This document shows, in pieces, positions 1-64,000 of a DNA stretch of 64,000 bases. The translations under genes were made by a program, and so were the position numbers. The stretch's first letter is position 1. The number at the start of each line of letters is the position of its first letter. The stretch is from Channallabes apus (lineage: Eukaryota; Chordata; Actinopteri; Siluriformes; Clariidae), in the NCBI GenBank assembly GCA_030522415.1, contig CM060125.1:29162167-29226166 (forward strand). Direction: 5' to 3'. The notes under the pieces were generated by a model. That model was not told where the DNA came from. It made no database searches and saw only the letters and a program-made list of their open reading frames with translations.

Positions 1-17
1 CATTTTATATATATATA

Positions 18-230
18 CAGTGGTGTGAAAAACTATTTGCCCCCCTCCCGATTTCTTATTCTTTTGCATGTTTGTCACACAAAATGTTTCTGATCATCAA
101 ACACATTTAACTATTAGTCAAAGATAACACAAGTAAACACAAAATGCAGTTTTTAAATGAGGGGTTTTATTATTTAGGGAGAAAAAAAATCCAAACCAAC
201 ATGGCCCTGTGTGAAAAAGTAATTGCCCCC
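18..230. repeat. Left IR/DR of the Tc1 element
   Basis: Outer inverted repeat from 18 and an inner transposase-binding-like motif at about 199-230 (ACATGGCCCTGTGTGAAAAA). It pairs with 1413-1628. The outer 27 bases of the two ends are identical; scattered mismatches occur further in. Confidence 0.88.
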
Positions 231-235
231 TGAAC

Positions 236-1249
236 CTAATAACTGGTTGGGCCACCCTTAGCAGCAATAACTGCAATCAAGCGTTTGCGATAACTTGCAA
301 CGAGTCTTTTACAGCGCTCTGGAGGAATTTTGGCCCACTCATCTTTGCAGAATTGTTGTAATTCAGCTTTATTTGAGGGTTTTCTAGCATGAACTGCCTT
401 TTTAAGGTCATGCCACAACATCTCAATAGGATTCAGGTCAGGACTTTGACTAGGCCACTCCAAAGTCTTCATTTTGTTTTTCTTCAGCCATTCAGAGGTG
501 GATTTGCTGGTGTGTTTTGGGTCAATGTCCTGCTGCAGCACCCAAGATCGCTTCAGCTTGAGTTGACGAACAGATGGCCGGACATTCTCCTTCAGGATTT
601 TTTGGTAGACAGTAGAATTCATGGTTCCATCTATCACAGCAAGCCTTCCAGGTCCTGAAGCAGCAAAACAACCCCAGACCATCACACTACCACCACCATA
701 TTTTACTGTTGATATGATGTTCTTTTTCTGAAATGCTGTGTTACTTTTACGCCAGATGTAACGGGACACGCACCTTCCAAAAAGTTCAACTTTTGTCTCG
801 TCGGTCCACAAGGTATTTTCCCAAAAGTCTTGGCAATCATTGAGATGTTTTTTAGCAAAATTGAGACGAGCCTTAATGTTCTTTTTGCTTAAAAGTGGTT
901 TGCACCTTGGAAATCTGCCATGCAGGCCGTTTTTGCCCAGTCTCTTTCTTATGGTGGAGTCGTGAACACTGACCTTAATTGAGGCAAGTGAGGCCTGCAG
1001 TTCTTTAGATGTTGTCCTGGGGTCTTTTGTGGCCTCTCGGATGAGTCGTCTCTGCGCTCTTGGGGTAATTTTGGTCGGCCGGCCATTCCTGGGAAGGTTC
1101 ACCACTGTTCCATGTTTTTGCATAATGGCTCTCACTGTGGTTCGCTGGAGTCCCAAAGCTTTAGAAATGGCTTTATAACCTTTACCAGACTGATAGATCT
1201 CAATTACTTTTGTTCTCATTTGTTCCTGAATTTCTTTGGATCTTGGCAT
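236..1249 (-). CDS. Tc1 transposase, 337 aa, apparently intact
   Basis: Cut-and-paste transposase of the IS630-Tc1-mariner superfamily; it would act in the nucleus, binding the inverted repeats and inserting at TA. Residues 1-110 form a bipartite paired-like DNA-binding region of two helix-turn-helix units joined by a basic GRP-type linker (NGRPTK at 55-60). The catalytic DD34E triad is visible: D150 in LWTDETK, D241 in LQQDIDPKHTS, and E276 in DLNPIEMLW, with 34 residues between the last two. A glycine-rich box (KYGGGSVMVWG) lies at 183-193. Length and start match the usual ~340 residues for fish Tc1. One oddity: residue 242 is I where related proteins normally have N in the QQDNDPKH motif, next to a catalytic aspartate. 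No stop or frameshift is seen. Activity cannot be judged from sequence alone. Confidence 0.93.
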   Translation of the reverse strand: MPRSKEIQEQMRTKVIEIYQSGKGYKAISKALGLQRTTVRAIMQKHGTVVNLPRNGRPTKITPRAQRRLIREATKDPRTTSKELQASLASIKVSVHDSTIRKRLGKNGLHGRFPRCKPLLSKKNIKARLNFAKKHLNDCQDFWENTLWTDETKVELFGRCVSRYIWRKSNTAFQKKNIISTVKYGGGSVMVWGCFAASGPGRLAVIDGTMNSTVYQKILKENVRPSVRQLKLKRSWVLQQDIDPKHTSKSTSEWLKKNKMKTLEWPSQSPDLNPIEMLWHDLKKAVHARKPSNKAELQQFCKDEWAKIPPERCKRLVASYRKRLIAVIAAKGGPTSY

Positions 1250-1412
1250 GATGTCTAGCTTTTGATGTGCTTTTGGTCTACTTCTCTGTGTCAGGTAGCT
1301 CCTATTTAAGTGATTTCTTGATTGAAACAGGTGTGGCAGTAATCAGGCCTGGGGGAGACTACAGAAATTGAACTCAGGTGTGATAAACCACAGTTAAGTT
1401 ATTTTTTAACAA

Positions 1413-1625
1413 GGGGGGCAATCACTTTTTCACACAGGGCCATGTAGATTTGGAGTTTTTATTCTCCCTTAATAACGTAAACCTTCATTTAAAAACTGCA
1501 TTTTGTGTTCAATTATGTTATCTTTGACTAATAGTTAACGGTTTTTGATGAGCAGAAACATTTAAGTGTGACAAACATGCAAAAGAATAAGAAATCAGGA
1601 AGGGGGCAAATAGTTTTTCACACCA

Positions 1626-1628
<3 letters not shown>
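1413..1628. repeat. Right IR/DR of the Tc1 element
   Basis: Reverse-complement partner of 18-230, with the inner motif at about 1413-1445 and the outer end at 1628 before the TA at 1629-1630. Confidence 0.88.

Positions 1629-1685
<57 letters not shown>
1629..1685. repeat. (TA)n then (CA)n microsatellite
   Basis: About 13 TA units followed by about 15 CA units. The Tc1 element appears to have inserted within the TA part, since TA units also lie left of position 18. Confidence 0.95.
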
Positions 1686-1688
<3 letters not shown>

Positions 1689-1689
1689 G

Positions 1690-2015
1690 AGGAGGAGGAT
1701 CAGATTCAGGATGGACCCAGGCCAAAATAATAAACAAAATGGTATTTATATTTAGTAGCTAGATTACCTGCAAAAAAAAAAAAAAACACAAACAAAAATA
1801 CAGGTACCTTCCCGGACTCCCTAAACCAAAAACAGTGAAATTATCTACAAATATATACAAAGACCAACCAAACCAAAGCGACAAAGCAATAATCCAAGTC
1901 AATGGGAGGCAAAAAGTCAAACCAGAATACACAACCAAACATCAAAACGCCAAAATCACAACCTCTTTCATCTTTCCCGCGTCTCTCTCCGGTTTATATA
2001 TGGTCGCGCTAGTCG
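1690..2015. other. Unclassified segment, possibly part of an LTR
   Basis: No protein signal I trust. On the minus strand there is a TATA-like TATATAAACC near 1993-2002 with T-rich DNA downstream, which would fit an LTR or promoter fragment. I found no second copy and no target duplication. It separates the Tc1/microsatellite block from the hAT-like end. Confidence 0.2.
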
Positions 2016-2373
2016 ATGACGTCACTCTCAAGGCGGAAGCGACCATGTGGAAGGTCAGGAAGATGCCGATGTCAGAAAACCTGGAGTGGAGTCTGGAGCG
2101 GCGCGCGACCAGGACATGATACACACACGCGGCGCAATGGAGCATTTATACAAAGCATAATATTTTTATTATTTTATCATTTTCATTCATTTATTTTTTA
2201 CTCAGTAGCGAATATGATTTAAAATGTAGCGAATTACAATACTTCAAACAAAACGTACTTAAGTAAAAGTAAAATTACAGATTTTTAAAACTACTTAAAA
2301 AAGTAGAAATACACAAAAAAACTACTCAATTACAGTAACGCGAGTAAATGTAATTCGTTACTTTCCACCTCTG
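2016..2373 (-). mobile_element. hAT-like transposon terminus
   Basis: The right edge is the end of a fish hAT-type element: on the minus strand it starts CAGAGGTGGAAAGTAACG at 2373, followed by many ACTTTTACTTAAGTA-like subterminal repeats down to about 2220. The edge lies exactly where the neighbouring Rex3 sequence stops. No matching opposite terminus, and no second copy of the adjacent 8 bp ACCATAGG, is visible to the left, so the element is truncated or rearranged. The left boundary is a guess. Confidence 0.6.
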
Positions 2374-4658
2374 ACCATAGGTGAGGGTAGGAACGTAGAT
2401 TGACCGGTAAATTGAGAGCTTTGCCTTTTGGCTCAGCTCCTTCTTCACCACGACGGACCGATATCACTGCAGACGCTGACCCGATCGACCATAGTCGATC
2501 TCCCGTTCCATTTTACCCTCACTCGTGAACAAGACCCCGAGATACTTAAACTCCTCCACTTGGGGCAGGATCTCACTCCCAACCCTGAGAGGACACTCCA
2601 CCCTTTTCCGGCTGAGGACCATGGCCTCAGATTTGGAGGTGCTGATTCTCATCCCAGCAGCTTCACACTCGGCTGCGAACCTATCCAGTGAGAGCTGTAG
2701 GTCACAGTGTGATGAGGCCAACAGAACAACGTCATCTGCAAAAAGCAGTGACCCAATCCTGAGCCCACCAAACTGTACCCCCTCAACGCCCTGGCTGCGC
2801 CTAGAAATCCTGTCCATAAAAATTATGAACAGGATCGGTGACAAAGGGCAGCCCTGTCGGGGTCCTACTCTCACCGGAAACAGGTCCGACTTACTACCGG
2901 TAATGCGGACCAAGCTCCAACACCGGTTGTACAGGGACCGGACAGCCCTTAACAGGGAATCTGATATCCCATACTCCCGGAGTACCCCCCACAGGACTCC
3001 CCGAGGGACATGGTCGAATGCCTTCTCCAAATCCACAAAGCACATGTAGACTGGTTGGGCAAACTCCCATGCCCCCTCCAGGACCCTGCTAAGGGTGAAG
3101 AGCTGGTCCACTGTTCCGCGACCCGGACGAAAACCACACTGCTCCTCCTGAATCCGAGGTTCGACTATCCGATGGACCCTCCTTTCCAGGACCCCTGAAT
3201 AGACTTTCCCGGGGAGGCTGAGAAGTGTGATCCCTCTGTAGTTGGAACACACTCTCCGGTCCCCCTTCTTGAAGAGGGGGAACACCACCCCTGTTTGCCA
3301 GTCCAGAGGCACTGTCCCCGATGTCCATGCAATGTTGCAGAGACGTGTCAACCATGACAGCCCTACAACATCCAGAGCCTTGAGGAACTCCGGGTGGATC
3401 TCATCCACCCCCGGGGCCCCGCCACCACGGAGCTTTTTGACTACCTCGGCGACCTCGGCCCCAGAGATGAACGAGTCCACCTCTATGTCCCCAGACTCTG
3501 CTTCCTCATCGGAAGGCATGTTGGTGGAATTAAGGAGGTCTTCCAAGTACTCCCCACACCGACCCACAACCTCCCGAGTCGAGGTCAGCAGGGTCAGGAT
3601 GACACTGCGGCCTAGGGTGTCCTGGTGCCAGGTGCACATATGGACACCCTTATGCCTGAACATGGTGTTCGTTATGGACAATCCGTGACGAGCACAGAAG
3701 TCCAATAACAAAGCACCGCTCTGGTTCAGATCGGGGGGGCCGTTCATCCCAATCACGCCCTTCCATGTCTCACTGTCATTGCCCACGTGAGCATTGAAGT
3801 CCCCCAACAGAACGATGGAGTCCCCAGGAGGAACGCTCTCTAGCGCCCCCTCTAGAGACCCCAAAAAGGGCGGGTACTCCAAACTGCTGTTCGGCGCATA
3901 AGCTCAAACAACAGTAAGGATCCGTCCCCCCACTCGAAGGCGGAGGGAGGCCACCCTCTCGTCCACTGCGGTGAACCCCAATGTACAGGCCCCGAGCCGG
4001 GGGGCAATAAGTATGCCCACACCTGCTCGGCGCCTCTCACCGGTGGCAACTCCAGAGTAGAAGAAAGTCCAGCCCCTCTCAAGGAGACTGGTTCCAGAGT
4101 CCAAGCTGTGCGTCGAGGTGAGTCCAACTATATCTAGCCGGAACTTCTCAACCTCACGCACTAGCTCAGGCTCCTTCCCCGCCAGAGAGGTGACATTCCA
4201 CGTCCCTAGAGCCAGCTTCTGCAGCCGAGGATCAGACCACCAAGGCCCCTGTCTTCGGCCACCGCTCAACTCACACTGCATCCAACCTCTTTGGCCCCTC
4301 CTACAGGTGGTGAGCCCATGGGAAGGGGGACCCACGTTGCCTCTTCGGGCTGTGCCTGGCCGGGCCCCATGGGTGCAGGCCCGACCACCAGGCGCTCGCC
4401 ATCGGGCCCCACCTCCAGGCCTGGCTCCAGAGGGAGGCCCCGGTGACCGACGTCCCGGCAAGGGAAAACGTTTACCAAAGTTTTAAATCATCATAAGAGG
4501 TCTTTTGAACCACTCTTTGTCTGTTCCCTCACCTAGGACCAGATTGCCATGGGTGACCCTACCAGGGCCATGAAGCCGACCGACAACATAGCTCCCGGGA
4601 TCATTGGGACATGCAAACCCCTCCACCACGATAAGGTGATGGTTCAAGGAGGGGGACA
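2374..4658 (-). mobile_element. Rex3 (RTE-type) LINE, decayed and 3' truncated
   Basis: Non-LTR retrotransposon on the minus strand. The block CGGTGACAAAGGGCAGCCCT at about 2839 and the TGGCAAACAGGGGTGGTG region (reverse strand, about 3283-3302) correspond to the primer sites I recall as commonly used to amplify fish Rex3. The 5' untranslated part reaches about 4658. The reverse transcriptase C-terminus breaks off at 2374 against the hAT end, so the 3' tail is missing. The coding part carries one nonsense codon, an internal loss of endonuclease sequence and a 3' frame disruption near 2464. Confidence 0.9.
2464..4461 (-). pseudogene. Rex3 endonuclease-reverse transcriptase, broken
   Basis: Remnant of the LINE polyprotein that nicks DNA and copies element RNA at the nick. 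The upstream part (4461 to 3907) holds the start of the AP-type endonuclease (LGTWNVTSLAGKEPELV). A TGA at 3904-3906 interrupts it, after which the same frame continues to 2464 for 472 codons. In that second part the endonuclease motif LLGDFNAH sits at residues 25-32. Reverse transcriptase blocks follow: LFKKGDRR at 203-210, NYRGITLL at 214-221, CGFRPGRGT at 249-257, DLEKAFD at 284-290, and the catalytic FADD at 381-384. The sequence passes from [10 protein letters not shown] (residues 83-92) almost directly into the pre-RT region, so the endonuclease end with its expected catalytic His is missing. RT similarity continues past 2464 in another frame to about 2376. Non-functional. Confidence 0.88.
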
Positions 4659-4771
4659 TTTTATCCAATTATATAAAATGTATATAAAATTATTGTTACC
4701 TGATTTCATTAAATACTAATTAGCTAATCTTATTAATTTCTAATGAGCCTACTCCACTAACTCCTAATAAT

Positions 4772-5376
4772 AAATTCAATTCAATTCAATTCAGTTTTAT
4801 TTGTATAGCGCTTTTAACAATTGACATTGTCTCAAAACAGCTTTACACAATCAAAATAATTATTTAAGTTTGTATGGAATGTGAATGTGTATGAATCAAA
4901 ATGTTCAGATAGTCCCTGGTGAGCAAGCCCGAGGGCGACAGTGGCAAGGAAAAACTCCCTGAGATGTTAATAGGAAGAAACCTTGAGAGGAACCAGACTC
5001 AACAGGGAACCCATCCTCATCTGGGTGAAACAGATAGGTGGAAATTATCTGCATTTATACAGTGTTAAGTGTTAGGTTCAGCTATAATAGTTGATGTTAA
5101 TTGATGTTATAATAGTTGATGTAAAATGGAGTCCAGTAGTTATTGGAGACTCAGATACAGTAGACTTGTAGAAAGTTCCAGTCATGAACTATCGAATTGT
5201 CAAGTCCTCAGAGAAACAGCTGACAACACCAGTCGAGGCCAGAACCATCTTCTAGGTAGAATCATCCCCAGACACCAGACGCACCCCAAAGAGACACACG
5301 GGGCATCCATGCGGCGAGACCTCCAACCAGAAACGGGGCACCAGGATGGATCAGACAGGTCCGGAGGGCAGAGATT
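4772..5376 (+). repeat. Interspersed fish repeat, copy 1
   Basis: Starts with a run of AATTC units, then TTTTATTTGTATAGCGC and GACATTGTCTCAAAACAGC, followed by a block containing GACAGTGGCAAGGAAAAACT and ACCCATCCTCATCTGGGTGA. A second long copy lies at 29397-29868 and a short 5' piece at 18486-18560. I do not know its class. No coding potential is visible. Confidence 0.75.
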
Positions 5377-6255
5377 TAATAAAGTAATAAAGCATTTTAT
5401 TTTTCCTAGTTTCTTTTCGTAACACAACTTTCCTAGCAGCGTTTACATGCTCGTAATAAGTTTAATGAAATCAATTTATGTTACCATAATGTTCATCATT
5501 CTAGTCTAAATCCCTTTCTCTGAAGTGCACACTCTTCTTCCTCACATCATCACAAAAACAGACTTTTCTGAGCTGTCGGCACCGTTAACATTTCCACTCT
5601 GATGATGCTGCAACCTCCGTAACCCCAAACGAACATTTAGCAGCACGCTCCAGTGGCTAAGCTAATGAAGGACCGTAAACTCATGGCATACGACAGAGCG
5701 GGTATAAGCTAAAACTTAGATTTACCGTTGGTAGCAGCTGGTTTTAAAAGTAATCCATCGGTTTAAAATGTCAAGCAGCAGATGTGAGTGCCAAGTTAGA
5801 AATGTTCTCTTTCACGTGCCAGAAGTAGCAAAGAGTCTAAAAGTAAACCACAGGCGTTTAGCACATTGAGCATGCTGGTAAGTGGGTTGTTTTATATTTA
5901 AATGATTTTTTTTAAGATAACCTCACCATATCTACAGTTAAAGCCTTTTTAAAAATCTGTTTATCTGTAATTCATGGCATATGAATCAGATATTTAAAGA
6001 TTCCTCATTCAACGATTTCTTTAACAACTTAAACACAGGTCTCAGCTGAAATACCCCTGAGATAAAGCATTCTCAAAGTCAATTTATTTTACTCCTCCTC
6101 TGAACGCACCATTTCAGTGTCTATTTAAATGAGCACCTGCTGAGCCACGCCCCCCAGAGAACAGCAGAACTGAGGAACAAGTTGGAGGAGGGGCTCTTCT
6201 TATATGAGGTCACAATAGGGGAAAATTCTAATAGTCTTGTTTACAGTTTTTGTCT

Positions 6256-6256
<1 letters not shown>
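5377..6256. other. No feature seen
   Basis: Anonymous DNA without a convincing open frame or repeat. The part around 6060-6235 has a low-copy-repeat look (CCACGCCCCC, TATGAGGTCACAATAGGG), but I cannot assign it. Confidence 0.3.

Positions 6257-6293
<37 letters not shown>
6257..6293. repeat. (CA)n microsatellite
   Basis: About 18 uninterrupted CA units. A second (CA)n of about 22 units lies at 6662-6706, separated by anonymous AT-rich DNA. Confidence 0.97.
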
Positions 6294-6295
<2 letters not shown>

Positions 6296-6659
6296 GAGAT
6301 ACATCAGAATGTCTCAAGACGACTAAGGAGTGAATAGATCTGCTTTTATTAGACTTTATTTAACAAGGCATTATTTAAATAATGGATTCTTGATTAGCAA
6401 TGACAAAAATTAATTCTTGGCCCTTACTGTGCAATTACACATAACGTACTGAACACATTATCCTAATAAAAGCAATTTGGAATGAATTTGAGTTTATACT
6501 ATTTATTATTCCTAGCCACGTCTGGATTTCCTCCTGGGATCAGATGCTCTTCAATCCCTTCCCTATTTCTTTCTTAAAGTCCATAACGAATTCCAGATGT
6601 GGACAATCCCTGACCCTAATACTCTTAAAATTCTCCCATATCTCCCTCTGTCACACACA

Positions 6660-6661
<2 letters not shown>

Positions 6662-6706
<45 letters not shown>
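6662..6706. repeat. (CA)n microsatellite
   Basis: About 22 CA units. Confidence 0.97.
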
Positions 6707-6709
<3 letters not shown>

Positions 6710-8257
6710 GTAGTCTGTAGTCTCTGTGTAGGCCTGAAAAGTGTGTTTCGCATCAGCACGCTTTTTTTTTTACTCCCCTCAACAATATGAAATATGAATT
6801 TTCTGCTTGTTGAGCGATTCCAGGCATAATGATAAAGTTGATGTTAGTAATGTAACAGAGACAGCAGATCCCAGTACGAATGAGGGGGGGTTTAATTGGG
6901 AACAGAAGGTTCACACCCTGTCCTCTGGGTCATATCACAAACAGACACACACATACACCTATATATATAAAGACAAATGTCAGGACTGAATGACTTACAC
7001 GTACTGTACAATGCAAACAATCGATGTTTGTGCAGCTCATACACCCACAAATCGATCGTCTCAGATGGGTTTTATACGCCGTCTACGCTCTGGTCTGGAT
7101 TCCAAACGCACACATACACTCGGTGACCCCATGAAGGCTCTTAAAACATACTCGGATTCTCTGGGAAATCCCTGAGGAACACGATGGACTATAGATCACA
7201 TTCCTGCGCTCGGATTCAACAGCGTGGAAAAACTGATCGCTATTACGATATATCACGATTTTAAAAAAATATATACTAACCGGTCATACAGGGGGACTTA
7301 TATGGATTGTGACTGAATGATAGTCTTTTTTTTTTAAGTGAAAAATAGAAAATTCTAGTTTTCTTAAGAAAATACAAGACATATGTTTAAAAAATAATAT
7401 TTTAATCAAAATGAACCGATGTCCAGTCATGCAACAAAATGTCCCGAGCAGTGCAACATTCGCCTTGTTATCAGTCCTGAAACATCATGAGATCCGGTAT
7501 GCAGAAGAGGACAGAAAGCATGTTTATTTGTGTATTTTATTAACATGGGGAATTTTCCGAGTTAATGATTTACTTTAAAATTTCACGAAAAAATACAGAA
7601 AATCTGAAAGAATAAAATCACCAATGACGTGGATTTCCTGTCTGGATTTTCATACTGTGACGAAAACGCTGATGTAGCATCTGTTGAACACTCGCTTTTT
7701 GTCATTCACGTCTGTCTCCATCGGTGCAAAAACTATTTCCTGTTTTCCCTTTCTTCTTTCTCTCCATCTCCAAGACCAGATCCAGATATAAATACGAATA
7801 ACTCTCACTTCTAGTCTCTAAGCATAAAGCTTTCATTTGTTTCTACTGTATGAGCCACAAACAATAAAAATAAAAAAAGCACTGTGCAAAAAACATGTGC
7901 TTTTGTGCTCTTTCGTCATTTAATTCAGCTCCACTTCAGCCAATTTAACTGGCCTTAACTGAATTAGCCTGGGTGATGCAGAGGAGCGAAAAGACCTAAA
8001 TGTGCAGGAACTGCGTTTCGCTACTATACTGAAGGACTATTTTTCATGTACGGAGTTAATTCCATTTCCAAAAAACGAAGCAATAATAAACAAACAAACA
8101 AACAAACAACAAAATAGACATTCAAAGTATTCTTCCATCCAATGACTATATGCTTTACATGATTTGTGTTTAACATCCAATCAGGTCATTAATGTAGGGA
8201 GAAAAAAACATGAGGAATCCAGAGCAATTCACTAATCACACATCATGTTTAGTGGTG

Positions 8258-8260
<3 letters not shown>
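6707..8260. other. No gene seen; AT-rich unique DNA
   Basis: Only short spurious frames. It contains a (CAAA)n run at about 8089-8110 and several A/T tracts. I see no known transposon ends. Confidence 0.3.

Positions 8261-8302
<42 letters not shown>
8261..8302. repeat. (TA)n microsatellite
   Basis: About 21 TA units. Confidence 0.97.
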
Positions 8303-8303
<1 letters not shown>

Positions 8304-8626
8304 TGTATTTGTGTGGATCTGAAAATGGATGAACCTCCAGAAAGCAGTGTAGAACTTTGAGTCGAGTGATTTAGAAAAAACTAAATCAATACATCACTCC
8401 ATTTAATTTGCAATGTAAGTTTTGCTAATTTGTTAATATTAGATTAAACTAGCTTGAATTCCAACAGCTAACATATCTGAATAGGCTGATTCTAGAAAAT
8501 TGCTTTAAAAAATTTTTTTTTTACAATAAATCTGATTAATTTATTAGCATTTTATGTATCACGATTTCAAGGTAAACAGTGCAGCTCCTAACTCTTTTAA
8601 TAAATAATTAAAGTTGTGTTTTTCAT

Positions 8627-8969
8627 GCGGGGGCACATTGGCTTAGTGGTTAGCACTGTCGCATTTCACCTCCAGCGTTTGATTCCCGCCTCAGGATCTG
8701 TGTGCATGGAGTTTGCATGTTCTCCCCGTGCTCAGTGGGTTTCCTCCGGGTACTCCGGTTTCCTCCCACAGTCCACAGACATGCAGATTAGGCCAATTGG
8801 GTTCTCAAATTGCCCGTAGTGTGTGAATGCATATGTGTGTGTGTGTGTGTATGTACAGTATACCCTATCCAGGTTGTACCCCACCTTGTGCAAGTCTCCT
8901 GGGATTGGCTCCAGGCCCCCTGTGACCCTGTTTACAGGATAAAGCGGTATAGACGATGTGTGAGTGAGG
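8627..8969 (+). mobile_element. tRNA-headed SINE, copy 1 (near full length)
   Basis: Head with pol III box A-like GGCTTAGTGGTTAGCACTG and box B-like GTTTGATTCCC, then GTTTGCATGTTCTCCCCGTG and CTCCGGTTTCCTCCCACAGT. An internal GT run follows, and the tail is CTCCAGGCCCCCTGTGACCC, GGATAAAGCGGTATAGA, TGTGAGTGAG. The same family recurs at 18105, 26511, 27731, 32002, 38207, 41216 and 56990. Its ending in GAGT or GAATGAAT units creates small microsatellites at the 3' ends. Confidence 0.85.
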
Positions 8970-9084
8970 GTTTTTTGTTTTTTTTTAATGAAAACATTAT
9001 CATATCTCACATACTTGTATACAAGTAGAAACTTTTACTTAAGAATGTGTACTGAATAAAAATTTCACGTTTTGCCGACAGGTT

Positions 9085-9173
9085 ATTTGTCGATTTTCAA
9101 GGATCACATGTTCAACTCCGAGTGCAGTGAGCTCCGAGCCACCTCGGCTGGGATCGTCATTCACAGGCGCATG
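9085..9173 (-). mobile_element. Mariner relic, left part (split by the Gypsy element)
   Basis: GTTCAACTCCGAGTGCAGTG and GGGATCGTCATTCACA match the reverse complement of the relic at 23680-24212. The match resumes at 14281 after the Gypsy insertion, which places the Gypsy integration inside an older mariner copy. Confidence 0.6.
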
Positions 9174-9526
9174 TGTCATGCACACTCAATCTGCGCCCGG
9201 CACTAGGACCCGGAAGTAAGGCGGGCGCCAAACCAGGAAGTATAAAAAGGTAAACAAACGTTGGCTTACCACTCAGTCATTGAGTTCGGCCCATGTCGGT
9301 TCAGGTTGGCGTTCATCAAACCGTGAGTACTCACTATCTTTTGGTTGTTGCTTCCTATCGTTGTGTGTGTATTTTAGGGCGCGGGTTAAATTTGTGTTTT
9401 TCCCTTGCTCCGTTTTCGGGAGAGTCCTTAGAATAAATCGCGTGGTTATCCTGCCTACTCGCTGTTACTTCGCGTTTGGCTAACCGCTAAGCTACGTCTT
9501 CTGGTCACCAAGGTTAGTTCATGACA
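9174..9526 (+). repeat. 5' LTR
   Basis: U3 is very short (9174-9270). A TATA box lies at 9241-9249, the predicted R start is at 9271, and AATAAA at 9432-9437 could serve polyadenylation. It is near-identical to 13904-14280 but lacks 24 bp present there. Confidence 0.95.
9241..9271 (+). promoter_or_regulatory. Gypsy core promoter and predicted RNA start
   Basis: TATAAAAAG at 9241-9249. The predicted first RNA base is A9271, 30 bp downstream. It is inferred because the 11 nt starting there are the exact complement of the priming site, as expected if the RNA 5' end itself is the primer. Confidence 0.7.
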
Positions 9527-9527
9527 G

Positions 9528-9538
9528 AATGACTGAGT
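9528..9538 (+). other. Self-priming primer-binding site
   Basis: AATGACTGAGT, one base after the LTR end, is the exact reverse complement of ACTCAGTCATT at 9271-9281 in the same RNA. No TGG (the start of an ordinary tRNA-complementary site) follows the LTR. Tf1 and the vertebrate sushi group are known to prime with the folded-back 5' end of their own transcript over about 11 nt. The gag start codon at 9529 lies within this site. Confidence 0.8.
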
Positions 9539-10575
9539 CTCTGACGGTGAACCCAGCGGATCACGTGCGCCTCTGCGGCGTGGTGGATCGGCATACCGTG
9601 CTGGTTAATAGACTAACCGAGGAGGTCGCTACTCTTCGCCGGAGCGTCCAAGACATCGCGGCCTTGCGCCGCGAGGTTGCGGATCTCAGGCGGGAGAACG
9701 CGGATCTTCGGGCGGCTGTTGCCAGCGCGGCTAACCGGCCTCCTGTCGTGGCGGCCACGGCACCGCATCCCTCTCCCCCCCCCTCCTCTGACATCTTTAT
9801 ATCGTTACCAGAGAAATGGAATGGCACGGACGGGAGGTGCAGTGTGTTTTTGACGGCGCTCGACCTGGTGTTTGAGTTCAATCCCATCAAGTACTCCACC
9901 GATCGGATACGCATTGCTCTCCTCGTTTCGTTGCTCACAGGGCAGGCAGCTGAGTGGGCCACGGCAGTCCTCCAAGCAGACACAGACACCGCCCACTCAT
10001 ACAATGAGTTCACACATCAACTCCGGCTCACTTTTGAACACCCTGCGGGCGAGGTGGAGACCGACACCAAACTTTATCACCTGCAGCAGGGAGGATCGTC
10101 TGTGAGTCGCTATACCGCCGAGTTCCGCACTCTCGCCATTCAAACCACCTGGGGCGATGCAGCGCTCCGGACATCCTACTATGAGGGACTGACGTCAAAG
10201 ATTAAGGATGAATTAGCTGGGCGAGAGCTTCCTGCCACGCTGGAGGGAGTGATCCAACTCGCCCTTCGGATCGACCAACGCCTCCTCTCTCGTCCGACGC
10301 CGGCCCCTAAGACCCTGCCGCCAACACCCACTTTCACCTCCATCACTTCACGTCCATCAAAGTCTGCTACCTACACTTCCCAAGGACATGTTGGTTCTCC
10401 ACCTACTGCCGTGGTTTACACCGGAGCCGGGGAACCCATGCAATTAGGGCGCGCATCCCTGACCGCTGAAGAACGAGAAAGACGTTTTAAAGAAAGACTT
10501 TGTGCTTATTGTGGGTCGGCAGAGCACCACAGAGCCATCTGCCCACGTCGCCAGGGAAACGCCCAGGCCCGGTGA
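9529..10575 (+). CDS. gag: Gag polyprotein of the Gypsy element, 348 aa
   Basis: Structural protein that would assemble the cytoplasmic particle around element RNA. Residues 25-65 are a predicted coiled coil with leucine heptads ([19 protein letters not shown]). About 88-270 is a retrotransposon capsid domain of the kind also kept in PEG10/RTL proteins ([10 protein letters not shown], then [19 protein letters not shown]). A proline-rich linker follows. A single zinc knuckle CX2CX4HX4C occupies C325, C328, H333 and C338. The start at 9529 is the first ATG after the LTR and overlaps the priming site. The stop at 10573-10575 lies within the stem of the frameshift hairpin, so most ribosomes should make Gag alone. 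No break is seen. Confidence 0.93.
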
Positions 10576-13500
10576 GCGCTGGGAGCAGCTCACCGGGCCA
10601 TCTTCACCTCTCTGCTACCATACCTAGCGTCTCTCGTCTCACGGTCCAGGTACACCTCCAGTTTGGCCACAAACGGGTCAGAAGTACCGCATTCATCGAC
10701 TCCGGGGCTGCAGGTAACTTCATTGACTCTTCTTATGCCAAAAGTCTGGAAGTGGAATTTGAAGCGTTATCCCAGCCTGTTAAAATTACATCAGTCGATG
10801 GTCGGCCCCTCTCCTCCAGCCCCATTACCACTCAGACTCAACCCATCACCCTCATCATTGGTCAGCATCAGGAATCAATCCAGTTTCACCTCACCTCCGT
10901 CTCATCACCACCAATCATACTTGGACACCCGTGGCTTCTCCAGCACGATCCGCTCATTTCCTGGAATCAAAACAGGATCCTACAGTGGGGCCCGACCTGT
11001 TCAGAACTCTGCCTACGGGCTTCGGCTGGGACGTGCTCTAGGGAGTCCGAGGCCCCCGACGTCGACACCAACGCCATTCCCGCCGCCTATCAGGACCTGG
11101 CTGAAGCATTTTGTAGGCGACGGGCGATTCACCTACCGCCTCACCGCCCCTACGACCTGGCGATTGACCTTCAGCCGGGTTCCACTCCTCCCCGCGGCCA
11201 TCTCTACTCCCTATCCACCTCCGAGACTCAGGCGATGGAGGAATATGTATCTTCGGCCCTACGTAACGGCACCATCCGACCATCCTCATCGCCTGCCGCC
11301 GCGGGGTTCTTCTTCGTGAAGAAAAAAGGCGGTGACCTACGCCCATGTGTTGACTATCGGGGGCTCAACAACATAACCATTAAGAACAGACATCCATTGC
11401 CGCTTACCAACGCTCTCTCTGGTGCCACCATTTTCACTAAGTTGGACCTCCGGAGTGCCTACAACTTGGTGCGTATCAGAGAGGGCGATGAGTGGAAAAC
11501 GGCCTTCATCACCCCCACAGGACACTACGAAAGCCTGGTAATACCTTTTGGACTTTGCAACGCACCAGCAGCTTTCCAACAGTTTATTAACGATGTTCTC
11601 AGAGACATGCTCGGCAGATGGGTATTCGTCTACCTAGACGACATACTCATCTACTCACACAGCCTCACCGAACACATTCAACACGTCAGAGCAGTACTAA
11701 AGAGATTAGTCGCCCACCAACTGTACTGTAAGTTGGAAAAGTGTGCTTTCCACGAGCACTCCACCACGTTCCTGGGTTTTGTTATCTCGCCCCAGGGTGT
11801 GGCCATGGACCCGCAGAAGCTAGAGGCTGTGCGTCATTGGCCCCTACCCAAGACCCTCAAGCAGCTTCAACGGTTTCTCGGGTTTGCGAACTTCTACCGT
11901 CGCTTTATCCGGGGCTACAGTACAGTTGCGGCCCCCTTAACTGCTCTGACCAGACTCTCGCCCCATCACTTCCAGTTCAACCCGACGGCCATATCCGCCT
12001 TCCATGAACTCTGCCATCGATTTACCACCGCCCCCATTCTCCTTCACCCGGATGCAGATCAACCGTTCGTTGTGGAGGTGGACGCCTCGGATGTGGGCGC
12101 CGGGGCGGTCCTCTCACAACGAGGTCCAGACCAGAAGCTGCACCCCTGCAGTTTCTTTTCCAAAAAATTTGATTCCACTCAGCAGCGATACGGGGTAGGG
12201 GACCGCGAGCTGCTGGCCATAAAGTGGGCATTGGAAGAATGGCGACACTGGCTCCAGGGCGCCAGAGAACCATTCCTCATCTGGACCGATCATCAGAACC
12301 TCATCACCATCCGCAACATTAAGCAGCTGAACCCTCGACAGGCGCGGTGGGCATTGTTCTTCGAGCAGTATAATTTCCATCTGTCCTACCGTCCGGGGTC
12401 CAAGAACATCAAAGCTGACGCCCTCTCACGACAACATGAAGAGGACAGACCCCGGGCGGACCCCGCGCCTGTCCTGCCACCATCCAAGATCATCGCCCCA
12501 CTCCGTTGGGAACTGGAGACCAGGGTTCGCCAGGCACAGTCTGCGGAGAACGAACCGGCAGGTGTGCCGCCTGGACGACTCTATGTTCCAGAGACCCTTC
12601 GAACGGAGGTCATCCAGTGGGGTCACTCCACTCCCATCTCCGGACATCCAGGCACCCAACGCACCATCCAGTTCATCCGCCGTGCCTTCTGGTGGCCTTC
12701 CATGGCCAAGGACGTCAATGAGTTCGTTCAGGCATGCCCAGTGTGCGCCCGGGCCAAGGACACAAACCAACCAACACCCGGGGAACTCCACCCGCTCCCA
12801 GTTCCCCGAAGGCCCTGGACGCACATTGCCGTTGATTTCATCACGGGCCTGCCGGCTTCAGAAGATAAGGACACCATTTTAACCATTGTGGATCGTTTCT
12901 CCAAAGCTGTGCACCTGGTGGCCCTTTCCGGACTCCCGTCAGCTAAACAGACAGCCGAGCTGATATTAGAGCACGTAGTCCGACTGCATGGGTTCCCCAA
13001 GGACATCGTCTCGGACAGGGGGCCCCAGTTCACTGCCCGGTTCTGGAAAGCCTTCTGCCGTCTGATCAACTCCACTTGTAGTCTCTCATCTGGCTACCAC
13101 CCTCAGACCAATGGTCAGACGGAGCGGACCAACCAACAACTGGAGCGCTACTTGAGGTGTTTCGTGGCAGATCGTCAGCGCTCCTGGGCCCGCCACCTCA
13201 CTTGGGCGGAACTTTCACACAACCTTCACGTCTCCACCGCCACCAAGCTAAGCCCATTTGAGGTGTGCCATGGTTTCCAACCAACGATGTTCGAACACCA
13301 AGAACCGGAGGTTGATGTACCCTCGGCCCAACAGTTGGTCCGCAGGTGTCGACGGATATGGCGCCTCGCCAACGCAGCCATCCAACAAGCCAACACCCGC
13401 TACGCCATCCAACATCGCCGTCGACACCCACCGGGACGATTGTACCACGTAGGTGACAAAGTATGGCTGTCTACTAGAAACCTGCACCTCCGCACAGAAT

Positions 13501-13949
13501 CCAAAAAACTCTCCCCCAGATTCGTCGGACCATATCGCATCACTCATCGTATCAACCCTGTCACCTACCGGCTCCAGCTGCCTGCGGCACTCCGGATCCA
13601 TCCAGTATTCCATATTTCTCAACTCAAACCATTCATCACATCACCCATGATTCCACCCACCCCCCCAGCTCCTCCTCCCCGGACCATCGACGGCGGTCTC
13701 GCCTACACCGTACGCCGAATCCTTGACTCGCGCCCTCGGGGCAGAGGTACGCAGTACCTTGTTGACTGGGAGGGCTACGGCCCCGAGGAGCGGTCTTGGA
13801 TCCCGGCCCGGTTCATTCTCGACCCCGAACTGATTCGAGACTACCGTCGCGGGGTATCCTCCACCCCAGGACCATCAGGAGCCGGTCCTGGACAGGGGGG
13901 TACTGTCATGCACACTCAATCTGCGCCCGGCACTAGGACCCGGAAGTAA
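10500..13949 (+). CDS. pol: Pol polyprotein of the Gypsy element (PR-RT-RH-IN-chromodomain)
   Basis: The open frame can be counted from 10500, but that in-frame ATG is probably not used: Pol should be made as a Gag-Pol fusion after the slip at 10554-10560. Numbering from 10500, aspartic protease is at about 50-145 (AFIDSGA, D67). Reverse transcriptase spans about 230-440, with KLDLRSAYN at 314-322 and the catalytic VYLDD motif (D380, D381). RNase H follows with VEVDAS (D528) and WTDHQNL (595-601). Integrase has the zinc site H709, H716, C746, C749, then D779, D839 and E875 (DD35E spacing), and a GPY/F-type module near 1009-1040. A chromodomain at about 1069-1116 ([15 protein letters not shown]) would tether integration to marked chromatin. 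The stop lies inside the 3' LTR. No internal stop or frameshift is seen. Confidence 0.95.
10554..10599 (+). promoter_or_regulatory. Programmed -1 ribosomal frameshift signal
   Basis: Slippery heptamer GGGAAAC at 10554-10560, phased G|GGA|AAC in the gag frame. It is followed by a 5 nt spacer and a perfect 12 bp stem, GGCCCGGTGAGC (10566-10577) with GCTCACCGGGCC (10588-10599), around a 10 nt loop. After slipping, reading continues in the pol frame from 10560. The same heptamer drives frameshifting in PEG10, a domesticated sushi-derived gene. A pseudoknot pairing of the loop was not worked out. Confidence 0.88.
13891..13903 (+). other. Polypurine tract region
   Basis: GGACAGGGGGG immediately before the 3' LTR (then TAC before TGTCATG) is the expected plus-strand primer site. 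It lies within the end of the pol reading frame. Confidence 0.75.
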
Positions 13950-14280
13950 GGCGGGCGCCAAACCAGGAAGTATAAAAAGGTAAACAAACGTTGGCTTACC
14001 ACTCAGTCATTGAGTTCGGCCCATGTCGGTTCAGGTTGGCGTTCATCAAACCGTGAGTACTCACTATCTTTTGGTTGTTGCTTCCTATCGTTGTGTGTGT
14101 ATTTTAGGACGCGGGTTAAATTTGTGTTTTTCCCTTGCTCCGTTTTCGGGAGAGTCCTTAGAATAAATCGCGTGGTTATCCTGCCTACTCGCTGTTACTC
14201 CGCGTTTGGGTTTACCATCCACGCTACATTGGGCTAACCGCTAAGCTACGTCTTCTGGTCACCAAGGTTAGTTCATGACA
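13904..14280 (+). repeat. 3' LTR
   Basis: 377 bp. Compared with the 5' LTR there is G to A near 14109, T to C near 14200, and an extra 24 bp at about 14210-14233 bounded by TTGG microhomology. The pol stop codon at 13947-13949 lies inside it. Confidence 0.95.
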
Positions 14281-14385
14281 GCATGGCTTTCTTTAAAAAG
14301 CTTGCAAAAAAATTTAAACATCAATCGCTTTTACGCCTCATCACAAGTCCCTGTATGACATGAACGGCCCTCATATTAATCAACA
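14281..14385 (-). mobile_element. Mariner relic, right part
   Basis: Continues the relic interrupted at 9173. It ends with the family terminus-like CACAAGTCCCTGTATGACAT, comparable to 24190 and 25470. Confidence 0.55.
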
Positions 14386-14390
14386 GAGGT

Positions 14391-16245
14391 GAATTCCTTT
14401 TAGCACAACTTTAGAAAAATCTTTTTAAATCATTAAAGAACAAACAGCTCTAGGGGAATCATTTGATAGATTATGATTTTGCAGCAGTGATCTCAGAAGT
14501 TTGAAATTATGGTCTTTGAAACATCCTTACTTCCCGTAATTCCAGTGCGATACATCATCTGCGTAAAGCTCTAAACACCGTGGTCCGTGTAAAACTGCAG
14601 GCTTACATTCTTTCCTTCTCCCTCGTTTCCAATCTGCCCTCTGCACAGCATTTTCTAATTAAGATTAGCCTCGCTGCTAGAAAATGAGCCATTTGCTTTT
14701 ATTATTTTACCCGTAAAGATAAAGCACACTGTCAAATAATTTATGATTAAACACAGTGTAATGAAGCCACCATTTTTTTCCCCCATATCGGTATTTTCCA
14801 ACTAACGTGAGCAACACAAAACCTCTGCATGGACCCAAGATAAGCATTTAAAGTACTGCTGAAGATTTAGTAGCTATACATTCAGTACAGTATACATGTT
14901 TCATATGTCAGTTTTTACTATTTTCATCACACGATAAGTTTTCTGATTTATCTTGAAAAACATTTTATCTTGTACTTTTCTGTAATTCTTGTTTTTTATT
15001 TATTTCATTATAATTTTTTTTTAAACATTGGGTCTAAAACGCCACCGTATAAGACTTTACCATTCAAAAAAGAGTTAAGGGATATAGCTATTTATACTGG
15101 TTAGAGCTGCTATGTATAACATAAGTAATAATACCATATTAACTAATGAAATAGATTGTTTTTTTGCAAAAGAAGATATATCCATTTTGTCAGTTTTGTG
15201 CAAAACAAGCTTGTTTCTTTGTTCATTCAAAATGAAAATAAATATATTTGCATGTTTTCTTTCAGTCAGAAGAGTGTTAAAGAGAGACATTTTTACATCA
15301 GAACTGTTTTAGTTATATCAGTCTGACTTTTTCATGATCAGAATTTGTTGGTTGAGCTTTAATATTAAAAATGGTTTCATCTCTGGCACAAAAAAAAAGT
15401 TGCACAAAAAACTTTTTCATTACAAAGGTTGTTGTAGTTCATAAGATTTGTTTTTTTTTTCATCTTTCAGCATCATCAGCGTCTCTTCTACCAGATTCGG
15501 TTTCACTTCGGTTTTTAATGAGAAGGAATTATAATGGGGTAGTACGGGGATGCACTATATAACATCTGATCAGGGATTAACCAACCACATATACATCTGA
15601 GCGCCCACAAGTCTATACCAATGTTAATCTTGATTGGAGACTGGGACGTAGCAGACTTAACCAGGCGCACCATACGCTACAGCGGCTCGCATACAGCATG
15701 TGTATCTCATATCTCTTGTACACAGACCGCTTGATTGTTGTATCATCTCTCTGCTGAATTTTATTTCGTACATGGTAAAAAGCATCGCGCAAAATTCAGC
15801 GCTTGAGTCTAAAGAAAGAATTTTTCACAATTTTCAAAAAACAATTTGTTGTAGAAACCCTGCGTGCTTGTGAACAATAAAAAGGTGTTTATCTCATTTT
15901 GCTGTCAAACTCGTCAAATTTGCTGGTAATTTGCCGTAGTGTAAGCTAAGTAAAATGAGCAAGAAGTGCAGTTATAGGAAAATAAATATTTTATTCCATA
16001 GAGCGATACTTTGATACAGTATTTCAATCAAGTGTGTGAATGTATGCATGTAAGAACCTTTTTGTAAGGACCTGAACTCAACAAACGTCCTCAGATTCAC
16101 CTGGACCTGAAAAATGCGTTACATTACAAATGTTTAAATGAAAAAACAAAAAAGGCTAAATGGTTCCATCTGTTAACAGAGGTTGAAGTTAGCAAGAGGT
16201 ATCTACAGTAATCATTATGTCAGGGGAAAGTCCTCAAAAAACACA
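14391..16245. other. No gene; one candidate conserved segment
   Basis: Mostly AT-rich anonymous DNA. The part at 14620-14770 looks more constrained: it is free of simple repeats and has homeodomain-like motifs (TCTAATTAAGATTAG, AATAATTTATGATTAAA). It could be a conserved non-coding element, but nothing in one sequence can prove that. Confidence 0.25.

Positions 16246-16275
<30 letters not shown>
16246..16275. repeat. (TG)n microsatellite
   Basis: About 13 GT units passing into GCGCGTGTGCG. Confidence 0.95.
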
Positions 16276-16279
<4 letters not shown>

Positions 16280-16282
<3 letters not shown>

Positions 16283-17465
16283 CGTTTGGTTTGGGAGAAA
16301 AATTCCTTTATTCTCTGCAGGCCACTTCACTTCACCGTTCAAGGAATGTCCAGAAACGACGAAGTAAGGGATGGAAAACAAGGTTTCAGGAGGCAAAAAA
16401 TTCTCTTTTTTTCTGTCTGGTCCTGCAGCGCTGATACATAAACATAAGGCCTTCACTGGAACTTAAAATTTCCATTCCTTTAAACTCAGCCCCAAGAAAC
16501 TAACCCGGGTTTCACTTCTTTAAAAAAAAAAAAAGGTTTCTTGCTGTTTTGCTAAAGATCAGGAGCGATGTTTGTACATTCTGGGCCTCTCAGGGACAAA
16601 ACGTCTGTGACATAAAGTTGAGTTGAAACAAGTACGTTGCGTCTGCTGAATTCATTTAGACAAAACAAAGCCAAGACGCTGTAAGTTCTGTCTGGGGATT
16701 CAGAAACTGTGTTGGTCTGACTGCCGAGGAAGATTACATATGCTGTGTATGTATGTGTTTAAAAAAATACAAAGTGTTGTGTGTTTTGATATACAGTATA
16801 TATATACCTGCTACTGGTCTTAGCTTGTTTTAGTTTTTTTTTAACGCAATCCAGCAAAGGTTCTCTGCCAGCTGAGGTCACGCTCACCTGGGTCCTAGCA
16901 TGAGTTCTGTCAATCAACTGCATGTCACTTCTTGATTTATCTCTGTATGAACGTTGAATAATGAAGTCTTGCCAACCATTGTGTGAAAGTTTCATCGTCC
17001 ATTGTACCTTGTACCTCTGTTTATTAGATTTGTCTTTGGATTGTGTTCTCCTTAAGGCTCACATGCATGAAAACGAAAAATTTTAGGTTAGCATAAGGCA
17101 AATATTTAAGATGAAAGATTTTTTTTTTGCTTTGAGCTATAGGACTCAGCACAAACATTTTCATAATTCTACCTTTGCCTTTGTCAAAAAAATTTTATTT
17201 TATTTTAAAGAATGATGTTCATTGTCCTGATAAAGCTCTTTGAGCCCTTATTTGAACTTTAACTGTCTTTAAAGAAAAAAAAATCTACCCTCTGTGCCTG
17301 CGGATCTCAACCTCAGCAAAAAGAAATGGACAAGAGAAGTTTATTCTGTTATTTCCGTAGACATCAAATGCTTTCTTTTCTGCGGTCGCCTTTGTTCCTT
17401 TTTCACTTCTCATAAACAGTGTTCCTATAAACTTTCATTTGCAGCATCTTAGTTACTGTTTCCGT
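16280..17465. other. No feature seen
   Basis: Anonymous DNA with poly-A and poly-T stretches. I found no recognisable mobile element, repeat or coding signal. Confidence 0.3.
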
Positions 17466-17469
17466 ATGC

Positions 17470-17800
17470 TCCGAGGGCTTAGTGGGGCAACGGGAGGGTT
17501 TTGTGTCCAGGCCATGACAAGAGCCAAGCTAATTAGCTGAAGGAGGGCATGAATGACAGGATGAGAGAGCGAAAATAAAGAAGAATGAATAGAAAAAGAG
17601 GAGGGAAAAAAGAGATTAGTCTTTAGTAATGTAAAAGAATGGATTTGGGCTACAGCAGGGGCAGTGAGATGGTTGAGGGCCTGTGCTAAAAGACCGGCAG
17701 GATTAGAGAGCCAGAGGAATGTTCTTCATGACTAATTACGAGTAATTATGCAACCCAAGGCATTAGCATCAGATAGAACATTCACCATTAGAACGAGGAC
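17470..17800. other. Candidate conserved non-coding element
   Basis: A low-repeat stretch with AGCTAATTAGCT (perfect 12 bp palindrome near 17529) and ATGACTAATTACGAGTAATT near 17728-17747, i.e. several clustered TAATTA homeodomain-type sites. There is no open frame. This composition is typical of developmental enhancers in vertebrates; the functional call is inference. Confidence 0.3.
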
Positions 17801-17919
17801 GCTTCATACAACTGCACTGTTCTCCAATTCTCCAAGTGGGTGTGAAGAACTATTGTCTTAATCACCTCACATGGAAAGTAAGAGGAGGAAGCAACCAATG
17901 TTTAAAGAAACTTTAGCAC

Positions 17920-18104
17920 ACTGGTGTACGTACATGCACACTGACGCACTTGGATACTTTCTCATGTTTATAGTTCCCGTCCACTAGTACAGGACTTCCA
18001 TGCTTTCCACAAATGCAAAAACGGCCTGCAAGCACTAGCATCCTTACTTGCTAATGCACTTGCACACTAGCACACTTATTTAAATAGTGCACTAGAACAA
18101 TTAA
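17920..18104. repeat. Degenerate tandem repeat, left block
   Basis: Diverged units built from TAGTGCACTTGCATAC-like text (for example GCTAATGCACTTGCACACTA). It is the outermost part of an array that resumes at 18561, 19405 and 21601 between transposon insertions. Confidence 0.45.
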
Positions 18105-18485
18105 ATTCATTCATTCATTCATTTTCTATACCACTTAATCCTGTGTTCAGGGTCGCGGGGGACCTGGAGCCTATCCCAGGAGACTTCGGGCACTAGGCGG
18201 GGTACACCCTGGACAGGGTGCCAATCCATCGCAGGGCACACACACATACACACATTCACACACCCAATCACACACTATGGGCAATTTAGGAACGGCAATT
18301 AGCCTAACCTGCATATCTTTGGACTGTGGGAGGAAACCGGAGTACCCGGAGGAAACCCACCAAGCACGGGGAGAACATGCAAACTCCATGCACACAGAGA
18401 CGGGAATCGAGCCTGGCCGGGGAATCGAACCCAGACCCTGGAGGTGCAAGGCGACAGTGCTAACCACTACACCACCGTGCCGCCC
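18105..18485 (-). mobile_element. tRNA-headed SINE, copy 2
   Basis: Minus-strand copy of the 8627 family. Head at 18485 (box B complement GGAATCGAACCC, box A complement CAGTGCTAACCACTACACCA), body, then the tail TCTATACCACTTAATCCTGT and a terminal ATTC microsatellite at 18105-18123. It contains a CACACACATACACACA internal run. Confidence 0.88.
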
Positions 18486-18560
18486 AATTCAATTCAATTT
18501 TATTTATATAGCCCTTTTAACAATGGTCATTGTCTCAACGCAGCTTCACATAAAATAAAA
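18486..18560 (+). repeat. Fragment of the interspersed repeat at 4772
   Basis: AATTCAATTCAATTTTATTT, then CATTGTCTCAACGCAGCTTC, matches the first 80 bp of the 4772 copy. It abuts the SINE head directly, making a composite. Confidence 0.7.
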
Positions 18561-18918
18561 AAGATTTTGTTAGAAAAGAAAAGAACACATAGTACATTAA
18601 GAATGAACTTACAGACATACATAATAGTGAACTTGCATATAGTAGCTTTACTAGTGCATTTACCTACATTCATACTATTTTACTAGTGCACTTGCATACA
18701 TTGCTAATCTACTATAATAAATACTAGTTTCTAATGTACTTTCATAAATACATACTAGGATAATAGTGTGCTTGATTACATACTTGTTTACAAGTGTACT
18801 TGCATGAATATATACTTGTATAATAATCCACTTGCATACATTTATATTACATAAATACCAGTTTACTAAACCTGGTACATGTATACTGGTTCCTTAGTGC
18901 GCATGCATACATTCATAC
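18561..18918. repeat. Degenerate tandem repeat, central block
   Basis: Units of roughly 35-42 bp resembling TTTACTAGTGCACTTGCATA, then CATTCATAC. Further blocks are at 19405-19481 and 21601-21770, so the array predates the elements inserted into it. Confidence 0.6.
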
Positions 18919-18920
18919 TA

Positions 18921-19404
18921 CAGGGTGGGCCATTTATATGGAGACACCTTAATAAAATGCGAATGGTTGGTGATATTAATGTGCTGTTCGTGGCACATTA
19001 GTATATGTGAGGGGGGAAACATTTCAAGACGGGTGGTGACAATGGTGGCCATTTTGAAGTCGGCCATTTTGGATCCAACTTGTGACACATCAAACTCCGT
19101 GTGTGAAGAGTGGGAGAAGAGGGTTGCATTGACAATCCAGCACAATGGGCAGCACATTGAACACATTTTATAACTTAATTAATAAACTTGTAAATAACTC
19201 ATGAAAGAATAAAGTTATGTTAAAACCAAGCACACCGTTGTTTTTCTTGTGAAATTCCCAATAAGTTTGATGTGTCACATGACCCTCTTCCTATTGAAAA
19301 AACAAAAGTTGGATCCAAAATGGCCGACTTCAAAATGGCCACCATGGTCACCACCCATCTTGAAAAGTTTTCCCCCTCACATATACTAATGTGCCACAAA
19401 CAGG
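18921..19404 (+). mobile_element. Palindromic Tc1/mariner-type MITE, right end truncated
   Basis: Starts after TA with CAGGGTGGGCCATTTATATG. Inner arms are inverted copies (18979-19081 versus 19309-19404), sharing GGCACATTAGTATATGTGAG and TGAAGTCGGCCATTTTGGAT. The outermost ~60 bp of the right end is missing. It has no coding capacity; the termini resemble a common vertebrate Tc1/mariner family. Confidence 0.7.
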
Positions 19405-20407
19405 TACATACTAGCTTACTAGTGCACTTGCATGCATGCATACATGCATAACTACGTACTTTAGTAGTGTACCATCAAACATACAGGTGCATCTCAATAA
19501 ATTAGAATATCATCGAAAAGTTGATTAATTTCGGTAATTCAATTCGAAAAGTGAAATTCATATTATATAGATTCATTACACACAGACTGAAATATTTTAA
19601 ATGTCCTTTAATTTTGATGATTATGGCTTACAGCTAATGAAAATGCAAAATTCAAAAAAATCTCAGAAAATTTGAATATTACTAAAAACCAATAAAAATA
19701 TTTGTTGCACTAAAGTACTTGATTGCGACTCCCTTTGCATGAATTACTGCAGCAATGCGGTGTGGCATGGAGGCGATCAGTCTGTGGCACTGCTGAGGTG
19801 TTATGGAGACCTCGGTTGCTCTGATAGCGGCTCCTTTGTTTTGTTGGGTCTGCTGTCTCATATCTCCCTCTTCACATTAGCTAATAGATCCTTTATGGGG
19901 TCGGGCGAGTTTGCTGGTCAATCAAGCACAGGGATCCTTAAACCAAGTATTAGTCATTTTGGCAGGTGTCAAGTCCTGCCAAAAATTTAATCAGCATCCC
20001 CATAAAGCTGGTCAGCAGAGATGACGTCGCTCCCCAAACCACCACTGACTGGGCAAACTTTACCCTGGACCTCATGCAACTTGGATTCTGGGCCTCTCAT
20101 CTCTTCCTCCAGACAGCTTCTCTCCTTCCTTAGACTACCTTCCTCCTCCTTCCATTCTAAGACGCCTCTGACGTTGTCTCTGGTTCAAGAGTTTCTTGAC
20201 CCAAGGAATACAACAGTTGTAGACCATGTCCTGGATACGTCTGTGCGTGGTGGCTCTTGAAGCACTGACTCGAGCTGCTGTCCACTCCTTGTGAATCTCC
20301 CCCACATTCTTGAGTGGACTTGAGTTTCACAATCATCTCAAGGCTTCGGTTATCCCTGTTGCTTGTGCACTTTATTAATGTGCTTGGATACAGCACTCTG
20401 TGAACAG

Positions 20408-21086
20408 CAGAGGTGTCAAGTAACGAAGTACAAATACTTCGTTACCTTACTTAAGTAGAAATTTTGGGTATCTATACTTTACTGGAGTAATTATTTTTCA
20501 GCCGACTTTTTACTTCTACTCCTTACATTTTTAAGCAATTATCTGTACTTTCTACTCCTTACTTTTTAAAAACAGCCTCGTTACTCTATTTTTCTGATCA
20601 GAACGCGCAACCCCTCCGGTCGCATGATAAGAAAGCGGAAAATGCCCCCCCCCGTCACATGATCAGAACGCGCACAACGCCCCCCCCCCCCGTCACATGA
20701 TCAGAACGCGCACAACGCCCCCCCCCGTCACATGATCAGAACGTGCACAACGCCCCCCCGTCACATGATCAGAACGTGCACAACGCCCCCCCCCCTCGTC
20801 ACATGATCAGAACGTGCACAACGCCCCCCCCTCGTCACATGATCAGAACGCGCACAACGCCCCCCCCCCCCCCCGTTGCATGATCAGAAAGCGAGACCTT
20901 AATGCTTTTTTTCCCCCTCACGGTACTTTTACTTTTATACTTTAAGTAGTTTTGAAACCAGTACTTTTAAACTTTTACTTAAGTAAAAAGCTTGGATTGA
21001 TACTTCAACTTCTAAAGAAGTATTTTTGAACCCTAGTATCTATACTTCTACTCAAGTAATGAATGTGAATACTTTTGACACCACTG
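20408..21086 (+). mobile_element. Non-autonomous hAT element, copy A
   Basis: Flanked by the perfect 8 bp duplication GTGAACAG (20400-20407 and 21087-21094). Ends are CAGAGGTGTCAAGTAACGAA and ...TACTTTTGACACCACTG; the interior is full of ACTTTTACTTAAGTA-type subterminal motifs and has no transposase. Removing it restores continuity of the surrounding Tc1 relic. A related 390 bp copy is at 26787-27176. Confidence 0.92.
20600..20885. repeat. Minisatellite inside the hAT element
   Basis: Six or more tandem copies of a ~38 bp unit containing GTCACATGATCAGAACGCGC followed by ACAACG and a C-tract of variable length (7 to 14). The sister element at 26787 has about one copy of this unit, so the array expanded after the family arose. 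Confidence 0.9.
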
Positions 21087-21284
21087 GTGAACAGCCAGCT
21101 TCTTCAGCAATGACCTTTTGTGTGGCATACCCACAGTGTGTGCGGGGTGTCAATGATCATCTTCTGAACAACTGTCAAGTTAAATGATTAGAGTGTGGCA
21201 CCATGAGTCTCCAATATTGAACTTTTTCACAATATAAATTTTTTGTTAGTTTTTTCGGAGATGCAGAATTTTGGGGTTTTATTA

Positions 21285-21459
21285 GGGGTCAGGGGTAGCT
21301 CAGGGGTTAAGGCAAGGACTATGGTTCGGCAAGTCCCAGGTTCAAATCCCACGACCTCCAAGTTACCCCTGTTGGGCCCCTGAGCAAGGCCCCCAACTGC
21401 TCAGACGTATAATGAGATAAAAACGTAAGTCGCTCTGGATCAGGGCGTCTGCCAAATGT
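21285..21459 (+). mobile_element. tRNA-derived SINE (second family)
   Basis: Box A TAGCTCAGGGGTTAAGG at 21296-21312, box B GGTTCAAATCCC at 21339-21350, then TTGGGCCCCTGAGCAAGGCC and the fish SINE/LINE tail GTAAGTCGCTCTGGATCAGG, GCGTCTGCCAAATG. It is inserted in the terminal part of the Tc1 relic. A tail fragment of the same kind lies at 59553-59603. Confidence 0.85.
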
Positions 21460-21600
21460 AAATGCAGTAGATGTAAGCCATAGTCCCCAAAATAAAAATT
21501 AAAAATACACATTTGAAATACATCAGTCTGTGTGTAACATTGAATTACTGAAATAAATAAACTTTTCGATGATATTCTAAGTTATTGAGATGCACCTGTA

Positions 21601-21770
21601 CATACATACTAGTTTGTACTTGCACACATACAGTACTGGACATAATACATGCTACGTGCATACTGGTTGCTTAGTGCACTTGCGTCCATTCATACTAGTT
21701 CACTAGTGCACTTGCTTTCTAGTTAAGCACACTTAGTTGCAAACTTGAATAGTTGCCTACTAGCAATTTA
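21601..21770. repeat. Degenerate tandem repeat, right block
   Basis: CATACTAGTTCACTAGTGCA, then CTTGC, continues the array of 18561-18918 on the far side of the Tc1 relic. Confidence 0.55.
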
Positions 21771-22133
21771 TTATTTCGAATCTACAGTAACATGTCTGAC
21801 TTGTATGCTGTCACACATACGTACACAGCTGTTGCACACAGTTCCCGTACACTACAGCTCACACATGCTAGCACAAGTGCATGAAATTAGCACATTTGCA
21901 AACTGGTGCTTATTGGACGTACTGTACCTGCAACCTACGTACTTGCAACAAATTATGCTTCCCTGCTTGCATTGCTTCATACCAGCGCACGAGCAGCCGC
22001 GCGTCACTGCGTCTCATTCTGACATCCGCGCATACTTTATGTGTTTTATGAAGTCATTTCAGATAAAATTGTTTTCATGTCAACAGTGTAGAAATTCACA
22101 GACGTTTGGAACCCGAGCACACCCTGTTCACCC

Positions 22134-22136
<3 letters not shown>

Positions 22137-22183
<47 letters not shown>

Positions 22184-22287
22184 CATATGTTTGTCGTCTC
22201 CATTCTTATGGTCCAAATGTCTCCAGCTGTTTCTCATAACGTGCACAGCTTGCATAGCCGTGTGTGTGTGTGTGTGTGTGTGTGTGT
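22137..22287. repeat. (CA)n and (TG)n microsatellite pair
   Basis: (CA)23 at 22137-22182 and (TG)14 at 22260-22287, in opposite sense 78 bp apart, so a transcript could fold into a CA/TG hairpin. Further GT-rich text follows to about 22440. Confidence 0.95.
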
Positions 22288-22469
22288 TCCATTCTAAAGC
22301 TATATGACTGCAGCTGCGTCTGTCTCAGAGGGTTTCCTCCCAGTTGAGGGTGTGTGTGGGTGAGTTGGTGTGTGTGTGGGCGAGTTTTGTTGTCATTGGG
22401 CGAGCACATAATCACAGAAACTGGTGTGTGTGAGTGTGTGTGTTTTTTCTCAGCTCTTTCCTGTGAGAG

Positions 22470-22770
22470 CTGGTAATGAAACACCGAGCGGAGCCCCAGC
22501 GTCTCCGCCCCCCCGGGGGACGTGTTAGTTCGACCCGAGCTCCTCCGTACGTGTTTCTGAGCGAAGCTGAGTGAAATCGAGAGCAGCGTGGTGCGAAAAA
22601 CAAAGCGCCCCAGTTAAAACCAGGCACTTCCCGTCAGAGTTAACTGCTGGTTTCACCTTTGACCCCGGCACCATTACACGGAATTCGGGGCGGCGGAGAG
22701 CTCGGGTCTGGTCGGGTTAACACGACAACGCTAATGGCACATGCAGGGCTATTAAAGCTGGCGAGAATGT
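22470..22770. other. CpG-rich unique segment
   Basis: Much richer in C+G and CpG than its AT-rich surroundings (for example CCGAGCGGAGCCCCAGCG, GGAATTCGGGGCGGCGGAGA). It has no long open frame and no repeat. It could be a promoter, enhancer or first-exon region; I see no TATA box or coding start I would defend. Confidence 0.3.
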
Positions 22771-22819
22771 GCTGCTACAGCTGGAATCTGATGTGTGTGT
22801 GTGTGTGTGTGTGTGTGCG

Positions 22820-23675
22820 GCATTGCTTACATTTTTACTGCCTTGTTGAATTTGTTTTCTTACCCCGATTCACACCAGAGTGTATAAGGGTGTGTGCTGG
22901 TGTGTTGATTATTCTTCATGTCAGATAAATATTGCCACTTCATCAGGAATGTTCGCTACAAGCGGTTTTTATGTCATCTATTAACACTTACACCCTGTTT
23001 AATTCCAAAAATGCCATCAAACTATTTAAACAAAGACTAAGAGACCAATATAAATTTTTTTTTTACTCCTAATAACTAGCTTCTGGCTTTTTTTATTATT
23101 ATTATTCGACACATTTACTGTAATGATATTACATTCCCACGATCACTCATCAGCCAGGCCGGTTCCATCGTAAAGTCCTTGTCTATGTCGCGTCTGGCTC
23201 CCGTCTCACTTCGTCGAGGTCACAAATTAACTGAGTCGCTTAAAAACACAGGAGGAGAAAAAGCAACGCGTAGGAAACATTCAAAGATGGATATACAGGC
23301 CAGAAGAGACACTGCTATACACATACTTTATTTCTTTGTAAGTTAAAATAAATAATGTTTTTTAAATAACTTCAATAAAAAAAAAAAAGCTGATTCAGCA
23401 ATGTCAGCAGTCTTCTTAGAGATTGAGAAATCCCGCCTTATTCGTTCCTAGAGCGTGAAGGGCGGGGCTTAAATAGTTTTTAGCGCAGTTTAGCACAATA
23501 CTTCTTAGAGCTCGATGTCACCACATTTACGTATAATTAAGTCATTTATAAATAATAATGATGATTACTGGCATAATAAAAATGAACAATTGAAAAGATG
23601 TTAGCCAGCGTCTGTCAGTAACCTTGTGAGAGGGTTAGGAAATCCCACCAATAGTTATTTATTGTTATTAGAGGT
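22820..23675. other. No feature seen
   Basis: Anonymous DNA after a (TG)n at 22794-22817. Confidence 0.3.
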
Positions 23676-23679
23676 GCCT

Positions 23680-24212
23680 ACTTTAAAGTGCCTACTACGA
23701 GCGACGTTCAAGCCAAACAGGGACTCGTGGTGAACATTTTCAGGCCTGTAGGTGATATAGACCTTTACAGAACACATCCGGCACAGCGCGGTGATGAGAC
23801 CCTCAGCCGCAGTAAAGCATTTAAACCCAAGAAGGCTGTAAATGACGATCCCGGCCAAGGTGGCGTGGAGCCCAGTGCACTCATCCCCGTGAACATTCAG
23901 CGACTGACCCATGAAAATTGAATGATTGCCAACGTGCGATGTAGGAGAGACGCATGTACTGTACACACAATCATTCACCAACACCACTCGCACATTACAG
24001 GAGCTCGTCTGGGAGTTACTGCCACATGCCCCGTACACTCCAAACCATTTCCATGTTTGGGACATTATTAAAGGGGTTCCTGGGAGGCCAGTGTTTCTGA
24101 CGTGAAGCACTAGTGAAACACTGGGATTATATCGAGAAATAAAGGGAGTTTTTTATTCTCAGAATTGGGTTCTGTTGTTCTGCACAATCACAAGTCCCGC
24201 TTTGAACACCCC
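23680..24212 (+). mobile_element. Mariner-type transposon relic
   Basis: Ends resemble inverted copies of GTTCAAGCCAAACAGGGACT (about 23708) and AAGTCCCGCTTTGAACACC (about 24192). Between them, diverged transposase text on the plus strand resembles the N-terminal DxYRRxxAQxGDETLSRSKxF region and the C-terminal HxWxxxKGVPGRPVF region, with frameshifts and a large central deletion. Related relics are at 9085/14281, 25199, 31140, 57358 and 62760. Confidence 0.65.
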
Positions 24213-24214
24213 GT

Positions 24215-24780
24215 GTATTTACTTACTTTATTTGCTTTTTAAACAGCGTACCTCTATTCGTTCAACACAAAGAGCTTTCCTCCCTTTCAGACTTACGATA
24301 AAGTGGAAATTACTGCAGCTGGACTTTGTGTCATGATTTAAATGCAGGAGTTTTTGTTAAACCAAATTGTTTATTCCCCGTCTGTCTCTTTACATGGTTG
24401 CACAAGTCCGTGAATAACGCAGAGGCGATTCGGGAAGCCCGAGCCGCGATCCTCGTTTGCTTAAGCCTTAAACAGGAAGTAAACGATTTCCACACAGGGT
24501 CTTATGGAAGTCTGGGTTCTTTTAAAAGCTCAACTCCGTGTCTGGGTTAAAAGCTTCCAGGAAGAGAAGCAGCCTTGCTTTTCCTTTTGGGATTTTTATA
24601 CCTGCAGCGAACTAAAAATAGCCGCGCTAGGAGATCTATTTTTGTTATTCTTCCACTTTGTTCATTTGTCATAAAAATAAAATAAATAAATATATATATA
24701 TGAGATATTTTTTTCTTCTAAATTAGTATTTAATATGTTGTGCGAGAAGCTGCTGCAATCCCCAGTGAGAGGAAATCAAG
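24215..24780. other. No gene; one motif-rich segment
   Basis: Anonymous DNA. The part at 24540-24640 is compact and low in repeats, and contains a perfect MEF2-type site. Confidence 0.25.
24612..24621 (+). promoter_or_regulatory. MEF2-like site
   Basis: CTAAAAATAG matches the CTA(A/T)4TAG MEF2 consensus and sits near a TTTTTATACC. A single motif match in 64 kb is weak evidence. Confidence 0.2.
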
Positions 24781-24915
24781 TCACTTATACAGTACATACT
24801 GTATACCGTGTGTATGGGTGTGCGTGCGTGTGTGTGTGTAGAATATATATACAGAATCAATGTCTAGTTTATTAGAATATATTGCAGACAGGTACTGACA
24901 AAAATAACTTCCATA

Positions 24916-24927
<12 letters not shown>

Positions 24928-24950
<23 letters not shown>

Positions 24951-25067
24951 CTCTAGCCTTAAACACTACTACGCACACACAGTATAATGTTACCTATAAA
25001 GGTGACTTATGTATCCTATATGTGCATGTAATAAAATAAAAACAGAGGGAAGAAAGAAATAAAGAGT

Positions 25068-25125
<58 letters not shown>
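24928..25125. repeat. (CA)n and (TG)n microsatellites
   Basis: (CA)11 at 24928-24949 and (TG)27 at 25072-25125, with anonymous DNA between. Confidence 0.95.
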
Positions 25126-25127
<2 letters not shown>

Positions 25128-25198
25128 GAGAAAAAGTGAGAGAGAGGGAGTTTGATGCAGTGATGCTGATTGGATGTGATCAGCTACATTTCAATATG

Positions 25199-25515
25199 AG
25201 AGGCGTTCGAGTCAATGAGGGACTTTTGATTGCACACAGTTTCGAGAGTTAAAGCTCTCTTTATTTCTTTACATAATCTCCTGCAGCACTAACACACTTA
25301 TCTCAATCATAATCAGACTGTCTGCTTCACATCTAAAACACCGGCCTCCCAGGAACTCCTTTAACAGGCCAAACGTGTGGTCAGGACTGTACGGGGGGGG
25401 GGTGTTTCCGTGCTTGAAGTCTCTTGTAAATGTCAATCCCTTTTATGCCTTCATTCGCCAGAAATTGCATCACCAGTCCCGGTTTGACATGAACGCCTCT
25501 CCCCTGAGTTCATAA
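25199..25515 (-). mobile_element. Mariner-type transposon relic
   Basis: Starts with GGCGTTCGAGTCAATGAGGG, ends near TCACCAGTCCCGGTTTGACA. The middle has CCTCCCAGGAACTCCTTTAA, the complement of the GVPGR transposase motif of the family. Internally deleted. Confidence 0.65.
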
Positions 25516-25626
25516 AAGATATGAAAGATGAAAGTCTAACAAAATCAGCAACTTATTTGCATTCGTGGCGTTTTGCCTTAAAGATCACAAGCTGTATTTT
25601 TTGTCTTGATGTTATTTTCGCGCATG

Positions 25627-25777
25627 TGTGTGTGTGTGTGTGTGTGCCTGCACTCGTGCACACGCGGTGGCGGGTGCTGACAAAAAGCAGCAAATCTGCG
25701 AAAAGCCCACCGAGGTGTCACTCCTGCACCCTGTGCTGACTTTAAGACGACAAAGCAGTAAAATAAAGCTCTCTCAT

Positions 25778-25837
<60 letters not shown>

Positions 25838-26045
25838 GGCTGATGCACACATATCCAAATGCACATAGAAAGTGTTTGTTCTGCGAGAGTAACAAATGTG
25901 GTGACAGCTTTTGGAGCGACTGAGTAAATCCTGCTGCAGCTGCTTCTGCCTGAGCGAATCTGAACAAAACAAACAACCGCATCTAAACTGCGGCGTATGC
26001 TCGCTGAAAAGAAAAGAAATGTGTGTGTGTGTGTGTGTGTGTGTG
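25627..26045. repeat. Cluster of (TG)n and (CA)n microsatellites
   Basis: (TG)10 at 25627-25646, (CA)28 at 25779-25834, and (TG)12 at 26021-26045. Anonymous DNA lies between and continues to 26510. Confidence 0.95.
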
Positions 26046-26510
26046 CGTATGTGTTATACTGTGTTTTTTTTAACCAGCTGATGATAATGTGTGTGCTGTT
26101 AATGCGCCTTGAAAATGTTTCATCAAATCTGTCTCAATTTTTTTTTCTGCATAAGTGTGACCTTGTGTGACCTTGCTATAAAAAAAAGCGAAGTGAGAAG
26201 AGAATCGCACGTGCACATTAGCAGCTCAACAGCTCGCAGTCTTTGGGGTTTGGATCCGCATGTTAGATTTTTTCAAGCCATTCGTGGCTAGTTATTTCCT
26301 GTAGTCGTGTGAGAAAGCGGGCATGAGATGAGGGGAGGAATGCACATCGTCCCCAATTCTAGCCATAATTTCACATTAATAGTGGGCGTGTTAAAAAGAA
26401 AAACTTTTTTAATTATTCCCACAATCGGATCCATTGTGCGATTCCATGCATCGGTCCTCACTAGATTCGTTTCCTGTTTTGGAGAGCGGTGCTTTTTGGG
26501 TTGCGCAGAA

Positions 26511-26628
26511 GACATGGGGAGGACGTGCAAACCCCATGCACACAGAGGCAGCAATCGAGCCTAACCGGGAATCGAACCCGGACCGTGGAGGTTCAAGGCG
26601 ACAACACAAACCACTACACCAACATGCA
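26511..26628 (-). mobile_element. tRNA-headed SINE, 5' fragment
   Basis: Minus-strand head of the 8627 family: GGGAATCGAACCCGGACC (box B complement) and AACCACTACACCAACATGC, with the flanking GGAGGACGTGCAAACCCCAT. The tail is missing. Confidence 0.8.
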
Positions 26629-26786
26629 GAACTCGCTTTTTCAGTGATATCTTTACGTATGTTTCATATGAAACCAGTCTCAGAAATATTTCTGTCTGTC
26701 TGTTTGTCTGTCCAGCCAGATTTTGTCCCAGCATCAAGCAAACCTGTCTGGACAGAATTTAATGAATCTTCTGCACTACTCAGATC

Positions 26787-27176
26787 CAAAGGTGTCAAAT
26801 ACTTCGTTACCTTACTTAAGTAGAAATTTTGGGTATCTATACTTTACTGGAGTAATTATTTTTCAGGCGACTTTTTACTTCTACTCCTTACATTTTAAAA
26901 ATAGCCTTGTTACTCCTATTTTTATGATCAGAATGCGCACAACCCCCCCCTCCCCCTGCACCCCGGGTCGCATGATCAGAACGCGTGACCTTAATGCTTT
27001 TTTCCCCCCTGACCCTGTTACTTTTACTTTTATACTTGAAGTAGTTTTGAAACTTTTTACACTTTTACTTGAGTAAAAAGCTCGAGTTGATACTTCAACT
27101 TCTAAAGAAATCTTTTTAAACCCTGGTATCTATACTTCTACTCAAGTAATGAATGTGAATACTTTTGACACCACTG
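26787..27176 (+). mobile_element. Non-autonomous hAT element, copy B
   Basis: Perfect 8 bp target duplication CTCAGATC (26779-26786 and 27177-27184). Same ends and interior as copy A at 20408 (GGTATCTATACTTTACTGGA), but 390 bp long because the internal C-rich unit is not amplified. Confidence 0.92.
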
Positions 27177-27184
27177 CTCAGATC

Positions 27185-27730
27185 TCGGCCTGAAGTTTAA
27201 CCTGCACCATAGGTGAAATCAAAAAATGAGTAAAAGTGATGTTATGAACAGTTATGTGGTGGATTTAATAATCTACTGTATAATAATCTACTAATGCGTT
27301 ACTGTCTCAATGTAAACAAACACCTGCACCAATAGATATTAATTAGAAAAGATAAAGTGAATATTTTGACTGGGATTAGTTCATATTTTCACTTTGTCTG
27401 AAATAACAGCGCTGAAGTGGTATAAGTGAATTTTAACACGCTGGAGTCGTTTTAAGACAAAACTTCATCTTTATCTGATCTACTTTTTCCATTTCTCATC
27501 TGTGATTCTCTCTCCGATTACCGAACAGGGAGTGTATTTGTCTGAGCACCAAAGAAGGACAACTTAGTGTAAACAAGGCGTCAGATACTCAACCTTACAG
27601 AATGTCATTTCTGTCTATTAATAAGTTAGACAGAGAGTTCTGCTGTACAGAAACACACACGGACACGGACGTGGACTTCAACCTCAAATAATAATAATAA
27701 TAATAATAATAATATCACTAATTACATTAA
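27185..27730. other. No gene; (AAT)n at 27686-27713
   Basis: Anonymous AT-rich DNA ending in about nine AAT units directly before a SINE. Confidence 0.4.
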
Positions 27731-28027
27731 GGCGGCACGGTGGTGTAGTAGTTAGCACTGTCGCCTTGCACCTCCAGGGGCTGGGTTCGATTCCCGGCCA
27801 GACTTGATTCCCCCGTGCTTGGTGGGTTTTCTCTGGGTACTCCAGTTTCCTCCCACATTCCAAATACATGTAGGTAAGGTTAATTGCACATAGTGTGTGC
27901 CCTGTGATGATTTGGCACCGTGTCCTGGGTTGTTCTCTGTCTTGAGCCCTAAGCCTCCTGGGATAGGCTCCAGGCCCCCTGCGACCCTGAATACAGTATA
28001 AAGCGGTATAGAAGATGAGTGAGTGAG
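27731..28027 (+). mobile_element. tRNA-headed SINE, copy 4
   Basis: GGCGGCACGGTGGTGTAGTA head with box B GGTTCGATTCCC, body, then tail GGATAGGCTCCAGGCCCCCT, AAGCGGTATAGAAGATGAGT and GAGTGAG end. The best-preserved ends in the window. Confidence 0.9.
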
Positions 28028-28189
28028 ATTATTTCTAGCTTTTACCTTTTAACTATTTCTCCCCACTATTTTCCCATCAACGACGAGTACTAATGCTAGT
28101 CTTTCCTAAATCTGTGCATAAGCTGAGCTCCATAAATACATTAATGTGAACGAACTCGAGTATTTACTTGTAATGAGTATGGAGTCCTG

Positions 28190-28370
28190 ATTCCTTGAAC
28201 CTCACTGAACGATCACCTTCAAGATGAGCTTGGAGCCTCTTCTACATCCTGATATCTGCAGCCGACCTCACTAACACAAATTCCATCATCCAAGCACCAA
28301 AATCTAGTGGGAAGCCTTCCCAGGCTGAGAAGAGTGGAGAACATTTGTCAGGGAACGGAATGGAATGCTC
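28190..28370 (+). mobile_element. Tc1 transposase C-terminal relic
   Basis: A decayed frame retains the order of a Tc1 C-terminus (DLTN, then ..SGKPSQ.. corresponding to the usual ESLPRR region), without the final AKGGPT-type end. No inverted repeats are seen. Confidence 0.4.
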
Positions 28371-28379
28371 AACAAGCGT

Positions 28380-28970
28380 ATCAACTGGTGGCCGTCCTGT
28401 CTAGTTTCCTCGGTGTCACCCAAGAATAAACAGGAAGTAACACGACAAGTTGAATCGATCACAGTATTCGGTATGCAGTGCTAGGAACAGCTAGTTTCCT
28501 CTCTTGATGCAGACCACATTGTGCTTCGGTGGATATGAGCATCAAACTAGAAAGCTAAAAAAAAAAAAAAACACACAAGTGCAAAAAAGATCATTGAGTG
28601 CAACCGGTATGAAATACATCGCCTGGTATAAGCTGTACAGAAGTACATGCGATGCAATGCGATGCAATGACAGCGTTGCAACTGCAAAACTGCACATCTC
28701 GATTTGAGATCGACTACAGATTGGAGGGATGCAGCTGAGGTTGAGGAAGTGTCAAAGGTGGAACCGCACTCTGTGTGACATCACTGGGGTTTCTACATCT
28801 GGGGGTTTTCCAGTGAGTTCCAGCGTTTCCAGAGACGTAGTCGCAGTAGTAGTAGGCTTCATATTCGTATAAATGAGGCTAGGTTTTAATCCGAACACAG
28901 TTACAAATAGTGTCGCAAATAATGTGTAACACCCCTCGTACCTACAGTCCCCAAGGAATGAGAGCTGGAG
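28380..28970. other. No feature seen
   Basis: Anonymous DNA with a poly-A of about 15 at 28558 and a short GATGCAATGC duplication at 28650-28668. Confidence 0.3.
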
Positions 28971-28974
28971 AGAG

Positions 28975-29009
<35 letters not shown>
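28975..29009. repeat. (GA)n microsatellite
   Basis: About 16 GA units. A separate TCTTC/CGTCT-rich run lies at about 29310-29355. Confidence 0.95.
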
Positions 29010-29013
<4 letters not shown>

Positions 29014-29396
29014 AGATCAGTGGAGAATGGTGTTGAGTGTAGGAGGTGGAGGAGGCTGAGAAAGAGAAAGACAGCGAGGGACGGAGGGGGAGTTGTTCAG
29101 CAGTGTGTTGTGGGAACGAGGGGGTCAAGCTCAGCAGGAAGAAGGCTTTTCTGGCATGACGGCAGAGAAAAGGATTGTGGGAACTTACACAGGATTAGTG
29201 GGGCGTCTGATGTCCGCGCACACATATAAACATGTCCTTCTCCAAGCACACAGTCACAAACATACTCACACAAATATTCAGATAGACACACATTTAGACA
29301 CACTCATGCTCTCGTCTCTTCTCTTTTCTTCTCGTCTCGTCTCTTCTCTTCTCAGCTCTGCAACTTCCTTTCATATTCTTGAGGTCTTACAGCACA

Positions 29397-29868
29397 GTTG
29401 TATGGAATGTGAATGTGTATGAATCAAAATGGTCAGATAGTCCCTGGTGAACAAGCCGAGGGCGACAGTGGCAAGGAAAAACTCCCTGAGATGGTAATAG
29501 GAAGAAACCTTGAGAGGAACTAGACTCGACAGGGAACCCATCCTCATCTGGGTGAAACAGATAGCAGGAAATGATCTGCATTTATACAGTGTGTTAGGTG
29601 GCAGCAGTTCAGCTATAATAGTTGAGTTAATTGATGTTAAAATGGAGTCCAGGTAGTTATTGGAGACTCAGGTAGACTTGTAGAAAGTTCCAGTCCTGAA
29701 CTATAGAGCAACAGCAGCCACGTCAAGTCCTCAGAGAAACAGCTGTCAACATCAGTCGAGGCCAGAACCGTCTTCATGGTCGAGTGAAACCGTCCCCAGA
29801 CACCAGACGCATCCCAAAGAGACACACGGGGCATCCATGTGACAAGATCTCCAACCAGAAGCGGTTAT
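29397..29868 (+). repeat. Interspersed fish repeat, copy 2
   Basis: Matches 4869-5330 almost throughout (GACAGTGGCAAGGAAAAACT, CATCCTCATCTGGGTGAAAC, AAGAGACACACGGGGCATCC). It lacks the AATTC-rich 5' end. Confidence 0.85.
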
Positions 29869-30019
29869 AATGAACATGAATGTGATGTTGGTCTTTCATT
29901 AAACTGCTCAGACAGGGTAAACACATTTTTAAAAGAAGAAATGCCCAAGGCTTTGGAGCACTAGGTTTTTGCGTTTTCTGAAATCAACACAGAGTCAAAA
30001 TTACACCTAGATTGTTAGT

Positions 30020-30880
30020 TTAATGCTGTCTTTTACTATGCCAAGCCCACAGGCTCTCAAAGGGGTTTGTATGACATTACTTCTAGGATTGACCAACACA
30101 AAGATCAATGGGAAAGTCAACAGAGCTCAGTGCAGATCTGAGAAACAGGATGTAAAACTTATAGGTCAGGAAATCAGGAACACCTCTTGGAGCCTTTTCT
30201 ACACAACTAAAGATTCCAAGGTCAGTTCAAGTCATTTAACATACAGTAAGTTTAAGTTATTGGGAAGGGGGACACTTTGCCTAGCCCCAATCTGTCAGCC
30301 TCAACTGAGAGCAAATTGGTTCAGATGCCCAGGAAGAACTCAGGAACCACCAAGGCAACAGACCTGCCATGAACGGGACCTGTAGAAACACTATCTACAC
30401 TCAAGCCAACTTTCATATCACCATGGACTAATGACATCATCACAATGAAGCCCGACTAAAGTTTGCAGCTGAGCACAAGGACAAAGAAACACCTTCTCCA
30501 GATAAATTTGGAGGAGTTAAAGTGAGGCATCCAACCCCAACAATGCTGCACTAGATGTTAAGCATGGTGCAAGGAGGAGAACCTTAGAATTTTTCAGCAG
30601 AAGCACAAATTATCAGCCAGACAGTTGGACCTTGGACAAAGTAAAATGCTTCAATAGGACAATGACCTCAAACACACATAAAACCTGGCTGTGGACTAGA
30701 TACTAAAGCCGGCATATTTTACGACTTTGGAGCCTCGACCCAAATAAAAACTTGTGGGTCACGCAGACACCCAACAAATTTAACTCAACTACCAATTCTG
30801 CCAAGAAGAGTCCTCAAATATCCAACCTGAATTCTGCCTCAAAGTTTGTTACCTCGATTTGATATCTTGTATGCGACCAC
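30020..30880 (+). mobile_element. Tc1-like transposase relic
   Basis: Plus-strand relic with many stops. Recognisable pieces are TTTGCAGCTGAGCACAAGGA near 30458, GTTAAGCATGGTGCAAGGAG near 30558 (HGGG box region), AATGACCTCAAACACACAT near 30661 (second catalytic Asp region) and GGAGCCTCGACCCAAATAAA near 30729 (the PDLNPIE region, deleted). Boundaries are not seen. Confidence 0.65.
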
Positions 30881-31139
30881 ATTTTTCGACAAGACGTAAT
30901 CAAGATGTACATTCCATGGCTACGTGTTCACTAGGAGAGCTTGTAGATCCTCAGTGAGGCCTTATGAAAATCAGCAGGCAAATGAAATTCCTCAAAGCTC
31001 TGTTTGCATGTTGCGAAACAAGAGGACAAACTTGCGTCTTAAAATGTTGGTTTTGCTGTAAACACGAGACTCTGTGACGTCTCGCAGCTGAGACTTTACA
31101 GCTTGGACTTATAAACTTCAACACAAAATTCAATGTGCG

Positions 31140-31560
31140 TTAAGTTTGAGGTTCGTCGTTCTGCCTGATCAAAAGCGGGACTATCCTAGCGTTTCACTAG
31201 TGTTCGGATATCATCAAGGTAGAAAGACTGTCAGAAAGCTGGAGCCGTGATCGTACTACTTGCTTTAACGGCCCAAACATGTGGAAATGGAGCGAGGTCA
31301 GGCCTGTACGGGGGACCTGGCAATAACTCCCAGCTGAGTTCCTGTAATGTGCAAGTGGTGTTGGTGAATGATTGTCTCCCCACTGTACTGAGCTTCAAGT
31401 TTTCTGTAAATGTTAATTGCTTTTACGCCCAAAGTTAATTGGTTTCACGTCCATAAAGCTGCAGTTGGCAGGTGTCACATGTTTCTTGATAGTGTTCGCC
31501 CTTCCTGGTTCATGCATGGAGCCTTGGTGGGCGAGCGCCCTAATGATGGGTGTGAACTGG
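31140..31560 (-). mobile_element. Mariner-type transposon relic
   Basis: TTTAACGGCCCAAACATGTG, then CTCCCAGCTGAGTTCCTGTA, and AAGTGGTGTTGGTGAATGAT match the reverse strand of 23680-24212. The left end near 31145 is weak. Confidence 0.65.
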
Positions 31561-32001
31561 CCACGACTAATTTAGTGGAGAAAATTCTGAAAAATCCAGA
31601 TTTCAGATTTTTCGAAAGTCAACTTACGATTCAAGATGTGCTGTTATAAGAAAATTAAATCTAATACATATTTAATATCTGGTTTGTTGCATAATTTTGC
31701 ACTTATTAAAGTTTGAAAATAAAATTTCAACATCTCAATGAATACACAGATTGTTGTAACCTATTCAGTAATTAAGACCAAATAACAACTCAAAGAAAGA
31801 TACTAAAAAGTTTCTTACATGGAACATGTCGAAGAATTTCATGTTGGGAGCTTTTTATAAAAAAAAATGTATAAATTCAAGATGTGTTTGACTTATTGTA
31901 CTTTACATCAAATAATCACAAAAATAACTTTATAATAAATGTAATAGTTTTCACACCTAACTGATTTTTATTTAATCAGAACAACTTGTAAGAGAATGGA
32001 T

Positions 32002-32112
32002 TGGCATGCTGTCCAGGGTGTACCCTGCCTCGTGCCCTGGGATAGGCTCCAGGTCCCCGCGACCCTAAATACAGGATAAAGTGGTATAGAAGATGAATGA
32101 ATGAATGAATGA
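32002..32112 (+). mobile_element. SINE 3' fragment
   Basis: GTCCAGGGTGTACCCTGCCT, GGATAGGCTCCAGGTCCC, AAAGTGGTATAGAAGATGAA and a terminal (TGAA)n run. 5' truncated. Confidence 0.85.
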
Positions 32113-32283
32113 ACTTGTAAAAGAATGTCAAGAGCTGGAAGCCTTTTTAACATCGCAAATTTTCACGAGAGTTCGTCATATGCCATAAGATCAGTAGCAA
32201 ACATGGCAACATGGAAAACTTTATATGCTGGCAAGTAGTAATGGATTCAACGAAGATAAGGTGTAAAGTGGCATGAACACTTT

Positions 32284-32863
32284 TGGCGCTTTTCCACTGC
32301 ATAGTACGGCACGACACGGTTCAGTACAGCTCACTTTGGTTCGGCTCAGTTCGGCTCGGTTTGCGCTTCCACTGCAGTTTAGTAACGCTTTAGAGTGGGC
32401 GGGATTATTCACGTGGCGTTTTAGTCGCGGCGCCTCTACTGCCGTGACATCATCATAAACGCGCCACAAACAAACACACAACAATGGAGCATATCGACGG
32501 CATGGTGTTCTTCATTCTCGGCATGTGGATGTTTTTAACAGCGAGACGAAGGAGTTTGTTTCAAAAGAGGCTGATGGCAGCCAAGGAAAATTTTTGGTTA
32601 ATACAAAAAGGTGCGTCCGATCCTTCTCTGGCTGTTTCTAAATATAGCGGTTCTGTTGTGTCTCGTGTCGCAAGCTCAGTGACGCAGTAATGACGATTTT
32701 CTCCGGCCAATCAGTGACCAGCAGAGTTCGGCGCGCTTGGAAAATCGGCTGAGGTGGTACTAAAAAAAGGACCAGGTACCAGGTACTGTTCCCAGTGGAA
32801 AACCCCCTAAAAGTGAGCTGAACTGAACCGTGTCGTGCCGTACTATGCAGTGGAAAAGCGCCA
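32284..32863. mobile_element. MITE with long perfect inverted ends (PIF/Harbinger-like)
   Basis: Left end TGGCGCTTTTCCACTGCATA and its exact complement at the right end (32863). The inverted repeat runs for about 40 bp and includes AGTACGGCACGACACGGTTC. Flanked by TTT on both sides, compatible with a 3 bp target duplication. The interior carries a short frame (MEHIDGMVFFILGMWMF) I do not recognise. Fish Harbinger-type MITEs with a CTTTTCCACTG end are common; the class is inferred. Confidence 0.78.
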
Positions 32864-32869
32864 TTTTTA

Positions 32870-33755
32870 ATCAGAGTCGGGTTCACTTGATTGTCGTGAT
32901 CATGTGATTTTTAGGTGCTTTGCATACATTTACACTTGTTCCTTTGCAATATTGCCGGTTCTCGTGCAGCTTCTTTATTTAGCATTTTACAATCCCAAAA
33001 AGCATTTTATGTGTCCTAGTTCGCATACACGCCAAAGTCTCACGGGGTCCAGAAATTGGCAAAGGTACGCCAAAACACATCTTAAACCCTGCTTGCATGG
33101 ATGTATGTCCATCAGAGCTTCCATGTCTGTCTCTCCTGTCTGCAGGAACAGGAAGTGGAGACCTGTGAGGGGCCTCATAAAGTCGACTAATGGCCTGCTG
33201 AAGGCTCCGGTTGCTGAGGGCTTCTCTGGCAGGAATGTAGTTTAACACTGCGCTGCTCGGAGACTCCCATCCCTCCAAACTCCGTGTGTTTTGTGAGAAA
33301 CCACATCTCTGGGAATCTGCAGCACAGCTTTTCTTCAGGGGCGCTGTGGTTTACGCCGTCATTAAAAAGAGCTTAAGCGCTGTGTACCAGGGCCGATTAG
33401 GGAGAGGGGCATAATTACGAAGTCGGGACTCAGCGTATTTTAACTAATTGAAATGCACATCTGTATGGTGCGTGTGTGTATGTATGTGTGCATGCGTGTG
33501 TGAGAAAAGATCAGCTACAATACACAGACCACAGCATGGTTGAATTCTCCTCTCTTTGAAGGTGGTGATTAATTTGTATGCAGCTATGATACTAGTGCAC
33601 TTTATTCTAATGTGTTCAATCCAGAACAGGAAGTTTTGCCCATATTTGGAAAGTGTACAAATAATGCACAGGGTATGAGCGGAAATCAGGGACGGGTGAG
33701 TGGGTTATTGTGTCACTACAGTGTGAGCTTGATTGCACACTCATATCTTGAAGCA
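32870..33755. other. No gene; possible conserved segment
   Basis: 33320-33470 is repeat-poor, with GGGCATAATTACGAAGTCGG and TTTTAACTAATTGAAATGC. An acceptor-like CTCTCCTGTCTGCAG ends near 33145, but the frame after it (NRKWRPVRGLIKSTN...) has no family I recognise. Confidence 0.2.
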
Positions 33756-33760
33756 TGTAC

Positions 33761-33860
33761 ACACACACACACACACACACACATCTTTGTCTCAAAGTAA
33801 TAGTGCCAGAATTTTCGGGGAAAACCTCCAAATAGTTTCAACCTTAACTTCTGTCCACAG

Positions 33861-33899
<39 letters not shown>

Positions 33900-33952
33900 A
33901 CACACAATTATTTACAATTTGGCACAATTTATCTACACCTACAGTACAGTCC

Positions 33953-34031
<79 letters not shown>
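33761..34031. repeat. Compound microsatellite block
   Basis: (CA)n 33761-33783, (CT)n 33861-33886, (TA)n about 33955-34002 and (CA)n 34003-34031. A C-tract with (AC)n follows at about 34172-34202, and (AAAT)n at 34470-34491. Confidence 0.95.
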
Positions 34032-34035
<4 letters not shown>

Positions 34036-34203
34036 ATTAATAAACTCAAGGAAGTCCTTATAATAAAGCACAGGAATTGGACACGCACAGGTGTGAACAG
34101 CTAGAAATGTCCTCTTATCTCTTTAAAGAATCAGGTATATTTTGGGGGGTTTTTGGGGCTAAAAATGTTTCACCCCCCCCCCCCCCCCACACACACACAC
34201 ACC

Positions 34204-36255
34204 ACATATGGCACCTGGCCCCCTAACCAGCATCCCACCTCACATACACACGCACACCTAGGTTATAATGCTCCTTCCCATCAAATCTTTCTTAGTGTTG
34301 TAACACCAGCTCAAGGACATGACTCAGGGTGTGAATATTTATACACAGGGATGAGAAATGCAGGAACTGAAATAGAACGACAGTCACCTTTCATATCTCG
34401 AACTCAATTTAGCTGCAATTACACAACTGAGAGAAAAAGTTTGCCACCAGCGTTTGACTCCTTGGTAACAAATAAATAAATAAATAAATAATTAAATGTC
34501 TCCAATAGTTTATCTATAACACAAAGTTCCTTTAATCCTGAATTCATTCGGCGCAGTCTGGATCTCAGTCGGCTCAAAAGACCTACAGTATGTTAGTTTA
34601 AAGAACCTAGCATTGAACTTGATGATGGAGGCGACATCAACAAAAATCTCACTGATTTGTTTATTAGGCTGGAACTATACTAAAACAATACATGATTTCC
34701 CTCTACATTTGGAATTAATTCTTGAAAGTTTATACAAATGTACCTATTTTTATTATGATTTTGCTACGAAATAATCAGTTAATTCCAGCAAAAAAATTCA
34801 TAAATTAGGTTTTATTAAGTTTATGATTGAATGTTACTAAAACACACACATACACACACACACACACAGGGATACACACATGGCACAGCTGGTAAAGTCA
34901 AGTGCAGCTTCCACTATTTACGATCTTAACAGTAAGTCATTTTCTTCGCTGAGTTTCAGCTGTCGCAAAAAGTCATAATGAAAAAAAAAAAAAGAATTAA
35001 AAAAAACCCACCGTCGCAGATGTTCATGTTCAGATCTGTCAGAGTTTCACAACAGGGGCTTTCCCTGAATAACAGGAAGTTCCCTTGCCATCTTGATCCA
35101 TGTCTATTGACAGAATTCCTTCTTATATGACTAAATGTTTGAGATTTTGTATTAAGAAACATAACAGTGTTTGTCGGTTTATTTATCCGAATATGATTTG
35201 GAATTTCGACTTTTAGCTCGAGAAGTAATTGAGAACGTCACTCATACTAAGTGACACAGACAGAAACTCTTCCACAGGTTACGGGGTTTGTGCCAACCTA
35301 CAAGCTCTGACTCAAATATCAGTCACAAAGGGGCTTTTTTTTTAAACTACCTAATAATACAGTGAACTGCCAGTGAGACCCAGAACAGCTCAAGTCTTTC
35401 TAAGCCTGCATAAAAAATTAGCTACAGCGTTTAGTGACTCACTACAACTGTGACCTTTCTCATTGCAAAAGAGGGAAAAAACAGCGATGCCCGCTAACCG
35501 CGATGCCAAACATAATGGTGGTTTTGCTTTCAGAAATCGAAGGTGGGGGCTGGCACTATGAAATTTTTGTCACGAGCCCCTTTTACATTTCAGTCATACA
35601 CCACTACAGTGCTGCGACCTGGATTCGGATTGGTCGAAGGGGTGTTGATGAATTCTCTGTAACAGCAGTTCTGAGAACTGTTATATTGATGTGTTGTTAC
35701 CGTTTCTATAGTAATCATTGTACATCCTCGTTTCTATAGTAACACATCACTAACAAGGATTTCATTTATTTTCGGTTGCGAAACATAACTACGTATATTG
35801 ATTATTTTCTTATAACAGCACAACAAAGGAGTGTTTTATTCCTTTAATTATTTGCATGATATTTATTTTTATGAGCCAAGCCACGAGTATTGGCTAATTT
35901 TTAAAAAGTGAGAAAATGTTTGCATCCCCTTTGGTTAACATTAGTAACATTAATTCATAATTTATATTAAAATAAATAAATAAATGTTAAAAACAAGACA
36001 AATCTCTTGTTCCATTAATAAGCTCATTCTCGTTCCCAATAATTCCAGTTATTACATAAATTACAGAAATAGATTACATTTCAAGTATTTAAATATCATA
36101 ATCTATTTGACAATTTTTTTTTTACTTGTCATTGAGAGGGAACCTAAAAACATAAAATACATTTTTTTTTTAATTCTCTCTCTAGTTTTAAAGCTTCATC
36201 AATTTAACCATTTTATATTTTAACACCATTAAACATACAGATTAAATCTAATTAG
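34204..36255. other. No gene seen; AT-rich
   Basis: Anonymous DNA with short A/T tracts and a weak (AC)n at 34843-34868. Open frames here are short and low in complexity. Confidence 0.3.
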
Positions 36256-36480
36256 TTTGACCTGAGTGCAGATGCTAATAGGTTGCTTTCCCCTCCCCGA
36301 AGCTCTTTCATCTCTCCACATCACTTTGCATTCTCTACTGTGTGACATCACTGAAATCCTTATCGTCCCTGCACTCTGATTGGCTGAACTCTGGGAATTT
36401 GCTGATCAGGTTCAAAGATCACGATGTGATAGCAGCGGCTGACATCATTCACTGGAACTTTTCCAGTCAATGTGAACTAA
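36256..36480. other. Candidate conserved non-coding segment
   Basis: Repeat-poor, with AGATGCTAATAGGTTGC, TGTGTGACATCACTGAAATC, a CCAAT-box complement (TGATTGGCT) and TTCAAAGATCACGATGTGAT. The (CA)n at 36529-36559 follows. Confidence 0.22.
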
Positions 36481-36559
36481 ATGACTGACTAACTGGGTGC
36501 AACCACAAGCACGCACATACTGTGCACATGCACACACACGCGCGCACACACACACACAC

Positions 36560-38206
36560 CTCATTTGTCCAGATATTGTGTCATATAGTTATAGAAACTA
36601 AGTGCAAGATTTAGCATTTGGTACAAAATAAAATGTGTCTCAGTTCATATAGAAAGTAAAAAAAAAAAAAACCCCACCATAAATTAGTAAGCATGAGTCA
36701 CTTTTAGTCTAAAGTTGTATGAAATTAACTTAACATCTTTAATATAAATACCTTATGAATTAAATTAACATTAATTCTACTTAATTTTCAACAATACAAA
36801 AATAACCTTCCCACTATGTTTGAAAAACAAACAAAGTTACGATTAAAACCTCATATCTAGTGCTGAAGAATATTATACTTATTATTATTAATAACAAAAA
36901 GCTGTGAAAATAGAAGCTAACACATAGTAATTCAACCTTGAATGTGTTACATGCTTAACTGGCTAGCTAGTACGTTATGTTACATTAGCTAGCTAACTAC
37001 TAACAATAACAAGACTAAAAATGTCAACTGGAATAACTCAAAGAACATATTACAAACGTCAATTAGCTAGTATAACTTAAAAACATAATTCACCTAAGCT
37101 AGTAGAATATCAATTATTATCTTAAATTAGCGACCTAGCAAACTAACAACATTAATCAAGGAACTAGGCTTCAGTATTAATTAGCAGCTAACTTAATTCA
37201 GCTCAAATATGTGATGAGATACAGTAATTAGCTAGCTAGCTAACAAAATTATCTAGGCTAAAATAGTGACAGTAGTTAGCTAGTGAAGTTCAGGAGTTCA
37301 GGAGTTAATATAAGACTGATTAAGTAACTGCTACTGTATTTTAGCATTCTGCTAAGAAAGTAGCCTATCATTCAGTGATGTCATGATAGGCTAAACGTTC
37401 TCAGGTTCCCTCATTCGCTGTTACTCTTTAGAGCCCCAAGGCTTGAGAGGTTTGCAAAATCGACAGAGAGAGAAGAAAAACAGAGAGAGAGAGAGAACAG
37501 AATGATGGCGCGAGAGCAAAAACGACTGTCCTGATTGATTTAAGCCTGGCTGTGTGTTGATCTTTACCGCTGGCTGAAATGGAAGTGTGGAAGAATAAGC
37601 TAGTATGGGAGGGAAAAAAGGGGGGGTGGGGTGGGAGGGAGTGGGAGACCCTAACTACGTTTACTTGTTCTGTCTGAGCCCCTTTTTCCTCCCTGCTCCG
37701 TCTGTCCCAGAGAAGAAATTAAAGTGTGTGTAACATAAACCTGCGTCTGTCATGCTGTGAATTCCTTCCAGGGTGACAACGCTCCAAATCAAACATCACC
37801 CCGAGGTAAAACCGCATCTCTCTCTCTCTCTCTCTAGCACTCATTCTCTCTTTCAGTCTTTCTGCTTCTAATGGCTTAAGTCAGATGCTCTGGGAAACGG
37901 GCTAGCTAAGTGATGCTAACACTAAGCTAACTCCAGGGTTGCCCAAATCCTAAACACCTGTTTAATAAAAGTAGGAGCAGTTTGTCTGGAGATTATCAAG
38001 TGGTTATATGAATATTTAACATGCACAATGTTTTTAACAGTACCCAGAAACCAGGCATGTGGGGCGACAGAAAATTTATTTAATTCTGTAACCGTAACAA
38101 AGCAAAGGGTGCCAGTATGTTAATCTCAGAAGATTTTCTTTTGTAGATCAAAAAATAAAAAACTGCGGAGAAAATTAACTAATCAGACTGATCTGGTAAC
38201 ATTCGA
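36560..38206. other. No gene; TAGC-rich patch
   Basis: 36955-37310 is rich in GCTAGCTAAC/TAGCTAGC text, a degenerate tetranucleotide. 37440-37500 is GA-rich; 37535-37800 is ordinary complex DNA; a short (CT)n lies at 37820-37837. There is no coding signal. Confidence 0.35.
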
Positions 38207-38300
38207 CGGATTCGCACCCCATCCAGGGTTGCCCTTATTGGGATAGGCTAAAGGCTCCCCTGCATACAAGATAAAGCGGTTTAGATAATGAGTGAGTGGG
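38207..38300 (+). mobile_element. SINE 3' fragment
   Basis: CACCCCATCCAGGGTTGCCC, TTGGGATAGGCTAAAGGCTC, AAGATAAAGCGGTTTAGATA, GAGTGAGTGGG; a diverged tail of the 8627 family. Confidence 0.75.
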
Positions 38301-38332
38301 ATTCAAGCAATCTGTATTTTAGATGCTTGGAA

Positions 38333-39160
38333 ACTGGTCAGTTAGGCTGATTCTACATGGTCATGCTGAATCTACAGGTAGGTGGTCATGGTGGTTCTAT
38401 ATGGTCAGGGTGGTTCTAGGTCGCCATGGTGGGTCTAGGTAATCAGGGTGGTTCTAAATGGTTAAGCTGGATCTAGGAGGTCAAGGTGGTTGTAGATGGT
38501 CAGGCTGGTTCTAGCAGATCAGACTGATTCTACATGGTCAAGCTGCATCTAGGTGGTCAGAGTGGTTTTAGGTGGTCAAGCAATTTCTAGGAGGTCAGGC
38601 TGGGTCTAGCTGATCAGGCTGATACTACATGGTCAAGCTAGACCCAGAAGGGCAGAGTGTTTCTAGCAGATCAAGCTGGATCTTAGTGTTTAGGGGTTTC
38701 TAGGTGGTCAGGGTAGATCTAGGTGGTCAGGCTGCTTCTAGCTGATCAAGCTCATTCTAGGTGGTAAAGATGGTTCTAGGTGGACAAGCTAATTATACAT
38801 GGTACTGTAAAACTGGATCTAGGGTGGTTCTTAGTGGTGAAGCTAAATTTAGCATTCCAGGGTGGTTCTAGGGTGTCAACCTGGATCTTTGTGGTGATGG
38901 TAGTTCTAACTGATCAGGCTGATTCTAGGGAGTCAGGGTGGTTCTAGCAGATGCTACCTGATGCTAGCTCTCGGTTCTCAATGTAGTTTTAGATAATCAA
39001 GCTGGATCTATGTGGTGATTTTGGGACTAGCTGGTTTGCCTGCTCCTATGTGGCAAGGCTGTTTCTAAATTATTACCCTGGCTGGCCAGATGGTATTAAA
39101 AGAACTTTAGACACTTACAGACAGTTTGCCACTGGCAACACTGGTTCTAGAAGATCAGAC
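38333..39160. repeat. Degenerate ~20 bp minisatellite
   Basis: About 40 units of a ~20 bp motif near GGTCAGGCTGGTTCTAGGT, alternating GGTGGTTCTAG with GCTGGATCTAG and GCTGATTCTACAT forms. Units are diverged, and the array has no frame and no transposon ends. It begins 30 bp after a SINE tail. Confidence 0.9.
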
Positions 39161-39179
39161 AGGTCATTTTGATGTCTTT

Positions 39180-39700
39180 GAAATGGTGTCAGACACTTAC
39201 CGTGTGAAGCTAGCTGTTCAGGCTTTCAGTTTTTGCTATTCCTCAGGATGCTGTCTATAGAATGGGCTGGTTCAATCCACACGTCCAAGGGGATATTATT
39301 TTTCTGCTCTAATGCATCTGATCCATCCCATGAATGCCCTAATAAAGTCTTGATGAGCTAAATTAGATGTGTTAGAGCAGTGAAAGCAATATATTCTGAG
39401 AAACTATGCTCAGAGGTAATCATTTGGGCAAATTTGAAGGCAGTCGTGCATATATCCTACCCAGTAAATGCAGGCTCATAACTAGGTAATCAATTTAAAG
39501 GCTTACTTTTGTCTTACTGGAAACGTATTATAAGAAACGTCATACTTGTCAGATGTGCTCACTCCATAAACAGGGTAAACAAAATGGAATCAAACTTCCT
39601 TTGGTTAAAGCCTTAGGTTATCTTTGAAGCCGGAAGTATGTTTAGTGGTCAAGCCACACACCATCTTACGCAACCATTCGTACACACACTAGCTCACCTG
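39180..39700. other. No feature seen
   Basis: Anonymous DNA between the minisatellite and a Tc1 fragment. Confidence 0.3.
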
Positions 39701-39719
39701 AGGTTTCTGTTTACTTACA

Positions 39720-39975
39720 ACCTTGCTAAAATATGATGGCACTGCACACCCAATGACCACAGTGAAGCATGGTGGTGGTAGAATCACACTGAGAGTTGCC
39801 CTTGCTTTCTGGGTTGCTTCTTTGGCTTATGATTCATGGCATGTGATTCCAGTTAAGATGGTTTTAGTTCCAGGTAATAGTGCTACAAAAAGGGTGGAAA
39901 GACAAGACAAGGCTGATGCAAGCCACTTATACATCTTTTGGAAAGAGGCCATTGCAAATATTGCACAGTTACATT
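39720..39975 (+). mobile_element. Tc1 transposase fragment
   Basis: An 84-codon open frame beginning with residues resembling the Tc1 glycine box (PMTTVKHGGGRITLRVA). The rest is diverged and no ends are seen. Confidence 0.45.
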
Positions 39976-40167
39976 AGTGACAGTTTTATCTGCATTGTCA
40001 GATTTATAAATAATTGTGTTTTAGTTAACAGTGTTAGAGTATTTCGCATTTGATCCATAACAGCAAACAAGAGCAGTCTGGCACGACCTGCCTGATTCCA
40101 TACGAACATGGAAGTGTGTTTTCAAATGGGTAGTCAGCTGTTGTCTTTCCTTGCGGGTTATCTCAAG

Positions 40168-40169
<2 letters not shown>

Positions 40170-40219
<50 letters not shown>

Positions 40220-40223
40220 GTGT
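40170..40223. repeat. (TG)n microsatellite
   Basis: About 26 TG units with one GC interruption. Confidence 0.95.
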
Positions 40224-40224
40224 C

Positions 40225-41165
40225 ACTAAGTCTCCTGATAGCAGATACTTGAGACGCTGAGATGAATTTAAAGTAGAAGATGTATCACTGCCTCACCAGA
40301 TAACCCTGAATGCTCAGTCAACCACAGTCACAACAAAAAGCTGAAAGAATGTGTGTCATGCATATACACAGACACAAACACACAAAAATCCCACATGTAG
40401 CAAGTAGCAAAAATGAATCATGCTGTTGCTGCTTCTGCTCGACCTCTCAGACACGTTTACGTTCTTGCCTTTGGCTTGAATTGAATTTGGCTAAAGGTGT
40501 ATCCAGACTTCTCTGTAAATTTTATATATAAAAAAAGAAAGAAAGACGTTGACAGCGAAATATGTTTACAGATATTGGCAGATTTCTTGACTTTGTCTTT
40601 GTAAACAGCTGTCTGTGTGCGTAGCTTGACCGCAATCGGTATTTTTTTATTTTTATTTGGACAATTCAATCCATTACAATTTATTATAAAATGTCATATA
40701 AAGCCTTAAGCATTTTCCAGGACAAAGATCCATACTCGACCGCTCCTGACCCGTGAGGCTTCATCTGGCTGGTTTCTGGTTTTGGACACACACACTGTTA
40801 TTTGCAGCTAATTATCCTCAAATCCCACAGGACCAATTTGCATCCACGCATCATGATCTTGTTTTACCCTGACGACCTCAGGAATCTCATTAATGCATCA
40901 TCGAACCTGAACGGATAACTTTCGGGCATCGCCAGCATATCTGTGTCCATGGGGTTTTCACCTCCAGCCCATATATAGGTCTCTTTGTCTGTGTGTGTGT
41001 GTGAGCAAGTTTCAGAAAAGCACATCATCGACAACCTTGCCCCTATTTTTACAAACAACATTTTGTCATTTGTAATTTGGGAATTTTGGGGTTTAATTTT
41101 AGCTGGTCGTCTTTGTGCTCAGTTTAAAGGCCATCGCATATACGCATATACTAACACTTACTGTA
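40225..41165. other. No feature seen
   Basis: Anonymous DNA with short A-tracts. No mobile-element ends. Confidence 0.3.
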
Positions 41166-41166
41166 C

Positions 41167-41170
<4 letters not shown>

Positions 41171-41215
<45 letters not shown>

Positions 41216-41266
41216 GACTCCAGGTCCCCCGCGACACAGGATTAAGCGGTATAGAAATTGAATGAA

Positions 41267-41326
<60 letters not shown>
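41171..41326. repeat. (CA)n(TA)n, SINE tail, (TA)n composite
   Basis: (CA)n(TA)n to 41213, then only the last ~55 bp of the tRNA-headed SINE (CTCCAGGTCCCCCGCGACAC, GGATTAAGCGGTATAGAAAT, GAATGAAT), then (TA)29 to 41326. Confidence 0.85.
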
Positions 41327-41329
<3 letters not shown>

Positions 41330-41568
41330 GAACCTTGGATTAATTCGTTCCGGAAGCGGGATCGTATTCCAAAACACTCGTAAACCAAATCGAATTTTCT
41401 CATGAGAAATAATGGATACTCAAATTATTCGTTCCACAGACCAAGAAAATAAATACATTAAAATAATTAACACAAAATATGAAGTAAAAATAAAACAAAT
41501 TAACCTGCACTTTATCTTAAAAAGAAAAGTTTAAATAAATCCCAACAGTTTCTGTTTATGTGCGCATG

Positions 41569-41639
<71 letters not shown>

Positions 41640-41651
41640 GCTAGATACATG

Positions 41652-41703
<52 letters not shown>

Positions 41704-41800
41704 GCTAGATACATGATACTCGGTACTCATAAACCAAGACTTGTTCATTTTCCAAGTCAAAATTTATTAAAAATCTTGCGGTAAAGTCGAGGTTTCACTG
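41325..41800. mobile_element. Mariner-type MITE with internal TG arrays
   Basis: Left end AGTGGAACCTTGGATTAATT, right end GTCGAGGTTTCACTG before TA at 41801. Inside are two (TG)n arrays (about 41571-41637 and 41658-41700), each followed by AAGCTAGATACATGATACT, a local duplication. No transposase. Confidence 0.7.
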
Positions 41801-41825
41801 TATATTTATATATATAATTTATATA

Positions 41826-42378
41826 CACTACCGTTCAAAAGTTTTAGATCACTTTCTAACTCCATGATGGTTCCTGATGTTTATTTCTTTCTACATTGTA
41901 AAGTTTTGCTGAAGGCGTCCAAAAACTGCATGAATCTCCTTTGAACAGTTGATATTGAGATGTTTCTGCTACTTCTGCTCTGTAAAGACTTCATAACGCC
42001 TCTAATCTGAGCTGCTGTTAATTGGTCATTTTTAGGCTGATAACTCTAAATGAACTTCTGGTCTGCAACAGAGGGAGGTTTTGGTCTCGTCCTCCTGGGA
42101 CGGCCTTCATGAGAGACAGTTTCATTATGGTGCTGGACGGATTTTGCAGATGCACTTGACACAATACTGTTCTTGCAGGAACTATTACAGAAAGGCCGAC
42201 CTCTGTGTCTTACAATAACAACTAACTGGTGTTTTTCTTGTTGTTACGTAATTACCTAATTCCATATGTGTTATTTTATAGTTTTGAAATCCCCAGTATT
42301 GTTGTAGAATGTAGAAAATAAATCACTAAACAAAAACAAAGAAATTTGCAAGTGACCCCAAACTTTTGAACGGTAGTT
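41826..42378 (-). mobile_element. Internally deleted Tc1-like element
   Basis: Ends CACTACCGTTCAAAAGTTTT and ...AACTTTTGAACGGTAGTT, each flanked by TA. The 553 bp element keeps decayed transposase text on the minus strand. It lies 25 bp from the preceding MITE. Confidence 0.82.
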
Positions 42379-42715
42379 TATATACACACTGTTTATAGAA
42401 CTGAGGACTTCTAATGTTTTTGTGGAAACGAGTCTTCATAATGCTTGCAATTCAGAGCTGATAGAACATGCATTTAATCTGGTTCCTAAAAACACCTGTG
42501 TCAAGTTGTACGCAGGTCAGATGGTCCGCTGTGGAGAGCCCGTGACGGGAGCAGACAAAAGCCAAACAACACCAGGAGCATTCTTTTGACAAAAATATGT
42601 AAACAGTTTAGTCATATTTTAGTCATTTGGCTATTGTTAGTTTTGATCATTACTTTGAAGTGTATCACTTTGATCGCCTAAAAATCCTTGTGCAAATCCC
42701 TGTGGAAACTGTTGT
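42379..42715. other. No feature seen
   Basis: Anonymous DNA. Confidence 0.3.
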
Positions 42716-42719
42716 CTCT

Positions 42720-42915
42720 CGTAGTAAAAACAAGGCGTGGCCCCAGTGTCCGTTCAGCCCACTAAAGGAGGCGTGACCTATGGATTTGTTTGTTACAGTA
42801 ACCAAAGGTGTGGCATCTATTCCTGTCAACCCAAGTAAAAATGGGTGTTGTCTCCATATTTTAGTCCTAAAAAACAAAAGGGTGTGTGCAAAAACTAAGG
42901 GGCGTGGCATCTTTG
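42720..42915. repeat. Degenerate ~40 bp tandem repeat
   Basis: Five or six spaced occurrences of AAGG(C/T)GTGGC-like text (near 42733, 42767, 42805, 42840, 42880 and 42899), separated by similar CA/AAG-rich text. Confidence 0.45.
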
Positions 42916-43033
42916 TTTTGCAAAGCTAACAAGTTCTGATTGTATTGCAGCAAAAATGTAATTTTGTATGCTTTTATGATTTCGCCTCATTTTAACACAA
43001 TCCTATCTTGATGAAGTCCAGCAATAAAAGGAA

Positions 43034-43035
<2 letters not shown>

Positions 43036-43089
<54 letters not shown>
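43036..43089. repeat. (TG)n microsatellite
   Basis: About 27 TG units. Confidence 0.97.
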
Positions 43090-43092
<3 letters not shown>

Positions 43093-44080
43093 CAAGCCTG
43101 TTGAAAAAAAAACTAATTGATTGCACTTCTGTTCGAGCCAAATCCATCAGACGATCTGAAGAAGCTCCAAATAGTCTTCCTAAATAAAGTGAAAACAGCT
43201 ATAAGCAACACGCTGCACAGAGGGTAAACCGGGGTCTGCCAAAGGTGACAGGGTTTTTTTTTGTTGTTTTTATTCTGTCAATAAGGAATTTAAAATCGCA
43301 TACAGAGAGAAACCAGACGCAGCTCGAGAGAGTAAGATGAAACCCAGTTGAGGATGAGCGCTGGACATCGTTCATGAACCCAGTGAGACCAACAGAACTT
43401 GGATTACGTGATTATTTTAATCATAGATGCCAAAGAACCTTTTGATATTATTTATTATTAGAATAAAAAAATTTTTTTTTTACACATTTATTTAAAGATG
43501 TATTTGCACTAAATGTATTTTTATAAAATATTTTTTACAAAACCTTAGTCTTGTTTATAGAATTTAAAATCTATTTCTACATTATTTAAAAATGTGTGAA
43601 GACCTTAAACTTCTTTTTTTTTGTATTATTTATTTATTTTTTTAAATACAATAAATGATACATAAGGCATCTTTGTAAAGCTGACAAGTCGATGGATGTC
43701 CTTAAAAAAGCTTTCACATTAACACATATCATTGAAAGGTCAAGTTTTACATTATTTCAATTAGATTGCTTTCTTTCATTACACACATTTTATATCCAGC
43801 CTTTTCAATAAAATTTTTTTAATGCAAATCATTGAATTCTGGCTAACAAATCATCCTGGGGGTCAGTAGTGTAGATAACATTAATAAAGTCGCTGACTGT
43901 CAAGTTTCCATGGCAACCTGTTGAATGTTCCGCTTAGTTATCTGAGATGTTTAAGCCGTATGTTAAAACTCTACGCAGTTGTCTTGATCATATCATGATC
44001 CGCTACACACTATTTACTGTTACTGCAGAAACGATAACGCTTCAACAGAGCGTCACACCAAACAGCTCCTTTTCTCCTGT
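43090..44080. other. No gene; AT-rich
   Basis: 43430-43690 is very AT-rich. It contains one RFX-type site at 43904. Confidence 0.3.
43904..43917. promoter_or_regulatory. RFX X-box-like site
   Basis: GTTTCCATGGCAAC matches the RFX X-box form GTNRCC(N0-3)RGYAAC closely. A perfect relative lies at 61027. It is a motif match only. Confidence 0.3.
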
Positions 44081-44082
44081 AG

Positions 44083-44150
44083 TAGACCACGGCTGGAACT
44101 CGACGAACCGCTCTACGTTATAAGCTACCAGTTTCCGGACCCCTCACCAG
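44083..44150 (+). other. Candidate small exon
   Basis: The acceptor-like GCTCCTTTTCTCCTGTAG ends at 44082 and the donor-like CACCAG|GTGGGT occurs at 44150/44151. The enclosed 68 bp has an open frame (LELDEPLYVISYQFPDP) that stays open past the donor. I recognise no family. Weak support. Confidence 0.15.
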
Positions 44151-44618
44151 GTGGGTACTGGTCCAGTCCTCAGCGGTACCACCCGAGTGGCAGCTCATGG
44201 CAGAACCGACGCCGGCATCTCCTCACAGTCCCGGGGAACACCGGCTTCTCCGACACCTCCACTAAAACAGCAGGCAGCTGCACCACAACGCTAGTGTAAG
44301 AGTCTGATAACAAATGTGTCTGTGCGTGTGTAAAGCAGCGCCGCTAAGGGCTGGCAGCACTGACTCAACTTAACAATCTGTCCATTTAACACTTCAATGT
44401 TGTAGCATCGCTTTATTATTTTCTTTTTGAAAAAAAAAAAAAAAACTTACTGGCACTTGCACAAAATGTGTGTAATGTACAGTATATGTGTGGAAAGTAA
44501 ATAGATTTATGCTTTAACTATTTGTATAATTTATAGAAGAAGTAGAATAAACAATGTACATGATTTAAAAACTGTATAGTGTACCCAAAGTGATAAAATG
44601 GTAAGAGAAACACTCTAT

Positions 44619-44621
<3 letters not shown>

Positions 44622-44657
<36 letters not shown>

Positions 44658-44694
44658 GAATAACGAGGAAGAGAGAGAGAGAGAGAGAGAGAGA
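44622..44694. repeat. (CT)n and (GA)n pair
   Basis: (CT)17 at 44622-44655 and (GA)12 at 44671-44694 form an imperfect inverted repeat with a short spacer, a potential hairpin. Confidence 0.9.
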
Positions 44695-44725
44695 ACAAAA
44701 GTCTTTGCCTCTAATTATAAAACAT

Positions 44726-45196
44726 GATTGACTGACTGATTGGTTGGTTGCTTACTTATTTATTTGCTTGCTTGGTTTCTTATGTGTTTATTTGGTTGGA
44801 TGCTCGAATGGATGCTTGTTTTTGTTTACTTGGTTGCCAGCTTGGATGTTTGGTTGTTTTTTAAATTAACTGTTGGTTGGTTAGTTGGTTGTTTAGTTGG
44901 TTTCCTATTTGTTTACTTGGTTGGTTGCTTGTGTTTGTGGTTTGTTGAGTGCTTGTGTATTTGATTGGTTGGTTGTTTGCTCGCTCACTTGCTTTTATTT
45001 GCTTAGTTGACTGGTTTGGCTTAGTTGGTTGTTTCCTTTTTCTGTTTATTGCTTTGGTCTGTTGGTTGATTGCTTCGTTGTTTGGTTGTTTTCTTTCTTG
45101 CTTTGGTTCCTTGTTTGGTTGTTTTTTTTTGTTTGGTTGATTCGTTGGCTGGTTGATTGTCATTTAATTGGTTGATTGATTGATTGATTGATTGAT
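44726..45196. repeat. Degenerate TTGG/TTGC tetranucleotide tract
   Basis: About 470 bp of T/G-rich text in tetranucleotide phase (GGTTGGTTGCTTGCTTGGTT). It ends in (TGAT)n. It gives spurious leucine/valine or asparagine/glutamine-rich frames on both strands. Confidence 0.85.
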
Positions 45197-45199
45197 TAC

Positions 45200-46950
45200 A
45201 CATAACATCTGCTCCTGTCATGTTGCTGACATCAACTCAAAAAGTAGAATCCTCAATAAACAATATATTAAAATAAAAAATACTCTAGTATATGAGGCAA
45301 ACGTGTACATGTTTATTATAAATTTGTGTGCAGAGTAGTAAAAACAAATGACTTTTTAGGGCAGAAAACATGATCGTCCAGATGTTTGTGCCACCTCGTT
45401 TGTATTTTCACTTCACGTTCACATCCATTGCGAATGAAAACACGAAAAAATACCAGCTGTGTCAGAAACAGGCTTCAGAAACACGTCCAATCTCTCAATT
45501 ATTCAGGGAATTAAAATCTGATCACTTTGTATACAGTATATAAGAGAATTCATCTAAAATGTAGAGAGTTGTTTTTTTGTTTTTTTTGTGCTGATTTTCC
45601 CCCCTTAGCGTTGCAGTCAAACCCCTCAGAGTTATTTGGTGTCTGAAGTCTGGCTTTTGGCTGAACCTCACCTTAAGAGGGTTTGATTTGAATCACAAGC
45701 TTTACTGCTTAAGTATTTTTTTTCCTTTCCGTGTCCAAAGTCATCTGGATTTGTGGTTTTAAGTGGAAACATCGCTGGTAGAAACCGAGGAAATGAATTA
45801 CTGTACAAGTGACCTCTTTTTGTCTGAACGTTTTTTTGTCATAAATAAAACTAAACTCTCGCGCGTGAGTGAAAGCACTGGCCAGGACCTCAGGGACGCA
45901 GAGTTTAATTCGCTCATGCTGTCCTGTTTAACAGATAGACCCCGAGTGGGCTGTAATGGCCGTGTAACCCAAGCGGCTACTGACCAGCACCGGGCGACCA
46001 CACACTCGTTACTGGATACACTTCTCTCCTGAACTGTGGAACTTAAAGGAACAGGTTCCTTCTTCCATCATCGCACTCCATCAGGTTTTGCGTCTGACAT
46101 GTTGTTTCTTCGGTTAACGGCTATCTTAAGCCAAGTCGTGCAAGACCGTTCCTGTACATACATGACCAGAATCTCATGTTTTGAGAAATCTATACAGTAT
46201 ATTGACACCTTTGGGTAAGAGATGTTGTTTTTAAAATAGCAAAGATCTACATATTTAATATTTAATGTAGATTCCCACTTTGGGAGTAGAGTTCTAATCA
46301 TTGGATGCGTTTCGAGAGCATTCCCAGAGTTTTTGTGGTGTTTTTGGACTAGATAAGAGTTAGTGTAAAGGGTAAAGTGCGCATTATATCAATGTTCAAT
46401 ATAGAAACCTATTTTTTATAGAAGTGTGCACTTTTTATTGGTGAATAAGGAGGAAAAAACTGACGATATACTGATTTGCATAATATTTGAAAGCTTTTAA
46501 GCCAGGTAATCTCTCGTGTTGTTTGTGGTTTTAGGTTGAAGTATCGCTGGCTGAAAGTGAAGGAACTGACGAGGAGCCGCAGACGCGGCACGGCGGCGAG
46601 GGCTGTCTGCAGGCCTGTATTTTATTTTGAGCTCATCAAATTAAACTTCTCCATTTTTATGTTTTCCAACCAAAGCAAAGATTCATGGAGGCATCAATAT
46701 ACAATATTACAGTTGAATCCACAGGAATCCACAGCTTTATGAGTGTGTTTTCTATTCTGCCTTATGTAAAGAAGTCGAAATGAGTCATGTTGGAAGTGAA
46801 ATAAAAAATTAAAAAAAAACATGTCTGATTCATAATAATAACATGAATTATTATAATAAATAAAAAAAAGAATGTCAACTTTCCAGTGTGATGTCTCATT
46901 CTGACCAGGAAATAGGGTTCGCCTGAATTCAAGGTTCATCCTGCAGCTCT
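45200..46950. other. No gene I can support
   Basis: Anonymous DNA. A short similarity links 45750-45795 (TTGTGGTTTTAAGTGGAAAC) and 46520-46565 (TTGTGGTTTTAGGTTGAAGT), both followed by ATCGCTGG and GAGGAA/GAAGGAA. The second follows an AG that could be a splice acceptor, but no family is recognised. Confidence 0.25.
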
Positions 46951-46956
46951 GATGCA

Positions 46957-47937
46957 TGAGAGAGAGAGATCAAAAGATAAAAAGACAGAAAAGAAGAAGA
47001 AATGATGAAGAGTGTGAAAAAAGGAGACGTAAATGAAGTTAAGAAGGACAATTGAGAGATGAGGGGGAAAGAGGACAAGAAAAGAATATAATGGAATAGA
47101 AAAGGTGTCAGGATAAGGAGAGAATAAAGGAAGAGAATGTGAGCAAGGTTGGAAAAGAGAGGAGTGTGTAAGGGAGAGAGAGAGAGAGAGAGAGACAGAA
47201 AGGTGAATTTAAAAAGAAAGGAAAGAAGAAAATGTGGAGCGAAAGTACATGAATAGAAAGGTAAAGAGAAAGTATAGAATGAAAGAAGAGGTAAAGGAAC
47301 AGGAAGAGTGAGGTGAGGAGGGATAAAGGGCGAGAAAGGAGCGGAATGAAAGACAAAAGTGGAGGGATAAGGAACGGAGAAAAGAACAGAATGAAGGGTG
47401 TGTTAAAGAGAGAGAAGGAAAAAAATGAGGGAGAAAAGAATACACCTGAAAATGTAGAAGGAGAGGAGGGGAGAAGGGGTGGGATTAGGACGGAATGAAA
47501 GAGGAGAAGACGTACAAGTTGGGGGAAAAGGAAAGGAAGAGATCTTAAAAATGAAATCGAAGCACATGACGATGAAAAAGGTCGAGTACAAAGGACGTCT
47601 GAGGGGTAAAGGGGCAAGAAAGGAACAGAATGGGGAAACAGAAGAAAGGTAAAAACAAAAGGTGTTAAAGATAAGAGAGAAGAAAATGTGCATGATTGAG
47701 GGGTAGAGGTGCATGAAGGAAAGGAAGAGAGGAAAAGAAAGGGAGAGAAAGTGGAGAAGAAGGAAACATGAACAAGGCTGAAGAGACTGAGGAAAGGAAT
47801 CGTGTGGACGGAAGAAAGAAAGTGTAAAAGGAATGGAGAGAAAAATATAGAAGGAAGGTTGAGAATTCAGGGGGTAAGAAGGTGATAAAGGAAATGGGAA
47901 AGAGAAAGAACGTTGAGGAAAGATGAGATGTGAGTAA

Positions 47938-47989
<52 letters not shown>

Positions 47990-47995
47990 TTAAAG
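46957..47995. repeat. 1 kb purine-rich (GA-rich) tract
   Basis: About 1 kb in which the plus strand is overwhelmingly A and G, including GA runs at 47177-47196 and 47942-47984. The pyrimidine strand yields long Ser/Phe/Leu-rich frames that are artefacts. Such strand asymmetry can form triplex (H-DNA) structures; that part is inference. Confidence 0.88.
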
Positions 47996-48670
47996 CAAAT
48001 GAATATGACAAACAGTAAATGAAAAGACGATTGCATCAGTCTGTATTAGACAGCGATATCATGAGGATCCTCCTTCCTCTCTTGTTCTTTAACACAAACT
48101 CATCATCTGTCTCTTTTTTTGCTCCAAAACTCACAGATTTCACATATAATTAATAATACAGTAAAAATAATAATAATAAACCTATATGATAAAAGTACAA
48201 CGTTTTTGCTTATCATCACGGCAACAAATGTTTTTACTCTATTATCCAGTTTCATGCAGTTTTTCATCCCCAAAAAGTAGAAATGTGCAAAAACAATAAA
48301 ATTGTTGCTCAGCCATTAGTTTTTCTGGTTTCTTTGTTTGTTTTAATAACATTAATGTTTAAATAAAAAAGAGTCACTGAAACAATGTTCATTTTACACA
48401 CTTTCATAACCAGATACACTTCAGACGCAGTCATAACCTGCCGAAAAGCATTTTCTTTTAAGTCCAAGAGAGCAGAAGAGAAAGTAGGGATATGATTCAT
48501 CGGTTTATTATAAAGCAGAAAAAAATTATATATTGCTGAGCGAAACGTTTGGGTTTTATAGTGCAAATCGTTTATAGAGCAAATAAGCAGAAGGCAAAGT
48601 TGTAGTTTCAGTGAGATTCACTCTGGAGTTCTCTTCACTTTCTGCTGGAGATCTTGATTTCTCAAGAGAG
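47996..48670. other. No feature seen
   Basis: Anonymous AT-rich DNA between the purine tract and the 8 kb array. Confidence 0.3.
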
Positions 48671-48672
48671 GA

Positions 48673-51600
48673 CACACACACACACTTACAAACTCACACA
48701 CTCACCCCTTCACTCACTCACTCACTCACTCACACACTCACACACTCACCCCTTCACTCACTCACACACTCACTCACTCACTCACACACTCACTCACTCA
48801 CCCCTTCACTCACTCACACACTCACTCACTCACACACTCACCCCTTCACTCACTCACTCACTCACTCACACACTCACTCACTCACTCACTCACACACTCA
48901 CCCCTTCACACACTCACCCCTTCACTCACTCACACACACACTCACCCCTTCACTCACTCACTCACACACTCACTCACTCACACATTCACACACTCACTCA
49001 CACACTCACCCCTTCACTCACTCACTCACACACTCACTCACACACTCACCCCTTCACTCACTCACACACTCACACACTCACCCCTTCACTCACTCACTCA
49101 CTCACACACTCACTCACTCACACACTCACACACTCACTCACCCCTTCACTCACTCACACACTCACTCACACACTCACCCCTTCACTCACTCACTCACTCA
49201 CACACTCACCCCTTCACTCACTCACACACTCACCCCTTCACTCACTCACTCACACACTCAATCAGTCACTCACTCACCCCTTCACTCACACACACACTCA
49301 CTCACACACTCACGCACTCACACACTCACTCACTCACACACTCACCCCTTCACTCACTGACTCACACACTCACTCACACACTCACTCACTCACTCACCCC
49401 TTCACTCACTCACACACTCACTCACACACTCACCCCTTCACTCACTCACACACTCACTCACACACTCACTCACACACTCACTCACCCCTTCACTCACTCA
49501 CACACTCACTCACACACTCACCCCTTCACTCACTCACTCACTCACTCACTCACTCACCCCTTCACTCACTCACACACTCACTCACACACTCACCCCTTCA
49601 CTCACTCACACACTCACTCACTCACCCCTTCACTCACTCACTCACTCACTCACACACTCACTCACACACTCACCCCTTCACTCACTCACACACTCACTCA
49701 CCCCTTCACTCACTCACACACTCACCCCTTCACTCACTCACACACTCACTCACTCACACACTCACTCACACACTCACTCACACACTCACTCACTCACCCC
49801 TTCACTCACTCACTCACTCATTCACTCAGTCACTCACTCACCCCTTCACTCACTCACTCACTCACACACTCACTCACACACCCCTTCACTCACACACTTA
49901 CTCACTCACTCACTCACACTCACACACTCAATCACTCACACACTCACCCCTTCATACACTCACTCAGACACTCACTCACTCACTCACACACTCACTCACA
50001 CACTCACCCCTTCACTCACACACTCACTCACACACTCACACACTCACTCACCCCTTCACTCACTCACACACTCACTCATTCACACACTCACCCCTTCACT
50101 CACTCACTCACACACTCACTCACTCACTCACACACTCACTCACTCACCCCTTCACTCACTCACACACTCACTCACACACTCACCCCTTCACTCACTCACA
50201 CACTCACCCCTTCACTCACACACTTATTCACTCACACTCACTCACACACTCACTCACTCACACTCACTCACCCCTTCACTCACTCACACACTCACCCCTT
50301 CACTCACTCACCCCTTCACTCACTCACACACTCACTCACACACTCACTCACCCCTTCACTCACTCACACACTCACTCACTCACCCCTTCACTCACTCACA
50401 CACCCCTTCACTCATTCACTCAGTCACTCACACTCACTCACTCACTCACTCACACACTCACCCCTTCACTCACTCACTCACACACTCACCCCTTCACTCA
50501 CTCACCCCTTCACTCACACACTCACTCACTCACACACTCACACACTCACTCACTCACCCCTTCACTCACTCACACACTCACCCCTTCACTCACTCACTCA
50601 CACACTCACTCACTCACTCACACACTCACTCACTCACTCACTCACCCCTTCACTCACTCACACACTCACTCACACACTCACCCCTTCACTCACTCACACA
50701 CTCACTCACACACTCACTCACTCACACACTCAGTCACTCACTAACCCCTTCACTCACACACACTCACCCCTTCACTCATTCACTCAGTCACTCACTCACC
50801 CCTTCACTCACACACTCACACACTCACTCACACACTCACCCCTTCACTCACACACTTACTCACTCACTCACACTCACTCACACACTCACTCACTCACACT
50901 CACTCACCCCTTCACTCACTCACTCACTCACTGACACACTCACCCCTTCACTCACACACTCACTCACTCACCCCTTCACTCACTCACACACTCACTCACT
51001 CACCCCTTCACTCAGTCACTCACACTCACACACTCACTCACACACTCACCCCTTCACTCACACACTTATTCACTCACACTCACTCACACACTCACTCACA
51101 CTCACTCACCCCTTCACTCACTCACACACTCACCCCTTCACTCACTCACTCACACACTCACTCACCCCTTCACTCACTCACACACTCACTCACACACTCA
51201 CTCACCCCTTCACTCACTCACACACTCACTCACTCACCCCTTCACTCACTCACACACCCCTTCACTCATTCACTCAGTCACTCACACTCACTCACTCACT
51301 CACACACTCACCCCTTCACTCACTCACTCACTCACTCACACACTCACCCCTTCACTCACTCACCCCTTCACTCACACACTCACTCACTCACACACTCACT
51401 CACTCACCCCTTCACTCACTCACACACTCACCCCTTCACTCACTCACTCACACACTCACTCACACACTCACTCACTCACCCCTTCACTCACTCACACACT
51501 CACTCACACACTCACCCCTTCACTCACTCACACACTCACTCACACACTCACTCACCCCTTCACTCACTCACACACTCACCCCTTCACTCACTCACTCACT

Positions 51601-54600
51601 CACACACTCACTCACTCACTCACTCACTCACTCACCCCTTCACTCACTCACTCACACACTCACTCACTCACTCACTCACCCCTTCACTCACTCACTCACA
51701 CACTTACTCACTCACTCACACTCACACACTCACTCACTCACTCACACACTCACCCCTTCATACACTCACTCACACACTCACTCACTCACCCCTTCACTCA
51801 TTCACTCAGTCACTCACTCACCCCTTCACTCACTCACTCACTCACTCACTCACTCACTCACTCACACACTCACTCACACACTCACCCCTTCACTCACACA
51901 CTTACTCACTCACTCACACACTCACTCACACACTCACCCCTTCATACACTCACTCACACACTCACTCACTCACACACTCACTCACTCACTCACCCCTTCA
52001 CTCACACACTCACTCACACACTCACCCCTTCACTCACTCACACACTCACTCACACACTCACACACCCCTTCACTCACTCACACACTCACTCACTCACACA
52101 CTCACCCCTTCACTCACTCACACACTCACTCACTCACTCACACACTCACTCACTCACCCCTTCACTCACTCACACACTCACTCACACACTCACCCCTTCA
52201 CTCACTCACACACTCACCCCTTCACTCACACACTCACTCACTCACACACTCAATCAGTCACTCACTCACCCCTTCACTCACACACACACTCACTCACACA
52301 CTCACGCACTCACCCCTTCACTCACTCACACACTCACCCCTTCACTCACTCACTCACACACTCACTCACACACTCACTCACTCACTCACCCCTTCACTCA
52401 CTGACACACTCACTCACACACTCACCCCTTCACTCACTCACACACTCACACACTCACCCCTTCACTCACTCACTCACACACTCACTCACTCACTCACCCC
52501 TTCACTCACTCACACACTCACTCACACACTCATTCACCCCTTCACTCACTCACACACTCACACACTCACCCCTTCACTCACTCACACACTCACTCACACA
52601 CTCACTCACACACTCACTCACTCACCCCTTCACTCACTCACTCACTCAGTCACTCACTCACCCCTTCACTCACTCACTCACTCACTCAGTCACTCACTCA
52701 CCCCTTCACTCACTCACTCACTCACCCCTTCACTCACTCACTCACACACTTACTCACTCACTCACACTCACACACTCACTCACTCACACACTCACCCCTT
52801 CATACACTCACTCACACACTCACTCACTCACTCACTCACACACTCACTCACTCACACACTCACCCCTTCACTCACACACTCACTCACACACTCACTCACC
52901 CCTTCACTCACTCACACACTCACCCCTTCACTCACTCACTCACACACTCACTCACTCACTCACACACTCACTCACACACTCACTCACTCACCCCTTCACT
53001 CACTCACACACTCACTCACACACTCACCCCTTCACTCACTCACACACTCACCCCTTCACTCACTCACACACTCACACACTCAGTCACTCACTCACCCCTT
53101 CACTCACACACACACTCACCCCTTCACTCATTCACTCAGTCACTCACTCACCCCTTCACTCACACACTCACTCACACACTCACCCCTTCACTCACACACT
53201 TACTCACTCACTCAAACTCACTCACTCACTCACTCACTGACACACTCACCCCTTCACTCACACACTCACTCGCTCACACACTCACTCACCCCTTCACTCA
53301 CTCACACACTCACACACTCACTCACTCACCCCTTCACTCACTCACACACTCACTCACTCACCCCTTCACTCATTCACTCAGTCACTCACATTCACTCACA
53401 CACTCACTCACACACTCACCCCTTCACTCACACACTTATTCACTCACACTCACTCACACACTCACTCACTCACACACTCACCCCTTCACTCACTCACTCA
53501 CACACTCACTCACCCCTTCACTCACTCACACACTCACTCACACACTCACTCACCCCTTCACTCACTCACTCACACACTCACTCACTCACCCCTTCACTCA
53601 CTCACCCATTCACTCATTCACTCAGTCACTCACACTCACTCACTCACTCACACACTCACCCCTTCACTCACTCACTCACTCACTCACACACTCACCCCTT
53701 CACTCACTCACCCCTTCACTCACTCACACACTCACTCACTCACCCCTTCACTCACTCAAACACTCACCCCTTCACTCACTCACTCACTCACTCACACACT
53801 CACTCACACACTCACTCACACACTCACTCACACACACACTCACCCCTTCACTCACTCACTCACACACTCACACACTCACTCACACACTCACTCACTCACT
53901 CACCCCTTCACTCACTCACACACTCACTCACACACTCACTCACCCCTTCACTCACTCACACACTCACCCCTTCACTCACTCACACACTCACTCACTCACA
54001 CACTCACTCACTCACCCCTTCACTCACACATTCACTCACTCACTCACACACTCACTCAGTCACTCACTCACCCCTTCACTCACACACACACTCACCCCTT
54101 CACTCATTCACTCAGTCACTCACTCACCCCTTCACTCACTCACTCACTCACACACTCACTCACACACTCACCCCTTCACTCACTCACTCACACACTCACT
54201 CACTCACACACTCACTCACTCACCCCTTCACTCACTCACACACTCACTCACACACTCACCCCTTCACTCTCTCACACACTCACCCCGTCACTCACTCACA
54301 CACTCACTCACTCACACACAGTCACTCACTCACCCCTTCACTCACACACACACTCACCCCTTCACTCATTCACTCAGTCACTCACTCACCCCTTCATTCA
54401 CTCACTCACACACTCACTCACACACTCACCCCTTCACTCACACACTTACTCACTCACACTCACTCACACACTCACTCACTCACACTCACTCACCCCTTCA
54501 CTCACTCACTCACTCACTCACTGACACACTCACCCCTTCACTCACACACTCACTCACACACTCACTCACCCCTTCACTCACTCACACACTCACACACTCA

Positions 54601-56662
54601 CTCACTCACCCCTTCACTCACTCACACACTCACTCACTCACCCCTTCACTCATTCACTCACACTCACTCACTCACACACTCACTCACACACTCACCCCTT
54701 CACTCACACACTTATTCACTCACACTCACTCACACACTCACTCACACTCACTCACCCCTTCACTCACTCACCCCTTCACTCACTCACACACTCACTCACC
54801 CCTTCACTCACTCACACACTCACTCACACACTCACTCACTCACACACTCACTCACCCCTTCACTCACTCACTCACTCACCCCTTCACTCATTCACTCAGT
54901 CACTCACACTCACTCACACACTCACCCCTTCACTCACTCACTCACTCACACACTCACCCCTTCACTCACTCACCCCTTCACTCACTCACTCACTCACTCA
55001 CACACTCACTCACACACTCACTCACTCACCCCTTCACTCACTCACACACTCACCCCTTCACTCACTCACTCACACACTCACTCACACACTCACTCACTCA
55101 CTCACCCCTTCACTCACTCATACACTCACCCCTTCACTCACACACTCACTCACACACTCACTCACTCACACACTCACCCCTTCACTCACTCACTCACACA
55201 CTCACTCACACACTCACTCACTCACCCCTTCACTCACTCACACACTCACTCACCCCTTCACTCACTCACACACTCACCCCTTCACTCACACACTCACTCA
55301 CTCACCCCTTCACTCACTCACACACTCACTCACTCACACACTCACTCAGTCACTCACTCACACACACACTCACCCCTTCACTCATTCACTCACACACTCA
55401 CTCACACACTCACCCCTTCACTCACACACTTACTCACTCACACTCACTCACTCACACACTCACCCCTTCATACACTCACTCACACACTCACTCACTCACT
55501 CACACACTCACTCACACACTCACTCACTCACCCCTTCACTCACTCACACACTCACTCACACACTCACCCCTTCACTCACTCACACACTCACTCACACACT
55601 CACACACTCACTCACCCCTTCACTCACTCACACACTCACTCACTCACACACTCACCCCTTCACTCACTCACTCACACACTCACACACTCACTCACCCCTT
55701 CACTCACTCACACACTCACTCACTCACACACTCACCCCTTCACTCACTCACTCACACACTCACTCACTCACTCACACACTCACTCACTCACTCACACACT
55801 CACCCCTTCACTCACTCACACACTCACCCCTTCACTCACTCACACACTCACTCACTCACACACTCAGTCACTCACTCACCCCTTCACTCACACACACACT
55901 CACCCCTTCACTCATTCACTCAGTCACTCACTCACTCACACACTCACTCACACACTCACCCCTTCACTCACACACTTACTCACTCACACTCACTCACACA
56001 CTCACTCACTCACACTCACTCACCCCTTCACTCACTCACTCACTCACACACTCACCCCTTCACTCACCCCTTCACTCACTCACACACTCACACACTCACT
56101 CACACACTCACTCACTCACCCCTTCACTCATTCACTCAGTCACTCACACTCACTCACTCACACACTCACCCCTTCACTCACACACTTATTCACTCACACT
56201 CACTCACACACTCACTCACTCACACTCACTCACCCCTTCACTCACTCACACACTCACCCCTTCACTCACTCACTCACACACTCACTCACCCCTTCACTCA
56301 CTCACACACTCACTCACCCCTTCACTCACTCACTCACACACTCACTCACTCACCCCTTCACTCACTCACACACTCACTCACCCCTTCACTTATTCACTCA
56401 GTCACTCACACTCACTCACTCACACACTCACCCCTTCACTCACTCACTCACTCACACACTCACCCCTTCACTCACTCACCCCTTCACTCACTCACTCACT
56501 CACTCACACTCACTCACCCCTTCACTCACTCACTCACCCCTTCACTCACTCACTCACACACTCACTCACACACTCACTCACTCACACACTCACCCCTTCA
56601 CTCACTCACTCACCCCTTCACTCACACACTCACTCACTCACACACTCACTCTCACACTCACC
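48673..56662. repeat. 8 kb CACT-based satellite array
   Basis: A continuous array covering about an eighth of the window. It is built of tetramers CACT with two frequent octamer variants, CACACACT and CACCCCTT, and rarer CATT, CAGT and TATT forms. Phase is 4 bp almost throughout, with occasional 2 bp slips. CACCCCTT recurs roughly every 30-45 bp. Longer signatures recur: CACTTATTCACTCACACTCA near 50221, 51063, 53433, 54709 and 56183, and CATTCACTCAGTCACTCA at many sites, which indicates amplification of larger blocks. The plus strand has almost no stop codons, so long His/Ser/Leu/Thr/Pro frames appear; these are not genes. Edges are GGACACACACAC at the left and CACCTGAGGACTTG at the right. 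Confidence 0.97.
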
Positions 56663-56702
56663 TGAGGACTTGATTCATTGCTTTCAGTTATCCAGAGTGA
56701 TA

Positions 56703-56873
56703 CATGGTAGACAGCTAGCTAACACTCGAAGTTGGCCACACCCCTAAGTGTCAAATAAATTATCATTTAAAATGAATGATGAGTAATTAGGGGCGTGGTC
56801 GATTTGAGTGACACCTGTAAAGCAGGTGTCAAAAGCTGTAACGCGGTTCTAACACCGCTAGCTGTCTGCCATG
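56703..56873. mobile_element. Small foldback MITE beside the array
   Basis: 171 bp with near-perfect 17 bp inverted ends (CATGGTAGACAGCTAGC versus CATGGCAGACAGCTAGC). An inner inverted pair CCACACCCCTAA / TTAGGGGCGTGG and AGGTGTCAAAAGCTGT lie between them. It has no coding capacity and lies 40 bp from the array edge. Confidence 0.6.
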
Positions 56874-56948
56874 CATCACTTTAGACTTTAGAAATTTATC
56901 TTCAAACACCCACACACACAACACACCCACACACACAGACACACCCAC

Positions 56949-56983
<35 letters not shown>

Positions 56984-56989
56984 CACACA

Positions 56990-57084
56990 CTACTGGCAAT
57001 TTGGGAACGCCAACTAAACCAATGCCTGTCTTTGGACTGTGGGAGGAAACCAGAGCACCCGGAGGAAACCCACCAAACACCTGA
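56990..57084 (-). mobile_element. SINE middle fragment
   Basis: CTGGCAATTTGGGAACGCCA, TTTGGACTGTGGGAGGAAAC, CGGAGGAAACCCACCAA are from the body of the 8627 family, preceded by (CA)n. The head is lost. Confidence 0.75.
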
Positions 57085-57612
57085 GTGTCGAATCCCCAAA
57101 TCCACTGTCCGAGGGAGACACTGATGTGGCACAGCGCCAGAACAAAACCCAGAACAGAACCTTGATGCGTACAGGACAGTTAGGCAAATCACAAACTCAG
57201 AGATAAACCGTGAAGGTTTTACTACAAAACCAATAAAATTTTGAGTAGCAAATAATAATAATAATACATGATATATACAACTTACTGCTTATAAATAACT
57301 TACAAGTCCAAACAGCTCATATACACATAATACATGATGAGAAAATAATATACTATAGGTGTTCAAGTCAATCTGGGACTTTTCTCATAAATGGAAAAAA
57401 AAGGCGTAAAAAAAATTATAATAAATAAAGAAACCTTGCCCACCCCCCACCCCCCACCCCCCCACACACACACCCTTTTCCCCCAACCACCCGTCCGTCA
57501 TTTCCATTTCAGGGACTTGGCAACCCTAAGGTTCACTGGAGTAGATGTGGATGAATATTAGTAGTCGCATTTCGGTTTCAGGATGTCAGAAAAAAGAAAC
57601 TGTGAAAAGAAG

Positions 57613-57615
<3 letters not shown>
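57085..57615. other. Mariner terminus fragment and anonymous DNA
   Basis: 57358-57395 (AGGTGTTCAAGTCAATCTGG, GACTTTT) matches the mariner-relic terminus. The remainder holds a C-rich run at 57442-57470 and no gene. Confidence 0.45.
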
Positions 57616-57676
<61 letters not shown>

Positions 57677-57820
57677 ACAATGTGTGTCAGTAGGATTTCA
57701 CTATGGCCCAGATCTCTGTGTAACCTCAGCAAAAACTGCAGCCTGCCAAGATATACCACTATTACACAATGTGTGTGTGTGTGTGTGTGTGTGCGTGTGT
57801 GTGCGTGTGTGTGCGTGTGT
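57616..57820. repeat. Two (TG)n microsatellites
   Basis: (TG)29 at 57616-57674 and a GT/GCGT run at 57770-57820. A (CA)n lies at 58168-58191. Confidence 0.95.
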
Positions 57821-57829
57821 ACGTTGCCA

Positions 57830-59170
57830 GACAGTGAAAGAGAAAAAGGCACACATCAACAAGATGATATTTTAAACAGGGAACTGAAATGGGTGACAAA
57901 GTCCACGTTTGTGCTTCGCTCCGAATGACCTTTGTTTCAGCTGTTGCATTCGATTTTCAAAAAAAACTATAAACTATAACTATAAACTAAACTGAACTAT
58001 AAACACGAAACTGAAAGGCGTCATTCTCTCTCTCTCTCTGATCGATTCTCCCACTGAACATCTGCCCTGGATATTAAACCCAGTTATGATGTACATGAGT
58101 CTAAATCCAAAGCTTTGTTTTTGGAGCACAGACTGTGAGGGAATATAGGCCAGGATACACTTACAACACACACACACACACACACACACAGAGAAATTTG
58201 TCATGTAATAACCTGTGTAAGTGGGCGAGTCTGAGGTCTGACCTGTCACATGTCATGTCAACAAAAATATACACAATAAACGGAAGGAGAGGAAGAAGAA
58301 AAAGACAAGAAGAATTTCTGAAACAGGAAGTGGATGAAGCTACTTTGGGAAGGATGGAGGCGGGATGAAGAGGCCGTGTAGAGTCGCGCATTGGACGAGA
58401 GGGGAGAAGTGTTACTGTCGCCCAAAAAAACTCAAATACAAAAACAGACAGACCGACGGAACGACAGACAGATTAAACACTCTGACACTGGAGACTCCGT
58501 CCACAAATGTTAATCACCTGCTCACCTCTTCCACAAGCACAGACGCTTCTTAAGACATGTTTACGTCCAACCTGGAGGTCTGTGTGTAACTACGGTAACG
58601 TATCAGAACGAGCGCGTTAACAAGAACCTGCACGAGTGTCCGAGCTGCTGCTGCTGATACACAAAGTTAATCAACACCTTCTGACCAATCAGGATCCAGC
58701 GCTCAGTGATATACAGGAGTTTGATGATTGTGACCAGACTGTAGACTGATCTGCTCACTTCCTGTCTGCGAGTCGTTACAGGGTCCCGTCTGGCTGAGGG
58801 AACGCGGACGGCGCTAGTGAGTTACGGATCGTCCTGGAATGTTGATGGAAATGCACGATAAGGAAGATCAGTTTTCCGGGAAACGGGAAGAAGTATGATA
58901 TTACGTTTTTATTGTTGATGAAAAAACTAATCGTCTCGACTTCCTTTACTGTTTTATTTCTGACCTTTCATGTGACTGCGTCGTGTTTTCCGATTACATT
59001 TCGAATCGACTAATTTCCACTTAAATTAATTCCTTTTGCACAAATGATGCAAATCCCAGAACCCTGTTTATCGGAGGGAAACACGTAAGTGTAGGGGAAA
59101 CACACCAGTCTCGTCATCTCCTATCGCTCACAGCTGCATGGGAAATGTATGTTTGTTTATGATTGTAAGC
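57830..59170. other. No gene I can support
   Basis: Anonymous DNA. 58560-58880 is less AT-rich and repeat-poor (ACCAATCAGGATCCAGCGCT), possibly regulatory. Confidence 0.25.

Positions 59171-59173
<3 letters not shown>

Positions 59174-59207
<34 letters not shown>
59174..59207. repeat. (TG)n microsatellite
   Basis: About 17 TG units, followed by an acceptor-like CTTCCCCATGCAG and a 110 bp GC-balanced segment (59221-59330) with an open frame (LPRLPGLLPYQPLFPVPKQE). I cannot identify it as an exon. Confidence 0.85.
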
Positions 59208-59209
<2 letters not shown>

Positions 59210-59552
59210 TCCCCATGCAGGTGCTGCCATGAGATCACTTCCCCGCTTGCCGGGCTTGCTTCCGTACCAGCCGCTGTTTCCTGTCCCAAAACAGGAAGCA
59301 GGAAGAGCATCCCTGTCCAGCAGGGGTTCAAAGGTTAAAGGTCAGGAGCAGGATTTGCGTGTCTGGGTATCTTTCTTTTGTGTGTTATTTAAAAAAACAA
59401 AACGCGATCTTCGTGCGGCGAGACAACCTCGTTATAAATATTTCTGTAGCGCAGTTTTTGGAGAGAAGGTAATTGTTTATAGATCAAACAAGAGCCTTTA
59501 TGATGTATTTTCTGTTGTATGTAAATGATCTAGGCTTAGATTTGACTTTATT

Positions 59553-59603
59553 TACATTCTGTCGTTACATCCAGCAGACGCTTTTATTCAAAGCCAGTAA
59601 AGA
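59553..59603 (-). mobile_element. SINE tail fragment (second family)
   Basis: CATCCAGCAGACGCTTTTAT then TCAAAGCCAGTAAA is the complement of the GTAAGTCGCTCTGGATCAGG / GCGTCTGC tail seen at 21424-21458. Confidence 0.65.
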
Positions 59604-59662
59604 AGAGAATTTGGCGGTTATGGACTTAAGGGTGTAACAGTCGTTCCTTGAAGAACCTGCTC

Positions 59663-59703
<41 letters not shown>
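59663..59703. repeat. (GAT)n trinucleotide repeat
   Basis: About 13 GAT units. A (GTT)8 run lies at 59885-59908 and an A-tract of about 24 at 59991-60014. Confidence 0.95.
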
Positions 59704-59704
<1 letters not shown>

Positions 59705-59838
59705 GCAATAAGTGCCTAAGGATTACAATAAGCAGGAAAAAAAAAAGAATCACATTTAGAGTAAACTCCCATGTGACTGCATTAACCGGCTTTTGTTGAA
59801 TCTGATTCATAGAAGATCATGATTCATTTCATGATTCA

Positions 59839-59850
59839 TTTCCCGGGAAA
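59839..59850. promoter_or_regulatory. 12 bp palindrome, STAT-like
   Basis: TTTCCCGGGAAA is a perfect palindrome containing TTCCCGGGAA, a form bound by STAT/BCL6-type factors. A looser TTTTCCGGGAAA occurs near 58871. Motif level only. Confidence 0.15.
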
Positions 59851-60252
59851 AAAAGTTAAATCTTTCATCAATCTAATAGGAAAGTTGTTGTTGTTGTTGT
59901 TGTTGTCGTTTGTCTCCAAGACAGACAGCATTTCCGCAGCTCTACAGCTTGGTCATTTGGTTCAGCTCTGTTTTGCAGATCATATGTTTAAAAAAAAAAA
60001 AAAAAAAAAAAAAACACTTTTAATTCACTTCCTGTTCTAAGTCAGCTCAGAGTCGAATCAGATTCGGAAGCGACGCAAGTATGACCTTCGCTCGGAGACT
60101 CTCGGACCCGAGTCTGACTGTTGCGTTCTCACCTGCGCCAGATGTTGAACCCTCGGTCCAGCGGTTTATTTTTTAAACACTGTGCACTGAATTCTAATAC
60201 CACATGTCGAGCCAGCTGAAGTACCCTCGAATTAAATGTGTGACTGCCTGCT

Positions 60253-60255
<3 letters not shown>

Positions 60256-60287
<32 letters not shown>

Positions 60288-60485
60288 CCTCTTTAATACC
60301 AACAGTTTCCTGTTTTCTGTAAACATGTACCAAGCAAGGCCTCGGCCACATTGGCCGCACTGGAACGGGTCTACGCTGGTTTCTTACTGTCAGCATGCGT
60401 GTGCGTGTGTGGGCGTGTGCGTGTGTGGGCGTGTGCGTGTGTGGGCGTGTGCGTGCGTGTGTGTGTGTATGTGTGTGTGTGTGTA
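60256..60485. repeat. (CA)n and GTGTGGGC/GTGTGC minisatellite
   Basis: (CA)14 at 60256-60284. At 60397-60450 there are tandem copies of GCGTGTGTGGGCGTGT, then (GT)n to 60485. Confidence 0.9.
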
Positions 60486-60489
60486 CGCT

Positions 60490-61245
60490 ACTGTATGTGT
60501 CATATCCCATGTGATCCTAATGGAAAAATGTTTCATCTGGCAGGTTGAACGTCATCATGTTTCCTGTTCACTGTGTGTGTGCGTGTGTGTTCATGTGAAC
60601 AGGTGTGTGTGTGTGTTCATGCACTTTATGCATAAATTATCCATGAAACGTTTGTTTGATTGATCGATCAATCGATGGAATTGAGCCACAAAGAATTAAT
60701 TGAGGAAAGGACGAGTGGGTGACACTTCTGGTTTCTGGGGCTTTTGCGGGACGTGTCACTTCCTGCTAGAGGAAACGACGCTACGTGTTTGCTCAAAGCC
60801 GAGCAGCCAGAAAAGAATCATGCAAGTGAGAAACAGCCTCGAGAAGCTCCGGCGTCTTGACGCAAAAAAACCCGACTCATAAAACACTCGATGGTGTTGG
60901 TTTGGGTGCAGCAGTGACGATGTGTACTCGACCGATGGCATTATCGAAATCATTCCAGCGATGATGAAAAGGTCGAGGTCTGGATTGTGAAACCGCTCTT
61001 AACCTAGAGACGACCTGGCTCAGAGCGTTGCCATGGCAACGACCCACCAAAGACACGATCCAAACTGCTGCTCGGAATAAAGGCTGGGTTTAAGCCACAG
61101 ACTCTAAACCGCTGCTAGGTGTCGAAGAAGGTCTCTTGGTGTTTACACATGAATACTTTCACTATTGAAGGAGGACTTTTGAACAGATAAACATAAGGGA
61201 ACCACTCTGACCTCAGCGGCTTTACCCACAAGATACGCTTGAAAA
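60490..61245. other. No gene; contains a palindrome and an X-box
   Basis: A perfect 16 bp palindrome GATTGATCGATCAATC at 60658-60673 and the RFX-like site at 61027. The segment 60700-61120 is complex and repeat-poor; no exon is recognised. Confidence 0.25.
61027..61040. promoter_or_regulatory. Palindromic RFX X-box-like site
   Basis: GTTGCCATGGCAAC is a perfect 14 bp palindrome matching the X-box consensus for RFX factors, which regulate ciliary and MHC class II genes. It is a motif match only. Confidence 0.35.
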
Positions 61246-61249
61246 TCTC

Positions 61250-61885
61250 GAGAGTGAAAGTTCTTGCTTGCCCTAGTGGACATTCGATCAAGTCCCAGGA
61301 ACAGGAGGCCAGAATCAGCTTTACCGGCACGAACGGCTGCAGATACGAGGGATTTGTTTTGGTGACAGGAGCTTCCAGGGGCGACAAAAAGGATGTGGCG
61401 TTTAATCAAATAAATCTCAGTGGTATTGCACATAATAATATTGTTTCAATATTGTGTGCAATATTTCTCATTGCACAGTGGGAAGGAGGGGCATTTAAGG
61501 CATGTAAGGAGTCCAAAGTGAGCCCTTTTCTTCACTCTGGAGAGATGTACGGTTCTTGGGCAGCTGAGCACCGATAATCCTCTCAGCGGTCCGAACCATC
61601 CTTTGATGTCTGATCTTCTGATGTCTGATTTTGTAGCTCAGTTATTGAAGTTCACAGGACAGATTGAATGAGTAGAACCGTGCGAGGAGCTCCTGTGGCA
61701 GGTTGAACTTCCACAGCTGGTGAAGGAAGTAATATAACATCTGCTGAGCTTTCATAACGATGGAGTCGTCCTGAGAGATGGTGCAGCCCAGGAACCCGAC
61801 TGACTCCACCGCTGCCACAGTGCTGTTCGTGATAATGAGTGGGGGGGGGGGGGGAGTGCAGAGATGTGGAGAAGATGATGCCATG
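61250..61885 (-). mobile_element. LINE relic: reverse transcriptase C-terminus and 3' end
   Basis: The minus-strand frame (61884 to 61642) reads AAVESVGFLGCTISQDDSIV, then KAQQMLYYFLHQLWKFNLPQ, ELLARFYS, the conserved end of the RT domain of L2/Rex1-like fish LINEs (FLGxxIxxD, KAQQRLYFLRxLxKF). Downstream on that strand, TGATGTCTGA repeats and TGCACAGTGGGA text belong to its 3' part. 5' truncated and frameshifted. Confidence 0.65.
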
Positions 61886-62070
61886 GAAACACATCAGTCA
61901 AAGCAGATGATGACTTATTTCTAGAGATGATGTCACAGCAGGTGCTACTTCTGACGTACTCCGGGCATCTCGATTCTTAATAAATTCTCTCTCGCAGTTA
62001 TTTGAGCGCTTACCAAGAAAAGAACGATCCTCGGCTTTAGCTTCGACTTCCAGCCAGTCGACAGCTCTCC

Positions 62071-62071
<1 letters not shown>

Positions 62072-62118
<47 letters not shown>
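62072..62118. repeat. (CA)n microsatellite
   Basis: About 23 CA units. A short (CA)n(CACT)n lies at 62196-62219; anonymous DNA lies between and after. Confidence 0.95.
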
Positions 62119-62119
<1 letters not shown>

Positions 62120-62390
62120 CCTATTAAACTCTCACCACTTGATATTTGTCATCAGTGTCTCATTGACATACTCGGGTATGGTATTAATGACAAAAAACAC
62201 ACACACACACACACTCACTCGTGGAGAACGAACAACAGCCGTATAGACAGCTTCAGCATGGAATTGACACAATTAACCATTTCAGTTTACATGGCAAGAA
62301 ATTCCAGAAATGAGAGTTGACCTTTGACCTGGACACGGCTCAGGCGCACGCCTGGCATTCTATAAGAGCTGGTAGATAAGAGAGGGATTC

Positions 62391-62394
<4 letters not shown>

Positions 62395-62461
<67 letters not shown>
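62395..62461. repeat. (TG)n microsatellite
   Basis: About 33 uninterrupted TG units. The DNA from 62462 to 62759 shows no feature. Confidence 0.97.
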
Positions 62462-62464
<3 letters not shown>

Positions 62465-62759
62465 GTAAAGAAGTCATATAGCTGTGACTAACATATTGGT
62501 GAGTGACTCTGTTCCTTCTAAAAGATCCGAAATGTATGTGATTTCCCTTTTTCTACAAAACTGGATCATAAAGATTATAAATCTATTTTTTCAGTGATTT
62601 CTTGGTGGATTTCTTTCTCCCTTTATGTTTTCTTTTTATTATTATTTTTAACTTTACAAAGAGCTCATATTACTAAATAAACCACGACTTGGCACATGGA
62701 GTTCTTCCAGAATGCAGGAAGTCCTATAGATATTAGCTCCGCCCACATTCAGATGCTGC

Positions 62760-63115
62760 CACCTGCATGCTTCCATTACATGCAGACTTTGTGAGATTTC
62801 TGGTGAATGAAGGTGTAAGAACGATGGATGTTTACAGAAGACTTCATGCACACTCAGGTAATGAGACTCTGAGCCGCGGAGCAATATTTGTGTTACCTGA
62901 CCATGTTTGGGCCATTATAGGAGTTCCTGGGAGGCTATACAGTACATTCAGACGTGAAGCAGACGAACCGTGATGGTGTCCAAGCAGTAGTGAGACACTG
63001 GGATAAGTGCATTAGTGGAGCAGGGGATTATATAGAGAAATAAAGGGAGTTTTTACTCTCAGCACGGTGTTCTGTTATTCTGTACCAGCAAAGGTCCAGG
63101 TTTGACTCGAACACA
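62760..63115 (+). mobile_element. Mariner-type transposon relic
   Basis: The plus-strand frame from 62767 reads VRFLVNEGVRTMDVYRRLHA then HSGNETLSRGAIF, the N-terminal DNA-binding region of a mariner transposase, joined by an internal deletion to HVWAIIGVPGR from the C-terminus. The end GGTCCAGGTTTGACTCGAAC near 63090-63110 is the family terminus. Confidence 0.72.
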
Positions 63116-63119
63116 ATGC

Positions 63120-63585
63120 GTGGGACAATAAAGTTTCCATAATTGTGCATAATTAGTATTTGGTTTATTGTGGCAATGAGACAAACTGATGAACTGAAAG
63201 GCTGTTTAGGGAACCAGAAATAACTCTTAAGGGCATCATTTTAATGCGACGGTCCTGACATCTCTATTTTTAAAAGTGTGACTAACCAAAGAACCCAATT
63301 TGAGGAACCCGGGTTACTAAAATCAAACAGTAAGTAAAACAGGAGCAGCGTTTTTAGACTCTTGCTGTAATGACTGTAATGACACGGAGGAAGCCGCCTT
63401 CTTGACCAACTTGAGGCTTAATATCCGTCTCCCAGAGTTCAGATTTATAATCCTAAACTGGAAGTCAAAATTTATTAACCTCCAGTAAACTCTTTATCCT
63501 GGTAGAACTGGGAACACTGGGAACAAGACGTAACTTTACCAAAATCGTTACTTTGTTGCTGAAAAGAAAATCCCAACCTATTGAA
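63120..63585. other. No feature seen
   Basis: Anonymous DNA. Confidence 0.3.
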
Positions 63586-63587
63586 TT

Positions 63588-63588
63588 T

Positions 63589-63620
<32 letters not shown>

Positions 63621-63830
63621 CTCCCCAGGGGTAGCCATTTAAGCTGTCCCTTCTCATCTCTCTAGGGGATGGGTTAAGTGGCAGAATCTGGACACCAGAC
63701 ACACACACACACACACACACACACATGCAGTGTGATTAAGCCTGAAATTACAGCTGGCTCCCACATCACTGTCGCGTGGCAAGGCAGCACTAACGCTGAG
63801 TGACTGAGGCCTCTACACTCACATCCTGAC

Positions 63831-63890
<60 letters not shown>

Positions 63891-64000
63891 GAGAAAAACA
63901 CATGAACCACAACAATCAATTTCCAGCATCACCTTAACCTCTGAATGAGTTTATTCAGACTGAAAGTGTGTTAATATTTGCGACTGTGTGTGTGTGTGTG
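63588..64000. repeat. Cluster of (TG)n/(CA)n microsatellites
   Basis: (TG)16 at 63588-63619, (CA)12 at 63700-63724, (TG)27 at 63832-63886, and a (TG)n cut by the window end at 63985-64000. Confidence 0.95.

Follow-up and report, generated by a model that had tools for sequence, protein, structure and literature searches.

In the sections of a survey of human arrays that are drawn on here (PMC2588610), simple-sequence and VNTR arrays show higher-order repeats at the kilobase scale. At Xp22.33, for example, an 18 kb array with a 61 bp unit is described, in which irregular repeats measure 1.6 and 2.5 kb. The same sections treat a single-locus VNTR class and report 24,358 TRF arrays of 600-10,000 bp. 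For fish, the parts of PMC10546739 used here state that the content of repeats with units of 1-10 bp varies widely among teleosts and changes mainly by slippage.

When the array described below was set beside these accounts, it was found to belong to a known kind, and its closest precedent in the material consulted is the human survey (PMC2588610). The human arrays and the present array are alike in being simple-sequence arrays with kilobase-scale higher-order repeats. They differ in that the present array is built of CACT words together with CACCCCTT and has, in the assembly, a vocabulary private to one locus. PMC10546739, in the parts used, measures short repeats genome-wide, whereas the present array is one 8 kb locus with nested duplications. 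We consider it very probable, as judged from one assembly, that this is a locus-specific array of the minisatellite/VNTR type, in which a CACT seed would have grown by slippage and by duplication at the kilobase scale.

Extent, composition and register of the array

The window, by which the whole analysed stretch of 64 kb is meant, corresponds to C22:29162167-29226166 of an assembly with 1,164,683,209 bases in 93 contigs, and contains 0 N letters. A CACT-family tandem array occupies positions 48673-56662, with the C-rich strand as the + strand. It is 7,990 nt long as assembled (0 N), and the sequence across its ends showed both edges to be clean. The left edge (48672-48690, + strand) is a short (CA)n run leading into the array, which may have had a role as seed. 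Three overlapping TRF rows were obtained over the array (48672-56651, 48695-56661 and 48692-56661; periods 16, 12 and 32), and the second-longest TRF array of the window has 412 bp. The base counts are C 4105, A 2154, T 1696 and G 35, which leaves 27 % purines on the + strand. When the array was cut after each T-run, 1457 words were obtained, the commonest being CACT (838), CACACACT (276) and CACCCCTT (190), and CATTCACTCAGT was found at 13 places. The original prediction of a single continuous array of about 2,000 tetramers (7990/4), with a strong purine difference between the strands and a vocabulary of its own, agrees with these figures.

CCCCTT occurs 195 times in the array, on one strand, and 194 of these sites have the form CACCCCTT. 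All 194 distances between successive sites are even (176 are 0 mod 4, 18 are 2 mod 4 and 0 are odd). The register of tetramers is thus preserved for the most part, and 18 distances are shifted by 2 nt. The sites could also be read as about 195 candidate CACCC-type motifs, which we take to be sites for KLF/Sp zinc-finger proteins, kept by selection within a functional element. Their number and their position on one strand would fit such an element, but they are unevenly spaced, at 12 to 76 nt, and the number is accounted for by the duplications described below. In addition, no host-gene Pfam domain was found in six frames of the flanks at 32.0-47.0 and 57.0-64.0 kb. The lone Pfam match in the scanned flanks was ALKBH8_N near 61.7 kb (23 bits; cut-off 21), presumably the tail of a LINE-type element. 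From the sequence, a functional element thus appears extremely improbable; the array is most likely selectively neutral non-coding DNA, and no function is needed as an explanation.

Higher-order structure

The array (48690-56662) was aligned with itself on words, with rare words weighted up. Six off-diagonal alignments stood out, namely 50511-53724 with 52833-56492 (score 113), 52909-55118 with 54157-56606 (103), 50567-52290 with 54157-55900 (98), 50563-51492 with 55717-56606 (96), 50193-50718 with 51035-51552 (80.8) and 49023-50216 with 51999-53060 (71.8). The best score below these six was 45. Shuffling the blocks that end in CCCCTT gave maxima of 49.1 (n=6) and 48.9 (n=60), which all six alignments exceed, and shuffling single words gave a maximum of 13.5 (n=6). 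When united, the six alignments cover about 95 % of the array (49023-56606). An exact repeat of 149 nt (50301/51155) is the longest, compared with 94-121 nt in 20 block shuffles. The array therefore carries internal higher-order duplication beyond that of shuffles, a feature of minisatellite/VNTR arrays with higher-order repeats. These internal duplications at the kilobase scale were absent from the original prediction.

Four superunits, with starts near 50.70, 53.07, 54.31 and 55.86 kb, were observed when the array was printed as words. They have a landmark order that is largely common to all, and vary mainly in the count of CACT and CACACACT words between landmarks. All are read on the + strand. 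The first copy (50695-51995; 1.3 kb printed, boundaries approximate) aligns to the later copies. The second (53073-54312) and third (54313-55856) each run to the start of the following copy, and the fourth (55857-56662) breaks off where the array ends on the right; these three were placed from the word alignment and the printed words. A plain tetranucleotide microsatellite produced by slippage alone was rejected, as the TRF matches are 75-77 % and kilobase-scale duplications are present.

Divergence of the duplicated copies

The cleanest duplicated segment is 50193-50718 (+ strand; partner 51035-51552), which contains the 149-nt exact repeat. All 494 of its 494 aligned bases are identical to those of the partner, and the two copies differ by 7 indels (five of 0 mod 4 and two of 2 mod 4). 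With 0 mismatches against 7 indels, length changes in word steps have outpaced substitutions since this duplication. In the remaining five pairs, mismatches number 10 to 72 and indels 21 to 86, and more than half of the indels in each pair are multiples of four.

An identity of about 0.96 was also reached when segments of the array were paired at random, and nucleotide identity therefore sets the larger pairs apart from controls only weakly. The controls consisted of at most 10 random pairs per comparison, with close pairs removed, and some of them are possibly related themselves. The pair at offset 2322 has an identity of 0.977 with 27.9 indels per kb, while the controls reached at most 0.973 and had at least 29.0. 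The indel rates of two longer pairs (32.3 and 29.6 per kb) fall within the control range. For the duplicated segment at 49023-50216 (+ strand; partner 51999-53060), a same-length check gave 0.961 and 29.5 indels per kb, no better than the controls (mean 0.960; minimum 27.1). Support for the longer pairs thus comes from the word-level scores, and at the nucleotide level they appear modestly better than random pairs.

A vocabulary private to the locus

In the 1.165 Gb assembly, one strand has 180 copies of the 18-mer CACTCACCCCTTCACTCA and the other has 0. The window alone contains 180 copies, equal to the assembly total, and the core of the 18-mer is absent from the window outside the array. 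Among the matches listed, 100 places were given for CACTCACCCCTTCACTCA, and 100/100 lie inside the array. Likewise, all 14 assembly places of a 40-mer with two CACCCCTT are in the array (14/14). The pattern (CACT)6, in contrast, gave 1812 + 1969 matches in the genome with overlaps counted, of which 9 are in the window. Among the 100 of 3781 matches listed, a hand count gave 31 clusters on C1 between 0.41 and 42.98 Mb, places within 12 kb being merged; the reversed-pattern control is the same repeat and says nothing. Since (CACT)6 is widespread and 180/180 copies of CACTCACCCCTTCACTCA are at one locus, the assembly has a common seed but a private dialect. The tandem array is long and restricted to one locus, as expected of a locus-specific minisatellite/VNTR.

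These counts bear on the possibility that the array is an outlier of a true satellite family that is abundant elsewhere, in centromeres or heterochromatin. Its length of 8 kb and its higher-order structure would suit such a family. However, no copy of the 18-mer lies elsewhere in the assembly, a count which unassembled repeats escape, and the array is located 3.2 Mb from the end of C22 (32,425,426 bases) beside a left flank (48190-48672) that is single-copy, its 1 genome match being itself. We regard an abundant family as highly unlikely; within the assembled sequence, a dispersed satellite is ruled out by the 18-mer and 40-mer counts. The word satellite in the original prediction, taken as an abundant family, is accordingly not upheld for a locus-specific array. 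Its statement that no named satellite with a CACT-type unit is known was in line with the literature searched, where none was found; the Repbase and Dfam catalogues were outside the scope of the comparison. A text search of that literature gave 0 occurrences of a string containing CACCCCTT, and an Rfam scan at the gathering score gave 0 matches. Pattern scans of viral and prokaryotic contig collections also gave 0 matches, to which little weight is given with collections of that kind.

Related arrays in the same genome

When 26 loci of 10 kb were compared (20 spread over C1-C20 and 6 around the window, one of which is half N), a single locus, L009, 59 kb upstream, was notable for CACT words. 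It contains an array of 2.7 kb at L009:6873-9580 (C22:29149039-29151746) with a TRF period of 28. Of the 19-mer TTACTGACCCTCTCACTCA, the assembly contains 32 copies, 32/32 of them in the L009 array, and 40-mer offsets within the array peak at 835, 1389 and 554. Other tandem arrays of kilobase size in the 20 spread loci were one of 1600 bp in L018 and one of 806 bp in L030.

A third CACT-family array, in the opposite orientation, covers at least C1:24645601-24658554 (L036, L035 and L037). GAGAGACTGTGTGAGTGAG occurs 40 times in the C1 stretch examined and 0 times in the window, and the 60-mer offsets of the C1 array are 1568, 1564 and 3328. This array says nothing on the frequency of such arrays, because it was found via a search for CACT runs. 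Its repeat flanks an N run of exactly 5000 on both sides. An N run of exactly 5000 was also seen at L011:4001-9000.

The N run inside the C1 array, either a gap or a withheld stretch, is of relevance to an assembly artefact, in which the assembler would have inflated or scrambled a shorter array. Repeats of this type are hard to assemble, and the similar array on C1 surrounds such a run. The window, however, contains 0 N, and its superunit copies have their own differences, which are not expected from plain duplication by an assembler. An artefact is thus very improbable, and the array of the window is treated here as a real locus-specific array, within which some assembly error may be present.

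The window array and those of L009 and C1 are alike in being long, in consisting of CACT-family tetramers and in having internal offsets at the kilobase scale. Their vocabularies are different, with TTACTGACCCTCTCACTCA in L009 and GAGAGACTGTGTGAGTGAG in C1; the 10 kb of L009 contain a single copy of the bare 8-mer CACCCCTT, and the C1 stretch examined contains 0. Three such arrays have been seen, and in two of them (window and L009) the diagnostic word is locus-private across the assembly. We see about an even chance that the genome has a class of long arrays that are independent of one another, each seeded by CACT, with a private dialect and its own kilobase-scale higher-order structure. If this is true, it would provide a natural replicate experiment on satellite birth, in which a single genome would contain many loci that share a seed and have reached different stages.

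Taken alone, the present array adds one example to the locus-specific tandem arrays. Its use lies in a word order from which the history of nested duplications can be read, and in the presence, in the same genome, of arrays with the same seed and other words. Comparisons between loci and between individuals could test how a microsatellite becomes a higher-order array.

Proposed origin

In the order of events that we infer, a CACT microsatellite of the kind spread over the genome would have started the array. This seed would then have acquired the point variants CACA, CACC-CCTT, CAGT, CATT and TACT, and slippage of tetramers and octamers would have altered the number of words between the variant landmarks. 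Less often, segments of about 0.8-2.3 kb would have been duplicated and whole runs of landmarks copied with them, giving rise to the irregular higher-order repeat. These kilobase duplications could most simply have occurred via unequal exchange between sister chromatids, or via template switching in repair or replication.

G-rich structures were also proposed in the original prediction for the G-rich strand. On that strand, 0 G-quadruplex patterns of at least three G were found with loops of 1-7 or 1-12 nt, and G4Hunter values of at least 1.2 were obtained in 1.3 % of 25-nt windows (maximum 1.56). The proposal was therefore not supported, and the four G-runs with short loops of a G-quadruplex-forming repeat are lacking. 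Runs of four G with loops of up to 30 nt gave 4 matches. In two samples of 140 nt, each strand had a predicted minimum free energy of 0, by a method that omits G-quadruplexes. With the G4 scan and a free energy of 0, a G-quadruplex or hairpin as the driver of the array has little support.

Open frame and peptide-level similarity

An open frame of 696 aa extends over 48654-50744 and is attributed to a composition poor in stop codons. When a 300-aa stretch of the frame was used in a protein search, 1052 matches at E <= 0.001 were obtained among 7991 scored candidates. Among the best 120 of the 1052 matches, LTHSLTH was found in 84, LTPSL in 20, HPFTH in 11 and SPLHS in 0, the last three peptides being the three ways in which the CACCCCTT word can be translated in its usual sequence context. 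Similar words may thus exist in other genomes, at the peptide level. One match, P0029, contains the run LTPSLTHSLTHTLTPSLT. This predicted protein comes from a different source; it carries a NIF-type domain (PF03031), and its tail consists of LTPSLTHSLTHTLTPSL words. Such a tail is what a CACT/CACCCCTT-like array would be predicted to encode. Since the comparison is at the protein level only and other codons give the same letters, P0029 is evidence neither for nor against the presence of these DNA words in other places. A coding role was rejected, and the protein matches were taken as low-complexity similarity and not as homology.

Surroundings of the array

To the right of the array and outside it, a short MITE-like element was found at 56691-56885. 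Its 29-nt inverted arms (56691-56719 and 56857-56885) are 86 % complementary, and 28 further partial matches in the genome have identities of 70-89 %. On the other side, 0.7 kb left of the array, 46960-47990 is a purine-rich stretch of about 1 kb, with 84 % purines in 47001-47500 and 82 % in 47501-48000. The GC skew is 0.78 in 47001-48000, and TRF reported just a short GA run there.

Elsewhere in the window, many CA repeats were reported by TRF, in addition to two short minisatellites at 20611-20869 (TRF period 38) and 38379-38790 (19/38). The CA repeats, together with the transposase frame given below, suggest that the DNA is that of a teleost. Two long open frames at 9529-13949 look like the gag and pol of what we assume to be a gypsy-type retrotransposon. 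An open frame of 337 aa for a transposase of the Tc1/Sleeping Beauty type is present on the minus strand at 236-1249.
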